64,000 nt of DNA. Origin: Panopea generosa. Lineage: Eukaryota > Mollusca > Bivalvia > Adapedonta > Hiatellidae. Below, piece after piece: positions 1-64,000 of this stretch (position 1 is its first letter; the number at the start of each line of letters is the position of its first letter). A program made the translations under genes and the position numbers. Location: contig CM055897.1 of assembly GCA_029582155.1 (NCBI GenBank), forward strand, positions 18,961,535 through 19,025,534, read 5' to 3'. The notes beneath the pieces are model-generated. The model did no database searches. It was not told where the DNA came from and saw nothing but the letters and a program-made list of their open reading frames with translations.

Positions 1-180
1 TTAACGCTAGCGTTAAATTGTGAAATTAAGACTTAACGTTGGAATTAAATTTTAACGACAGCGTAATTTAATTCCAGTGTTAAATTATTTTGAGCAACCT
101 TTTTTTAACGTAGCGTTAAATAACGCTACGTTAAGGAATTTGACGCGGCGTTAGCTTAACATAGCGTTAAAGTTAACTCT
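1..180. repeat. Cluster of inverted TTAACG repeats
   Basis: 1-16 is a perfect palindrome (ttaacgctagcgttaa). 105-118 and 121-134 are perfect 14-bp inverted arms (ttaacgtagcgtta, taacgctacgttaa) separated by two bases. Further taacg motifs fill the stretch. It may be the end of an element whose rest lies left of the window. Confidence 0.6.
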
Positions 181-187
181 TCTTTGA

Positions 188-500
188 ACAACCGTCCCCA
201 GGTTGCTTTTTCACAATTTCGATGGTTTGATGGCACCCCTTTATTTTTTACAATTCTGCCCATTTGTTGCAGTGTATCACTACGCATATTTAAACTGTTA
301 TAGCATCATCAAACAGTTCCCAATGTCACCCAAATTTTGCAGAAATCGTGAAATTGTTCCAATGTTCCCATATGCAAAAGGAAATATGACATTTTATGCA
401 TTTTTAGCAACAGAAATGCCCAACCGCTTTACACAGCTCTTATATTTTTAGCGTAATAATCTTCGTCATGTAGGGGAGGTAATTCCCCAGTGAGACCTTG
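188..500 (+). repeat. Interspersed repeat family R1, copy 1 (right part)
   Basis: Shares ggtttgatggcacccctt, attctgcccatttgttgcag, cagaaatcgtgaaattgttc and gggaggtaattccccagtga with 2580-2978. Open frames are unlike any protein I know. Probably a non-autonomous element. Confidence 0.75.
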
Positions 501-1580
501 ATGGGTAGAAATTGTCCTGTTATGTGACTGAAATTTTTGTCAAACAAACCTTTACCATTTTTAAATATAAAATACGCCTTTTGAATTCATCACGCAACTG
601 TTTTCAAATTCATGCACCAAAATAAGATGGCGGTCACATATGAATAAATCAGTTTCGAACGACTCGAAATCAGGAAAAACCGCCCAAAAATATTAGCCAT
701 TGTACCTCAATAAAAATAATTCTAGAAAAAGAAATACTTTAAAGATGTCCTTGTATTGTCTCCTATAGTTTATCTATCTGATATTCATTTTTTTGTATAT
801 GCATCATTACATAACTTAAGTTTAAAAATACATATCCATATATGGATAAATAGTTGTTTATGATTCAAATAATGCTCTGTTTTGTTGCAAAACTATTATT
901 TGACCTTTTTTATGTCTATAACAACAAATATTAATGTTTGAAGATACCCAGCAATAATTTATCACTGACACTAACCATGCTTTCTTTTTCAATACATGAA
1001 TGAATAACATACATGTGTGCATGCATTAGGTTCATTATGAACTATGAATATATCCCTTATTAATTGAGGTATCCATTAGGCATATATTATGAGACATAAT
1101 ACGGATATAGTATATTTGGCTGGACCGATAAGCACATTGCGAAAAGACGGTTTGCTAAAGCGCATCTCTTTATGACAAATTAGTTTGAAATAAATATATC
1201 AAAGAATATCGCTATAAGAAATACTTGTCGCGAGATGACTCGTTACTTTACAGATTTTCCAAAACTGTCATCAAAAATGGGCCATTAAATTAGAATTGTT
1301 GCAATAATTATATAAAAATGAGAAATTGTCGTATTGGTGAATGCTATACTGTTGAATGTGAAGAAAAATAATTTACACATTCAATATCAAATGGTGCAAA
1401 AACATCATCTTCAATGAGAAAAATCTATGTTCTATAGCAAGCATCCTGTATTTTTATTTGGAAAAAAAGTAAGAAGAACAACCGAATGAAATCATATGAT
1501 GGTACAAAATTTTCAAGCACAGGTTAACTAAACGCTGAGAAATTATTACGCGAAATTGTTTCGCATCTTTTCAAAGATGT
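500..1580. other. AT-rich intergenic DNA
   Basis: No open frame, splice pair or repeat family recognised. Confidence 0.5.
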
Positions 1581-1597
1581 TGCATTTTACCATTTAC

Positions 1598-1712
1598 CTG
1601 AATCTCCAAGAGTAGGTAGATACTGTGTATTAGCCAGACCCAGCCGCATAAATACCAACAATGAGGAGAAAAAAGTGACAGTAAAATAAATGCCAGTCAT
1701 ACGCCATACCAT
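1598..1712 (-). CDS. Possible first coding exon of a DRAM/FRAG1-type multi-pass membrane protein
   Basis: On the minus strand, ATG at 1712 opens MVWRMTGIYFTV, a hydrophobic segment FFSSLLVFM, then NTQYLPTLGDSG, ending at donor gattcag|gtaaatg. DRAM/FRAG1/PGAP2-type proteins begin with a membrane segment followed by a short loop ending in a PYISDTG-like motif, often near an exon border. LPTLGDSG resembles that. An acceptor-like caacag at 1766 would extend the exon upstream to 1765. The next exon would lie left of 1598 and was not found. A second minus frame (1630-1830) is also open but lacks a family motif. Tentative. Confidence 0.3.
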
Positions 1713-1799
1713 TAAAATGAAACGCGACAGTTTGGCGGTCGGTATATCGAAAACTGGATACAGAGCTGTTGATAACAAATATCAATGACAACATAATGG

Positions 1800-2575
1800 A
1801 ACTGGAAATTTCTAAATAATTCATTATCAATATAATATTAATTGATAAACAGCGGCATTAAACCAATAATGCTCATACGCGACCAACCGTATTGTCAAAA
1901 AGCATGCGCTAAAGAGTGGCAACAGTATCGCGACAAATGTTACCATTTTTATGTGGGTGGAGTATGAATTTTACATAAATAATGAGTTTCTAACACAAAA
2001 AAAGGGTTTAACTTACATGAATCATGAAATCTGGATGCAGCTAATGCTCTAGACATGCTTTTGTTGTGATATATTAGCATCACTGTCTCTTTCTGTGACT
2101 TTTAAGTGTTTTTAAGTGCAATTTTCTATTTATTTTAGCCAGGATTTTGAGACAGATGGCTAAAATCAAGTCTTATCATGTGATGCAGCAAAGCATATTT
2201 GCAAACATGATCATTTCCTTTTCAGTTACATAGATGATCTCACTTTGTGTTCTTTGCTTGAAGTGAATAAATCCTGATTCCAACATTTCCATGACAAATT
2301 TTCTTTCAGATTTTCAATCTCATTGCCCTTTTTGCTCAACTTTTTTAGCTTCAAGTTTGGTTTTGCCTGTGTGACAGCTTCTCTATTTCATTCAAAGTCA
2401 TCAATTTTTCACAAAAATACATTTTTTTTCCATTAAGAGGTTTCAAATACAGTATTTCCCATAGAAAGTGACATATTTTGAAAAAGAAAATAAATCTGAA
2501 TCACAAAGAAGCAGTCTATCGAAAATGGTTCTTGAACGTCTCACACACCAATTAATTTAGTACTGTTCTACATAT
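1800..2575. other. AT-rich intergenic DNA
   Basis: Nothing recognised. If the 1598-1712 exon is real, its promoter or 5' UTR would be here, but no TATA or CpG cluster stands out. Confidence 0.4.
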
Positions 2576-2579
2576 AGAG

Positions 2580-2978
2580 ACATACACTTCTGGAACAATG
2601 GATACATTACCAATGGTTCTAAAAGTGCCTTGTTCCCATAGATAGTCCTCTGTTGGTCCAAATATGCAGAAAAAAAACATGGGGTTGTTCACAATATCGA
2701 TGGTTCGATGGCACCCCTTCATTTTTTGACAATTCTGCCCATTTGTTGCAGTGCATCACTACGAATCTTTAAACTGTTAAAGCATTATCAAACAGTTCCA
2801 AATGTCACCCAAACTTTGCAGAAATCGTGTAATTGGTCCAATGTTCCCATATGCACAAAGAAATATGACATTTTATGCATTTTTAACAAAAAAATGCCCA
2901 ACCGCTTAACACAGCTCTAATTTCTTTGGCGTAATAATCTTCATCATGTAAGGGAGGTAATTCCCCAGTGACACTTAT
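2580..2978 (+). repeat. Interspersed repeat family R1, copy 2
   Basis: The longest copy. It begins near cttctggaacaatggataca, shared with 46130, passes ggttcgatggcaccccttca and ends at gggaggtaattccccagtga. About 90 percent similar by eye to copy 1. Confidence 0.75.
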
Positions 2979-2999
2979 AACGACGCATGCTATATGATA

Positions 3000-3990
3000 T
3001 GCATTTTTACAAAATACCAAAGTGTATGTGGTATTTTACTATATAACATTTATTTTGTTTCTGTTATTATTTATTTTATATATATTTTATATTATGTATT
3101 TGATATTTACCTTATACTTATATTAATACGTTTATTCATCATAAGTTATTTTTTTTTTTTTGCTTTTTTATAATTATATATGAGGTATTTTTACAAAATA
3201 TCAGCATTAAAATGTGCCTTGTCATATATACTGACAAATATTAATGTGATATTTTACCATATACGGACACTATCTTTTTTTTCATACCAAAATTTCATAT
3301 GCTTGATATATAACCATTTGCTGACAGTTTTATATATAAGATAAGTTTACCATATACCAATAATAAAGCGTTTTTTCACCATAAAGCGACATTAATATAA
3401 ATATAGTTTGTTGTTATAATTATTTTATTAATATGGTTTAAAGCCATATATCAACCGTTATTTATGTGATATTTTAATATATATCGACATTATTATTATT
3501 TCTATTATGTGGTATAAAACCATATACCAACCAATATTAATGCAGTAAAATACCATATACAGCGATTACTTTGTTTTTCTTTTGTTTGTTTTTTGGTGTG
3601 GTATTAATCCATATACCAAACATGTTAATACATAAACTGACATTATTTTTATGTAGTATAAATCCATATACTATCTAATACCAATCCATTATAAAACCAT
3701 ATACTGTCCAATATTAATGCAGTAAAATAACACCGACTTTATTTATATATAACGTTTTTTAAAAACTAAAACCATATAACAACCGGTATTAATGAGGTAT
3801 AAAACCATATGCCGACATTTCCATGTCGATCGGATGTCACTCAGAAAACAACACTTAGTAATGGTTTTACCCAGGAAGCGGACCAGAGAATTGCTCATAT
3901 GAAGCACTGAACTTTGACACTGTTAGGGCTAAACTAAGTATAAATTAATGCGGTGTATCACCATATACCAGCACACATATTTGAACTAAA
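3000..3990 (+). repeat. Degenerate tandem repeat of about 50-60 bp
   Basis: A run of variants of aatattaatgtggtataaaa followed by ccatataccgacatt. Units are strongly diverged and differ in length. No protein signal. Confidence 0.55.
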
Positions 3991-4398
3991 ACCGGTCCTG
4001 GACATGCACATGAGGATCGCTGTGAATTCATCACACACAATGCAAAATACACCCTGACTGCATTTGGTGTACTTGAAACCCTTGCTCACACGAAATAACA
4101 ATATTGAATCACGTATCACAACGTGCAGACTACAGAACCGACTACTAACTATATGCTATTTCATTTACACCGATTAACATCACACGATACATTTGGGGGA
4201 CCATGCAGTATATACCATTACTAAAAAGCAACCAAGGTAAAATCTGCTCAGCGTTAGTCAGATGTTAGTGGAAAGAGAAGCAGTCAGTTAGTGAAACCTG
4301 CTATCGGCTTTGATTAACCGTGCACACAGTCACAGTACGTGCCTTTATGCCTTAATATATATATCTTAAGAATCAATGTTTTTTGCGCTCATTAGTAT

Positions 4399-4480
4399 GA
4401 TATGAATTCTATCCTAAGACAAGGTTGCTTCTTATCTCCAGTGTTTAATTTATATTTATCACATTATTTATTGTACAGGG
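4399..4480 (+). pseudogene. Possible tiny LINE reverse-transcriptase fragment
   Basis: One frame reads ILRQGCFLSPVFNLYLSHY, very like the RT block G-x-RQGCxLSPxLFNLYL. About 20 residues match. Nothing else of RT was seen on either side. Confidence 0.35.
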
Positions 4481-4599
4481 GTGTAACAAACCAAGACATA
4501 TTTTTTTATATTAACCTATTGCAATATCACTACCGAATCCTTGTTCGGGGTTTTCCGTATAACTCGAAACGTGTACGTACAATGCTGAAGTGATTTCCA

Positions 4600-5850
4600 A
4601 CTTGCCCGAACTTATAAATGACGTCGATATGGTACGATAATATGACGTTATTTTCAGACGTTACGTCATACGACGACTGACAGAAACTAATATACGCGAG
4701 TTGCCTCAGTCTTTATAGTGGTGATATGAACATGAATGTTAAATATACTAATTTACTGAATTATGTGACAAAAAGAATCCGATCTTTGTGACTGTTTTTT
4801 TTTAATATATTCATTAAAATTTTACAAAATTGATATGACGCTCGGCGGCGCCTGGCATAATAAATTTTAGTCAATTCAATAATGCATAAGCACTCATATA
4901 AGATCGTCTATGTAAATGATCTAGGGTTACGCAAAGTCTCTCTAGGGAAAGGTGTTCATATTGATGATTATGTCATATAACAATATATTTTATTGCTTAA
5001 AATGAAGTAAAATTGCAACATATGCTTCATGGACTCACCAGTTTGTGCAATCATGTCTATTGATGAATAGTGGTGTTCATTTTTGACCAGTTTCCGTGAA
5101 AAGATCAGTGTTTATATTATGGTTTGTATGATATACATTATTATATGATAAGCATGAAGGATTGTATATCTGGGAATAACAGGCCAATCATTTTAATTAT
5201 GATACAAAAGCTGTTAATACTCATGGTAATCCTCGTGTAAATATGAAATTAAAGGTGGAATAACTTATGATGTATATGCAATATTGTAGGAATCCTTAAT
5301 ATGGAACGTCATATCATATTGAGCTGCTGTATGGGGTGTTAGGTGTGATTCTTGCATTAATGCAATCCAAAACAGGTCTATTTTAACTTGGTACTTGAAA
5401 GAATTCTCCCTCAGCTGCTGTATCAGGCGGTTGGGGCTGGGTTCCATATTTAATTAAACAATGGAAGTGTATATGCATGGGCACATATAAAATATAACAG
5501 AGGTTGTAAAAACTGTTGTATTTTTTTTCAGTGTTAATAGTATTGGTCTTCTTATTCGAGTCCAATTTCAAATGCAATAAGAATGAAGCTGTTTGCACAA
5601 TTACGTTTTTATACTCTGTATTCAGTGTTTATATAAATATGTATGTGAATAAAAAAAAATGTTCACACGGACCACAATACAGGAAAAGTTGACACATGAA
5701 ATAATTTTGGTGACTGACGATTTAGTAGCTATTTTTAATATATAGAGTACTGATCTTAAGTACGATGCAGTTATACGATCTTCTACTATCCGATTAGTTC
5801 AGGTTTTGCCATAACATCATTTAAAAACACGAACGCGTCAAATTACAATG
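4600..5850. other. AT-rich DNA without recognised features
   Basis: Short open frames on the minus strand (5265-5598) have no motif and AT-driven composition. Confidence 0.5.
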
Positions 5851-5859
5851 ATTTAATAC

Positions 5860-5990
5860 CCAGTTTTATAACTTTCGGAGCCTTCCCAAAATATTAAGAT
5901 GACACCACCAAACAATACGTGTAATATAATCACGGTTTAAGCTATTATTGTGTAGCCCCTGCAAATGATACCCTTGGCTAAAAACATAGC
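5860..5990 (+). repeat. Diverged repeat shared with 7060-7200
   Basis: Shared features are cttcccaaaatattaag against gttcccaaaatagtaag, agctattattg, and tgcaaatgataccc against tgccaatgataca. Old and low-copy here. Confidence 0.4.
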
Positions 5991-7059
5991 TTTCATTTCA
6001 ATGCACTGATAGCGAGCGAATACAAACGAATGTGCGGCGAACCGTACATTTGCAAGTATGCAAGCTCCAATGGAAACACATAGGATTTGAAAACAAACCA
6101 AAAATTAACAATATACAGGAAAATCGGAAATGACAACTCTCTGTTACCATGGGCGATTAGGATATACAGGCTGCTCTTAGTTCGATTACATAAAAATATA
6201 AGAATTCTTACGAAATCTTGTTTTATGCACTTTTTTTTATTTTGAATCATCAATATTATTTCTAAAGCTCTGCTGATATTCATATATAATACATAAAAAA
6301 ATATTATAATATAAAACACAATATACCACTTTAAATAAAAACAAAATGTACACAAAGAATAAATATTTTCGTGCCGCCGATAAATAACAATAATAACAAA
6401 AAATAATCGCAGCGTCTCGGAAATGTCCTGGTTTTAGTATCTAAAACCCGTTGTTTTTAGTATTTAAAAACTGACAGGTCTAACTGGCACGTGGTGTGTA
6501 TTGATTGTGGTGTGTTATTGTACTAATTTCAATCATATTGCACTGTCCTTTGCATATTCAATAAGAAAACATCGAAAAATAATATAAAAATGGCTATTTA
6601 GATCAAGGAATTATATACAAGTCCTTGTTTAAGTGTAGAATTTTACTATTGGCGATTTTTAGCCGGTTTTGTTTTTTTGATAAATCGACAGGCAATTTAA
6701 AGTACTTAATTTTCAAATGACCATGGTTTTAATACATTGTCACAAAGAGTATGATATGCCGAACCCACATCATTGAAAATAATAACAAAAACAAGAAGAT
6801 ATAATTGTTTATTTTGCTCGAAGGATATTTTCTTCTTCGCAGTGGTTTTATTGATGTGGTGTATTTTCAGCATGTAGTAAGAATCAGTTGGTGATTATCT
6901 CACATTATGTATTGTATTTATATAATGTGAATATCTACCTGCTCGCCATTTAGGTTTTACCCTATTCATATTATGTCATGCTTATATTGTGGTTAAAGTC
7001 ATATCATTAAAGTTTGTAAAATTACCACGGTATATCGTGGACGTTCTTATTGTTTCCAC

Positions 7060-7200
7060 GTTAGAAGAATTTACAATTCCATACTTTTGGAGTGTTCCCA
7101 AAATAGTAAGAAATAACAGACAGCACAAAAATAACTTTAATATAGTTAGTTATCATAGCTATTATTGGTAACCTCTGCCAATGATACAAATGCTTGCCAG
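7060..7200 (+). repeat. Diverged repeat shared with 5860-5990
   Basis: Counterpart of 5860-5990 in the same orientation, ending just upstream of a SINE. Confidence 0.4.
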
Positions 7201-7279
7201 TTGAAGTAGGCATTAAATAAGTGAATTCAACTTAACTGTTTTTTTAAATGACACGTAAACGCCAATCAGCAATCTGAAA

Positions 7280-7500
7280 TCGTCGTATTTGCCTTCGGCC
7301 ACTTACACATGCCAACCGAGGTCGTAGCTTCGAGTCAAGCTCCGTCCAGATAGATGTGAGAAAATTCGCCAGTTCTTAAGAAAATGACGGTGGTTCAACG
7401 CAGATTTATTCTGACGTTTTTCTCCAATGGTAACGATGGATATGCCATATATAACCTATCATGTGTTGAAAATGGTGTTAAACCTCAGTAAAATGTTTCC
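7280..7500 (+). mobile_element. tRNA-derived mollusc-type SINE
   Basis: A B-box-like cgtagcttcgagtcaagctc is followed by a central domain shared with 9720-9925 and 49678-49900: cgccagttcttaagaaaatg, acggtggttc, and the end gtgttgaaaatggtgttaaa. The 3' block ending in 'gtgttgaaa..ggtgttaaac' is typical of mollusc SINEs. Confidence 0.65.
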
Positions 7501-8099
7501 AACAGTTAAAAACATTACGCTGAGTGCCGTTCGTCCGCCCGTTCATTCGTTCGTTTGTTCGTTAGTCCGTTATTACGTTATATTATTCGTTCTTGCACAT
7601 TTCACTCGCTCACTCACTCTCTCATTCATGCATTCATTAATTTATTCATTTTTGTTCCATTTTCTACATAAATTGAGCCATCAGTATAATGTAGGTTTAT
7701 CCGTACAATAATTACACATTTTAGATATATGTCAATTCAAGCAGTCATTCATTTATTTCAGACATGTGTGAACTGACGAATAGTACGAATGGTGTGTAAG
7801 TCGAATATCGGCCTTGCACATCTGCCTTCCTGCGTAGTAAGCGTATAAATATTTCTTAATACAGATGCCTATATATATTGACCTCGTTATGGAAAAATGA
7901 TATGTATTTAAATATTCCAAAAAGGGATTTTTCTGATTTGAGCTACTCGCCTAGGTTAGACTACAATAGATTCCTCGTTTAAAACTTAAACATATATTTG
8001 TGACGTATTAGACGAGTCACGTGATTTCATGTTGATTTCAGTTTGATCCGTTATACAGTTGCACACATAGTAAACAATTTGTAAATCTAGTACATATCC

Positions 8100-8220
8100 T
8101 ATGTGGATGAAATATCTTTCTCAATGACACCACTGAGGAATCGAACCCACGACCTACCAAAAGTTGACCCGCTGATCTCTCAACACGCTTCACATATGAC
8201 CTTGAATAACCTGAATTGTA
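8100..8220 (-). mobile_element. SINE head or tRNA-like fossil
   Basis: The minus strand reads taggtcgtgggttcgattcc, a near-consensus pol III B-box, with an A-box-like region about 45 bases upstream. No tRNA cloverleaf could be drawn, so I call it SINE-derived rather than a tRNA gene. Confidence 0.45.
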
Positions 8221-9009
8221 GTTGCGGCACTCTGTCAGTTATGTAATTAAAAACAAAAATACAATTTGTTTAAAATGACAATGGAGAAAAATAATAAACT
8301 CAATTTGATACTGACTTCGTGTTGAATTTAAAATCTTTCGTAAATTATGAAATAATTCTAATTCATTTCAAAGCCAAAACAGGTTTTACTAAGGATTTTG
8401 ATTTATACTCATTAGATTGATGGTTTTTTTAGGAGGGTGTTTTAAATAAATCTCAATGGCACATATTCAGTGATACTAGTTAATGGAATTACAGATGAAG
8501 ATGCACATATTAAATTTGTATCTTAAACTAATGTAGCAGAGTTTTTTTATGACAGCAGACACGTTTTGACACTTTATCTGCACCTTAACATGGTTAATCT
8601 GATAACGTTTGGTTTAATGTTTTAAAATGCCAGTTTTGCACGTATGTCATCCGGATAAACTGCGCGACATAGCAGTAGATTACCCTGGGAAGATAAGTCG
8701 ATTCGGCAAACCTTGCCTGCTGTCCCATATCTCATCCGGACATCCAGCTGTACATACACTCTTGTTTCATACTCGAATGTGATTATCATTTGGTATTGCT
8801 TTATTGGATATGTATTGTTTTTGTTTAATATTTTAACTTCCTCTTGTTGATAACATTGGAATAGGGCGTGTGTCTTTTTTGTGTGTTTACTTTAAATAAC
8901 ATTCCTATTGAAAGACGCGATTTCGACACAACAAAACAATGCAACACTATTTTTTTAATGGTGTTTAACAACATTTCGATACATAGAAGGTTATGTTCTC
9001 ATATATGGC

Positions 9010-9130
9010 ATGTTTATTTTTACTGGCGGTGGAAGTAAAACCACCATCCTACAACAAGAAACGTGTAAATTTCTCACGTAAATATTTGGACTCGAACCAA
9101 CGAACTCCGGCGGTGGTCGTTAAATGAAAT
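9010..9130 (-). mobile_element. SINE fragment
   Basis: The minus strand reads cgttggttcgagtccaaata (B-box), then gtgagaaatttacacgtttc, aggatggtggttttac and tccaccgccagtaaaa. It is a diverged, truncated relative of the SINE at 9720-9925. Confidence 0.5.
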
Positions 9131-9719
9131 AATACTAATCTATTTACACTACTATTTAATCACAAATATCTGCATTTGTGCTATTGAAAGTTTACCTTCA
9201 TTATCATATTATGTCCAATTGCTTATTATCATGTGATATTGCATATTACTTCTATTTATTGGCAGTGACCTATGAGTTCACTGGGTCAGGTGCTCTACTA
9301 TTTATCATTGTGTAATGCATATATTTTTGTACTATCATGAGCATGTCGCTGTAGTAAACTATTGACTCATGTACTATCTATTCAGCACATAAACCATTCA
9401 GAAAAAAAGCGTTCTTTATTTTATTTTACTTTTGGCGTTTATTAAATGATATACCAGAAATATTTTCTTGAAAAGGCAAACTGTTCTGCCGAGGTTAATG
9501 TACAGTTCTAGCTTTTGTGTGGTGTTCTAACGTTTATATCTAATTTAGAACGACGTTGTATTGTCAATAAGGATATATTACATTGGTGTAAATATACAGA
9601 ATATGTTGAGGCTCTAGCGAACGCTGGCCTTGCAAAGATAATTGTATCCCTCCATGGTTAGGTGTAGGTCATCCTGAGACTAGCAAAACATAATATATAT
9701 TTAATAAAACTGTTTATTT

Positions 9720-9925
9720 AAATAATTTAACATGTATATGGCAAATCCAGTTTTATTAGAGGAGAAGACATCAGTCTGAATCGGAGTAGAGCCACCGTCT
9801 TTTCGCAAGTAATTGGCAAACTTACTAATATATATTCTGGAGTGAGCGGGACTCGAACCTACGACCTTAGTGGTGAGAGGTAAATAATATTGAGACTTAG
9901 AACACTTGGCCATGGGGAACCAAAT
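9720..9925 (-). mobile_element. tRNA-derived mollusc-type SINE
   Basis: The minus strand reads ccatggccaagtgttctaag (A-box region), gtcgtaggttcgagtcccgc (good B-box), then gccaattacttgcgaaaaga, cggtggctctactccg and cctctaataaaactgg. Same family as 49678-49900. Confidence 0.75.
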
Positions 9926-10354
9926 CCAAACGGAAACGTCCGTGTTGCACGTGTTACATTACACATACTATTTTGTTTAAAAAATAATATAGTCACATAA
10001 GTATACGAGTATGTATTAAGCATATTTTAACAATGAAGTCATATATTTATCCCTACCTAATAATGGGTGAATCCTTTGTTAATAACCGCAACTGAATAAC
10101 GGTAACATGTTATCACTAACAGTCATTCCAATATTTTATTTGAAATGAAGATTTGAAGAAAACAACACTTTAAAATGGACTAAATTATTTCTAGCATCAC
10201 AGGCGAATAAAGAAACTGTTCATGCTTGCATCGTTTCTTTTATTAATAACTGGATAATAAACCGCCATACGTTGTTGTTTATGTTTAGATTGTATATACC
10301 TCGTTTATTCTATTTTAAAGACTTTTATCAGTTGAATGAAGAATGTGTCTGTCA

Positions 10355-10450
10355 ATATAATACTCAGCCACAGCCTTTTTATACAAAGTGAATAGTTTGT
10401 TTGGGCTCGAATCAACCCACCGCCACTAAGTTGGTTACTTGAGTTGAGGT
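10355..10450 (-). mobile_element. SINE head fragment
   Basis: The minus strand reads cttagtggcggtgggttgat then tcgagcccaaacaaac, a degenerate B-box, followed by SINE-like sequence. Short and diverged. Confidence 0.35.
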
Positions 10451-11163
10451 TTTGTGATAAGTAACTTGTAGCCTCATCACATAGTTCACGAAACTACACT
10501 ATACCTTAATAGTAAGAAACATACACAAGCATGTTCGCAAGCACTCACGCACGCACAAACACGCACATACACACATGCACGAACTTTCAAATGTGCACAC
10601 GCATAAGCACACACACGGGAAGCTATTTTATATGTGTCTAACGAACATGAGCGTGACAGAAAATGTTGATATGTTGTGATAACGGCTTTCTTTATCTTAT
10701 ATCTTACATTGTACTAGATATTTTATGTCGTCTGGGTATACTCTATACAAATATAACACGCAATCATTTTATCTTCCATTTAGTTCGATTTAATTAAAAG
10801 TGGGTGCAAACGAGTATGATAATATGCCACGACTATTTACTGGGTCATCACTTTCTCTGTTGTAGAGACTGATATAAATAATAAATCGAAGGCAATGCCT
10901 TGAAAACTGCAAGATGTTTAGCAGGGACACGAGCCTTGATGATCTGTCGTAATTTATGACAAAACCACTATTTTTGAAAAAAAACTCTGTCGGTCACAAA
11001 AGCTGTAATGCATAAGATATGTGCCAGATATGTGTTAACACTAACATACAATGTATGTCTAAGACGAAGGTGTTAGCTTGATGAAATCAAATTACAATTG
11101 CTACGAATAAACTATACCTAATAAAATCCTATCTAACGTTTCTTTTATTTGTTTGTGTTCCAG

Positions 11164-11251
11164 GAACATTTGAACTTGCTATAGAAGACAATGCTAAGAG
11201 GCAAAACCATGGTTATCAATGTGTTATTGGTTATATAAGCCATCGAACAAG
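11164..11251 (+). CDS. Possible coding exon, unidentified
   Basis: Flanked by tttgtttgtgttccag and acaag|gtaaag, both good splice sites. Only one frame is open; it reads TFELAIEDNAKRQNHGYQC and on to SHRTR. Its end phase does not fit the exon at 16218, so either an exon between them is missed or they are unrelated. Weak call. Confidence 0.3.
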
Positions 11252-11259
11252 GTAAAGTA

Positions 11260-13220
11260 TGTGTTAATAAGGCGAATATTCATCGTTATAATCATATCAT
11301 ACAAAATGTTTAATATATGAATTATGAATTATATTATCAATCAACATTACATTTAAATGGCGAATATATGCAGCGTAATTATGAGACATACACGAAAATT
11401 AAGGGATTTGGTAACGAACAAGAGACGTCAATTTAATTTTGTATGCTTTATTTATTCATTATCGTCTCATCATAAATATACAAAACAATATAGAATATAG
11501 TACAATTACATAAAAAACATATGTCAATCCAAAAAGAATTATAAGAGACAATATACAATATACTCATAAAACATTCCTACCTCATAAAATATTTCTTCTA
11601 ATCATATATAATTATTACATTTTATTTACATTTTGTTTTAATAAACGTTGAAAACCATTTCTAATCTTGACTTCCATCTAAAAGGTTCTTAAAGGAATGA
11701 ATAACTTCCACAACAGCTTAACATACATGGTCAATAGATAAACTTATACTCATCAATACAATATGGATCTGGATTATTCAACGATTTCTCTTTGGACTCT
11801 TGACTAGAGCAGTTATTCGAGTGTATTAAACTGCGTATAAATTATAGATTTTTTTTCTAAAACACGTATGGACAAACATTTCCAAAGTATTTCAAGGAGT
11901 ACTCCATAAAATGTCATGATAATTTAGATAAAAAAAGATAGCGAGTAACAAAGATAAAGTGACGCAACATAAAAATAAATGGAATAGATTACATTTCTTC
12001 GAGTGAAAACATACAACTGAACTTGTATTCAAACTGACAAGGCAAAGCACCTAATCTCTTTGCATGATTACTCTTGTCTTTTTCCCTTCTTTGTTCTTTC
12101 CTCGTCTTTCCTTATTATATCAATATTTTATAAAATATATTTATATCAAAATTGTTAAAAGTGTGTATTATATCAAATGTATTTACAAAATGTATGCAAA
12201 AAATGAATACAATACGTATATACAAACAGATGAAGTGAAGTTACACTAGATTTTTGAAACTGACACTAGCAAAACAGCCACTAGGGGTTTTAAATCTTAA
12301 TTATGGTTGAGCTCTTCGCGCTGTTATGACATCAAAAACATGACAGTTTAATAAAACATAAGCCATGTCATGTTACAATGTATGAGCTGCGAGTTGGCAT
12401 CAGTATCATTTTTGGAATTGGGTGATTCATGTTTGACATCAACTTGCCAAATACCTTTCTTCTTTAATCGTAATTTATGATGGTGAGTGTTGATGGTATA
12501 TCATAACTTTTAAACCGTTTAAGATTGAATAAATATAGTTCACACACTGTACTTTTCATTTCAAATTAAAATCAAAATTTAAAATGCTCACTGCGTTTGT
12601 CGATATCAAGGGAATACTACAGTGGCATTTTGATAATTTTGTTTTGAAATCTCACAATTGAATGTTATCGCAACGACCTTTTAAGATACTTCGTCTCAGC
12701 AACATGCCCAGTTACGTCACACAAAGTGTAAGTATGTAAATGAAGCTTCCAAGCTCATTTTTCATCTTTAATACACCAATATGCAAAAAAAGATTTTCAT
12801 TAGTTATACAAAGCTCTGGTCTTATTTAGTCTTTTTCCCTCTGAAAGGTGTCGATACAATGACCTCTGACAAACAACATTCACTCTGGTCTAACAAAGAA
12901 AACAAACATTGATTCTCAATCAAAATTAAACTAGTAAAAGTGAATTATAATAAATAATTATAATTATTTATAATTAATTATAATTATAATAAAAGTTCTA
13001 ATTTAAAATCGTGCGTGATTAAATCAAAATATATCATAACGTCCGTTTTACGAAATACGTGTTTGATCAATAGAATATCAGATTTCATAATAAATAAAAG
13101 GTTGAACAAAAAATGAGCATCTAAAAACAGCCATTTCAGTTATATTGGGATAATATGTTAACTAATCTAATAAACAAATTTTACCAAAAATAAATTTTTA
13201 TCTCTACACAATGATTGATA
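11260..13220. other. AT-rich DNA, possibly intronic
   Basis: Between the weak exon at 11164 and the satellite element. It holds only simple A/T sequence and the inverted repeat near 12940-13005. Confidence 0.4.
12940..13005. repeat. AT-only inverted repeat
   Basis: ataataaataattataatta followed by tttataattaattataatt is nearly all A/T and self-complementary. It could fold as a cruciform. Confidence 0.5.
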
Positions 13221-13227
13221 TTTTATG

Positions 13228-15150
13228 ACTGTAAAGTTAGTAGGTAGTTCGCAGTTGGTAGTTGGGGATTCAAAAAACCAACTACCGATCAGCTGCCAGT
13301 TGGGGATTCGGATTCGTTATTATAATTACTATTTCATTTACATATTTTACTCGTGTTAATATGTTTAAAAATATAATCAATAATAAATGTATGTAAATTT
13401 ATATAAAATCTGAATCCCCAACTGGCAGCTGGTTGGTAGTTGGCGATTCGCGGCGAATCCCCAACTGGAAATTTTGAATTGCTGTCTGGTGAGTATACTC
13501 ATTATATTAAAGAACCAACCCGGCAAAAGTGTGTTATTTATTATTATCAACTTATTTTTAATTGAATTGATTTATTAACAAAATAAAATAACGATTTAAA
13601 AAAAATCCGAATCACCAACTGGCAACTGGTTGGTAGTTGGCGATTCGCCGCGAATCCCAAACTGGAAATTTTGAATCGCCTCCTGGTGAATATACTCATG
13701 GTATTGAAGGAACAGCGCGGGGACGGTTCTATTTATTGTAATGAACTGTTTTTCTATACAATTGATTTGTTTTCGAAAACAAATATCGATTTGAAAACAA
13801 TCCGAATCCCAAATTGGCCATTTTGAATCATCGTCTTGTGAGTATATTCGTTTTATTGAAAAACCAAACCACCATTGGTGTTATTATTATCCTAAACCTC
13901 TTTTCTTTATTGAATTAATATGTTAAAATAATAAAACAGCGATTTTATAAAAAATATCCGAATCCCCAACTGGCAGCTGGTTGGTAGTTGGCGATTCGCG
14001 GCGAATCCCCAACTGGACATTTTGAATAGCCGTCTGGTGAGTATACTCATTATACTGAAGAACCAACCCGGCAAAAGTGTGTTATTTATTATCATAAACT
14101 TATTTTTAATCGAATTGATTTGTGAAAAAATTAAAACAACGATTTAAAAAAAAATCCGAATCCCCAACTGGCAACTGGTTGGTAGTTGGCGATTCACCGC
14201 GAATCCCCAACTGGAAATTTTGAATCGCCTAATGGTGAATATACTCATGATATTGAAGGAACAGCGCGGGAACGGTGTTTATTTATTGTTATGAACTGTT
14301 TTTCTATGGAATTGACTTGTTTTCGAAAACAAATATCGATTTGAAAAAAAAAAAAAAATCCCAAATTTGCCATTTTGAATAACCGTATTGTGAGTATATT
14401 CGTTTAAGTGAAAAACCAAACCACCATTGGCGTATTATTATCCTAAACCTGTTTTCTTTATTGAATTAGTATATTCAAATAATAAAACAGTGATTTAAAA
14501 AAAAATCCGAATCCCCAACTGGCAGCTAGTTGATAGTTTGCGATTCGCGGCGAATCCCCAACTGGGACATTTTGAATCGCCGTCTGGTGAGTATACTCAT
14601 TATATTGAAGAACCAACCCGACAAAATTGTGTTATTTATTTTTATAAACTTATTTTTAATTGAATTGATTTGTTAAAAAAATAAAACAGCGATTTAAAAA
14701 AAATCCGAATCCCCAACTGGCAGCTGGTTGGTAGTTGGCGATTCGTGGCGAATCCCCAACTGGACATTTTGAATCACAGTCTGGTGAGTATTCTCGTTAT
14801 ATTGAAGAACCAACCCGGAAAAGTGTGTTTTTTATTATTATAAACTTATTTTTTATCGATTTGATTTGTTAAAAAATAGAACAACGATTTAAAAAAAAAT
14901 CCGAATACCATACTGGCAGCTGGTTGGTAGTTCGCCGCTAATCCACAACTGAAAAAATTGAATTGCCTCCTGGTGAATATATTCATGGTATTGAAGGAAC
15001 AGCGCGGGAACGGTGTTTATTTATTGTTATGAACTGTTTTTCTATACAATTGATTTGTTTTCGAAAACAAATATTGATTTGAAAAAAATCCGAATCCCAA
15101 ATTGGCCGTTTTGAACACCGTCTTGTGAGTCTATTCGTTTTATACTCATT
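13228..15150 (+). repeat. Satellite array with higher-order repeat inside a Helentron/pearl-like element
   Basis: A unique left block (13228-13411) is followed by monomers of about 150-200 bp. Three monomer types alternate. A has ggcagctggttggtagttgg. B has ctcatggtattgaaggaaca. C has aatcccaaattggcc and cgttttattgaaaaacc. The starts are A 13412, B 13609, C 13804, A 13960, B 14158, C 14358, A 14509, A' 14707, B 14903, C 15092. The A-B-C block repeats about every 549 bp, with one extra A. The left block alone recurs at 33797. Confidence 0.8.
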
Positions 15151-15579
15151 GACCCCTTATTTCGTAGAAGATACGATTACCACAAAATATCACCATAGCT
15201 TACAGAATGTATTTGTAATATTATTCACAAAAACAACAAATAACGGATTGAAATTGATTGAGTTTGGTTGTATTTTTATGTAGAGTGCATAAATGTGTTA
15301 AGCACAATGTGTGTATATTCAACCAATGATATGATACCAATGATTCTATAATTAGCCGCAAACAATTATAATTCTACTAGTACTTTGTGGAGACACATCA
15401 TCAGATTACAAAACATCACAATAAACACGTATCAGATTACTTTTTTATATCTTTTAACTCGTTGCTATACAGGCGAACTTGGCTCCATATTCTATATAAC
15501 TTAACGTCTAGGATTTCTACGGTCACCAATCCACAAAGAAAAGTATTAACAGAAGCAGGAATATATCTGCTCATAAAGT

Positions 15580-15810
15580 GTTTGGGTTGACCTGCCACAT
15601 ACATGTGCTAAAATCCAATAAAAGCATAAATTTTGATAAAGTGATGTATTTTTGCAGTATATGCCAGGCATACTCATATTGCTGTACTCATTTGCAGTAA
15701 GAAATAACAGTTCTTATGAACCATTCTGAAAATATTTCGAAGCAATCTATATGAGAATTGTTGTAGCGCAAGAGTTGTGTTACTAAAAAGGGGCTCTATC
15801 TGTAGTCGGA
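15580..15810 (+). repeat. Diverged repeat pair flanking the 16218 exon, left copy
   Basis: Shares agtgatgtatt, tactcatttgcagtaa with tactcatctgcagcaa, the stretch around gaaaatatttcgaa, and a following gacgtt with 16730-16950. Orientation is the same. Diverged, so old. Confidence 0.5.
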
Positions 15811-16217
15811 CGTTATTGTGCTTTGACTGAAACTATGTGCACTTTTCATTTTCATTTCAAGTTTGGAGTGACTCGCTTACCTCATTATATATGAAATATA
15901 CTTTCTTTATCTTTAAAATTATATATCCGTTATCATTTTAATCTGATCTCATTCCATACAGTTATTTAAATTGTTTAACCCTGTTGGTCATGCTCTTGCA
16001 TTTAAATTCATGATCATAAAAGCAACATCTATGTAAAACAAAGTATCTGATTTGATTATTCTTATACATGTATAATACAATTTTTAAACAGATCTAAACT
16101 AAAACTACCACTTATCTTGGTGAACCTTAATTATCTTATAGATTCTGAAATGGTCCATGTTATTGTTGTCTTTCCTTTGTTTATCTTTCGCTTGTTTTAA
16201 TCTTTTCTTCTTTATAG

Positions 16218-16307
16218 AAAACGCTAGTTATGTTCTGGAACTCTGGTGACAAAACATGCTTAGTAAGCAATATCATTGAGTTTTCAAGAGATGCTGATGA
16301 AGAAAAG
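16218..16307 (+). CDS. Predicted coding exon, unidentified gene
   Basis: A 30-codon exon open in phase 0, with acceptor cttctttatag and donor gaaaag|gtaaca. It reads KTLVMFWNSGDKTCLVSN then IIEFSRDADEEK. It joins in phase to the exon at 18022-18160, giving a continuous 76-codon stretch that looks like a soluble protein region. I do not recognise the family. It could be an upstream exon of the plus-strand GNPTAB gene or a separate gene; nothing in vertebrate GNPTAB matches it. Confidence 0.45.
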
Positions 16308-16729
16308 GTAACAAGGTTTAATGACGATATGTACCTATACAAAAACTGTTTTTATTGACACATGTGAATGTTTTTGATTAAGTAATGTATATATAAGTTC
16401 TGCTATTTGATAATACATTACATCAAGCAAATACAAAATATTTCAATAGCATATATATAAAAGTTATAGAACCAACGAAAGCAGAATCAAACTACTAGCA
16501 TGACAAATAAGAGTAAATAACTGTGGGTCTGACTATACAGTTAGTTTCTTTGTTCTATATGAAATAAGGTCTAGGATTTAAACGATAAAACAATCAAACA
16601 GAAAGTTTACTTTCCATAGCAGTAATGTATTCGCATATAAAATTGCACAATAACTTGTGGGTTTCACAGCTTCGGTTTTTAAAAGAGTGCAGCGACACCC
16701 ATCAATTTTATTTTAAACAAATACTCAAA

Positions 16730-16950
16730 TGCTGATAAACATACATCTGTTAAAGTCCTATAAAAGTCACACCAGTGATGTATTACAGCGGTAAATGTTA
16801 TGCGTGATTTTGCTATACTCATCTGCAGCAACAAATCATAGACCCTATAAACAATTTTGAAATTATTTCGAATCGAATTACCTTAGAATGTTTAAACGCA
16901 AGAATAATGTTACCGTGTTAAGAAAGGGACGCAACTGTGTATCGAGACGT
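16730..16950 (+). repeat. Diverged repeat pair flanking the 16218 exon, right copy
   Basis: Counterpart of 15580-15810. The two copies lie about 1.15 kb apart, with the predicted exon between them. Only the flanking sequence is doubled; no second exon copy was seen. Confidence 0.5.
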
Positions 16951-17289
16951 TAAGGGAGAGCGCGTGAGTTGTTATGATCATGGGTGATACCATCTGATTG
17001 TTATAAATAGCGTACAGAAAGTACTAGATAATACGATTCTTCAATATATTCGACAAACTTACAAAATACAATGAATTGCAACAAATCTCAACAAGAAACA
17101 AAGCATTAACGGCAACTGAATGCGTATGTACACTTTAGCGAAATATAAACAAGTAAATTACCAATGGAACACATTCCATCCAACCACGTTTATATAATAT
17201 AATTGTATATATTTCTTTATTTTGTTAAATGTTCAATATAAGGGAAACATATACCCAACAGTAAGATAGAAAATGATATCATAACAAGT

Positions 17290-17680
17290 TAAGGAGCGAT
17301 ATACCGTTTAAATTGTTTTCAAAATCAGTAGTATATTTTGTGTATAATGAAACTAGAAGGAATTTCCAAATTGAATATGTATAATTTTTTCTGCGGTAAA
17401 TATAACATGCATTTATATGTGACGTCCTGAACATGGCCATGTTCGACCTTTTTGACGTCCCAATTTACAGCAGCAAAATCGCGTATTTTTTGGCCTCATT
17501 TGAGTTATACCTAATGTACAGAATGGAAACATATATCACCACGTACACATTTGATAGATGTATGGATTTATAAATGCAAAAATTACGACGAACGCCAAAT
17601 TCTGACTATTTTTTTCTGGATTTTTTCAAAAAAAAGGCTTCAAATCAAAATAATTAAAAAGCAATCCGACAGTAAGAGAA
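17290..17680 (+). repeat. Interspersed repeat family R3, copy 1
   Basis: About 400 bp shared with 35644-36045: ctgaacatggccatgttcga, tttttgacgtccca, agcagcaaaatcgcgtattt, catatatcaccacgtacaca and attacgacgaacgccaaatt. No protein recognised. AT-rich with a run of A/T at its right end. Confidence 0.75.
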
Positions 17681-18021
17681 TACTTATAAAACGTACGACA
17701 AGATGAATTTAAGGACAACTTTTGCGATATTATCCTTCTTGGACATTGACAATGAAACATATATATGTATTTTTTGCTATTGCCTCTGTCTTCTGATTAT
17801 TCTGATGAATGCTTCTTAGAAATACATAAATCTACATACTTCAAGTTTATGTATTACTTTGGGCCATGTCCGGACTCGCGTACATAAAGATTAAAGAACA
17901 TATTGTGATGATAATAGATTTTGTTACCCAAGACAATATGAATAATCAAATGTTATTTTTAGTTTGTTGGACCCATGAAAACAAATTCACGGAACAACTT
18001 CCTTGTTTTATTATTTTACAG

Positions 18022-18160
18022 CTAGATACCATAATTGCAGACCTTAATACGATGAGCTTTAGATCGACAGGTCAGCCATTTCCACTTGACTTGTTACCAG
18101 ATCGGGCTAAAGCAAAGTGTGAGCACAGTACAATGTGGGCAGTGAAAAGGTTCCATACAG
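18022..18160 (+). CDS. Predicted coding exon, unidentified gene
   Basis: A 139-bp exon with a good acceptor (ttattattttacag) and a strong donor (atacag|gtgaga). It reads LDTIIADLNTMSFRSTGQ, PFPLDLLPDRAKAKCEHS and TMWAVKRFHT, and leaves one base over. Composition and splice sites are more gene-like than the AT-rich surroundings. It continues the frame of 16218-16307. The open frame extends upstream to 17866, but the acceptor and the change in base composition favour the exon start given. Family not recognised. Confidence 0.5.
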
Positions 18161-18539
18161 GTGAGATCAATAATAAAACATATGTTTATATTGGTTTTAC
18201 CTGATGATTTGGTCATACTTTTTTTTCTGTATAGTGGAACAGGTTTGAGACATATTTTAGCAAAAGTGTGCATTTTGTGACAAAAACAACAAACTTAGCA
18301 TATGGATAGAAAATATCTTTATCAATAATTTTAGCTATGAACCTATGTCATATGTTAAGTTGGACGTCCTCTTTAAAATGATCGTCAATTCACGTTTTGT
18401 TCAGAAACATGTGTTCTTTTCTGCTTCTGTAATGCTTGTTTTACGGTCAGAATGTGACATGTCGTTTAAATCGCGGCATAGTGACAAGGGGCAACAAATA
18501 AGACTAATAATGAAGCAAAACAGATACTAATAATTATAA

Positions 18540-19120
18540 CATGATAATAAAAGCAAAATACCACGATAATATTAATAATAATAACGATAATATTAAACAA
18601 AATAGTAATAATAATAAAATGCTACGATAATAATAATATTATTATTAATAATTAATAGTAATGATATCAATAATATTATAAAAAAATAATGCATTTTTTT
18701 GTATTGATTTTGACAAGTTTAATTCCTTATTCAATTACATGCCGCGGGTTAATTTAAGATTAATTCATCTGGCACAAATTTTAATCAAAATGAAAGTGAC
18801 ACACAGACAATATTTTTTCGAGGTCAATGGAGCAATAAATCACCAATTAACTTTTTATTGACACACACGTGGGTCTAACCATGAGTGTCGATTTGATGAT
18901 TGCCATGCAACTCTGCCTACATAATAGTAAATAAATTGTTTTATCAATTGCGGACAACTGACCAAATGCACGCACGCACGTATCCAATATAAAAGCTGCA
19001 ACAAATCAAATCAAGAAATCAATTTATATATATATATTATAATAATAGATCCAAGTATAATAATATTTCAAAAAATAAAACAAATAATTATAATTATAAT
19101 AATAAAATAATAATAAAATA
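18540..19120. repeat. AT-rich simple repeats (aataat type)
   Basis: 18540-18690 and 19021-19120 are dominated by aataataat and ataatt runs. The copy of the 18735 repeat lies between them. Confidence 0.7.
18735..18880 (+). repeat. Interspersed repeat shared with 24055-24200
   Basis: Shared blocks are gcgggtt followed by attaagatt, catctggcac, tcgaggtcaatgg with tcgtggtcaatag, and attgacac. The function is unknown. Confidence 0.5.
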
Positions 19121-19451
19121 CTACATTTTCATTAGTTTTACAAGTGTAGGATTGTTTTTATCTTGTAAAATTAGCAATTCTGATGTTTAGTTTTATTGTT
19201 TTTATACAAAATCGCTATCGAGTCACGAATTCATTTAGCACAGTTCTTTAAATAAAAGATATGTGATATATATCTGTTTTCTAATGTGCAATAAATGTGT
19301 TATTGATGCAAAAGATATGCTGACATTCATCTCCTGTAAATTGGGCATGTAATTCATTTGTTTATTTAACTAACGGGACTAATGACAGTTAATTAACGGA
19401 TAAGAACTGCAAACTGTCAAAAGAGTGTTAATTTAACTTAAATACGCATAT

Positions 19452-19901
19452 TCAATTCAGTTCAATAGTTTATTTTGGCATATGAACATACATGTTCGTC
19501 GCCTTTACATATGTATATAGGCGGCCGTTACAACAAATGTGAGAAGAGCATGATATTATCAAGTAATGTACAAAATAAACCTAACATTATTTGTAATTGA
19601 TTCATCAAAATAAATATATTAATTAGTTAAATCAACTTGTATGTGTGTGTGTGTGTGTGTGTTTAAACAGCATATGGATAAAGAGACGTTCTGTATTTGT
19701 ATTGATACACTGGACGCAGAAAGTGTATTGACGATCACTAATCGTCAGCGACAACTTATTGTTATCACACAATAGCGAGACACGGCTAGCGGTCGATGCC
19801 ATTGTTTGAAGCATTATACTATCATAGGCCGGAGTATAAAAACAAATTATTTGAAGTTCACATTTATAACATTCATCAAATTCTAATCAACAAATTGTCT
19901 A
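19452..19901 (-). mobile_element. LINE 3' UTR and tail, with a TG microsatellite
   Basis: This is the non-coding 3' end of the LINE. Plus-strand 19637-19661 is a (TG)n run. The end, aatagtttattttggcatat on the plus strand, gives AATAAA on the minus strand followed by TTGAA-type repeats. That is a tail form used by tailless LINEs that end in short tandem repeats. Confidence 0.55.
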
Positions 19902-20659
19902 TTAAGTACTATTATCATTACGTTTCTTATTTGCTAAATAAATATATTTTGCAAGTTTACATATTACACCAGCTTGTTTAGAGGTCAACAATGACATGAA
20001 TTTATATTTTGTCGGCCAATGGCAGTAAACATTCGGGTGACAATCCGTTTTAATATCTCTATAGAACGGACAACCAATAACAAAATGATATTCGTCTTCC
20101 ACTACATTCATCTGACAATACATTTTCTATCTGATTTTTGTATATTTCTATAACGACCCTCTTCATTGGCAAGTTTGTGGGCGGAACAACGTAATCTTGT
20201 GAGTGCAATTCGGTGATTATTATTTTTAACATATGACATATATTTTTCTAAACCAATATCAGTTTTTACATCTCTACATCTAGGTACTATGTTTAGGCAT
20301 GTTATTTAGCAACGAATTAAAATTTTGTAGTACTGATCATACAATCGTTCAATTACTTTGATGATTTGAAGTTTGTTAATAGACATTTCATTCAATAAAT
20401 AGCTAAAACCAAGTTGATTCAATAAAGATTAACATTTAAGGCCCAAAAACCTTAAACATAATTTAGTTTTATCGCCAATAAAACATTTATACATCAATGA
20501 TTCAGGACAATTGACAATGTTTTGCCAGTATTTAAGGATCATCTCCTTACGTATAGTTTCTAACGGGGCTTTACCTAGTTCACCGTATATTGTAGCATAA
20601 GTAGTTTGAAATCTGACAATCATAATTTGTTTAAGAAATTTTAAATAAACTCTTTCCAT
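19902..20659 (-). pseudogene. LINE ORF2 C-terminal region
   Basis: The minus strand at 20659-20429 reads MERVYLKFLKQIMIVRFQ, YGELGKAPLETIRKEMILKY and WQNIVNCPESLMYK. That at 20123-19902 reads VVEDEYHFVIGCPFYRDI and on to LAKYIYLANKKRN. Both are characteristic C-terminal blocks of LINE ORF2 proteins in aquatic invertebrates; the EDEYHF...CPFY block is the cysteine/histidine motif near the end. The frames between are disrupted. Confidence 0.75.
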
Positions 20660-20890
20660 ATCAGGAGCTTTATGGAATCCCCATATTCCACACCCATAAT
20701 TTAAAATTGGTCAGACCATGCTATCAAACAGTTTAAGCTTTTCACCTACACCACGATGAACAGCATCAAACAAAATATTTAATGTAAACAAAGCACGAAG
20801 AGCTTGGTCTGATAAAGATTTTTTTTGTATTATAAAACTTGCCACTTGATGACATCATAACACTTAAGTAACAAAACTTGTTTACAACCC

Positions 20891-22354
20891 CTAACTTATA
20901 TTGTCATAATATACATGTAAACGTTTTCGTCTTGTTCGTAGTTTAAATACCATGGCAACCGTTTTGGTAGTAGTTACAGTAATATTCAATTTAAAACAAT
21001 ATGCATGTAGTTTATTTAACAGAATCTGCAAACCATGTGAAGAATATGAAAACAAAACTGTGTCATCAGCGAAAAATAACATTAAAATTTTTAGTTCATC
21101 CAGTGAAATCAGATCGGCTTTTTCATCATATAAATGTGTTTCTATATCAATAATAAAAAATAACAGCGAATATAGGGTTTCTCCCTGTTTAACACCCAAA
21201 TAACTATCAAAATAGTCAGTAATGTTACTGTTAACTCTAAGACATATCTTAACAGAGTTGTACATAGATTTCAAAATATTCAAAAATTTAGATTGCATAT
21301 AATATTGCAACTGTTTAAACCATATTCCATTGCGGTAAACCATGTCAAATACCTTTTTAAAATCTACAAACGCGCTATATATTTTTCCCCTCATGTTTAA
21401 TAGCTCTATTTATCAACGACTGAAGAACAAAATTACAACCAACTGTGCTTCTTTTTTGTCTGAAACAAAGTTGGCATTCCGTTAAAGTATTGTTATCTTC
21501 GACAAAATTACGTGCACGGGTATCTAACAACTGTTAGACAATTTTAGAGAAGATACTAGTAAGAATAATCCCCCTTTAATTATCAACAATGTTAATATCC
21601 TCCTTTTTTGGAACAGGTACTATGATAACTTTTGTCAAACTATCAGGGTAAACACTATTACTATATATATGATTAAAAAATTTACATAATATCGGTGCTA
21701 GAATATGTTTAGAATCAATTAATATTTCTGGAACTAATAAATCTTCTCAGCACTCTTCTGACGTTTTAAATTACCTATAGCTTTGATTACTTCATCAACA
21801 GAAAACTCTCTATCTAGTTGCTCAATACTGTGATCATCTATACGGTCTTGATTTAATACATTTTCAACATTGTTGTTACAAAATACACCATTATCAGAAA
21901 ATAAACTTTTAAAATGATTGTGAAAATCGTTTGTAGTCAAATTACTATTCTTTTTACACTTTTCTATGTTTGCGTATTGAGTCCTAAAATTGTTGGGATT
22001 ATTATTAGCTGCTGTATGTAAATCGGACTTCCGTTTATTAAAATATGTGTATTTAGTTTTACGTTTAACATTTCTATAATAACGACGTTTATTTATAACC
22101 AAACAATAATTTTCGCGTGTCCTCAATTTCCGTTTATTTGCACGATTTAATTCACTTCTAGCGTGATGGCAATCGCCCGTGAACCACGGATTATCCCTTT
22201 TGTGTACAGGTTTACTATTACTATAATGTTTACCAAATATTTTATATGCATCGTTATACAGTACATTTCCAAAAGTTATGACACCTTCGTCTAATGTAAT
22301 ATCAGAAGAAACAATATTCGATACAATATCATTCAACTTTTCTCTTTCATTCAT
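20891..22354 (-). pseudogene. LINE ORF2, reverse transcriptase domain
   Basis: Minus-strand frames 22354-21734 and 21394-20891 carry the RT. The first has a basic linker and DEVIKAIGNLKRQKSA, the usual RT entry motif. The second has AFVDFKKVFDMVYRNG, YLGVKQGETLYSLLFF and the catalytic FADDTVLFSYSS (near 21046-21078). Between the two frames (about 21734-21394) residues such as the PVPKKEDIN-like stretch near 21600 can be seen in another frame. RT is thus broken by several frame changes. Confidence 0.85.
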
Positions 22355-23262
22355 TCAATAATAAAGCGTTAAACCTGCTAACTACATTTGAATTCCAAAC
22401 AAGCTTGTTTACAGTAATTATATAATCACTATTGACATTTTTATTATATTCTACATGTAAATTTAATGGAATTGGTACATGTGTCGAAAATGAAAAGCTT
22501 ATTATTGGAAACAAATAATACGATGCGATGACATAATCAATAACACTTTTACCAGTATTTGATAAAATTATAAAACATCCAATGTTTCTATCATCACTGA
22601 ACCGGCCGTTTAGTATTTTTATATCAGTACTTTTACACAAATCTAATAAGTTTAACCCCGATGAGTTACAGACAACATCATCACTTTTCCGTAACTTTAT
22701 GTTAAAAGGACATTCGTCGGCTTCATTATCAAAAGCATAAATATATTTGTCAAACAAAGTCGGAGACTCTGTGGAATCATCTCGAGAAGCAGTGTGGGCA
22801 TTTAGGTCACCAAGTATACATATCTTACCAGTATCACAATACTGTCTTATACTCGATTCAAGCTGCTCAGAAAACCTGATGTCATGAGATTTGAAGTAAA
22901 CGGACTCGCTTTGGGGATATATGTAAACAATATACATACATCAAAATTCAAACCGAAAAAAATCTAGTGTAATTTGACCCAAATAAACCCATTTTGATCA
23001 CACTCGAGAATGGATATACCATTAGCAACAGATTCTCTTATAAATAGACATATACCACCATGACCCCTAAAACATCTTTTTTTTTGCAACACTCTCTTTT
23101 CTAGGTACAAACACACTGCTGTAGCCTACAAGAATAAGTATATCATTTTTGCATTGCCATGTTTCACTACAGAAAACTAAATCGAAGTTATTTACAAAGT
23201 TTACAAAATCAGTGTCCGTTAAACAATTCTTCAGGCCTTCTACATTCCAGGAAATTACGACA
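22347..23262 (-). pseudogene. LINE ORF2, apurinic/apyrimidinic endonuclease domain
   Basis: The minus strand reads ISWNVEGLKNCLTDTDFVN at the start (near 23262), a typical EN N-terminus. Then come DLVFCSETWQ, GGICLFIRESVANGISI, the catalytic-region motif ICILGDLNAHTASRDD (near 22810) and SVIDYVIAS (near 22540), corresponding to the SxIDYV/SDH-type region. The domain is in at least two frames, with a frame change near 23070, so the element cannot make this protein as it stands. Confidence 0.8.
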
Positions 23263-23316
23263 AATCAAACCCTTCTCGCCCGTCCTACACAGAATCGGGG
23301 GAATACAGTACATTGT

Positions 23317-23635
23317 TTATGTAGAGCTTGTCTCGCACCAGATATGCTTTGTGACCTTGCTTCCTTGCCCGGTCCATGATGAGAATACGTTCCTTTCGTC
23401 GGTCTGAACCTCGCGTGGTAGTTGATCAAATGCGTCAAACGGGGTATGCTTAAGATTAACTGATTTCATAGCATTTTTCATTGCCATTTTCGACTTTGTG
23501 TCCTTAAACGTGACCACAACTGGTCACGTTTAACCCTGAACACGGCGTCCCGGCATTCGATGAGCGCGATCAATATGGATAGTCGCTTTGGCATTAGAGA
23601 TACCAAGACATTTCTCAGCAAACTGGTAAACTTCC
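23317..23635 (-). pseudogene. LINE ORF1, C-terminal half
   Basis: The minus strand reads EVYQFAEKCLGISNAKATI then HIDRAHRMPGRR, matching the ERAHR-type motif of L1-like ORF1 RNA-binding domains. In a second frame it continues VTFKDTKSKMAMKNAMKSV and FDAFDQLPREVQTDERN. The second part corresponds to the domain's typical F-x-x-K-x-x-I/M region. At least one frame change lies between them, near 23520. Confidence 0.7.
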
Positions 23636-24054
23636 AATGCAGGGCTTGGAACAAACATTTTAAACTGCAAATAGGTTCGTAATGTATAATAACTGCATTT
23701 GTTATGTAAAATAAAACCACTAAAACGTAAGTATAATACCCATGCACGCACGTTTATTCATTTTTGTTTTAAATTCATTTATTTTACATCAAAAGTCAAT
23801 ATCCAGAATGCCAGTTGTGGTAAATTGTCAGCCCTGAATTCACATCCGTTAATACGCGTATGTTACACTTTCTACCATTCACTCAGTTCTTGTTATATTT
23901 TATTACGTGGGTTTTTCGTTTCATCAATATAATGACATTAATATCATGGGTTTACATACAAAAGTACCGTTCTGATACCTCGAATAACCAATATCTTAAA
24001 TGAAATTGTTTGATTTGTTGTTAATTGGCTGGCAGTTTTTCTTACATATTTTCT

Positions 24055-24200
24055 TTTCAATCACATACTGCGGGTTCAATTAAGATTCGTCCATCTGGCA
24101 CTTAATACAATGAAATGACATCATTCATATCAGCAGGGTTCTTTCGTGGTCAATAGACAGGTAAGTCGCCACTTTAGCGTATAATTTAATTGACACGGCT
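24055..24200 (+). repeat. Interspersed repeat shared with 18735-18880
   Basis: Second copy, lying inside the block inserted into the LINE ORF1: ctgcgggttcaattaagatt and catctggcacttaatac. Confidence 0.5.
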
Positions 24201-25149
24201 CTCACTTGCATGTGACATAACGTAATTAACACCACGGGTGTCTGTGCTGCTGCTTGTCATATAGGTAGCGGTATAGCACAGTGGGTATATTTTCAAACAA
24301 GTTTAATACAGCTGTCATTTTAAATAACATGTTAACATAAATCGTACTACCTGTATCACTAAAAAAGAAATAATTAAGCCACATTTGCAACCAATTTGAG
24401 AAACAAACTGAAAAACAAAGTAAATTTCAGTTACGAAAATATTCATAAAATCTTCTAATATCAGAAGATTTTTTAAGTTAAGTGAAGCCACATTTAAACC
24501 CAAAACGAGCAAAACCCTACAAGGTTATTTTTTTTTCAAAAATCATTTATTTTATGTCAAATTCTTTCGCACGGATTATTATAAATTTTTCATCACCCAT
24601 GCAATGCATATTATTGATAATAAAGCTGGTTTTAGTTTGAACAAAACCAGTGACATATCAACATGCTGTTAAGTCACTGCTTACACAGATCAAATTAATG
24701 GATTATTGTTAAGCCAAACATGTATAAACGGTATGGAATTGTTAATAACAAATACAATATATTTAGTTTATGTTGATGATATATCTGTAAATTCCCTTTC
24801 CTGTAACAAACGGCTTACGGTTTAGCAAAGAAGTTACATTACGTACTGACATTTTGGTATGGATAATAGAACTCGGTTGAACTTGCGGTATTCTTTGATC
24901 ACACAGACCACTGCTCATATATCAAAATATAGTCTCTTCCATTAAACTTCCATACTATCTGTAACGGTTTATCCGAAATTGACAACCTTTTGCCCAGCAG
25001 ATGACAAAATATGTAGACAAACAATTGAATTATGAATCCAATCACCATGACTAAATCCCGTGGCTGCATTTTATATATTGCTCTATGGAACAGCTTGAAT
25101 TAAAAATTGAATCATTTTAAGAGTTGAATTGTTGCGATTGGTTATGGAC

Positions 25150-25375
25150 CGGAAAACGAACTGAGCGGACTGAACGTTGAGTGAACGCTGAACGAACGAA
25201 GCGAACGCTGAGAGAAGTATTCAATAAAGATATTATAGAACACTCAGATATACACCTCTCGTGAGCGATTACATGTGTTTGAGAGTGCATTAAATTAACC
25301 GCATTTTATCGAGTGCAAGCAAACGGAGCGTAAACGGAGCGCGAACGGAGCACAAACTGAGCGCAAACGGAGTGC
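25150..25375 (+). repeat. Minisatellite of about 10 bp, aaacggagcg type
   Basis: Imperfect repeats such as gaacgaagcgaacgctgag and aaacggagcgtaaacggagc. It runs into the left end of composite repeat copy 1. Confidence 0.7.
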
Positions 25376-26461
25376 AATTATGGGGTACTTAAGTGGTTTT
25401 GGGCCAGTACCCACATTATTACCTCATGCAAAATTTTTTTACAATCAGCTCGTTTGCTGTTTAGTCATGGGTTTTGCGGGGATCGAATTACGAGTAATCA
25501 TCACGGGATCAAGGGATATTTCATGAATATGCGTGATAGATAACATTAAAATATAATAAACGGAGTGCAATTATGGGGTACTTGAGAGGTTTTTGGTCTG
25601 TACCCATATTCTTACCTTATGCAAAAACAATTTACAACAACCTCGTTTGCTGTTTAGTCGTGGGTTTTGCGGGGATCGAATAACGAACATCGCGGGATCA
25701 AGGGGAATTTCATGAATATGCTTGATAGATAAAATTGAAATATAACCCAATAGGCAGAATGAATATGCATACACCTTCCTAATCCCATTCGTGTTATTGT
25801 GGCGTGTGTTATCTTATGCAACGCTTTTAAAATGACATAATACAAATTCTTGCATTATTAGAGATTTTAGAATATTTTCTAGCGATGTTTCTGTTGGACA
25901 ACCACCCATTGAAAATGGATTAGTGAAGCATATAGGAAATGGATGAGTGAAGCATATGGATATGAATTAGTTAGGCCCATGAACTTTTCTGATTGCCCTA
26001 TGTCCGTCTTCCGTCCATTGAAACTTTGTGTAAAATTGATATTTTATATCAATTTTAATACAACGATTCTCTATCGCATGTATTCATAGAAAGATGCTTG
26101 GTTTATAATCGGCTTTACCCAGGGGTACTATACTTTTAAATAAAAATATAACTATATAAACAATTCATGAAGTAAGTTAAATGAAGTAATGAATTATACA
26201 ATATGTCATTCATTTTTCATCAGGTATCACACTGGTCATGAAATATATAAAGAAAATCATATATTGTTTGTATGTTTATTTTTTATATGCATAATCGGCA
26301 TCCGCATGTTATTGGCTTTGAATTATTTGATGTTGCGTTCAGGTGATGTAAATTACAATAATATGATTTAAAACAATGACGATACAAAAAGTACAGATTT
26401 TAACTTAAATTAATGCACTTTGCTCGCAGACAAAGAATCAAATTTAGGAAATATATGAAAA

Positions 26462-26560
26462 CAGCAACGGCGGTCGAGTGATAAATTAAGCGTCCGCATC
26501 GAATGTGATATATCGTAGGTTCAGTCCCGGCCAGGTCTTACCAAAGTCTTGAAAAATGAT
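26462..26560 (+). mobile_element. tRNA-derived SINE head inside composite repeat copy 1
   Basis: cggcggtcgagtgataaatt is A-box-like and taggttcagtcccggccag is B-box-like, about 45 bases apart, as in tRNA-derived promoters. The same head is in copy 2 at about 32280-32370. Confidence 0.5.
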
Positions 26561-26889
26561 ACTAGAATCCTCTGTTGGCGCTCATCATTTAGAAGATAGT
26601 TCTAGGTCTGGTCATTTATGATTTAACAACCATATTCGACATCATTTATTTAGAACTATATATATACGATTCATCAAACAGGAAAAAATGAAAATTCAGG
26701 AATATTAGGCAAAGACTGATAATTCACCGACCGAAATGTATTCGCAACGACCTGAAATCTTATCTTGGTGACCTTGTCTTTGCTATTATTTGATTCAAAC
26801 TCATCTATTTTACGTCGATTGTGAAACAAGTTATTAAAACGTTGACAAATCACGCTTTAAGTGATCCTTTGTAGAACAAGTACTAAGTA

Positions 26890-26990
26890 TATGTGGAAAA
26901 AGTGTCATGGTCAAAGACACCACACATAGCCTGGGAGGAGGATCAAACCCGGGGAGGTGGATCAAACCCACGATCATCCGATTATTCATC
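26890..26990 (-). mobile_element. tRNA-derived SINE head in reverse orientation
   Basis: The minus strand has gatcgtgggtttgatccacc, a B-box, then a duplicated gggtttgatcctcc. The equivalent in copy 2 lies at about 32650-32755. Fossil pol III promoter. Confidence 0.4.
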
Positions 26991-27059
26991 TCAATAAACA
27001 TAAATCCATACTAGAGAGTAATTGTTCATGAAATATTCTTAAATACATTTCGCTATTTC

Positions 27060-27580
27060 GTACGTGTCAGTGTCCTCAGATGATGACTTCGGGATGCCAC
27101 ATACTCTAAGGCAGTTCCGTCTGCTATACTGCTCCGCAGCATCAGCCCCTTTCTAGTATGATGACGCGTTCCTTCAACTTACGGTTGTCATCAGTTAACG
27201 ACAAGTTGTTTGATTCTTGTCAACTTTTTCCTGGAGACCAGAAAGGACACCGTCAACAACAGAATGAATAATGGTTTGAATCCGTGAGTCAAATGTACCC
27301 TCAAGCACTGAGCCAATTTACCAATATCAGAATCAGTAAGCGTTATGTTGGTTGTAACACCGTCAGATGGTGGGGATAATTCTGTATCACACATGTCTGA
27401 TATATCAGAGATACCCGAGATGTTCACTTTATTTTTTTATATCCGAATTGTCCATTGGAAATGAAAGCTCACGCTTTTTAGATACTGGCAACGACGATAT
27501 AGGTGTAAAATGCAAAAAAATGCGGCGTAGTTCCTGCTTATGTAACGTAGACGTTTTACGGGGTGATTTTATCTGCTAAG
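27060..27580 (-). pseudogene. LINE ORF1, N-terminal half
   Basis: The minus strand reads MDNSDIKKNKVNISGISD, TLTDSDIGKLAQCL, VVDGVLSGLQEKVDKNQ and finally ADAAEQYSRRNCLRVCGIP then EDTDTY at the left border. EQYSRRNCLR-x-x-GIP is the hallmark start of the L1-like ORF1 RNA-recognition domain. Frames change and stops occur between these pieces. The stretch stops abruptly at 27060, where the composite repeat begins. Confidence 0.7.
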
Positions 27581-28094
27581 GACTAAACTACCCGTGCACA
27601 TCGAGTTTTTCAATATGACTTATATATTATGCAATATTTTAAGAAAAGTTCTTCTAGATAATGACCGTCCCTCGTAAGTGCATGACGCTATCCAATGAAC
27701 TGGCCTTGTGGGCGGCAACAGTATGTCCCTGTCGACATCAAATTAGAGAGACTTGCATTTGATACATGTTTCACGTGGTACATAGAGAGTAACGTGGCTG
27801 AATAACGTAATAATTCAGCCGTGGGATCCAATGATAGTTTGCAAGCAAATACCTTGCTATAGTCTTCTAAAACGTTCACATCTTCGACCTGAGAGTGTAT
27901 TGTGTAATAGTGGTATAGGAAACATGTTTCTAACAGGAGTTTTACGTAGATTGCGATTATGCCGTGTTACCCTACTTGGTGTCTTAATTACATCATATTT
28001 ATTGTATGGAATGGTAAGTAACAATTTAGTTATTTTAGCAATAATACGACATGATTTGTCAATATACTTATCATTTTTTCTAAATCATTTTGGG

Positions 28095-28320
28095 AAGCAC
28101 ATTGTCGCGCTTTGTCCGTGTCTGAGTCCGTACATTCGTCCGAGTGACCCACACATTCTGGTACGTGCTTTTTCTCTACAACCTATGGTTAGAATGTTAT
28201 GACACTTAGGAAGGTTGTTATCAATGCTAAGATACCGTAGATGTGCATATTGCCAACATGCACACAGACCAACAATGCACTTCTTTACAGATTTTGTCAC
28301 AAATGAATACTTATATGCGT
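28095..28320 (+). repeat. Diverged single copy of the 155-bp repeat
   Basis: Has cgtccgag, gctttttctctacaacctat, ggttagaatgttatgacac and tgtgcatattgccaa, like the units at 29450-30560 but 1.3 kb upstream. Confidence 0.55.
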
Positions 28321-28599
28321 AATATGGTTGATTTTCAATATATTTTCGGAGTTACGCCGCTATTAAAACAAAAACAACATTTTTCTGTGTGCTTATAATG
28401 TTATGACGCACTAATGAAAGAAATATTGTAATTCGTTTTACGTTTTTGTTTATTCACCTATGTAGTTGTATTATCAATATTATTACTTCAGAGATTTTGT
28501 GAATCAATTTCAAAGTCGTTTCCTGTGTAGAACCAGGACTTGGAATTGTTTTGAAGAGGCTTCGAGCCCAACCTTGAATTCAACCCGCTACATCTCAGT

Positions 28600-29125
28600 G
28601 GCGGATCTGATAATTTTATTAAGAAAACACCTCCCCCGAAATATTTTGAAAATACAGACACCAAATGGTGCAATTTGACACATATTTTAGTACATTTTGT
28701 CACAATTTTTAGATATAATTTGAATTAGGGAATATGAATATTTAAAACAAAACCTCGTCATTTTTTAAACTATTGACGCCAAATGGTGCAATAAGACATA
28801 TCTTATTTTGTAACGAAATTGAGGCAGAATCTAATCGAGGAATATGATAAAAAAACAACACCACCCTCTATCAATGTTGAGAATGGTTCAATTTGACTCA
28901 TATTTTAGGACATTTTGTCACGTTTTTGAGATAGAACTTGAATAAAAGAATATGATTATTTAAAGTAAATCCTCCCCCGTTTTTTTTGTTGAAAATATAG
29001 ATACCAAATGGTGCAATTTCACACATATTTTAGGATATTTGTTACAATTTTGAGACAGATTTTCATGTAGGGAATATGATAATAATACATCAACCCACCA
29101 CCCCCGATTCTTTTGAAAATTATTC
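28600..29125 (+). repeat. Tandem repeat of about 120 bp, four units
   Basis: Each unit has ccaaatggtgcaatttgaca, catattttaggacattttgt, a gagacaga-like stretch, gggaatatga and then acctcccccg. Units start near 28663, 28783, 28886 and 29007. Confidence 0.7.
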
Positions 29126-29449
29126 TGTAACTTAAGACCGCTAAACGCTATTGCTTTAACTATTTAAAGATAATTAAGGTAAATATTTTACTTGTGTGCA
29201 TTGTCACTATGCTATGTTTTTTGTTCCACTGTATTCTCAGTATTAATATACAGTTGTTTTCGACAGGAACCCATACACGGCGATTTTATGGACATGCCCC
29301 AACCCTTGAATTCACCTATGCATATGACGTGACCGGTTAAGGACGTTTTATTTAGTTTTTCATGCGCATCGATTCATCGTTCAAAGGAATGCAATTTTGT
29401 CCAGACCTGTCAGAGTCACTATATACTACAACTGGCCTTTGTATGCTCC

Positions 29450-30560
29450 CCCAAAGGGGGGGGGGGAGCATATAGTTGCCGCTTCGTCCGTGCGTCCGTC
29501 CGTCCGTGCGTCATCAATTCTTGTCCGGGCTATTTCTCTCCAACCTCTGGTTAGAAATTTATGAAACTTGCTAGAATGCATCATTATCAAGTGCAGATGC
29601 GCATATTGTCTTTATGTTACGGTTCGATGATTTTTCACAGAGTTATGGCCCTTTGATTGTCTGTGACCAAATTGTTGTCCGGGCTATTTCTCTACAACCT
29701 CTGGTTGGAATTTTATGAAACTTTCTAGGATGCATCATTACCAAGTGCAGACGCGCATATTGTCTATGTGTTGCGTTCGATGTTTTTTCACGGAGTTATG
29801 GCCCTTTGATTGAGTCTGTGACCAAATTATTATCCGCGCTATTTCTCTACAACACCATGTTGGAATTTTATGAAACTTGCTTGGATGCATCATTACCAAG
29901 TGCAGATGCTCATATTGTCTGTGTTTCGGTTCGATGATTTGTTATGGCGTTTTTACCCTTTCATTGAGTCTGTGACCAAATTATTGTCCGTTCTTTTTCT
30001 CTACAACCTCAGGTTGGAATTTTATGAAACTTGCCAAGATGCATCATTTCCAAGTGCAGATGCACATATTGTCTTTATGTTGCGGTTCGATGATTTTTCA
30101 CGGAGTTATGGCCCTTTGATTTTGTCTGTGACCAAATTCTTGTCCGCGCTATTTCTCTACTACCCCATGTTTGAATTTAATGAAACTTGCTAGGATGCAT
30201 CACTACCAAGTGGAGATGCGCATATTGTCTTTGTGTTCTGGTTCGATGATTTTCGTGGACTTATGACCCTTTCATTGAGTCTGACCAAATTATTGTCCGT
30301 GCTATTTCTCTACAACCTCAGGTTTGAATTTTATGAAATTTGCTATGCTTGTGTTCCAGTTCAATAATTGTTCACGAAGTAGTTGCCCTTTCATTCTGTC
30401 TGTGACCAAACTCTTCTCCGCTCCATTTCTCTACAACCTCTGGTTGGAATTTAATGAAACTTGCTGGGATGCATGATTTCCAAGTGGAGATGTGCATATT
30501 GTCTTCATGACGCTATTTTGCTACAACCTCTGGTTTTAATTTTGTAAAACTAGCTAGGAT
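29450..30560 (+). repeat. Tandem repeat of about 155 bp, eight units
   Basis: The recurring block is ttgtccgggctatttctcta then caacctctggttggaatttt, agtgcagatgcgcatattgt and ttatggccctttgattg. Units start near 29523, 29674, 29830, 29983, 30140, 30293, 30412 and 30508; the last two are shortened. The left end has a G run and (gtcc)n, a form familiar from bivalve repeats. Confidence 0.8.
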
Positions 30561-31417
30561 ATGCACTTATTGTCATTTTGTTCCAGTTCAATGATTTGCG
30601 AATTAGTTCTGTCAAGAGCAGAGTCACATATTGTTCCTGCTATGTAGTTTGGTATTTTTCAACCAAGTATCCATCAGTACTAAGGGAATATGGTACAGTC
30701 AAACACTCACTTGGGGAGCATCCATCTGTTCCACCGATATTTTCTTGTGTGTTTTTTCAAATTACGCGATTATGTGTTTTTTTATTGTCATTTGAATAGG
30801 TATCAGAGAGTATTTAGTGAAGATTTTAGCAGAATATATCCATACATTTTATCAAAACAATCCAAAATTGAAAAACAATTGACACTTTGCCGAAATGATT
30901 TTGTTTTTTAAACAGTTACATTCAAGCTTATAAGTACCATTTCCCTGACAATTAATATTAATTGCATGCATCTATGTAATAATTTTAATTAAATACTAGA
31001 TGTAAACACTTTTTAATGTTGTTTTCGCATTACCTGTAAAATCTTTATTATTTCGCCAATTTTCAATCACGGGTATGTTAATGAGGATGTAATTATATCA
31101 AAATATCTCTACGGTATTTTTGATATTGCATGATCATACATGAAACTTAAATATTAAGTTAAACTTAAGTATTATCTTAATATTTGCAATATATGTTATT
31201 GATATTATGGGACATATGTGCCTTGCTTCTGATGTAATGTATAAAACTTTTATGACACATGTGTGTCGTTCTAATAATGCATAATGATAACCATATTTTA
31301 AGACACATATGTGCTTTACATATTTTGCATAATAAAAACTGGTCACAATGTGACCCATTCAATGCATCCTTAGTTCAGTTGTTTTTTTCAAACCCTTGGC
31401 AATATTTTTTAAATAAT

Positions 31418-32832
31418 ATTACCCAGCATGCAAAATCAATTTACAATCACCTCGTCTGCTGTTAAGTCGTGGGTTTTGCTGGGATTGAATTGCGAGTTAT
31501 CATCGCGGGATCACGGGGAAATCAAGGGGAATTTTATGAATACCCGTTATAGATTACATTAAAATATAAACTTATAGCCGGGTTGAATACTTATTCTTAA
31601 TCCAATTCGTGTTATTGTGGCCTTTGTTATTTCATGCAAAGCTTTTAAAATGACATAATACAATTACATAATACAATTATTTTAGAATATTTTCTAGCGA
31701 TGTTTCTGTTGAACAACCACCCCTTGAAAATGGATTAGTGAAGCATATGGGAAATGGATTAGTGAAGCCAATGAAAAATGAATTAGTGAAGCCCATGAAC
31801 TTTTCTGATCGCCCTATGTCCGTCTTCCATCCGTTGAAACTTTGTATAAAATATATATTTTATATCAAGCTTTATACAATGGTTCTCTACCACATATATT
31901 TATATAAAGTTCTCTGGTTTATAATTGGCTTTACCCAGGGGTACCACACTTATAAATAAAAAATAATAATTATATACAATTCATGAAGTAAGTTGCAATG
32001 AATTAATGAATTATACATTATGTCATTTATTTTTCATCAGCCATCACACTGCTCATGAAATATATAAAGAAAATATATTGAGTGTATCTTTATTTTTTTA
32101 TGCATAATCGGCATCCGTATTTTATTGGCTATTGATTATTTGATGTTCCGTTCAGGTGAAGTAAATTATTATAATATAAATTTTAAACAATGACGATACA
32201 AAAAAGTACAGATTTTACTTAAAGTAATGCACTTTGCTCGCAGACAAAGAATCAAATTTAGGATATATGAAAACCGCAACGGCGATCGAGTGAAAAAGCG
32301 TCCGCATCGCATGTGATATGTCGTGGGTTTGGTCTCGGCCAGGTCTTACCAAAGTCTTGAAAAATGATACTAGAAACCTCTATTGGCGCTCATCATTTAG
32401 GTCTGGTCATTTATGATTTAACAACCATATTCGACATAATATATTTTGAATTATATATCTATGATTAATCAAACAGGACAAAATGAAAATTGAGGAATAT
32501 TAAGCAAAGACTGATAATTCACCGACCAAAATGTATTCGCAACGACCTGAAATCTTATCTTGGTGACCTCGTCTTTGCTATTCTTTGATTTAAACTTATC
32601 TATTTTACGTCGATTGTGAAACAAATTACTACAAGTTTTACTTGGTAGAACAAGTACTAAGCATATATGGAAAAGTGTCATGGTCAAAGACACCACACAT
32701 AGCCGGGAGGGAGGGTCAAACCCGGGGAGGAGGATCAAACCCACGATCATCCGATTATTCATCTCAATAAACATAAATGCATACTAGAGAGTAATTGTTC
32801 ATGAGATATTCTTAAATACATTTCGTTATTTT
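31418..32832 (+). repeat. Composite interspersed repeat, copy 2
   Basis: Second copy of the 1.4-1.7 kb unit at 25368-27056, in the same orientation. It starts near catgcaaaatcaatttacaa and ends at cttaaatacatttcgtta. Flanking sequences on both sides differ from copy 1, so the ends mark the unit. It could be a non-autonomous element built from SINE pieces or an old segmental copy. Confidence 0.8.
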
Positions 32833-32910
32833 AACAAAAATACGTCAAAATATATCCATACACAGATAGCCATTCGCTGTCCTATATTATGTTGTTTTTA
32901 TTTTATACAG

Positions 32911-32969
32911 TACTTTGGGTTTCAAACAAAAAACAGTCACCATTCGGGTACAGAATTTAATTGCACCAG
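32911..32969 (+). CDS. Possible small coding exon, unidentified
   Basis: A 59-bp stretch between acceptor ttttattttatacag and strong donor caccag|gtgagt. One open frame reads TLGFKQKTVTIRVQNLIAP, a beta-strand-like pattern. The phase does not join directly to 18022-18160 or to the GNPTAB exon at 46964. It sits immediately right of the composite repeat copy ending near 32832. Confidence 0.3.
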
Positions 32970-33027
32970 GTGAGTTAATCAAGTATCATATAAATATTGA
33001 TTTTTTATTATTTCATGCATTCATACC

Positions 33028-33032
<5 letters not shown>

Positions 33033-33080
<48 letters not shown>

Positions 33081-33130
33081 CTGTATCATTTTATTCTCTC
33101 CCCTCTCTCTCTCTTTCTCTCTCTCTCTCT
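33033..33130 (+). repeat. (TC)n microsatellite
   Basis: Nearly pure CT dinucleotides in two runs. Long open frames over it are artefacts. Confidence 0.9.
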
Positions 33131-33796
33131 AACTATCTCTAGCCCGCGCTGAAAATATTAAAATAACTCTTTACGTATGCAATGTAGAGTATAAATTTAT
33201 ACAGGAATACTTCAAAAACATGTTGTCACCATATACTAGTTACCATTACTTGGTATTATAATACAATAACTATGTGACAGATACATATTTTACTATTATA
33301 ACTTTCTTCTGAATCCTTTTCACTTTATATATAATGTGTATATTGAATGCTTGACAACCCTTTGTATTGTGAATAAAATATTGTTTAAGCATTTTTTATA
33401 TACATACAGATTTTGTTGGTGGTGTGTATAGGTTGTAAAATTATATGCATAATTATCTATAGATATGGGCTCTATAGTCGATTTATTTGAATACTACATA
33501 TATGAACTTTTCCATATAATTATAGATTCTGAAGCCGTTACTTATTATTTCTAATCATATGAACCATTAATCATAGAAAATGCATTCTTACATGAAACTC
33601 TCCTATCGAAGTCATGACCCTTGGGTTAAAATTGACTCTGCCACTGGGACTTTTCAGCTTTTTTACCTTTGATGTTTGTTTGAAAAGTTCAACAATCTTC
33701 GTCGCCGAAACTGTAAGGCTCAGAGCTTTAGTAGTATGCATGAAGTATCATCTAATGACTTTCTCTTAGGTTTCGCCAAGCCGTGATCCTAAAGAC

Positions 33797-33978
33797 TGTA
33801 ACGATAGTAGGTAGTTCGCAGTTAGTAGTTGGGGATTCGAATAACCAACTACCGACCAGCTGCAAGTTGGGGATTCGGATTCGTTATTATAATTACTATT
33901 TGATTTACATATTTTACTCGTGTTAATATGTTTAAAAATATAATCAATAATAAATGTATGTAAATTAATATAAAATTT
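33797..33978 (+). mobile_element. Solo left block of the Helentron/pearl-like element
   Basis: Matches 13228-13411 closely: gtaggtagttcgcagtt, gtagttggggattcg, ggattcggattcgttattat and gtttaaaaatataatcaata. The satellite monomers are absent. Inside is an inverted repeat, gttggggattc against gaaccaacta-type arms. Such block-plus-array structure is known for pearl elements and Helentron-like non-autonomous elements in bivalves. Confidence 0.65.
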
Positions 33979-33984
33979 GAAAAG

Positions 33985-35640
33985 TTTATGGTTAAGATCT
34001 GCATTTGTCGTTGTTTACCTTCTTAAACACACGTACAACACGTTTTAAAAGAAACATTTGTTGTTGTTAAATTCCTTTAACATAGTTAGTATTAATAACA
34101 TTGCGTGTGTATTTTAATTATGTAAAGTAACTCAATAGCTACATTTGTCGTTGATACTTTCACTTGACACATGCATTAATGATAAAATATATATGCAACG
34201 TTGTATTGGTCCTTTATCACCGGTAAATATGTACCAACCTTCATATTTCTCGTTGTTAATGTCATTTTACACTGCTATTGATGATACTATCTGCATTAAC
34301 GTTTGTGTTCTTTTACACAAGTAAAAACACTTAATATATGCAATTTTATGTTTATGTCCTTTTGAAAAAACAATAACTGTTAAAATTTACATTGATACCG
34401 ACAAAAACAGTTTGTCCTTTTGTCGTTGTTGTTCTTTTAAACATGTACTAATAGTAAATATGTTGGTCCTTTTACATACTATTTGGTGCGACTTGTTGAC
34501 TCTTGCATTGGTAGTTGTTAATGTCCTTTTAGACAGCTTATAATTGTTAATATTTTTACGCAGCTCATATAATAATTATTATATACACTTGCTTAGACTT
34601 GCACTGGTCGTTGTTAAAATTCTTTAACACAGCGTAAAATGTTTACATTTTTATTGATGATTGTTTGAATGTCCTTTCACACGGCTTAAATATATACACC
34701 TGCTTACACTTGCAGCTGTCGTTGTTACTGTCCTTTCACACAGCTTGTAATTGTTAACATTCTATTTGGTTGTTGTTAATGTCCATTCACACAGCTTATT
34801 ATTTGTGACATTTCCATTGGTCGTTGATAGAATACCTTTCACACAGCTTATAACTGTTCACATTTACATTGATGGTTATTTGAATATTTTTTAACACGGC
34901 TTAAATATATCAACTTGCTTGCACATGCAGTTGTTGTTATTAATGTATTTTTACACAGATTATAATGGGTTACATTTTTATTGCTTACACTTGCAGTTGT
35001 TGTTATTAATGTCTTTTACATAGCTTATAATTGTTAAAACTGTCATTGGTCGTTGATAGAATGTCCTTTCACACAGCTTAAAACTGTAAACATTTTTATT
35101 GATTGTTGTTTGAAAATCCTTTCACACGTCTTAAATATATACACTTGCTTACACTTGCAGTGGTCGTTGTTAAAGTCCTTTTACACAACATAATTGTTAG
35201 CATTTTGATTGGTTACTATCAATGTCTTTTTACACAGCTTATTATTGGTGATTTTTTCACAAGTCGTTGTTAATATGTCCGTTCTCACAGCTAATTAGTG
35301 ACAATTTCATTAATCGTGTAGTTGGTGTCTTTTTACGCAGCATTTAATTGTTAAAATTTTCATTGGTTGTTGTTAATGTCCTTTCACACAGTTTATCGCT
35401 ATTAATAGTTTCATTGGTAGTTGTTAGAATATTGTTCCACACAGCTTTTATAAATACACTTGCTTACACTTGTAATGGTCGTTCTTAATGTCCTTTCACA
35501 CAGCTTATAATTGTTAACATTTTCACTGATCGTTGCTAATGTCAGTACACGACGCTTAATATTTGTGATATTTGCATTGGTAGTTGTTAGAATATCGTTC
35601 CAAACAGCTTTTATAAATTGCTTACACTTGTAGTGGTCGT
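33985..35640 (+). repeat. Degenerate minisatellite array, about 50-60 bp period, array 1
   Basis: Repeats of cacacagcttataattgtta then acattttcattggtcgttgt and taatgtccttt run through the whole stretch, with varying unit length. It starts just after the solo Helentron-like block and ends at an R3 copy. Open frames in it are repeat artefacts. Confidence 0.8.
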
Positions 35641-35643
35641 TCT

Positions 35644-36045
35644 TAAGGAGGAATATACCTTTTAAATTATTTTCGAAATCAGTGGAATATTTGGTATGTA
35701 ATGAAACTACAAGTAATTTCAAATTTGAATATGCTTTTTTATCTGCGGTTAATATAACACTTCTTTACCTATGACGTCGTAAACATGGCCATGTTTGGTC
35801 TTTTTGACGTCCCGATTTATAGCAGCAAAATCGCGTATTTGTCGACCTCAGTCAAGTTATACAGAATGTACAGAATCGAAACACATATCACCACGTACAC
35901 ATTCAACGGATATATGAATTTACATATGCAATAATTACGACGAACGCCAAATTCTGAAAATATTAGCGAAAAACGGAAATTTTTTTTTTGCTTGATTTTT
36001 TCGAAAAAAATGCTTCAAATCAAAATTACTAAAAAACAAACCGAG
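35644..36045 (+). repeat. Interspersed repeat family R3, copy 2
   Basis: Begins at aaggaggaatatacctttta directly after the minisatellite array and runs to acaaaccgagcg. Carries all the R3 blocks, including atggccatgttt, tttttgacgtcccgatttat and attacgacgaacgccaaatt. The closest copy is 17290-17680. Confidence 0.75.
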
Positions 36046-36221
36046 CGATTTTGGAATATTTTTTATTTGATTTCTAACAATATGCTTCACAGTGATTGTG
36101 ATATTTTGAGAACAATTGACAAACTAGAATTTTTTTGATTTTTAATTTTTTAACCCCACCCTACGTCAAAAAAGACGTCAACATATTGCATAATTCTACA
36201 CGTTTTCCATAACATTTTCGG

Positions 36222-36520
36222 CAGTTGATTAAGGTTAAATTATTTTCTAAATCAGTGGTTCAATTAGTATATTATAAAACTAGAAGAAATTTCCAATGTA
36301 AATATGTGTTTTTTGCAGCGGTCAATAGAATATATATTTATATGTGAAGTCGTAAATATGGCCATGTTCAGCCCTTTTGACGTCCCAATGTATAGCAGCA
36401 AAATCGCGTATTTTTTCGTACTCAGTTGAGTTATTCCTAATACACAGAATAGAAACATATATCACCATGATGACATTTGACGGACATACCCAACTTTCAG
36501 TTTCATCCACTCTAGAAAAG
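36222..36520 (+). repeat. Interspersed repeat family R3, copy 3 (partial)
   Basis: Repeats the left two-thirds of R3: ttaaggttaaattattttct, atatggccatgttcagccct, ttgacgtcccaatgtatagc and agcaaaatcgcgtatttttt. It is lost after the atatcaccatgatgacattt block. In tandem with copy 2, spaced about 180 bp. Confidence 0.7.
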
Positions 36521-36524
36521 CCGA

Positions 36525-37705
36525 TATATTTTTTATATAGAACAAAGAAGGGCCAATTTACTTTTTAACTAATATCTCAAATAAGAATGGCAACATCCTT
36601 TAACAACAAACGAAGTATTGAAGCTTAAACCCTCCCCGATGTTATGATCTTTTTTTCATAATTTACAAATAAAAACATTTTGGTCCTTTTTGCAGTTAAC
36701 GTAAGTCACCTGTATTCCATATATGTTCTATATAAAAAAGGTTAAAATTCAATGAAACATTTTTTTAATTACCTAAATAAACACATTTTTAAACAAAATT
36801 TGCTTTCACAACAAGTGGATTAAAACAGTAAAATGTCTCATCTTTCTGAATATATATTTTTTTATGAAATATATATAAAATATTTTGGTCCTTTTTAACT
36901 TTTTTTAACAGTACCATGACATTTTTAAAGCATTTTTGTGGATGAAAATTGATATGTATTGATGTTATAAGAACTTATCGATTCCTACAGTTTAGTTTAT
37001 TGGGGTCATAAAACTCTAGCGTCACAAACCAATAGGCTTATAAAAATAGGTTATATTTTAGAGATCATTGTGTTTTATAGTTTTGATGGTTTTTATTTTT
37101 TCAGTTTTATTTTTTTTCACTATAATTTTAATTTTAAAATTAAATGAATATGTAGTAAACATCTACGAAATTAAAAAAAATGTATTAGATCATAGTATGA
37201 AACTCTTTTTATTACTCGATAAATTAAAACATAAAAATTATATATATTGTAACAGTTTTTATTAATTTGGATTACAAACAAATAAACGTGTTTGTTGTTG
37301 TTAACTGTAAAGTATTTATTAAAGCGAAGTGACTGTTTTGTTATCGTTATGAAAACAAACCTAACCTGTTTTTGACACTTGTTTTTAACATTGTGTTTAA
37401 TTACCACCTTTGTCGGGTGACTATGTCTAGTGTCTTATTTGTTAATTGGCATTTTACAGGTGTTCTTTTAGACGACAATGTTGCTATATAAACAAATATG
37501 TGGTACATGTTGTTGTTGTTGACACTTAGTACCTGTTTGTGACACTGTATGCTCAACATGCCAAATTGATTTGGTACAATCGGCTGTGTATGAACCTAGA
37601 TATCGAAGAGAAATAACTTGAAGTTATTTTCCAGTATCGAGAAGCTATGGTACTTTAACATGTATTTCAGGGTTTCCAATTTTTATGCCGATTACACTTC
37701 ATCAA
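36525..37705. other. Very AT-rich DNA
   Basis: Open frames on both strands (for example 36264-36510, 37068-37407) are low complexity, rich in I, F, K, N and Y, and match nothing known. Confidence 0.5.
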
Positions 37706-37711
37706 TCCTTA

Positions 37712-38385
37712 ACTAATTGGCCTATCATATTATTCATTGATATGTGTGTATAAAAGTATAAATGAATAGTAAATTTATAGTGGTTTAATATCTCATTAAT
37801 CTTTTATTGTCTTTAATGAAAGGTCAACATATCTATGTTATGTAATAATGTTATTGCGTCTGTCTGCGTGTTCTTCCTGTATTTATTTTCTAATCGAGTC
37901 TTTCACTTTTGTCCTCTCTCTCTCTCTCATTCTCTCTCTTTATTCTCTGTCTATATCTCTTTCTCTCTATCTTCTCTCTCATTCTTTCTCTCAGACTATC
38001 TCTCTTTCTTTCTCTCATTCTTTTTCTCTCTTTCCCACTCAGTCTCTTTCTCTCAGACTCTCTCCATTTCTTTCTCTCATTATTTTTCTCTTGTTCCCAC
38101 TAATTGGCCTATCGTAAAGTATTCATTGATATGTGTGTATAAAAGTATAGATGAATAGTAAATTTATAGTGGTTTAATATCTCATTAATCGTTTATTGTC
38201 TTTAATGAAAGGTCAAAATATCTATGTTATGTAATAATGTTATTGCGTCTGTCTGCGTGTTCTTTCTGTATTATGTTCTAATCGAGTCTTTCTCTTTTGT
38301 CCTCTCTCTCTCTCACTCTCTATTCCTCCTCTGTCTATATCTCTTTCTCTCTCTATTCCTCTCTTTCTCTCTCTTCTCTCTCAAC
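37712..38385 (+). repeat. Tandem duplication, period 387, each copy ending in a CT microsatellite
   Basis: actaattggcctatc recurs at 37712 and 38099. The following ~200 bp (tagtggtttaatatctcatt, atctatgttatgtaataatg, gtctgtctgcgtgttctt) is nearly identical. Copy 1 has a CT tract of about 180 bp; copy 2 has a shorter one. Confidence 0.85.
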
Positions 38386-38661
38386 AATGTCACAGATAGT
38401 ACGTATAAACTATGTTGAATAGAAAATTGATTATGTTATTAGTTGAGCAAAACTTAAACTAGAGTAATTCCTCTAATTTAAAATACCCCCGAGGCAGGGC
38501 AATAAAACTCGACCAATATCGATTTATTAATTAACTGGCAATTTATCACGCATCGCTGCGTTTTATAGACCGGCACTAAAAGATTATCAACACAGGATTA
38601 CAAATAAGGAGCGTAACTTTAACGATACAAACATTTGAATTATGTCCCTTGATTTTTGATT

Positions 38662-38835
38662 AGGTACCGAAAGTTGGACATGTGTATGGATTTACAGATG
38701 CAAAAATTATGACGAACGCCACATTTTGAAAATACTAGCGAAAAACGTATACTAGTTTTTCTCCCGTTTTTTTCATAAAAACGGCTTCAAATCAAAATTA
38801 CCAAAAATCAAACCAAGCGAATTTTACATAATTTT
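38662..38835 (+). repeat. Interspersed repeat family R3, copy 4 (right end only)
   Basis: Has the right-hand R3 blocks: atggatttacagatgcaaaa, attatgacgaacgccacatt, actagcgaaaaacg and cttcaaatcaaaattaccaa. It lies next to the C-terminal break of the Mutator-like transposase remnant. Confidence 0.65.
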
Positions 38836-38881
38836 TATTTTTAAGTTATAGAAGAATTTTTTCTTAAATACTTACCGGTAC

Positions 38882-39345
38882 TTAGTTTTGTATTCTCAAC
38901 AAAACACGGCATTCCTGTTTTTTCTTTTCTTTGTGGGTTTTACCGTAAGGCACAATGTTAATTTCACCACAATTAACATTTTGACAGGCCACATGCAAAT
39001 ATCCCCCAACCCCTTCTGCATCTCTCCAACAAAATTGTCGTATATAATTGGAACCGGACCTAATCCACACCATTTGCGGAACTTCAACTTGGACAGTAAA
39101 ACATCAAATTCCACTACTCGTCTGCCAACTTTCCAACTAGAGCGTTTAACATTTCTTCCAACTTTAATATTATTTAAAAGCGGACATGTTGGATCATCAC
39201 ACGAAACACTTGGACATATGTGATGACTAGGGTAGTTGTGTTCGATTAATACTGTATTTGAGATACGTTTTTCATTTCTAATGGTAGCTTTCACACTTTT
39301 CTTATGAAAGCGACCTCGGAAATCGCGTTTTGCGCCGCCTATTTG
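38882..39345 (-). pseudogene. Mutator-like transposase, N-terminal remnant
   Basis: The minus strand reads RGRFHKKSVKATIRNEKR, SNTVLIEHNYPSHH, CPLLNNIKVGRNVK, SSWKVGRRVVEFDVLLSKLK and IYDNFVGEMQKGLG. Then, in a second frame, it reads GGYLHVACQNVNCGEINIVP then YGKTHK. This order (HNY, CPLL, WxVGRRVVEL, a cysteine pair, NC-GEIN-VPxGKxH) is typical of the Mutator-like transposase domain common in molluscs. Several family cysteines before the frame change are missing or altered. The rest of the transposase, including catalytic residues, is absent. The frame change lies near 39000. A good donor-like ccg|gtaagtat follows on the minus strand at about 38878, just after the stop. Confidence 0.7.
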
Positions 39346-39484
39346 TTTTCATTTTACGAACGACAACTCTACCGGAAAATCGAGAATTAAAGGTTTTCCG
39401 CATGGTATACGACGTTTGTCGGAGTTATACGGAAATTAACGAGGTGTTATACATGTAATACCTTAACATGACGCGAAGACCATA

Positions 39485-40256
39485 CACTATCAGAGCTACA
39501 GATAAGCTGCGTATTTGCGTAAATACGCAAATTAATTATGCAAAAATGCAATTTATAAAAGAATATCAACGGACAGGAAAGCAAAATAAAATCATTTTAC
39601 TCAATTGTTTTTAAAATCGCCGCGTATCGCAAAGTAAAAAAACTGCCAGAACTACGCATTCTGAAACAGTTCGTACCCGTAGACTGGTTCAACGGGAAGT
39701 CTTCCCGCCACGCTGACCGCTATTATCGGCATATGGTGGAGCTTTCCGTTCATTTATGTCCTTTAGGGCGTTTTTCATTAAATGTTGTAAACAAGTCTCG
39801 GATACAATTTCCGCTTTCGGTAGAAGTGACCGAAACCTGTCCAAACAAACACACTGGTCGGTTATTTGGGCACAGCGGTGGAAAGCAAAGATGACTTTTG
39901 TAAAAGAAGCTTAGATGACCTGTTTGCACAGATTTTGCATCTGCCGCAACACATTGCAAGTGAAGTTCTGGACAAAATTTTGTCCCGGGTCATCTCGGTA
40001 CCAAAGAAACACGAAGGTTGTAGTGTAAATAAAAAACTGCCAAGGACTGGCAAAACAAGTTTCCATGGCTTGAACTAAATAAAACAAATTCTTAAAAAAG
40101 CAGTTGCTCTCTATTAAAAAAAGTAATTGAGCAAAATTTGATGGGTAAAAGTAAAATTGTTAAGCAATAGAAAATCGAAATACGCAATTACCTAAAAAAA
40201 AAAATAAGGGGTAAATACCCAATTACTACAAAAGCTTATCTGTAACTCTGCACTGT
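39485..40256. mobile_element. Short DNA transposon with terminal inverted repeats and coding-like interior
   Basis: The left TIR CAGAGCTACAGATAAGCT (39491-39508) matches the reverse complement of 40233-40250 at 17 of 18 bases. It is flanked by CACTAT on the left and CACTGT on the right. Just inside the left TIR is a hairpin, tttgcgta/tacgcaaa (39514-39531). The element is about 760 bp. If CACTA/CACTG are part of the ends it would be EnSpm/CACTA-like; a CAGAG start would also suit hAT, but no 8-bp duplication was seen. Confidence 0.7.
39560..40078 (+). other. Coding-like cargo inside the TIR element
   Basis: Two long open stretches in different frames fill the element. One (about 39565-39897) reads RKVKKLPELRILKQFVPVD, WFNGKSSRHADRYYRHMVEL and FPLSVEVTETCPNKHTGR. 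The other (39866-40078) reads ESKDDFCKRSLDDLFAQIL, HLPQHIASEVLDKILSRVIS and KKLPRTGKTSFHGLN. Both are GC-richer than the flanks. I do not recognise either. They may be captured host sequence or a decayed transposon gene. Confidence 0.4.
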
Positions 40257-40349
40257 GCGAATAAAATGGGTGAAAATATATACATTATTTATTCCAACAA
40301 TGCTAAATAAATATAAGTATTAAAACGAAATAAAGAATTCGACACCTGC

Positions 40350-41230
40350 TTGCAAAACTAATTTCTTATGTAAACATGACCTTTTTTTCTTATGACGTAA
40401 TGTCGGACTTATTATTTTTCCCTGCTGTACTGTATAGCAATACCCAAAATGAAACAAAGTGTATATGACCATATTTCGACATAAAATGGTCAATTTCAAC
40501 ATGAAACATTAGGTTATCATACCTTTAACTGACCTAGATTCAATAAAATAATTTACTCCATCAATTTCAACAATACTTGTAATGATTAATCACAATGCAA
40601 GTTTTACTGTGAGATTCTCTACAAAATAGAATTATCATTATTGATTGGATGAAATAACATAATTCTGTTACACATTGTAAACATGACCTACTTTCTAATG
40701 ACGCAATGTCACAATTATATCGCCAACACTGACGTTCCCCTATTTATTAAAAACCAAACACAGAATGCAATATTTAAACATATATAATCAATCAAACAAT
40801 GAATATATGTTGTTATTATATCTATGATGACAATGAAATCGAAACAAAATCTTTAGGACCTGCAATAAATTGTAAACATGACCTACTTTCTTACGAGCGA
40901 AAGCAATACAGCAATGTCAATAAACCGCACAAGAATCGCTAAATAATACAAAACTGCATCATTCAATACAACAATACTGCCTAAATATCAGTAGGGAATC
41001 TGTTTGACGAATGCATTACTCAACAGCAAAACCAGTTTAGTTCCTTAAAATGAAATGTAAACATGACCTACTTTCTCATGAAGTAACGTCGCAATTATTA
41101 CTTTTCGCTGTTACAGACCAATTCCCAAACTAAAAGAAATGGTGTATGGCAATCTTTAGACATTAACATATCAATTTTACAATGAAAAATTGGTAATAGT
41201 ATCTATATAAAGGTACTCACCTAGAAACAA
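40350..41230 (+). repeat. Degenerate tandem repeat around tgtaaacatgacct
   Basis: tgtaaacatgacctactttc recurs near 40371, 40678, 40871 and 41051, each followed by a tcatgacgtaatgtcg-like block. Spacing is 180-307 bp. No coding signal. Confidence 0.6.
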
Positions 41231-41250
41231 GTCAATATTTTCACGAAATA

Positions 41251-41327
41251 CAAGATGGCTACCTGCAGAAAAAAATATTGACGCATTTTCCCTTCACGCA
41301 TGCGCATCAATTGTAAACACCGGAAGT
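41251..41327. promoter_or_regulatory. Promoter-like cluster: YY1, NRF1 and ETS motifs
   Basis: caagatggct (41251-41260) is YY1-like, cacgcatgcgcatc (41295-41308) is NRF1-like and ccggaagt (41320-41327) is an ETS site. The three together are typical of housekeeping promoters. No first exon was identified on either side, so the gene it would serve is unknown. Motif order would suit transcription toward lower coordinates. Confidence 0.3.
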
Positions 41328-42668
41328 CTTCCATGAAAATAAATACACCATTAGTGCATAACCACGAATTAGTTACTCATGAATAGTAAGCATGACTATT
41401 AGCTCATTAGTATTCATTCATTACTATCCTTCCGTACTAGAAAAACAAGTTGGTTGCTTTTAAAAAGCATCCAATGGTAAGGTCTTATAAACGATGTGGC
41501 AATTAAAGTGAATGAATATGTAGGTCTGGTACCTTGTACAGGGTACTAAATACACAGCGAATTCCCGGCTGCAGGTGTGCCTGATAGTAACATTGATGTT
41601 TAAATGTACTGAAATCAATCATTATGTATTTTCATTTGCATATTTAAAAAAAAAACTTATATATTGTCTTACGTACTTACTGCTATGTTCTATACAATTT
41701 ACTATTGTGATAATAATATATTTTAAAATAATTCGTATCCATATTTTAAATTAATTTGTGGATGTATTATTTTTAAAAACAACAGTTGAAAATTACTGTT
41801 TTCGAAAACTTGTGCATTCGGCGTTATATTGTTATGGGTTCAGCATATTAAAATAATTGAGTAAATACATCGTTATTTGAAAATTATTTACATTAACTAG
41901 GTAGGAATCTGTCAGAAACGGCGATAAATTGTCAAAAAAGATAAGTTTCAAGACCTCATTTAAGCAAGGAATTTTAGAAAATTCCTTGATTTAAGGCATT
42001 ATATTTTTATTCCTGATTAAATATGCAAAGAACAATTCATAGTGATCTCAATTAGTGCATTAAAACAATCAATTATCACACACACCGTATTTGAATTTTC
42101 GATTTAGCCGGAAAGTGGTCGGAACATGACTAGGTTTTAATATCAATAGCGGTTTGTACATTTCCATGATGCACTGTTTAGAAAAACAATGGCGTCCTCC
42201 ATGTGGCGAATGCCGTGTTTTAACACGTGATCATGACGTTTCAATATGGCAGCGCCTAAAGTCATTTTCTTAACTCGCCCTTATATAGGGTTCGGTCGCT
42301 CATGCGACTTAAACAATAATACAGCTTTAGTGGTCACCAAAGTAGAAAAAGATCAACGTTTTATTTAATTACTACGCTAAGCAGTGATTCCATTGTAAAT
42401 ACAGCAACATTTAGTTACCAGAACAAATCTTCACTGTACACAATTCAGCTCAGAAATAAGCAGGTCACCACTGAATAACAGCTTCAAATTTTTTAACTAA
42501 GATCTATAATAGAAAGCAGGAAGAACTCCACCTCGGGACTAAACAATTTGTCCTACCAAATGTTCAAGCACTTGCCTAGTTCAGCACAAGATATATGAAC
42601 TTGAACTATATAACCAGGTGTGGAAAAGTGGTGTATACCGAGTAGCGTGAAAGCATTATAGGATTTTT

Positions 42669-43210
42669 TTATGAGATGTTTTCTTTTGGTGAGTCTAAAA
42701 TAGAAGTTTGTTGACAGGAGTCGACCAGCGTGGAGATTTTAGATGGTCTGTTGACCACCGGTTTCTCCTTCTTACCCGTGAGGTCAGCTATAGACATCGC
42801 CTCCAGCATAGATTTTGCAGTAGCCGAGCTTTCTACGCTGTCCTCCCCAGAGTAGAAAATGTCCGAGTGGAGCGAGATTATTGACGTTAAACTCACTACC
42901 ATCACTGAAAGACGTGGAACGTGAGATAGTGATGAAAGTGATAATATTACGCCAACGCCTCCCTGAGAGGATTCATATGTGACATTTGGAGTGGATGTTA
43001 TTATAGCAAAGCTATGGGGCGGGTTAAAAAGGCCCCTTTCTTTATTCTGTTTAGCTACAAAGGAGGGCACATTGTTTATTGTCAAAGATCTGGAACCCGA
43101 TGTCCAACCTTTTTAACCTATATAATTGCAGATTTTTATATTACGGTTTTCGGCACATTTGGCATGCTTCGTTTTACATGTCGAGTTTGCATGACCGAAT
43201 GACTGGCAGT
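42669..43210 (-). pseudogene. Retroelement ORF1-type remnant with zinc knuckle
   Basis: The minus strand reads APPLRCFNCQSFGHANSTCK then TKHAKC, a CCHC zinc knuckle of the kind found in ORF1/gag-like proteins of jockey/I-type LINEs. A 138-codon frame follows (43085-42669) with LINE-ORF1-like Ser/Thr-rich sequence. The remnant is broken, with several breaks. The 5' part may extend to about 43870. No polymerase was seen beside it. Confidence 0.5.
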
Positions 43211-43869
43211 TAAAACATCTAAGTGGGGGTGCAGTGAAAATTCATCAATACAGAAAAATGAAGGGGTGTCGCCACTTGGACGGACACCGGAAGTGTTTTG
43301 CCCGAAATGGACAATTATTCCGCCCCTGAGGGTTTACCATATTTATCTCGCAAACTGTCCATCTTAAGGATCTCCGAATCCCTCCTGAGTCCCCATATTG
43401 GAGTTCAGCAGGGGTCTGAGGTATTTAAGATCCAACTGCTGTGGGTGACTGTGTATTATCCCAGCCACTGTATCCCCCCTATGTGGTATAAAAGCTACCA
43501 GCGGAATCTTAGCTAGGGTGAATGTATAATATTTACTGCCTCAGCCGATACAATCTCTAACATTTAGGCTCCTAACGTTAGTGGGATTATTTGTGTGACC
43601 TTGTTGGCCAGCTACCTGTGTATCGCCTGTGTAAAGGCTGCCATGGAGATATATTTTAGTATGGGAGCTGACTTGGCTGATTTTATGATACGCTTGTGTG
43701 TCCAGGTACTCTTTTTGACAAAATGTCTGTCTGTAGGCGCACAGGTCTGGCATTGTATATATGGTGCTGGGTTAAACCGAGCCTTATGTATATTAAACAT
43801 CAATATGTTATTGCCACGCACCGAATCCATTGTTTTTGTACAAAGTAAATAACACCGCTTACACAACGA

Positions 43870-44995
43870 ATGATACTATGATCAGATGACATGTAGATGA
43901 ATATGATATAATTTAATTTGTGCTGAAGGTGAATAACAATGACATGATGATTATTTGATGGTATTACAGAAAAAGAAATTCGATCGTATTTCCAGAGTGA
44001 AAAGTTCAAATGGAGGTCAAATAAAGAATATATGGTGGTAGTATAAGTGCTGTGTTGTTTCCTTACTTAAAATTTTGACTGGGACAATTTTGACAACATA
44101 GCCTGCCAAAAGTGGGTGGGTGATGCCAGACGTATGTGAAACGTAAAATGTAAACAAAGAAATTAAGAATAGCCAAAAGAATGTCTGAATGAACGTGAAA
44201 GCGACTGAAGGGGTATACCGTCGATGCCGATTATGTTGATGAATGTCCGTGATAGTTTAAGTAGGTTGTAATAAATGTATCCCTCGTCGGGGATTTTTAG
44301 ATTCAATATTTACTCTCTTTATCAAATATGACCTACTCCTTGCAGGCCGGAAACAGGATGATACATTAATCGATGTATGTATGAAGAAGTTTTCTTTACC
44401 CTCGCGCTTGGAAACTAGTCATTTTGGCGAGCAGGATAAGCTGGTTAAGTAGCCAGTGGACAGCATCGGCAGGTGGTGTACCACTGACTGTATAAAACGA
44501 TTGTTATTATGATGACTATGTTGGTTCTACGTCGATTATGATGGCGTTGAATCTTGAAGGTAGAGGAATCCGTCGCTGTTATTCATAGGTTCATGTCGCC
44601 ATGTAGCTGGTTACTGAACTGCTTGTTGTGCTTATTGTTTTGCTTCGAACCAATCCTTTCTAGTGTCACTTTTAGAAGCATAAAAGCAATGATATTTTAA
44701 TCATCAAAGTAGAGACATCTGCCACGGTATCATTCATTCTATCACCGATGATCCAAAATAATCACGAAAAATGACAGGATCACACCGCTCTTAATGTATT
44801 ATGAAATGTGAATTCAAGTGCACTTGTTGCTGATAGGATAAATGCATCGTTAGCGTAAGCGTTCCGGTTGCTGGTTTGATAAACAATTATATTCAATAAG
44901 CAATCAGAACGCTTCTGTAACCGTTTCCGTTTAAATTGAGTTTACTAAACGTTTCAGAAGAGAAGCGTTCAGTGTCGATAATAAAACTACTCCCC
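43870..44995. other. Unannotated DNA between ORF1 remnant and minisatellite array 2
   Basis: Slightly GC-richer than average. Inverted similarity (gcgttccggttgctgg near 44868, ccgtttccgtttaaa near 44921) is weak. No gene seen. Confidence 0.35.
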
Positions 44996-44997
44996 TA

Positions 44998-46085
44998 CTG
45001 TATAATTGTTAACATTTTCATTGGTCGTTGTTAATATCCTTAACCACAGCTTATAATTGGTGACATTTTCATTTGTCGTTGTTAGAATATCTTTTCACAC
45101 AACTTATAATTGATGACATTTCCACTGGTCATGTTGCTGATATCTTGTTTTTACACAGTTTATAATTGGTAACATTTGCTTTGGTCGTCGTAGAATATCA
45201 TTTTACACAGCTTATTATTGGTGACATTTTCATTGGTCGTTGTTTGAATGTCCTTTAACACAGCTTGTTATTGTCAACATGTTCATTGGTCGTTGTTAAT
45301 GTCAATACTCACAGCTTATTATTTGTGACATTTGAATTGGTCGTGGTTGGAATGTCCTTTCACACAGCTTTTATTTGGTAACTTTTTCATTGGTCGTTTT
45401 TTCATGTCTTTTCATACTACTTATTATTTGTGACATTTGCATTGGTCGTTGTTAGAATGTCCTTTCAAACAGCTTTTAATTGTTAACATTTTAATGGTCG
45501 TTTTCAATGTCCTTTCATAGTACGTATTATTAGTGACAGTTTCATTGGTCGTTGTTAGAATGTCCTTTCACATAGCTTATTACTGGCGATATTTTCATTG
45601 ATCGTGTTTTTGATGTCTTTTTATACAGACTATAATTGTTGACATTTTTTTGGTTGTTGTTGTGTCCTTTTACACGGCGTATTATTGGTGACATTGGTCG
45701 TTGTTGATGTTCTTTAACACGGCTAGTAATTGTTGACATTTTTATTGGTCGTTGTTAATGGACAATTACACAGAATAAAATTACTAATATTTGCATTAGT
45801 CGTTGTTTTTAACAGTTTAAATCTGTTTACATGTGCATGTGTCGGTCGTTGTTATTGTCATTTTACACTGCTTATAATAGCTGACATTTGCATTTGTCGT
45901 TGTTAATGTCTTGTTACATTGTCTATAATTGCTGACTTTTGTCACTGTTAATATTCTTTTAAGTGGTTGACATTTGCTTGTGTAGTTGTTTTATCTTTAT
46001 ACACGCCTTATAACTATGAACATTGTTATATGTCTTTACAACTTATAATTGTTAATTTTTACATTGTCGTTGTTAATTTCCTTAT
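44998..46085 (+). repeat. Degenerate minisatellite array, array 2
   Basis: Same unit as 33985-35640: gtcctttcacacagcttat, attggtgacattttcattgg and tcgttgttagaatgtcc. The two arrays are 9.4 kb apart in the same orientation. Units become more diverged toward the right end. Confidence 0.8.
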
Positions 46086-46129
46086 CGTCTCAAACATTTA
46101 ATTTTGCGTTGTTCTACCTATATAAAAAT

Positions 46130-46503
46130 GCAGTTCTGGAACACTGAAAACATAACCGATGTTTCTGAAAGTGCCTGTTGAAAAAAACACTGGGTTGACC
46201 AGATTGCTTTGACACAATTTCGACGGTTTGATGGCACTCCTTTAATTTTGGCAGTTGTGCCTATTTGGTGTGGTGTATCACTTTGCATCTTTAAACTGTT
46301 ATTATAGCTTTATCAATCGGTACCCAATGTCATATATACATGGCAGAACTCATGAAAATTTCCATTGTTAACATATGTTCAAAGAAATATGACAATCTTG
46401 GGTATTTTCAACAAAAATAATGCCCAACCGATTTACACAGCTCTAATTTCTTGGGCGCAAGAATCTACTGTCATGTAAGGGAAGTAATTATTAAGTGAAA
46501 CCT
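46130..46503 (+). repeat. Interspersed repeat family R1, copy 3
   Basis: Begins near agttctggaacactgaaaac, continues with ggtttgatggcactccttta, and ends at gtcatgtaagggaagtaatt. More diverged than the other two. It interrupts the minisatellite array family between 46085 and 46505. Confidence 0.7.
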
Positions 46504-46504
46504 T

Positions 46505-46690
46505 AACATTATCTAATATTTAACATTGGTAGTTGACCTTCTTAATGTCATTTTACACAGCTTGTAACTGTTAACATTTACATTTGTTGTTGTTGTTAAT
46601 ACCCTTTAACACAGCTCAATAATGTTAACAGTGACATTTGTCGTTATTAAAGTCATTTTATATAACTTATAATTGGCCATGTTTACATTT
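46505..46690 (+). repeat. Short third piece of the same minisatellite
   Basis: A few units: cattttacacagcttgtaac, ttaacatttacatttgttgt and ccctttaacacagctc. It lies between a copy of the 390-bp repeat and the GNPTAB CR1 exon. Confidence 0.65.
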
Positions 46691-46787
46691 GCTGTTGTTG
46701 ATTTAATTGGAAATAATGTCTTTACACACACAATTATTGTTATTATTTGCATTTGCGTTTGTCTAATTTAATTTAATTTTACACACA

Positions 46788-46890
46788 TTTTTTGCCATTT
46801 TGTTCAGTTCTTCATTCATCATAGATTTTGCTCGATAAGATGATATTGTTCACACATGCGTAAATGAATCGAGAATGTCATCAGTAAACA
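46788..46890 (+). pseudogene. Decayed duplicate of the GNPTAB CR1 exon start
   Basis: This stretch aligns with the end of the intron and the first ~90 bases of the exon at 46964, offset by about 153 bp. Shared blocks are tttttgcca, cttcattcat, gatattg followed by cacac, and aaatgaatcgag against aaatgtatcgag. An AG acceptor-like site remains (tttgttcag at 46807), but the reading frame soon meets a stop. I read it as a tandem duplicate of exon plus splice site that has lost function. Confidence 0.6.
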
Positions 46891-46963
46891 TTAATTTTTA
46901 TTATTATTAATATATGATTTTGTGAATTGACTTTTTGCCACATTTTATTGCCATTATTTGCAG

Positions 46964-47146
46964 GTCTTCATTCATGGATTCTGACCTGAAAGTTGATATT
47001 GCACACACCCATGTAAATGTATCGAGTATACCGTCAAGAGGCAGTATACCACAAGTTGATATTGTATACACTTGGGTGAATGGATCTGATCCTGGGTTTA
47101 TTGCTGATCTTGACCGTTTCATGTACGACCACTTTAACGATGACAG
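46964..47146 (+). CDS. GNPTAB: GNPTAB exon with Stealth CR1 core and an in-frame near-repeat
   Basis: The acceptor is ttatttgcag and the donor gatgacag|gtatag. The exon enters with one base of a split codon and leaves with two (AG), which pair with the first G of the next exon to make Arg. The CR1 motif [13 protein letters not shown] is preceded 21 codons earlier by a weaker version, [13 protein letters not shown]. Human GNPTAB has a single such motif. An ATG lies a few codons in, but the good acceptor argues for an upstream exon that I could not find. Confidence 0.9.
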
Positions 47147-48664
47147 GTATAGAACATATCAATATATTTTGTTTTGTTAAGAAACGGAACATCGATCACT
47201 ATGCGCAGATTGGTGATAGCCGTTTATTTTATGATTTAAAAAAACGCACCATTTTCACAATATCATCGATAGAATATAAACTTCTGCTTTAATATAAGTA
47301 TATAAAAAATACAACTAAATGTTCATATCACTTGTTTAAGATATATAGATACACATCTTTGACAATAAAAAATATATAATTTTGATATGCAATACTCGCT
47401 TTTATTAAATTTGCAAAACAAAACAGGAAACATTTTGTTCTATAAAAAATTATAATTTCGGCAAACGGTATAGGCTACTATTAAACCTGAAGACGGCAAA
47501 AACAAATACACTACAAGTGCATCCTACGTGTTTCCCTCCTATGGTTAAAACTCAACTTAGTAAACTCTTTCTCTTCTTTGATGGTTTCAATTGCACTATT
47601 TAATGAAATGAACTAAATCTGTTTTACCTGTTAATAGGTACATGTATAACATATTATAGTATCAAAGGGTTGGATACGTTTATGGTCATATTTGGCCTGT
47701 TTTTATTTAAAAAAAAAAAAGTTAAAAAAAAGCGTAACATTTGGTCTATGTAATTTGTAATTGAACATGTTTTTATTTTTAAATCGGTAATATCGTCGCT
47801 GACGTCATCGCCGATGACGTTTCACATGACGTCAAAAGTACAATGAAAAATTTTAAATACATGAAACATGCGAAAATGTAAAGTTATATGTATAAAAGAG
47901 AGAAAACAGCCGACAACTAAATATATACGCGTGTCATTTGTTTCTTATCTTTTAAATGACGAGTATATCATTTTGGTTGGTGTTTAACTTTGTAGTTGAA
48001 TTCATATTGAACAGTATTAAAAATGTACCTACTGCCAATTTGTTTACTCCACTGTAATGGCGGTGGTTTGCACAGCGGTTATAAGCAAGTGTAAGTCTTT
48101 TTCGAAAAGAACCCATTTAACATGGATAAAATAAATAAATGTAAAAAGTAGACAACTTTAATTATAAATAATTTTTTTCTGGGTGAATTGGATACAATTT
48201 CTTTTTACTACATCAATGACTTCTTATTTCTTGGTTACGTAACAGGAGCCTGAAGTTCTATGTTCTGTATTATAATTGGATGTTTGTACTATACCATGTG
48301 TGTATCTATAGACTATAATATAAATATCGGCTACACAAATTGATATCTTTCTCTCTCCTCTAACACGCACGCACGCATATGTTAAAAAAATGATATAGCC
48401 AAAATACACAATCAATTTTTTAATTGTTCGGTCTTCGTTCAAACTTTAACACACGTTTAAAATTAAAGTATTATTAGCTGAATGATTTTAGACATGTTTG
48501 GGTTCAGATGGCTTAATATGAAAATAGTTTTTGTTAAACGCTGCCCTGGTGTTTATTTATTTATTTCTTTGTCAAAGTGTTTAGTAAATAGTGTAATTTA
48601 TGTATTAAATGTATGACCGATTATTTAAAACATAGCCTTATTAGCTTTATATACCTCTCTCTCG

Positions 48665-48695
<31 letters not shown>

Positions 48696-51600
48696 ATCCC
48701 ATGTTCCCTAAGCGTTTTTAGTACTTTGTGTATGTTAACCAAGGTCTAAGTGGGAAGTGAAAGATCCTCTTGAAGCTGGTAAGGCTATAATATTATAATA
48801 TATATATGGGAGAGATAATAAATTAATTATTAAAAGTCAATTAATACAAACAAACAATACTGAATTCTTTAAAAAAAAAAAAAAACCTGAGCGCTTTAGG
48901 AATATATATTATTCCATCTACTGGTGATGAGAATGAAAATATAAATGATGATAATGTTCAGATATCAAACGATTACGATGATATAAACATGGAAGTGTTG
49001 GAAAATCACAACAAAAATTAATAAAATTGTGAAAACGTTCACAAATCATGATGTGTGCCTTATTCGCGCAAACACTTCACAAAAATATAAAGCAAATTGT
49101 GAAATTTATAAGAAAAATACCGTGTTTTCAGTGAAATACGCCGGTAAAATTCAAACTGTACTGATATGAGTAAAATGTAAAGCGCAAAGTTATTAAAGAA
49201 AACGTCACTCTGACGTGACGTCACACGACGTCGTGTACTCTTTAGCGCTATGACGTCGTAAGTATTTGCACGGCGACATTTAATTCAAACGTCAAAAATA
49301 CAACTGGTATTATAAAAAAGGATTGCGCCGCATACACCAATAAATATATATAAAGGTGACCAGGGAACTGTAACTACCATATTACAGCTTTGACAATATT
49401 TTGCTAGTTGCATAATATAATTGTAATGCATACAAATAATATGTTTAACACGACCTTTGAAATTATATGCTTTAACAGAAATAACAATGCAAATCTAGTA
49501 ACTGAGCTAGTTGTGTATATGTGCCAATGTATACCATTTCGCATCGCTAAACTATGTTACAATCTTATCAAGAAAATTATACTTGAGTTTTCTCAATGAA
49601 CCACTACATGTGTGTTATAACGTTATAAACATTATACTTCACTCATGTAAATTAATCGTAAATGAATTATGACGTAAGGGTCCAAAGGGTCGAGTGGTTT
49701 AAAGGGCGATCACAAAATCATTTATCTATCACCGCTAAGGGCGAATATTCGAGTCCTGCTTGCTCCATATAAGACAAAGTTTACCAGTTACTTGCGGAAG
49801 GACAGTGGTTCTAATCAAATTTATTCTGAGACCTTCCTCCACCAGTAAAACTGAATATGCCTAAAATAACCTGAAATGTGTTGAACATGACGTTCAAATC
49901 TATTACATTATAGGTAATTATTGTGTAAATCCAATAATAAATTGGGAACAAAATAAGGAACTATGTATCTCACAAGTAGTAACGCCAATAGTATACTCGT
50001 ATATTACTTATCACGTATATCTCTATTTTAATGTCAATTCAATGTGAGAATGACTATGACCATTCACAGAAATTGGCAAAATATGTATTAATAATGTTTA
50101 AATCTTTTACGTATATGAAACATAAGATGCGGATTATATTTGTTCCGCGGAATCATCCCATCCCAAGAAAATAGTCAGTTGAAAAATATTGGGTTTAAAA
50201 ATGTGCTATGTTTCAGAGAATTCAATTTTTTCCAGTGATGTTTTGAATGTTTATATTTCATTTTCAAAATACTGTTTCTTTCAACTTAACAGGAACAATG
50301 TCAGAAGTAAAATTATTCTGTTGGACACACTGGTAAGTGTGCAAGTGTTAGCAGCGGCATCTCCAGTGTTACAGCAGGCTAAACGTGTATTCCCTGTCAA
50401 GTTACATAAGACAAACAAAAAGTTCACTGCCGTAGAGTTTACAGACGACAAATATGGTACGAGGTTTTGTAAAATTAAAAGCAGTTAAGCCGTCCCTTTA
50501 TGCAATCCGTTTGGGTTCACAGTCTATCGGATGTTGGTTATATTGTTATTGAGATTAAGCTTAATATAGTATATGTTACACCAATGTATACAAAACATAA
50601 AGTAGAACATCGTCAAGATAAAGTTACAGGAGACAATATAGAAATACTTCGCATCGTGATATATAACGATATGTTTTATTTCTATTTGAAACAAACAACG
50701 ATGATGTAGAGTGATGAATACATTACATGTCAATTACATCCACGCGTATTTATTTACAATGGTGACGTAACTCCTTCATTGAATCTATATATAGAATTCT
50801 GTTATTATATTTATGTAATTATTTTGGCTACGCAAGAATGTTTGTATTCTTCACTTACAGTCCGTATCTTTTGTTTACTTAAGTATAGTTGTTATCGTAA
50901 CACTGACCGATATAGATTAGTCAGGTATTCAATTATCAATTGGTTGCATATTATTAACAAACTGTCATTACGCGCGTTATGTATACCTATACTGTACAAT
51001 GATGTCTTTGTCCAATTATTTACTAACTTTGAATCGATTATGCATGTACCTATTTCATGATTTAATTTACTTTAGTATCAGAAGCTCTGAAAACCATTTT
51101 CTGGATTAACAGCAGGAATATATCAAGCAGTTCGTGTTTTTACGTGAGTAATTTGGTATTAACAACGAACAGATCATTACATTATTCTTTACTCTTGCAC
51201 ATCATAATCTTAGTAATGCAGAAAAATTCATTTTAGAATATCATTAATACCTTATTATCGAACGAGGTAATTGTTAAAAGGCAAAATCCGAATTCATTGT
51301 TACATCGAAGAATGAATCGTCAAGTGATATGATAATTGATAAAAAATCAAATATATATAAAGTAACACAACAATTACCTATACATTCACGTAATTGAATG
51401 AAAATCTGTGTTAAATTAGATATTTATGCTTTGGGCGTTTACCACTTTCAGAAATTTGATGCATTATTGACCGTTGGAGCTTCAATCACACTGTCCAATC
51501 AAATATTAATGAAAGGATTACGTAACTACAAAGAAGCTGATCATGTGTTATCGATGATTCCAAAAGGTTTCCGAATGCATATAGAACAGGTAAACTCTAT

Positions 51601-54600
51601 TGAACATTTAGTTCGGTCGAAATCTGTTTTCCAATACAGACTTAAACGATTTGACTAAGGCGCGAAACCAGAATGGTACTGTGTACGAGTTCGATAAATT
51701 ACAATTGATGACTTAGTCTGGTTCCATGACTCGCCAGTAAATACTCGACTTGTCGGTAGTATGTCAGGGTACCATACAAGTGATGACTATTTATTTTCGG
51801 TAGTTTCTGTTTAGCAATTGGTGAAATAAGAATAGTCAGTCTATTATTTTTAGACCTGAGTCTGCTTAAAATTGTAAAAGACTGTAACCATAACAACTGA
51901 ATAAGCTAGGTTCCGTGATAGTATGAGATAGTTCAAGACCCCGTAACATTCAAATTGGCCTGCAACATAAACATCACTTCCTGTCGTCTGTCAAAAATAG
52001 TAAATAGTTGATGTCTGCATCTACTATGTTTGATTTAACATAACAATTAAAAGTATTGGAACCAGTATATGGAAATATGAAAAACATGCATTTTGGAATG
52101 AAAATTGAATAATGATGTTTTAAGCAGTGCCTAATTTCATATCAATCGCATTTCTCTTAATAACCGCTCGTGAACCGATGCTTTACACATGTTTGTCGTA
52201 TTATCCTACTATGGATATTAATAGGAATCTTTATTACACTGATAAAATTATAAAAAATATTTCAGATAGATGTTTATCCCGAACACGACGCGGCTGTTTT
52301 GCACGTTACTGACAAAAGAGATGCTGATAAACTATTAAAGGTAGGTCTTATTATCAAAAAGTATTGCCGATTTTCATAAGAATTGACATTTAACGAAACT
52401 AATATTGATGAAAGACAAAAAAGTGTTTCCCTTTACATTCTATAAGAATGTTCAGTCAAATAAGTATTAAAAACTGTTTTTTCTTCCTATAATGCGTTCA
52501 TTCAATAAATATCAATACGGATAAAATATATTTATTGAAAGTTGTTGTGGGGATGGGGGTGGGGAAGTTTTTTTGTCAACAATTGTTTTTATAAAACATA
52601 AACTACTGTGATTCTCAACACATCATTTACATGAGTGTGTCCTTTTATGAATAACATAGATGCCAGTGGAGGATGCAGCGGAAGACCTTCCTAAAGTTCA
52701 GAGAATTGACTTGATGTGTAATCTAAGAAAGGTAAGCTTCATTTAATAACTAACTAGGTTCTAATCATTTTTTATATGTCATTAAACAATTATAAATGTA
52801 GCCATGTAGTATTTTTGTGTAGAAACAGAACAGTTTTACAATGAATACGAAAAAAACAAACAACAAAACATGTAATGTTAAACTAAATACAAATATAATA
52901 AAGCTTTGATAATTAAATATCAAGATCTGATGCTATCAATAGTTATACACATTTGTTTTCAATATAAAACAAGGTGAATGTTTGGTTATATGCATATTCG
53001 AATTCCGTCTCAGGTTTCAATACATCTGGTTGTTGTTTATGATTTCAATGAAATAGGGGAGTATTCGGTTAAGTAAATATTCGAATTCTACCTCAGATTT
53101 CAATACATCTGGTTGGTTGTTATGATTTCAATGAATTTGATGGGTATCTGTCTAAATAAATATTCGAATTCTGCCTCAGGTTGCTGTTATGATTTCAATG
53201 CAATAGGAAGTATCTGGTACAATATTTTTTTAAATTCTATCTCAAGTTTCAATACCTCTTGTTTGTTGTTATTATTTCAATGAACTAGGGGAGTATCAGG
53301 TTAAATATATATTCAAGCTCTATCTCAGGTTTCAATACTTCTGGTTTGTTGTTATTATTTCAATGAACTAGGGGAGTATCAGGTTAAATATATATTCAAG
53401 CTCTATCTCAGGTTTCAATACTTCTGGTTTGTTGTAATGGTTTCAACAAACTAATGGAGTATCTGGTTAAATAAATATTCAAATTCCACCTCAGGTTTCA
53501 ATATCACTGGTTTGTTGTTATGATTTCAATGCAATAGGGAAGTATATTGTTAAAAGAATATTTAAATTATGTCCAAGGTTTTATTACCTTTGATTTGCTG
53601 TTATGATTTCAATGAACTAAGGGAGTATCTGTTCGAATTCTGCTTGCATGTGAGATGGATATTTTGATTCCGTTCCAATACCTCTAGTTTGTTGTTATGA
53701 TTTGAATGAACTAAAACTTTCGTCTTCACAATATTTGAGAAAGTTGTATGATACCAATATGATATAAAATATGAAGTTGAAATATTTAGATGCAGACCCT
53801 TAATTTCGCTTTTGTTTTGGTAAAATATCTTTTAAAACGATCAATTTAGGCAAATAAAAAACGTTATTAACGTTAACATTAACGATTACATTTATCTTTA
53901 AAATAGTGCTTTTTTAAATATAGCTGGATAATTAGTCAGTATGAAATTGATGTTTTTAATGTCAATAATATGTACATAATACGTGTAAATACGCATCCAG
54001 TCGCTTAACGTGAGAAGTACTGAATCTTGAAAATGACGTAAAACTGTGTTTATTGTTACCATTTACATTCATGTTGATCTAAAGACTATACCAAACTTAT
54101 GTTATTTGGCCAAAAGTAACATTTTGTTTTTTAAAAAATCACGACTGAATAGAAGAAAAAAAACTTTTACGTTACGCTTTAATAAATATGTTATGGTTGA
54201 CTAATTTTGAAATTTAAAAACGGATTACTGAAAAGAAATCAATTATGAAAATAATTAAATGCGAGTAAAATGATCAACAACAGTGTTATTTTTTTAATTA
54301 ACCTAATTATATTATGCATTAAAACTTTTTTAAATGTACCGACTGTATTATAATTATTATAATTAATTTTTAAATATGAATTCTCAGGGAGTAATACTTA
54401 GAAATTAATACTTTTATTAACATGTGTTTAAGTTTGATTTGATACGTGAAAATGTATATAATGAATTTCAATATTGCCATGTGACCTTTTTAATTAATTA
54501 GTTCCTCGTTCCAAATGTATGTTTGTAATGTTGATATGTTTGTTATAGATTATGTTCCTCAATTTGCAAATAACCTCCAATAATTCAAATAGTTACTGTT

Positions 54601-54988
54601 TGAGTAATATTATTTGCAACCCCTTATGTATTTTTATAATTTTATTGTTCATTTCATTTTATTTGCCAAAGCATACCACTAACCACACATGCGTTGTGTA
54701 AGGCTCATACTATATGTCCTTAAATATATTATATGCTAGTTACACATTATGCCATAATACAACGCACTGTTTTAACAACAGTTCATACATTTGATCTTTT
54801 GATTATAGTATCTTAGAAAGGATGTATCTGGAGCACGTCGATTTGCTGATCACGGTGGGCTTAAATACTCCCTTAGAGCCCTGGATAAGCATGCTCCCTG
54901 GGTCAGGCATGTATTTATAGTTACCAACGGACAAATACCTAATTGGCTCAACCTGGCTAATACACAAGTTTCAATTGTCAATCACAAG
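46964..54988 (+). CDS. GNPTAB: GNPTAB orthologue, partial (7 exons): GlcNAc-1-phosphotransferase alpha/beta subunit, Stealth CR1 to start of CR2
   Basis: Seven exons join in one continuous frame of about 291 codons: 46964-47146, 50293-50456, 51082-51143, 51452-51589, 52266-52340, 52660-52731 and 54809-54988. All have AG/GT borders and all phases agree. The first exon has the Stealth CR1 signature [13 protein letters not shown]; the last has the CR2 signature [19 protein letters not shown], nearly identical to vertebrate GNPTAB. The middle exons follow the human linker in order and spacing. In the known family, the enzyme sits in the Golgi membrane as a precursor cleaved into alpha and beta subunits. 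It transfers GlcNAc-1-phosphate to mannose on lysosomal hydrolases, the first step of the mannose-6-phosphate tag. Missing here are the N-terminal tail and membrane anchor, the rest of CR2, the Notch/LNR repeats, the DMAP domain, CR3, CR4 and the C-terminal membrane segment. The coding part covers roughly the first third of the human protein. The 5' exons were not identified. Confidence 0.9.
48655..48696 (+). repeat. (CT)n microsatellite in GNPTAB intron
   Basis: A run of ctctctctcgctctctctcg followed by pure CT. Confidence 0.9.
49678..49900 (+). mobile_element. tRNA-derived mollusc-type SINE in GNPTAB intron
   Basis: aagggtcgagtggtttaaag (A-box) and cgaatattcgagtcctgctt (B-box) are followed by ccagttacttgcggaaggac, ctccaccagtaaaactgaat and ataacctgaaatgtgttgaa. 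It is the clearest copy in the window and lies in the first large intron of the recognised GNPTAB exons. Confidence 0.75.
50293..50456 (+). CDS. GNPTAB: GNPTAB exon, linker after CR1
   Basis: The acceptor is caacttaacag. The exon reads [13 protein letters not shown] through [12 protein letters not shown] to [13 protein letters not shown], matching in order the human stretches KVPMLVLDP and NVSVVVFDSTKD. A strong-looking internal donor (ctg|gtaagtg, exon end 50331) would cut the exon short. Reading through it keeps the family-like sequence, so I place the end at aaatatg|gtacgag. That donor is weak, so the exact 3' border is uncertain. Confidence 0.75.
51082..51143 (+). CDS. GNPTAB: GNPTAB small exon, linker
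   Basis: A 62-bp exon with donor ttttac|gtgagta encodes [13 protein letters not shown] and a serine run. It lines up with the human stretch around RQTVWRGYLTT. It is the exon that repairs the phase: the previous exon leaves one base and the next starts on a full codon. An alternative acceptor at 51075 (exon start 51076) is also in frame and would add two residues. Confidence 0.75.
51452..51589 (+). CDS. GNPTAB: GNPTAB exon, linker before CR2
   Basis: This is a 46-codon exon in phase 0 at both ends. The acceptor is accactttcag and the donor gaacag|gtaaac. It reads [16 protein letters not shown] followed by [18 protein letters not shown], corresponding to the human region with VLMQDLAFLSGFPPTFKE. 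Confidence 0.85.
52266..52340 (+). CDS. GNPTAB: GNPTAB exon, linker before CR2
   Basis: A 25-codon phase-0 exon with acceptor aaaaatatttcag and donor attaaag|gtaggt. It encodes [19 protein letters not shown], corresponding to human [20 protein letters not shown]. Confidence 0.85.
52660..52731 (+). CDS. GNPTAB: GNPTAB exon just before CR2
   Basis: A 24-codon phase-0 exon with acceptor ataacatag and donor aagaaag|gtaagc. It encodes [19 protein letters not shown]. Similarity to vertebrates is low here, as expected for this variable linker. Placement rests on phase, splice sites and position between two recognised exons. Confidence 0.75.
52975..53720 (+). repeat. Tandem repeat of about 83-95 bp in GNPTAB intron
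   Basis: Units contain caggtttcaatacatctggt, tttgttgttatgatttcaat and gaactaggggagtatcaggt. Units at 53281 and 53364 are nearly identical with period 83, showing recent duplication. Others are diverged. Confidence 0.85.
54809..54988 (+). CDS. GNPTAB: GNPTAB exon with start of Stealth CR2
   Basis: A 60-codon phase-0 exon with acceptor gattatag and donor cacaag|gtgaga. It contains [38 protein letters not shown] and VSIVNHK. Vertebrate GNPTAB has [36 protein letters not shown] and VTIVTHQ at the same place. This is the strongest homology in the window. No continuation (family motif YLNDDVMFG) was found up to 64000. Confidence 0.95.
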
Positions 54989-54989
54989 G

Positions 54990-56990
54990 TGAGAAAACTA
55001 AAGTATTGTATTAACATTATTTCATACAAATAGAAATTTAACTATAGTATTTCAAAGGGAGTATATCTGAAAAAAACGCTATAAATGTCTAAAAAATAAT
55101 TATTTTTATCATGGATAAAAAGCATTTCATTATCATCAATAATTTTGTTCTTTATTTCAGTCACCAAATATATGGTGACCCATTTATTCACCTCGTAATA
55201 AGTCTTTGGGGGTCGGGGTAGGCCATCCCCCAACAAACCGTACAAATAATTGACATGCATGTTTATTTTTATATATATTACAAGTATGTATAACCAAGGA
55301 GCAAAAAAAAACAATGCATATTATACAAGCTATATAAATGGGGAGTTTTTTTTATGTCATTACAATTATATATATCTTCACCACGATGATTGATTTTAAC
55401 ATTATTATTTTATCATGATATAGTTCTAAATTAATCAATAGACAAAAGTGGCGAGAAAAATAAGATATAATTATATTAAATATAAATGATCAAGACAAAC
55501 AAAAATTATTAAAAAGATCTTTATAATTCATACATTTGGCTTTTCATCATGTAAAATGAAAGACATTTCCCCCCGAAAACCCAGCCTTTAATGTCACATA
55601 TAAAATAATTATTATACCAAGTTTTATTTCTACCAGGTATTCCAAACGGTTTAACAATACGAATTATATAATAAAATAATTACAGTACAAAAAATAGCAA
55701 TAAAAAAAGGCAAAATATTTCTTTTGGAGATGTGATTTCGCTTTTTCAAGTGAGACCAAAAAAAGGAAAAGAGAAACATCAGGGAACAAATTTTGCAGTT
55801 ATTTCATTTAATTAATGATTGGTCTAGGATGCAGTTATGAGTAACAGTTGACCCTGTTAATTTTTAAAAGAAAAACAACAAAACATCAATAAAATCATCA
55901 ATAAATTTGGTATTACAAATCCACCAAAATCGTGACAAAGTTGATATTTAAATTGGAGTGGTAAACAAAATCCTTATTCTAAAAATAGACAGCACTTAAA
56001 TACTGATAGACGACCTTCACATCGTCATTCGGATTATTTCTAAGATGAAAAAGTGTAACTTTATACAAGCCTGTAGATCAAGTGACTCATTTAATACGTC
56101 ACAAAATATATTGCAATTCAATTTCATTAAAATCCGATCAATTGTAAGCTGCCATACTCTACTCAAAGTCGATCTAACGGCATCGCATAAATGGTTACCT
56201 CGCAAGCCAATCCGATCATTGCTTTCAAAGTCTTGAATGCGAAAGTTGAATCTTTATTTAGCTGGGATCCCAATATCATGTGCGATTATCATGCATTTTT
56301 ATAATTGTTACGACGAGAACATTATGGCTGATTTTAATGAGATTGGTTACAATTTTAATCGGGAAATCTATTTTAGTCTAACCTAGGAGTGCAGCCCAAG
56401 TTAGGAAATACCTATTCAATATATTATTTTTCCGTGTTTAAATATATATCCTTTTGGCAATCACTGCATGAAATTTGGGATTTACTTTGCAATTAAATGT
56501 CTCCTAAACTATAACTTAATTTCGAATTTAATTGCATGGAAGTGTATTTAATGTAAACTCAATTTGGTAATTTACTTTAAATATAATAAGCATTAAATTT
56601 TTCATGATATTTCCAGATTTTCTTGGCATTTAAGTCGCTCTAAAATTTTATGAAATCCTGAAATCAATGAAATTTAAGGACAATAAATCTGATGAAATAT
56701 ATGAATTAAATGCATCTTCACATGATTAAATTTTGAATGTCAGTGAATTAAATTTTACAAAATCTCATAATTTACTTATATGTATTTAAATACTGCTAAA
56801 TTTCTCATGGGGATGAGATTTCCTGGAACTGATATTTTCCCATGAAATGCATTAAATGGGAATGTCATTAGGAAATATTGCCGTATTCTGTATAAAGATT
56901 TACAGTTATACCATTACTTAGTACAGGTATTACTGTTTAAATATCATGGAAGTGAAGAAATAAATTTTTTCTCTGCAACAGTTTAAACAT
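54990..56990. other. AT-rich DNA, probably GNPTAB intron
   Basis: No splice pair or family motif for the next GNPTAB exon was found here. It ends at the 3' UTR of the minus-strand gene. Confidence 0.45.
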
Positions 56991-57013
56991 TTATTAAAGA
57001 AAATTCATTGTGT

Positions 57014-57039
57014 TTTATTGTTTCACAGTACACTTTATT
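57014..57039 (-). terminator. Polyadenylation signals of the minus-strand gene at 57198
   Basis: Two AATAAA hexamers on the minus strand (57034-57039 and 57014-57019) lie about 160-185 bases after the TGA stop at 57198. This is a sensible 3' UTR length. AATAAA is common by chance in AT-rich DNA. Confidence 0.35.
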
Positions 57040-57197
57040 TCATAGTTGAACATCATAAAGTAAATGAGTACAAGGTTGACTAGATTAGAAATAGTTGCGG
57101 GTTCTAAAATTATTCATAGTTATGCAAAAAGCAGCTACTTAAATGTTCTATTAAACAAGTTTTAACAAAGTAGTGAAGTCCTTAATCTTTAAAAATT

Positions 57198-57542
57198 TCA
57201 TTGACCAAAATCCGACACTTGCAAAGTGTTCAAAATTACGCCATTCCTGTTGACGGTGGCGGTGAACCGTCCATACTCCTCGGCCACACCTGCAGTTGTC
57301 CATGCAGTCTGTAATATAAATACGAAATTAATTAGACACAATGAGTTCAAAAAAATGTATAAAATTCACAATCGATGTAAAATACAAGTTAAGACATCAA
57401 ATATTACAGATAAAATTCAATCATATCATGCAATAGAGCAATATTTGAAAATATATATGTATTCTCTTACCTCCTGGCCAGATCTAGAGGACATGACTTC
57501 ATTAATATCAGTTATGACGTTATATCCGCTCGGACTGTACCT
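57198..57542 (-). CDS. Last two coding exons of an unidentified minus-strand gene
   Basis: On the minus strand an exon at 57542-57471 (acceptor attaatttgcag, donor caggag|gtaagag, 24 codons, phase 0) joins one at 57308-57198 (acceptor tttatattacag, 36 codons plus TGA). Together they read RYSPSGYNVITDINEVMSS, RSGQETAWTTAGVAEEYG, then RFTATVNRNGVILNT and a C-terminal VSDFGQ. Splice sites are clean, the two exons are in phase, and AATAAA signals lie downstream near 57034-57039 and 57014-57019. I do not recognise the family. Upstream exons were not found before the repeats that start near 57600. If GNPTAB continues beyond 64000, this gene lies inside a GNPTAB intron on the opposite strand. Confidence 0.55.
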
Positions 57543-57599
57543 CTGCAAATTAATAACTAAAAAAATGGACTAAAAATGGATAAATATGTGTCGTGCTCA

Positions 57600-59560
57600 A
57601 ACCTCTGCCACGAGCTCATTCCTTGACTGAATTTAATAATTTAAGTACTATTCGGCAGGTATTGATTAGCTAGCGATTATTTTTAATCCCGATATCGTGC
57701 CGCAAGGGTAGCCAGCGGGTTTCGAACCTGGCTCATTTTAAGGCACGTGCAGGCATGTGTGGGGCAGGTGCATCGGGTCCATGTTCATAAATGTTGTGTA
57801 TTTAATGATTCTAAGCAACTTTTATTCTTCAACAAATAAGCTATCTATCTCCGTTTTTTTGGGAAATACGTCCCGTGCCAACACGTGCCGGACTCCGCTT
57901 CCAACTGCTTGAACCCCTCCTGAGAGCTCATTCCTTGTCAGAATTTAATTATTTTAGAGCCATTCGTCAGATATTGACTATATGTTGAGCAAGCGACTTT
58001 ATTTATTCCCCATACTTGGCCGCTAGGGATCGCTAGGCTTCGAACCTGGGTCAAGTTGCATCACGTGCACGACATATTTGAGGCACGTGCAATAGGTTCA
58101 TGTTCAAACAAGTTATGTATTTTTTAATTCGAAGCAACTTTTGTTCTTCAACAAATAAGCAATTTCTCTCCGTTTTTCTGAAATGTGTCTCGTACCAACA
58201 CGTGCAATTCAACAATTATGTCAAATTTAGGTGTCATGTTCAAACCCCTGCTCAGAGGCGATTTCTTGTCAAAATTTTATGATCTTGGTGTTTTTCGACA
58301 GGTATGAGATAGCTCCTAAGGTTGTCGTATTTAATTGGCCAGAATGCGCTGGTTCATAGTCATTCCTTGGCCTAGAACTTATGTAGTCACCCTGGCATGT
58401 GCGTCATTCTGAGAGCCACGTGCATTGGGTTCAGCTTTCTATATATTGTAGAGAATTTTATTCTGAGCAACTTTTGTTTTTAAACTTTATGGCTAACTCA
58501 AACCGTTTAGCCAGTAGAGCCATAATTCCGACTCACATATGGTCAGCCTGCGGGCCAAAAAGGGCTCGAACTTGAACCAAAAGGCTATTTCAGGTCCGAT
58601 TTTTTCGACTTTGGTATCATTAGAAAGGTATCGACAAGCCTGACAAAGTGGCGTCGAGTTTTTTTAGAAAATCTGAAACCCGTGCACGTGCACGTGGCAA
58701 AACTCGAAATAATAGACTTAGCAAAAAAAAAATATTGCCTTTATCTCGTCAAATAAAGGCCATTTTATTATTACTGTTTCTAAAAATAACTTATACTTTT
58801 TTATATAACTCGAGTCAAAAATTTGTAGCGCGGGCCAGAAAATGAGAGGCACGTGCATTCAGTTTATTTCCATATATGTTATAGATCTCGTCATTCTAAA
58901 CAACTTTTGTTCTCAGAGTATTAAGCTATCTGTCTCCGTTTAGTCAGAAACGCGTCACGTGCCAACACGTGCAATTCAACTAATTTGGGTGCCAGGTTCG
59001 AAACCCCCACCAAGAAGCCATTTCTTGTCGGAATTCGATGATCTTTTTGTTGTTCGACAGGTTTCGACAAGCTCTCATAGTTGCCGTAATTAATTGGCCA
59101 GAATGCGCTGGTTCAAGGTCACTTCTTGGCCTAAAACTAAGGTAGTCCCCCAGGCACGTGCGTCATTCTGAGAGCCACGTGCATTGGGTTCAGCTTCATA
59201 TATGTTGTAGAGAATTTAATTCTGAGCAACCTTTGACCTATGTGGCTAACTCAAACTGTTTATCCAGTATAACCTTAACCCCAACTCACATATGGTCAGA
59301 CAGCGGGCCAAAAAGGACTCGAACCTGAACCGAAAGGCCATTTCTGGTCCAATATTTTCGACTTGGGTATCATTGGAAAGGTCTGGGCGAGCCTGACAAA
59401 GTGACGTCAAGTTTTTTTAAGAAAATCTGAAACCCGTGCAGGTGCGCGTGCAAAACTCGAATAATAGACTTGGGTTAAAAAAAAATATATATTAGCAATC
59501 TCATCAAATAAAGGCCAATTTGTTCTTACCATTTCTAAAAACAGCTTGTACTAATATAAC
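57600..59560 (+). repeat. Nested tandem repeat dense in CACGTG
   Basis: 58320-58700 and 59090-59470 are near duplicates about 765 bp apart (aattggccagaatgcgctgg, gcgtcattctgagagccacg, gcattgggttcagctt). Half units recur at 57620-57870, 57910-58190 and 58860-58990. CACGTG occurs a dozen times or more, mostly as gcacgtgca. Open frames are short and repeat-borne. Confidence 0.75.
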
Positions 59561-60574
59561 TGAATTTTTACATGTCATTTTTGCCATTTTTGGCCATGTT
59601 CGAGCTTCCATAGAGCCCTTAGGACGCAACAAAAGGCTATAAATCCATATATTTTCTAAAATATCCATTCAAGTACTCATACATTACTTCCCTTTATCGG
59701 TGTCAACATTTGAAGTTATGATTATCAGGACTACACTTGATTTAAATTGCATTTTGTACATGATTTTAAACAAATATAATTATCAAGTAAATTTTAAATA
59801 TGATGTTTTCTAGAATTAAATTTGAATGAAATTTACCTGCATTTGAAATAAAGATAAAACAAGTTTACTTCAAAATTTACTAGAATCAACGTTGAATGAA
59901 ATTAACCTGCATTTGAAATAAACTTGACACAAGTTTACTTCAAATTTACCTCCACTTAAACTGGGATTAAATTTTACACATGAAATGACAGAAAATTTAA
60001 TTTCTAAGTAAATCCCATTTTTCATGTAGTGAATACGGTATCAGTGAGTATATACAGGCATATTATATTGGCAAAAAATGTTTTTAAGGCAATTTTTATT
60101 TTAAAAAGTCCTGATATACTCCCTTAAAAGCTGATTCAACTAGCGGAAAGAGGCCAACAGATGGCCACCATTAAACAATCAAATTACTCAAAGTACTAGT
60201 GGCTGGTGCATGTTTTTATAGGGAAATATTTATTGAAGGTTCACGAAGAAAGTATAATAAGGAAGAGTGTTTTTATTTTTTCCCTTTTTTACCAAATTAT
60301 TGAATTTATTTCTCACAATACAGCAACAACAAATGGTTGAACAATTTGTTTTCTAGGCACAAACACTCTTTTTGTCTAACAATTCAGTCTACAGTTATGA
60401 CATCATTTCAGATTGTGATATCTCTACTACAGTGAAAGTTTTGTCACAATGCATTTAAATATCAGTGTCTCTGGCGACTCAAAAACTGACCACAGAGGAC
60501 ATATCATGAGATGATTCTACACCCCAACTATCTTGACCATGTACTGTAGTCGGAGATCTTTTAAATTTAAAAAA

Positions 60575-63242
60575 AACAAGAGGCCCAAGAGGGTCTGTGG
60601 ACATCTACTGGTAAATAGTGGTTGTTGTTTTATGTAACAAATTCGACTAATCAGTTTTTGAAATTTCACAAAATCAACTCTTTTTGGGTCCCTCCGGCTC
60701 CTTATGGAATTTCAATCCTCTTTAATTAACAAAAATTATTTGCTAATTCTACACAATGGTTTAAATCTCAAATTCAAAATTGTTTTTGCAAAAATGCTGG
60801 AGAAAATGAAAGTTTTCTGTTCTCCAATTGAACTCCTACGTAAAACTCAAAGTCCCCATACAAAGCCCCTATCCATTCCAGCCCCTTGATGTGTACACAC
60901 TTCAAACCCCCTACTCATAGGGATAATGTTATATAAAATATAAACTGATTTGACTGACCAGTTGTTGAGAAAAAGCTTTTTGAAAATATTCTATTTTAAT
61001 CCTTTTGATATCCCACCTGGCCCCTTATGGAAATTAAATCCTGCTTATTGAACCACATTCTAGAAGAAGCTTCAGAACTCAAACTGAATAATAATTCTGC
61101 ACAAATGGATGAAAAAATGTAAATTTTCCGTTTTCCCATAGACTTCCTATGTAAAACTCAAAGTCCCCGAACAGGGCCCCTATAAATACTAACCCCTTGA
61201 TTTATACAATCTTCAAACCCCTATTCATACGGATAATTTATATCAAATATGAACTAATTTGACTGACCGGTTGTAGAGAAGATTGTTGAAAAATTTCAAA
61301 TTTAAGCCTTTTGTGACCCCACCTGGCCCCTTATGGAAATTTAATACTGCTTATTGAATCAAATCTTATTTGCTATGACTAGATGATGCTTCAGAACTCA
61401 AACTGAATAATAATTTTGCACTAATGGGTGAAAAATTGATAATTTTCCGTTTTCCCATTAAAACTCCAAGTCCCCTCTGTAACAAACTAACATTATATAT
61501 ATAGACTTATAGGCGGGTATACCAGGTAGTATACATGTAAATACCGATAACAGTAATTATAGTGAGTGAACTAAAATGTGCATGACAGCATGACAAAGAA
61601 CATACATTAGGCAGTGTAGATTTTAAAGTTGAAGTGGACAGATGTATAGGAAAATATTGGTAGATTGAAGTATGAAATGTTGAGACAAGAGGTGGCCGGT
61701 GAGTAAAGCATATTTATTAAGTAGTGACGTGCAATTTTGAAATACTGCTAATATATCAAATATTTGTCATTGTCCGTGTTAAGTATATATACATATTTGG
61801 GAAAATACTTAGAAATATCTTGATATATTATATTTCTTCTCCTCCTTTTTCGTGGTTGCATACTGACCAGCCGATACATGAGCATCTAAGATGTATATCG
61901 AAGACCACATATACAATATGTAAATAATGATGATATCCACATAGTCTGTATGATACACACAGATGAGAATACAATGCCAGTGATTCAGAAGCATAGTGGT
62001 GATACATAAGGGATGCATTAGTGATCATAGAAAGAACTGTTATAATCAAAAAGCCTAGTGATGGTGAATAGTGGATATACTTGTGATAATAGAATGAAAT
62101 GTTATTGTAGAGGAGCCTAGTGATGATGCATAGTGAATGCAGGTGTAGTTGTAATAAAAGGTATTACCTTGGAGAAACTTAATAATGATACATAGTGGAT
62201 ATGATGAAACATCAATATGTATGTATAACAAGAATCTTCATAGAAGAGAAGTTTAGTGACATAGATAGAAAGGGAAGCAGTGGCGTAGTGTTAAAATACA
62301 CGAATTAAAACAGTGAGGAAATGAGAAGATATGTATCAATGTTTTAGTACAAGTTTAATGACAAATGAATAACTGACTTTAGTTTCTTGATTATTTGTAA
62401 GAATGTATGTAAATTCAGTAATATCGTAATTAACTTATATCTATGTTGTTTCTTTCTTTCTTTATCTATTTAACTATCTCACTATCTTCTATATTTAATT
62501 ATATTAAAATAAACTTTAATTAATTGATAATCATTTGTCTGTTTATCTTTAATGGCTGCTCTAAACAAATTTGACAGATTTTACTTAAAATCGTCACACC
62601 CTCACAGAGCCCCTATGAATACTAGCTCCTTGATTCTTATCTTGATTTAAACCCCTTATCATAGTTATAATTTATGCCAAATATGAACAAATATGACTGA
62701 CTGATTCTTAAGAGAAAGATTTTTGAATTCCCAATTTTTACCCTTTTGGGGCCCTCCTAACCCATTCAGACAGTGGAATCCAGTCATTTTAACAAATCTG
62801 AATCTCCTTGACCAAACAATGCTTCTGTGAAAATAAAGGCATTATCAGTTCCATTTTTAATTTTTTTTATTAATGTGTATTATAATCACGTGTCCCCTAA
62901 TTGAGCCCTCGGGGCGGGGTCATTGTTAATCGCAGGGACACCATTTGAACAAATCTAATGGAACTTTTAGTTGGTGACCATTACTACATAAATATTTTCA
63001 CAATCAGTGTGGCGGTTCACGAGAAATTTTTTTAAGTTTTATACTATTTTAGTAACGGTGGCCAACTCGACATTTAAATAATAATAATAATAAAAAAATC
63101 TTCTGTATAATCTCCTATTCATGAGAAACATGCATGTTAAGTTTGAGTTCAACTGGCCTAGTGGTTTCAGTGAAAGTGCTGCTAACGGACGACGGACAAC
63201 GCGCCATCGCATAAGGCCTTCTGGCATTTGGCCAGTAGAGCT
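60575..63242 (+). mobile_element. Bivalve-type 'aagaggccca' repeat, copy 1, with a nested ~1.1 kb insertion
   Basis: Starts aacaagaggcccaagagggt and ends with a gacggacgacggacaacg-like stretch plus ggccagtagagctaac, where copy 2 begins. Inside are tandem units of about 310 bp marked by ccttatggaatttcaatcc (60700, 61023, 61330). The series stops near 61492 and resumes near 62590. Confidence 0.65.
61493..62590. mobile_element. Insertion within the bivalve-type repeat
   Basis: About 1.1 kb unlike the surrounding repeat. It breaks the series after aagtcccctctg and before the resumption at about tcacacc. It contains degenerate ~70-bp tandem units with agtgatgatgcatagtg (61930-62280) and a ctttctttctttatctattt stretch. 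No protein or TIR recognised. Confidence 0.45.
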
Positions 63243-64000
63243 AACAAGAGGCCCATGGGCCTTGACGGTCACCTGATTATCCTTGATGACATAAAGTTAT
63301 ATGAATCTGTTTTCCAACTTCTGTCCTTCGGGAATCGGCAAAAATTCAAACATGGATTTTGAATGTCATATCTGCATCAACAAATCATATCATTTTCTCT
63401 TATATAGATTTAGTAAAGTAGTACCCACCCCAAGGGTCAAACCGTGAGACCCAGGGGCATGAAATTCACAATTCTTATGACAGACTCATAGGCCTCATTA
63501 ATTATGCTTACAGTTTGTTTTCCAGTGCTTCCTATAATAATAATAAGATTTTTAAAGTTTACTTTGAATTTGACTGTTTTGGCCCTGGCCCAAGGTTAGG
63601 GGGTGGGTTGGGGGTATGGGGGCTCAATAATCAATAAAACATTAGCATTAACCGTCATGTTAGCAACAACAAATCACACCAAAAACCATTCAAATGAGTA
63701 TTCAGTCATATAAAATGACGGTTTTTGTCATTTTCTCTTATATAGATTTAGTAAAGTAGGCCGCACCCCCAGGGCCAAACCGTGAAACCCAGGGGCATGA
63801 AATTCACAATTTTTATAAAGGACCCATAGGCGTCCATAACCATGCTCACAATTCGTTTCTGGGTGCTTCCTATAATAAGAAGAAGATTTATGAAGTTTAC
63901 CTTGAATTTGACTGTTTTGGCCTCGCCCCTAAGACCTCATGGGGGTCGGTACCATGAAATTCACATAGGTATTAACCGTCATGTCAGCAACAACCAAAAA
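63243..64000 (+). mobile_element. Bivalve-type 'aagaggccca' repeat, copy 2, running off the window
   Basis: Starts aacaagaggcccatgggcct, head to tail after copy 1. It contains two tandem units of about 340 bp (63390 and 63728) marked by ttatatagatttagtaaagt, cccaggggcatgaaattcac and gaatttgactgttttggcc. Confidence 0.7.

Follow-up and report, generated by a model that had tools for sequence, protein, structure and literature searches.

The closest described systems are the vertebrate GlcNAc-1-phosphotransferase alpha/beta protein GNPTAB (PDB 7s6n, 7s05 and 9bgg) and its Drosophila PTase homologue FI02838p (PDB 7dxi). CR1 is part of the lining of the UDP-GlcNAc pocket: in the human protein, as described in PMC11418123, Thr-80 makes a bond to the ribose, and residues 81 and 82 adjoin the uridine, with a change at 81 reducing activity. 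Judged by motif, these three residues correspond to T, W and V in YTWV. Residue 81, which we take to be Trp, is printed as Tyr in that source. Vertebrate GNPTAB has the order CR1, CR2, LNR/Notch, CR3, CR4, and the same order is found in the gene studied here, which lies in the window (the whole 64,000-nt stretch of Panopea generosa DNA that we analysed, C4:18961535-19025534 in a searched genome of 1.47 Gb and 39 contigs). The matched vertebrate chains hold one CR1, to which the window gene adds a worn copy. FI02838p has one LNR (PMC11418123), as many as have so far been found in the window gene, and gives the window CR1 exon its best match (1.3e-5; zebrafish GNPTAB, 0.0025), although its matched chain is without a CR1 duplicate and the first half of the window CR2 is nearer vertebrate GNPTAB (zebrafish, best match, 1.1e-20; fly, 8e-17). 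As a general process, tandem duplication at exon ends places a short unit head to tail and in frame at the boundary of an exon, as here; the difference is that the unit copied here is a catalytic motif and that a second event copied the acceptor too. A limited literature search (GNPTAB/Stealth, bivalves, molluscs, family expansion, CR1 duplication) found no paper on a CR1 duplicate.

Two exons of the gene define its position in the window:

46964..47146, + strand: CR1-core coding exon of a Stealth/GNPTAB-like gene, 183 nt, phase 2 to phase 2 (splice sites, Stealth_CR1 match, length in paralogues)
54809..55033, + strand: reading frame of the same gene that contains the first CR2 half, exon ends approximate (Stealth_CR2, 69.8 bits, cut-off 39.4)

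Against the Pfam Stealth_CR1 profile the CR1 exon scores 42 bits (cut-off 27.2), and the second half of CR2 (71.6 bits), CR3 (31.7) and CR4 (44.2) each exceed their Pfam cut-offs as well; CR1 to CR4 are thus all present, in order and on a single strand, at C4 19.008–19.056 Mb, as expected of a Stealth family member. Since the two halves of CR2, an LNR repeat, CR3 and CR4 follow 3' of the CR1 exon, with frames kept relative to two distant C4 paralogues, the gene spans about 50 kb and extends beyond the window. The initial annotation had called the CR1 exon a GNPTAB exon. The Stealth/GNPTAB-like part of that assignment stands, but the gene belongs to a set of at least nine similar paralogues, and by its CR1 exon the C9 copy (L028) is nearer vertebrate GNPTAB (zebrafish, 2.3e-8; fly, 0.001). 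Judged by this one short exon, L028 is the closest GNPTAB relative in the genome, and we regard the window gene as a GNPTAB-like paralogue rather than GNPTAB itself, a predicted Stealth-type GlcNAc-1-phosphotransferase paralogue. L028 carries one CR1. Elsewhere in the gene, positions 51443–51601 match PF18440 (GlcNAc-1-phosphotransferase regulatory domain, spacer 1) at 15.8 bits, below the cut-off of 26.4, and two window frames plus ten further frames, an incomplete exon list, gave no match to a DMAP-binding domain. A tblastn search with the human N-terminus did not find the exon preceding 46964 (best E 0.59); nor was an upstream membrane-anchor exon found among ATG frames with a hydrophobic stretch, which gave one weak candidate, at 41596. 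A start codon within the CR1 exon was rejected: the ATG at 46974 is absent from L025 and L026.

At least 11 CR1 places were found in the genome by Stealth_CR1 profile search, and an equal number by searching with the exon protein. Six lie at C4 18.34–19.01 Mb (L018, which is the window locus, L019, L020, L021, L023 and L024) and, together with L022 on C12, make up the seven loci that we call the cluster; the others are L026 (C4, 36.6 Mb), L025 (C4, 38.5 Mb), L027 (C5) and L028 (C9). At C4 18.33–19.06 Mb, Stealth/GNPTAB-like genes follow one another on both strands, and C12 holds a close copy at 17.80 Mb; together they make up a lineage-specific expansion. At C9 5.79–5.85 Mb there are three CR4 matches and one CR1 match, a surplus that may reflect incomplete copies of this GNPTAB-nearest gene or missed exons. 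Two CR2 matches (C4:18484017-18484208 and C4:18798025-18798153), which fit no CR1-bearing cluster gene by position, are likely partial gene copies.

The CR1 exon of the window is bounded by the acceptor TTTATTGCCATTATTTGCAG/G and the donor ACAG/GTATAG, and its first 42 full codons consist of two units of equal length:

46965..47027, + strand: first 63-nt unit, made up of the leader and the worn CR1 copy (in-register match to the adjoining 63 nt), hereafter the extension
47028..47090, + strand: second 63-nt unit, made up of the leader and the intact CR1 core (Stealth_CR1 match, 63-nt comparison, 11-mer score)
46992..47024, + strand: worn CR1-like 11-mer, 7/11 CR1 residues, Trp lost
47055..47087, + strand: intact CR1 11-mer, 11/11 CR1 residues
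46839..46871, + strand: intronic CR1-like relic DDIVHTCVNES, 7/11 CR1 residues

The motif GATATTG occurs at 46842, 46995 and 47058. The exonic copies at 46992 and 47055 both read GTTGATATTG, 63 nt apart and in one frame, and the upstream intronic copy reads ATGATATTG, differing by one base. Repeat search gathered the three into one 34-nt family (46837, 46990 and 47053; spacings 153 and 63), and among the 127,930 six-frame 11-mers of the window they are the only ones with six or more identities to the CR1 11-mer (7, 7 and 11). The initial annotation had reported a CR1-like core present three times, the last two in frame in one exon and 21 codons apart, and these observations bear it out (stretches at 46839, 46992 and 47055); of the TGG-like triplet said to follow each core, only the third copy has TGG, while the first two are without it.

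Nine of the 11 CR1 exons that were detected carry a 63-nt tandem duplication of the exon start, comprising a nine-codon leader and the CR1 core. When extension and core are compared in register, all nine agree at 32–42 of 63 nt and 8–12 of 21 residues (33 and 8 in the window), values that no more than 2 of 20000 codon shuffles and no more than 5 of 20000 residue shuffles attained, for a register that had been picked by eye beforehand. With the register left free, the alignment exceeded all 1000 shuffles in each of the eight exons tested (z 5.4–12.8; L020 left out); the window's local alignment scores 18, as compared to 7.5 ± 1.3 for dinucleotide shuffles (0/1000 reach). The clearest case is L025 (42/63 nt and 12/21 residues), where the first unit, SSLTRSTLKVDRVDTRVNGSG, stands opposite the second 21-residue unit and the free-register match is a 59-nt ungapped run beginning at the first full codon. 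That likeness improves in this distant paralogue fits a copy wearing away over time. The units are thus head to tail, alike beyond chance and a multiple of three in length, that is, an in-frame tandem duplication. The C5 and C9 exons, of equal phase, have six full codons from the acceptor (placed by eye) to CR1 and no extension, so the short form would most simply be ancestral.

The initial annotation had also placed the first copy in a larger duplicate, offset by about 153 bp, that takes in the intron end, and this is confirmed by local alignment:

46737..46883, + strand: duplicate within the intron, covering intron end, acceptor and extension (local alignment to 46898-47036)
46898..47036, + strand: source segment of the second duplication, with intron end, acceptor and exon start (local alignment)

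The two segments align with a score of 50 (shuffles 12.3 ± 2.0; 0/1000 reach), and the upstream copy aligns to the core with a score of 20 (shuffles 8.7 ± 1.3; 0/1000 reach). As none of the mutual alignments of the three copies was matched by 1000 shuffles, their likeness is not that of shuffled AT-rich sequence. The intronic copy is found at 6 of the 11 loci, the window and L019 to L023 (z 18.6–44.2), and was undetected in L024, L025, L026, L027 and L028 (z −1.6 to 0.5); in L024 its lack may be secondary loss. At least two events, an in-frame exonic one and one at the intron end, are therefore separable by means of the paralogues, as had been claimed, and they can be ordered: the second duplication would be the later. 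Read in the motif frame, the relic retains Val where the exonic worn copy shows Ala. The L023 relic, VDIVHTCVNES, keeps eight of eleven CR1 residues, against six in the exonic copy of that locus; elsewhere, relic and exonic copy keep 7 and 7 (window), 7 and 7 (L020), 7 and 8 (L021) and 6 and 7 (L019 and L022). Three of the four intronic copies that could be read for stops (L020 and L021 were missed by the search pattern) carry one in frame, the window's among them, and that of L023 is open. We rejected the intronic copy as an alternative cassette exon: from the acceptor end at 46807 to the GT at 46884 are 76 nt, a length that shifts the frame, and together with the stop this leaves no usable exon in the window's intronic copy.

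Is the extension part of the product? The initial annotation had left the choice between a product with a second CR1-like strand and an exon that begins later. In the latter case the real acceptor would fall within 47025–47055, making the CR1-like copy intronic debris like that at 46839, which we judge unlikely. Constraint on the extension is indeed weak: its dN/dS is 0.56, 0.89 and 0.95 in three comparisons, as compared to 0.08, 0.29 and 0.33 for the core, and since the bootstrap interval of the extension includes 1 in all three (that of the core in the last), dN/dS does not establish selection on it. Its freedom from stops is also just mildly unexpected, as 220 of 3000 runs (7%) of a neutral simulation yielded a stop-free extension. 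However, the exon is 183 nt long and without a stop in all nine paralogues that have the extension, acceptor and phase being common to the nine as well, and by eye the AGs at 47025–47054 of the window lack a preceding pyrimidine tract. Furthermore, distant paralogues align in the extension but not in the introns: in the four pairs of L018 or L024 with L025 or L026, the extension reaches z 7.8–8.6 (with 2–5 gaps put in by the aligner despite equal lengths) and both flanking introns −1.2 to 1.5. Between L018 and L024 the extension is 87% identical without gaps, and the introns 60–62% with 4–7 gaps. In the close pairs of L018 with L022 and L023, identity is nearly equal (introns 84–89%, extension 89–90%), and the extension therefore stands out there chiefly by its absence of gaps. 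The extension is thus probably translated under weak constraint; of the two options, the paralogues favour the longer product, although 'strand' overstates a sequence so weakly constrained and bereft of Trp in nine of nine paralogues.

We think it very unlikely that the extension functions as another CR1-like element, such as a pseudo-strand in competition with CR1 or gating it. While frame and length are preserved in 9/9 paralogues, as are the motif's Thr and Val, the Trp is gone from all nine and the Gly from seven, and across the three comparisons dN/dS for the CR1-like codons comes to 0.65, 1.25 and 1.44; the core, in turn, keeps T, W and V of YTWV in all nine. Given the loss of Trp and these ratios, the extension cannot simply replace CR1. 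A broader version, with the worn CR1 as a pseudo-element next to the catalytic CR1, gating or regulating donor binding throughout an expanded invertebrate Stealth family, seems to us most improbable. The plainest reading is that the extension is a decayed CR1 copy that would now serve as a linker before the true CR1. That the exonic likeness arose by chance or convergence, as the mere 7/11 residues of the window copy might suggest, is barely credible given the shuffle tests in and out of register, the stronger likeness of the more divergent L025 across the whole unit (42/63 nt) and the failure of any further 11-mer among the 127,930 to reach six. An assembly artefact is unlikely because the in-frame pair recurs at nine separate places and the intronic copy at six.

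As a whole, the observations are, with high probability, best explained by a two-step duplication with the worn extension as linker. An ancestor of the nine paralogues would have gained a tandem, in-frame copy of the opening 63 nt of the CR1 exon, immediately after the phase-2 acceptor. The copy adjoining CR2 would have remained the catalytic CR1, and the acceptor-side copy, its Trp lost, would have become by drift a linker of 21 residues that connects the N-terminal part of the protein to the catalytic domain. The second tandem duplication, offset by about 153 bp and taking in intron end, acceptor and extension, would predate the split of six of the seven closest paralogues, its upstream copy having remained intronic and decaying. 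With CR1 doubled in frame, one copy released and the events placed in order, the locus may be read as a natural record of exon-start growth, and gene models at these loci may trim or misplace the exon start. The known picture of the pathway is unchanged: this is a modest case of small tandem duplication in a lineage-specific family.

The intron before the CR1 exon also holds an array of repeats:

45001..46762, + strand: degenerate minisatellite of about 52 bp (TRF and repeat search)

TRF reports 45001–45760 with a period of 53 and 14.7 copies, and additional copies run as far as 46762. The units bear an acceptor-like TTTCACACAG, and ACACAG occurs eight times in 45001–46783 (0.9 expected by length), placing an array of acceptor look-alikes directly 5' of the real acceptor of the CR1 exon. 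Slips are common in minisatellite settings. The minisatellite may have caused the second duplication, and 153 being 3 × 51 would suggest exchange between its units; within the intron part, the offset of the second duplication is 161.

Repeats of other periods were seen in the same genes. A 40-codon stretch that is single in the window gene (C4:19047069-19047188, beyond the window) forms 152-bp tandem arrays of 8.7 and 5.0 copies in two distant paralogues, at loci around C4 36.57–36.58 Mb and 38.55 Mb (the neighbourhoods of L042 and L037). Finally, an intronic repeat at 29482–30254 of the window, with a period of about 155 bp, recurs in the 38.5-Mb paralogue, 5' of its CR1 exon.
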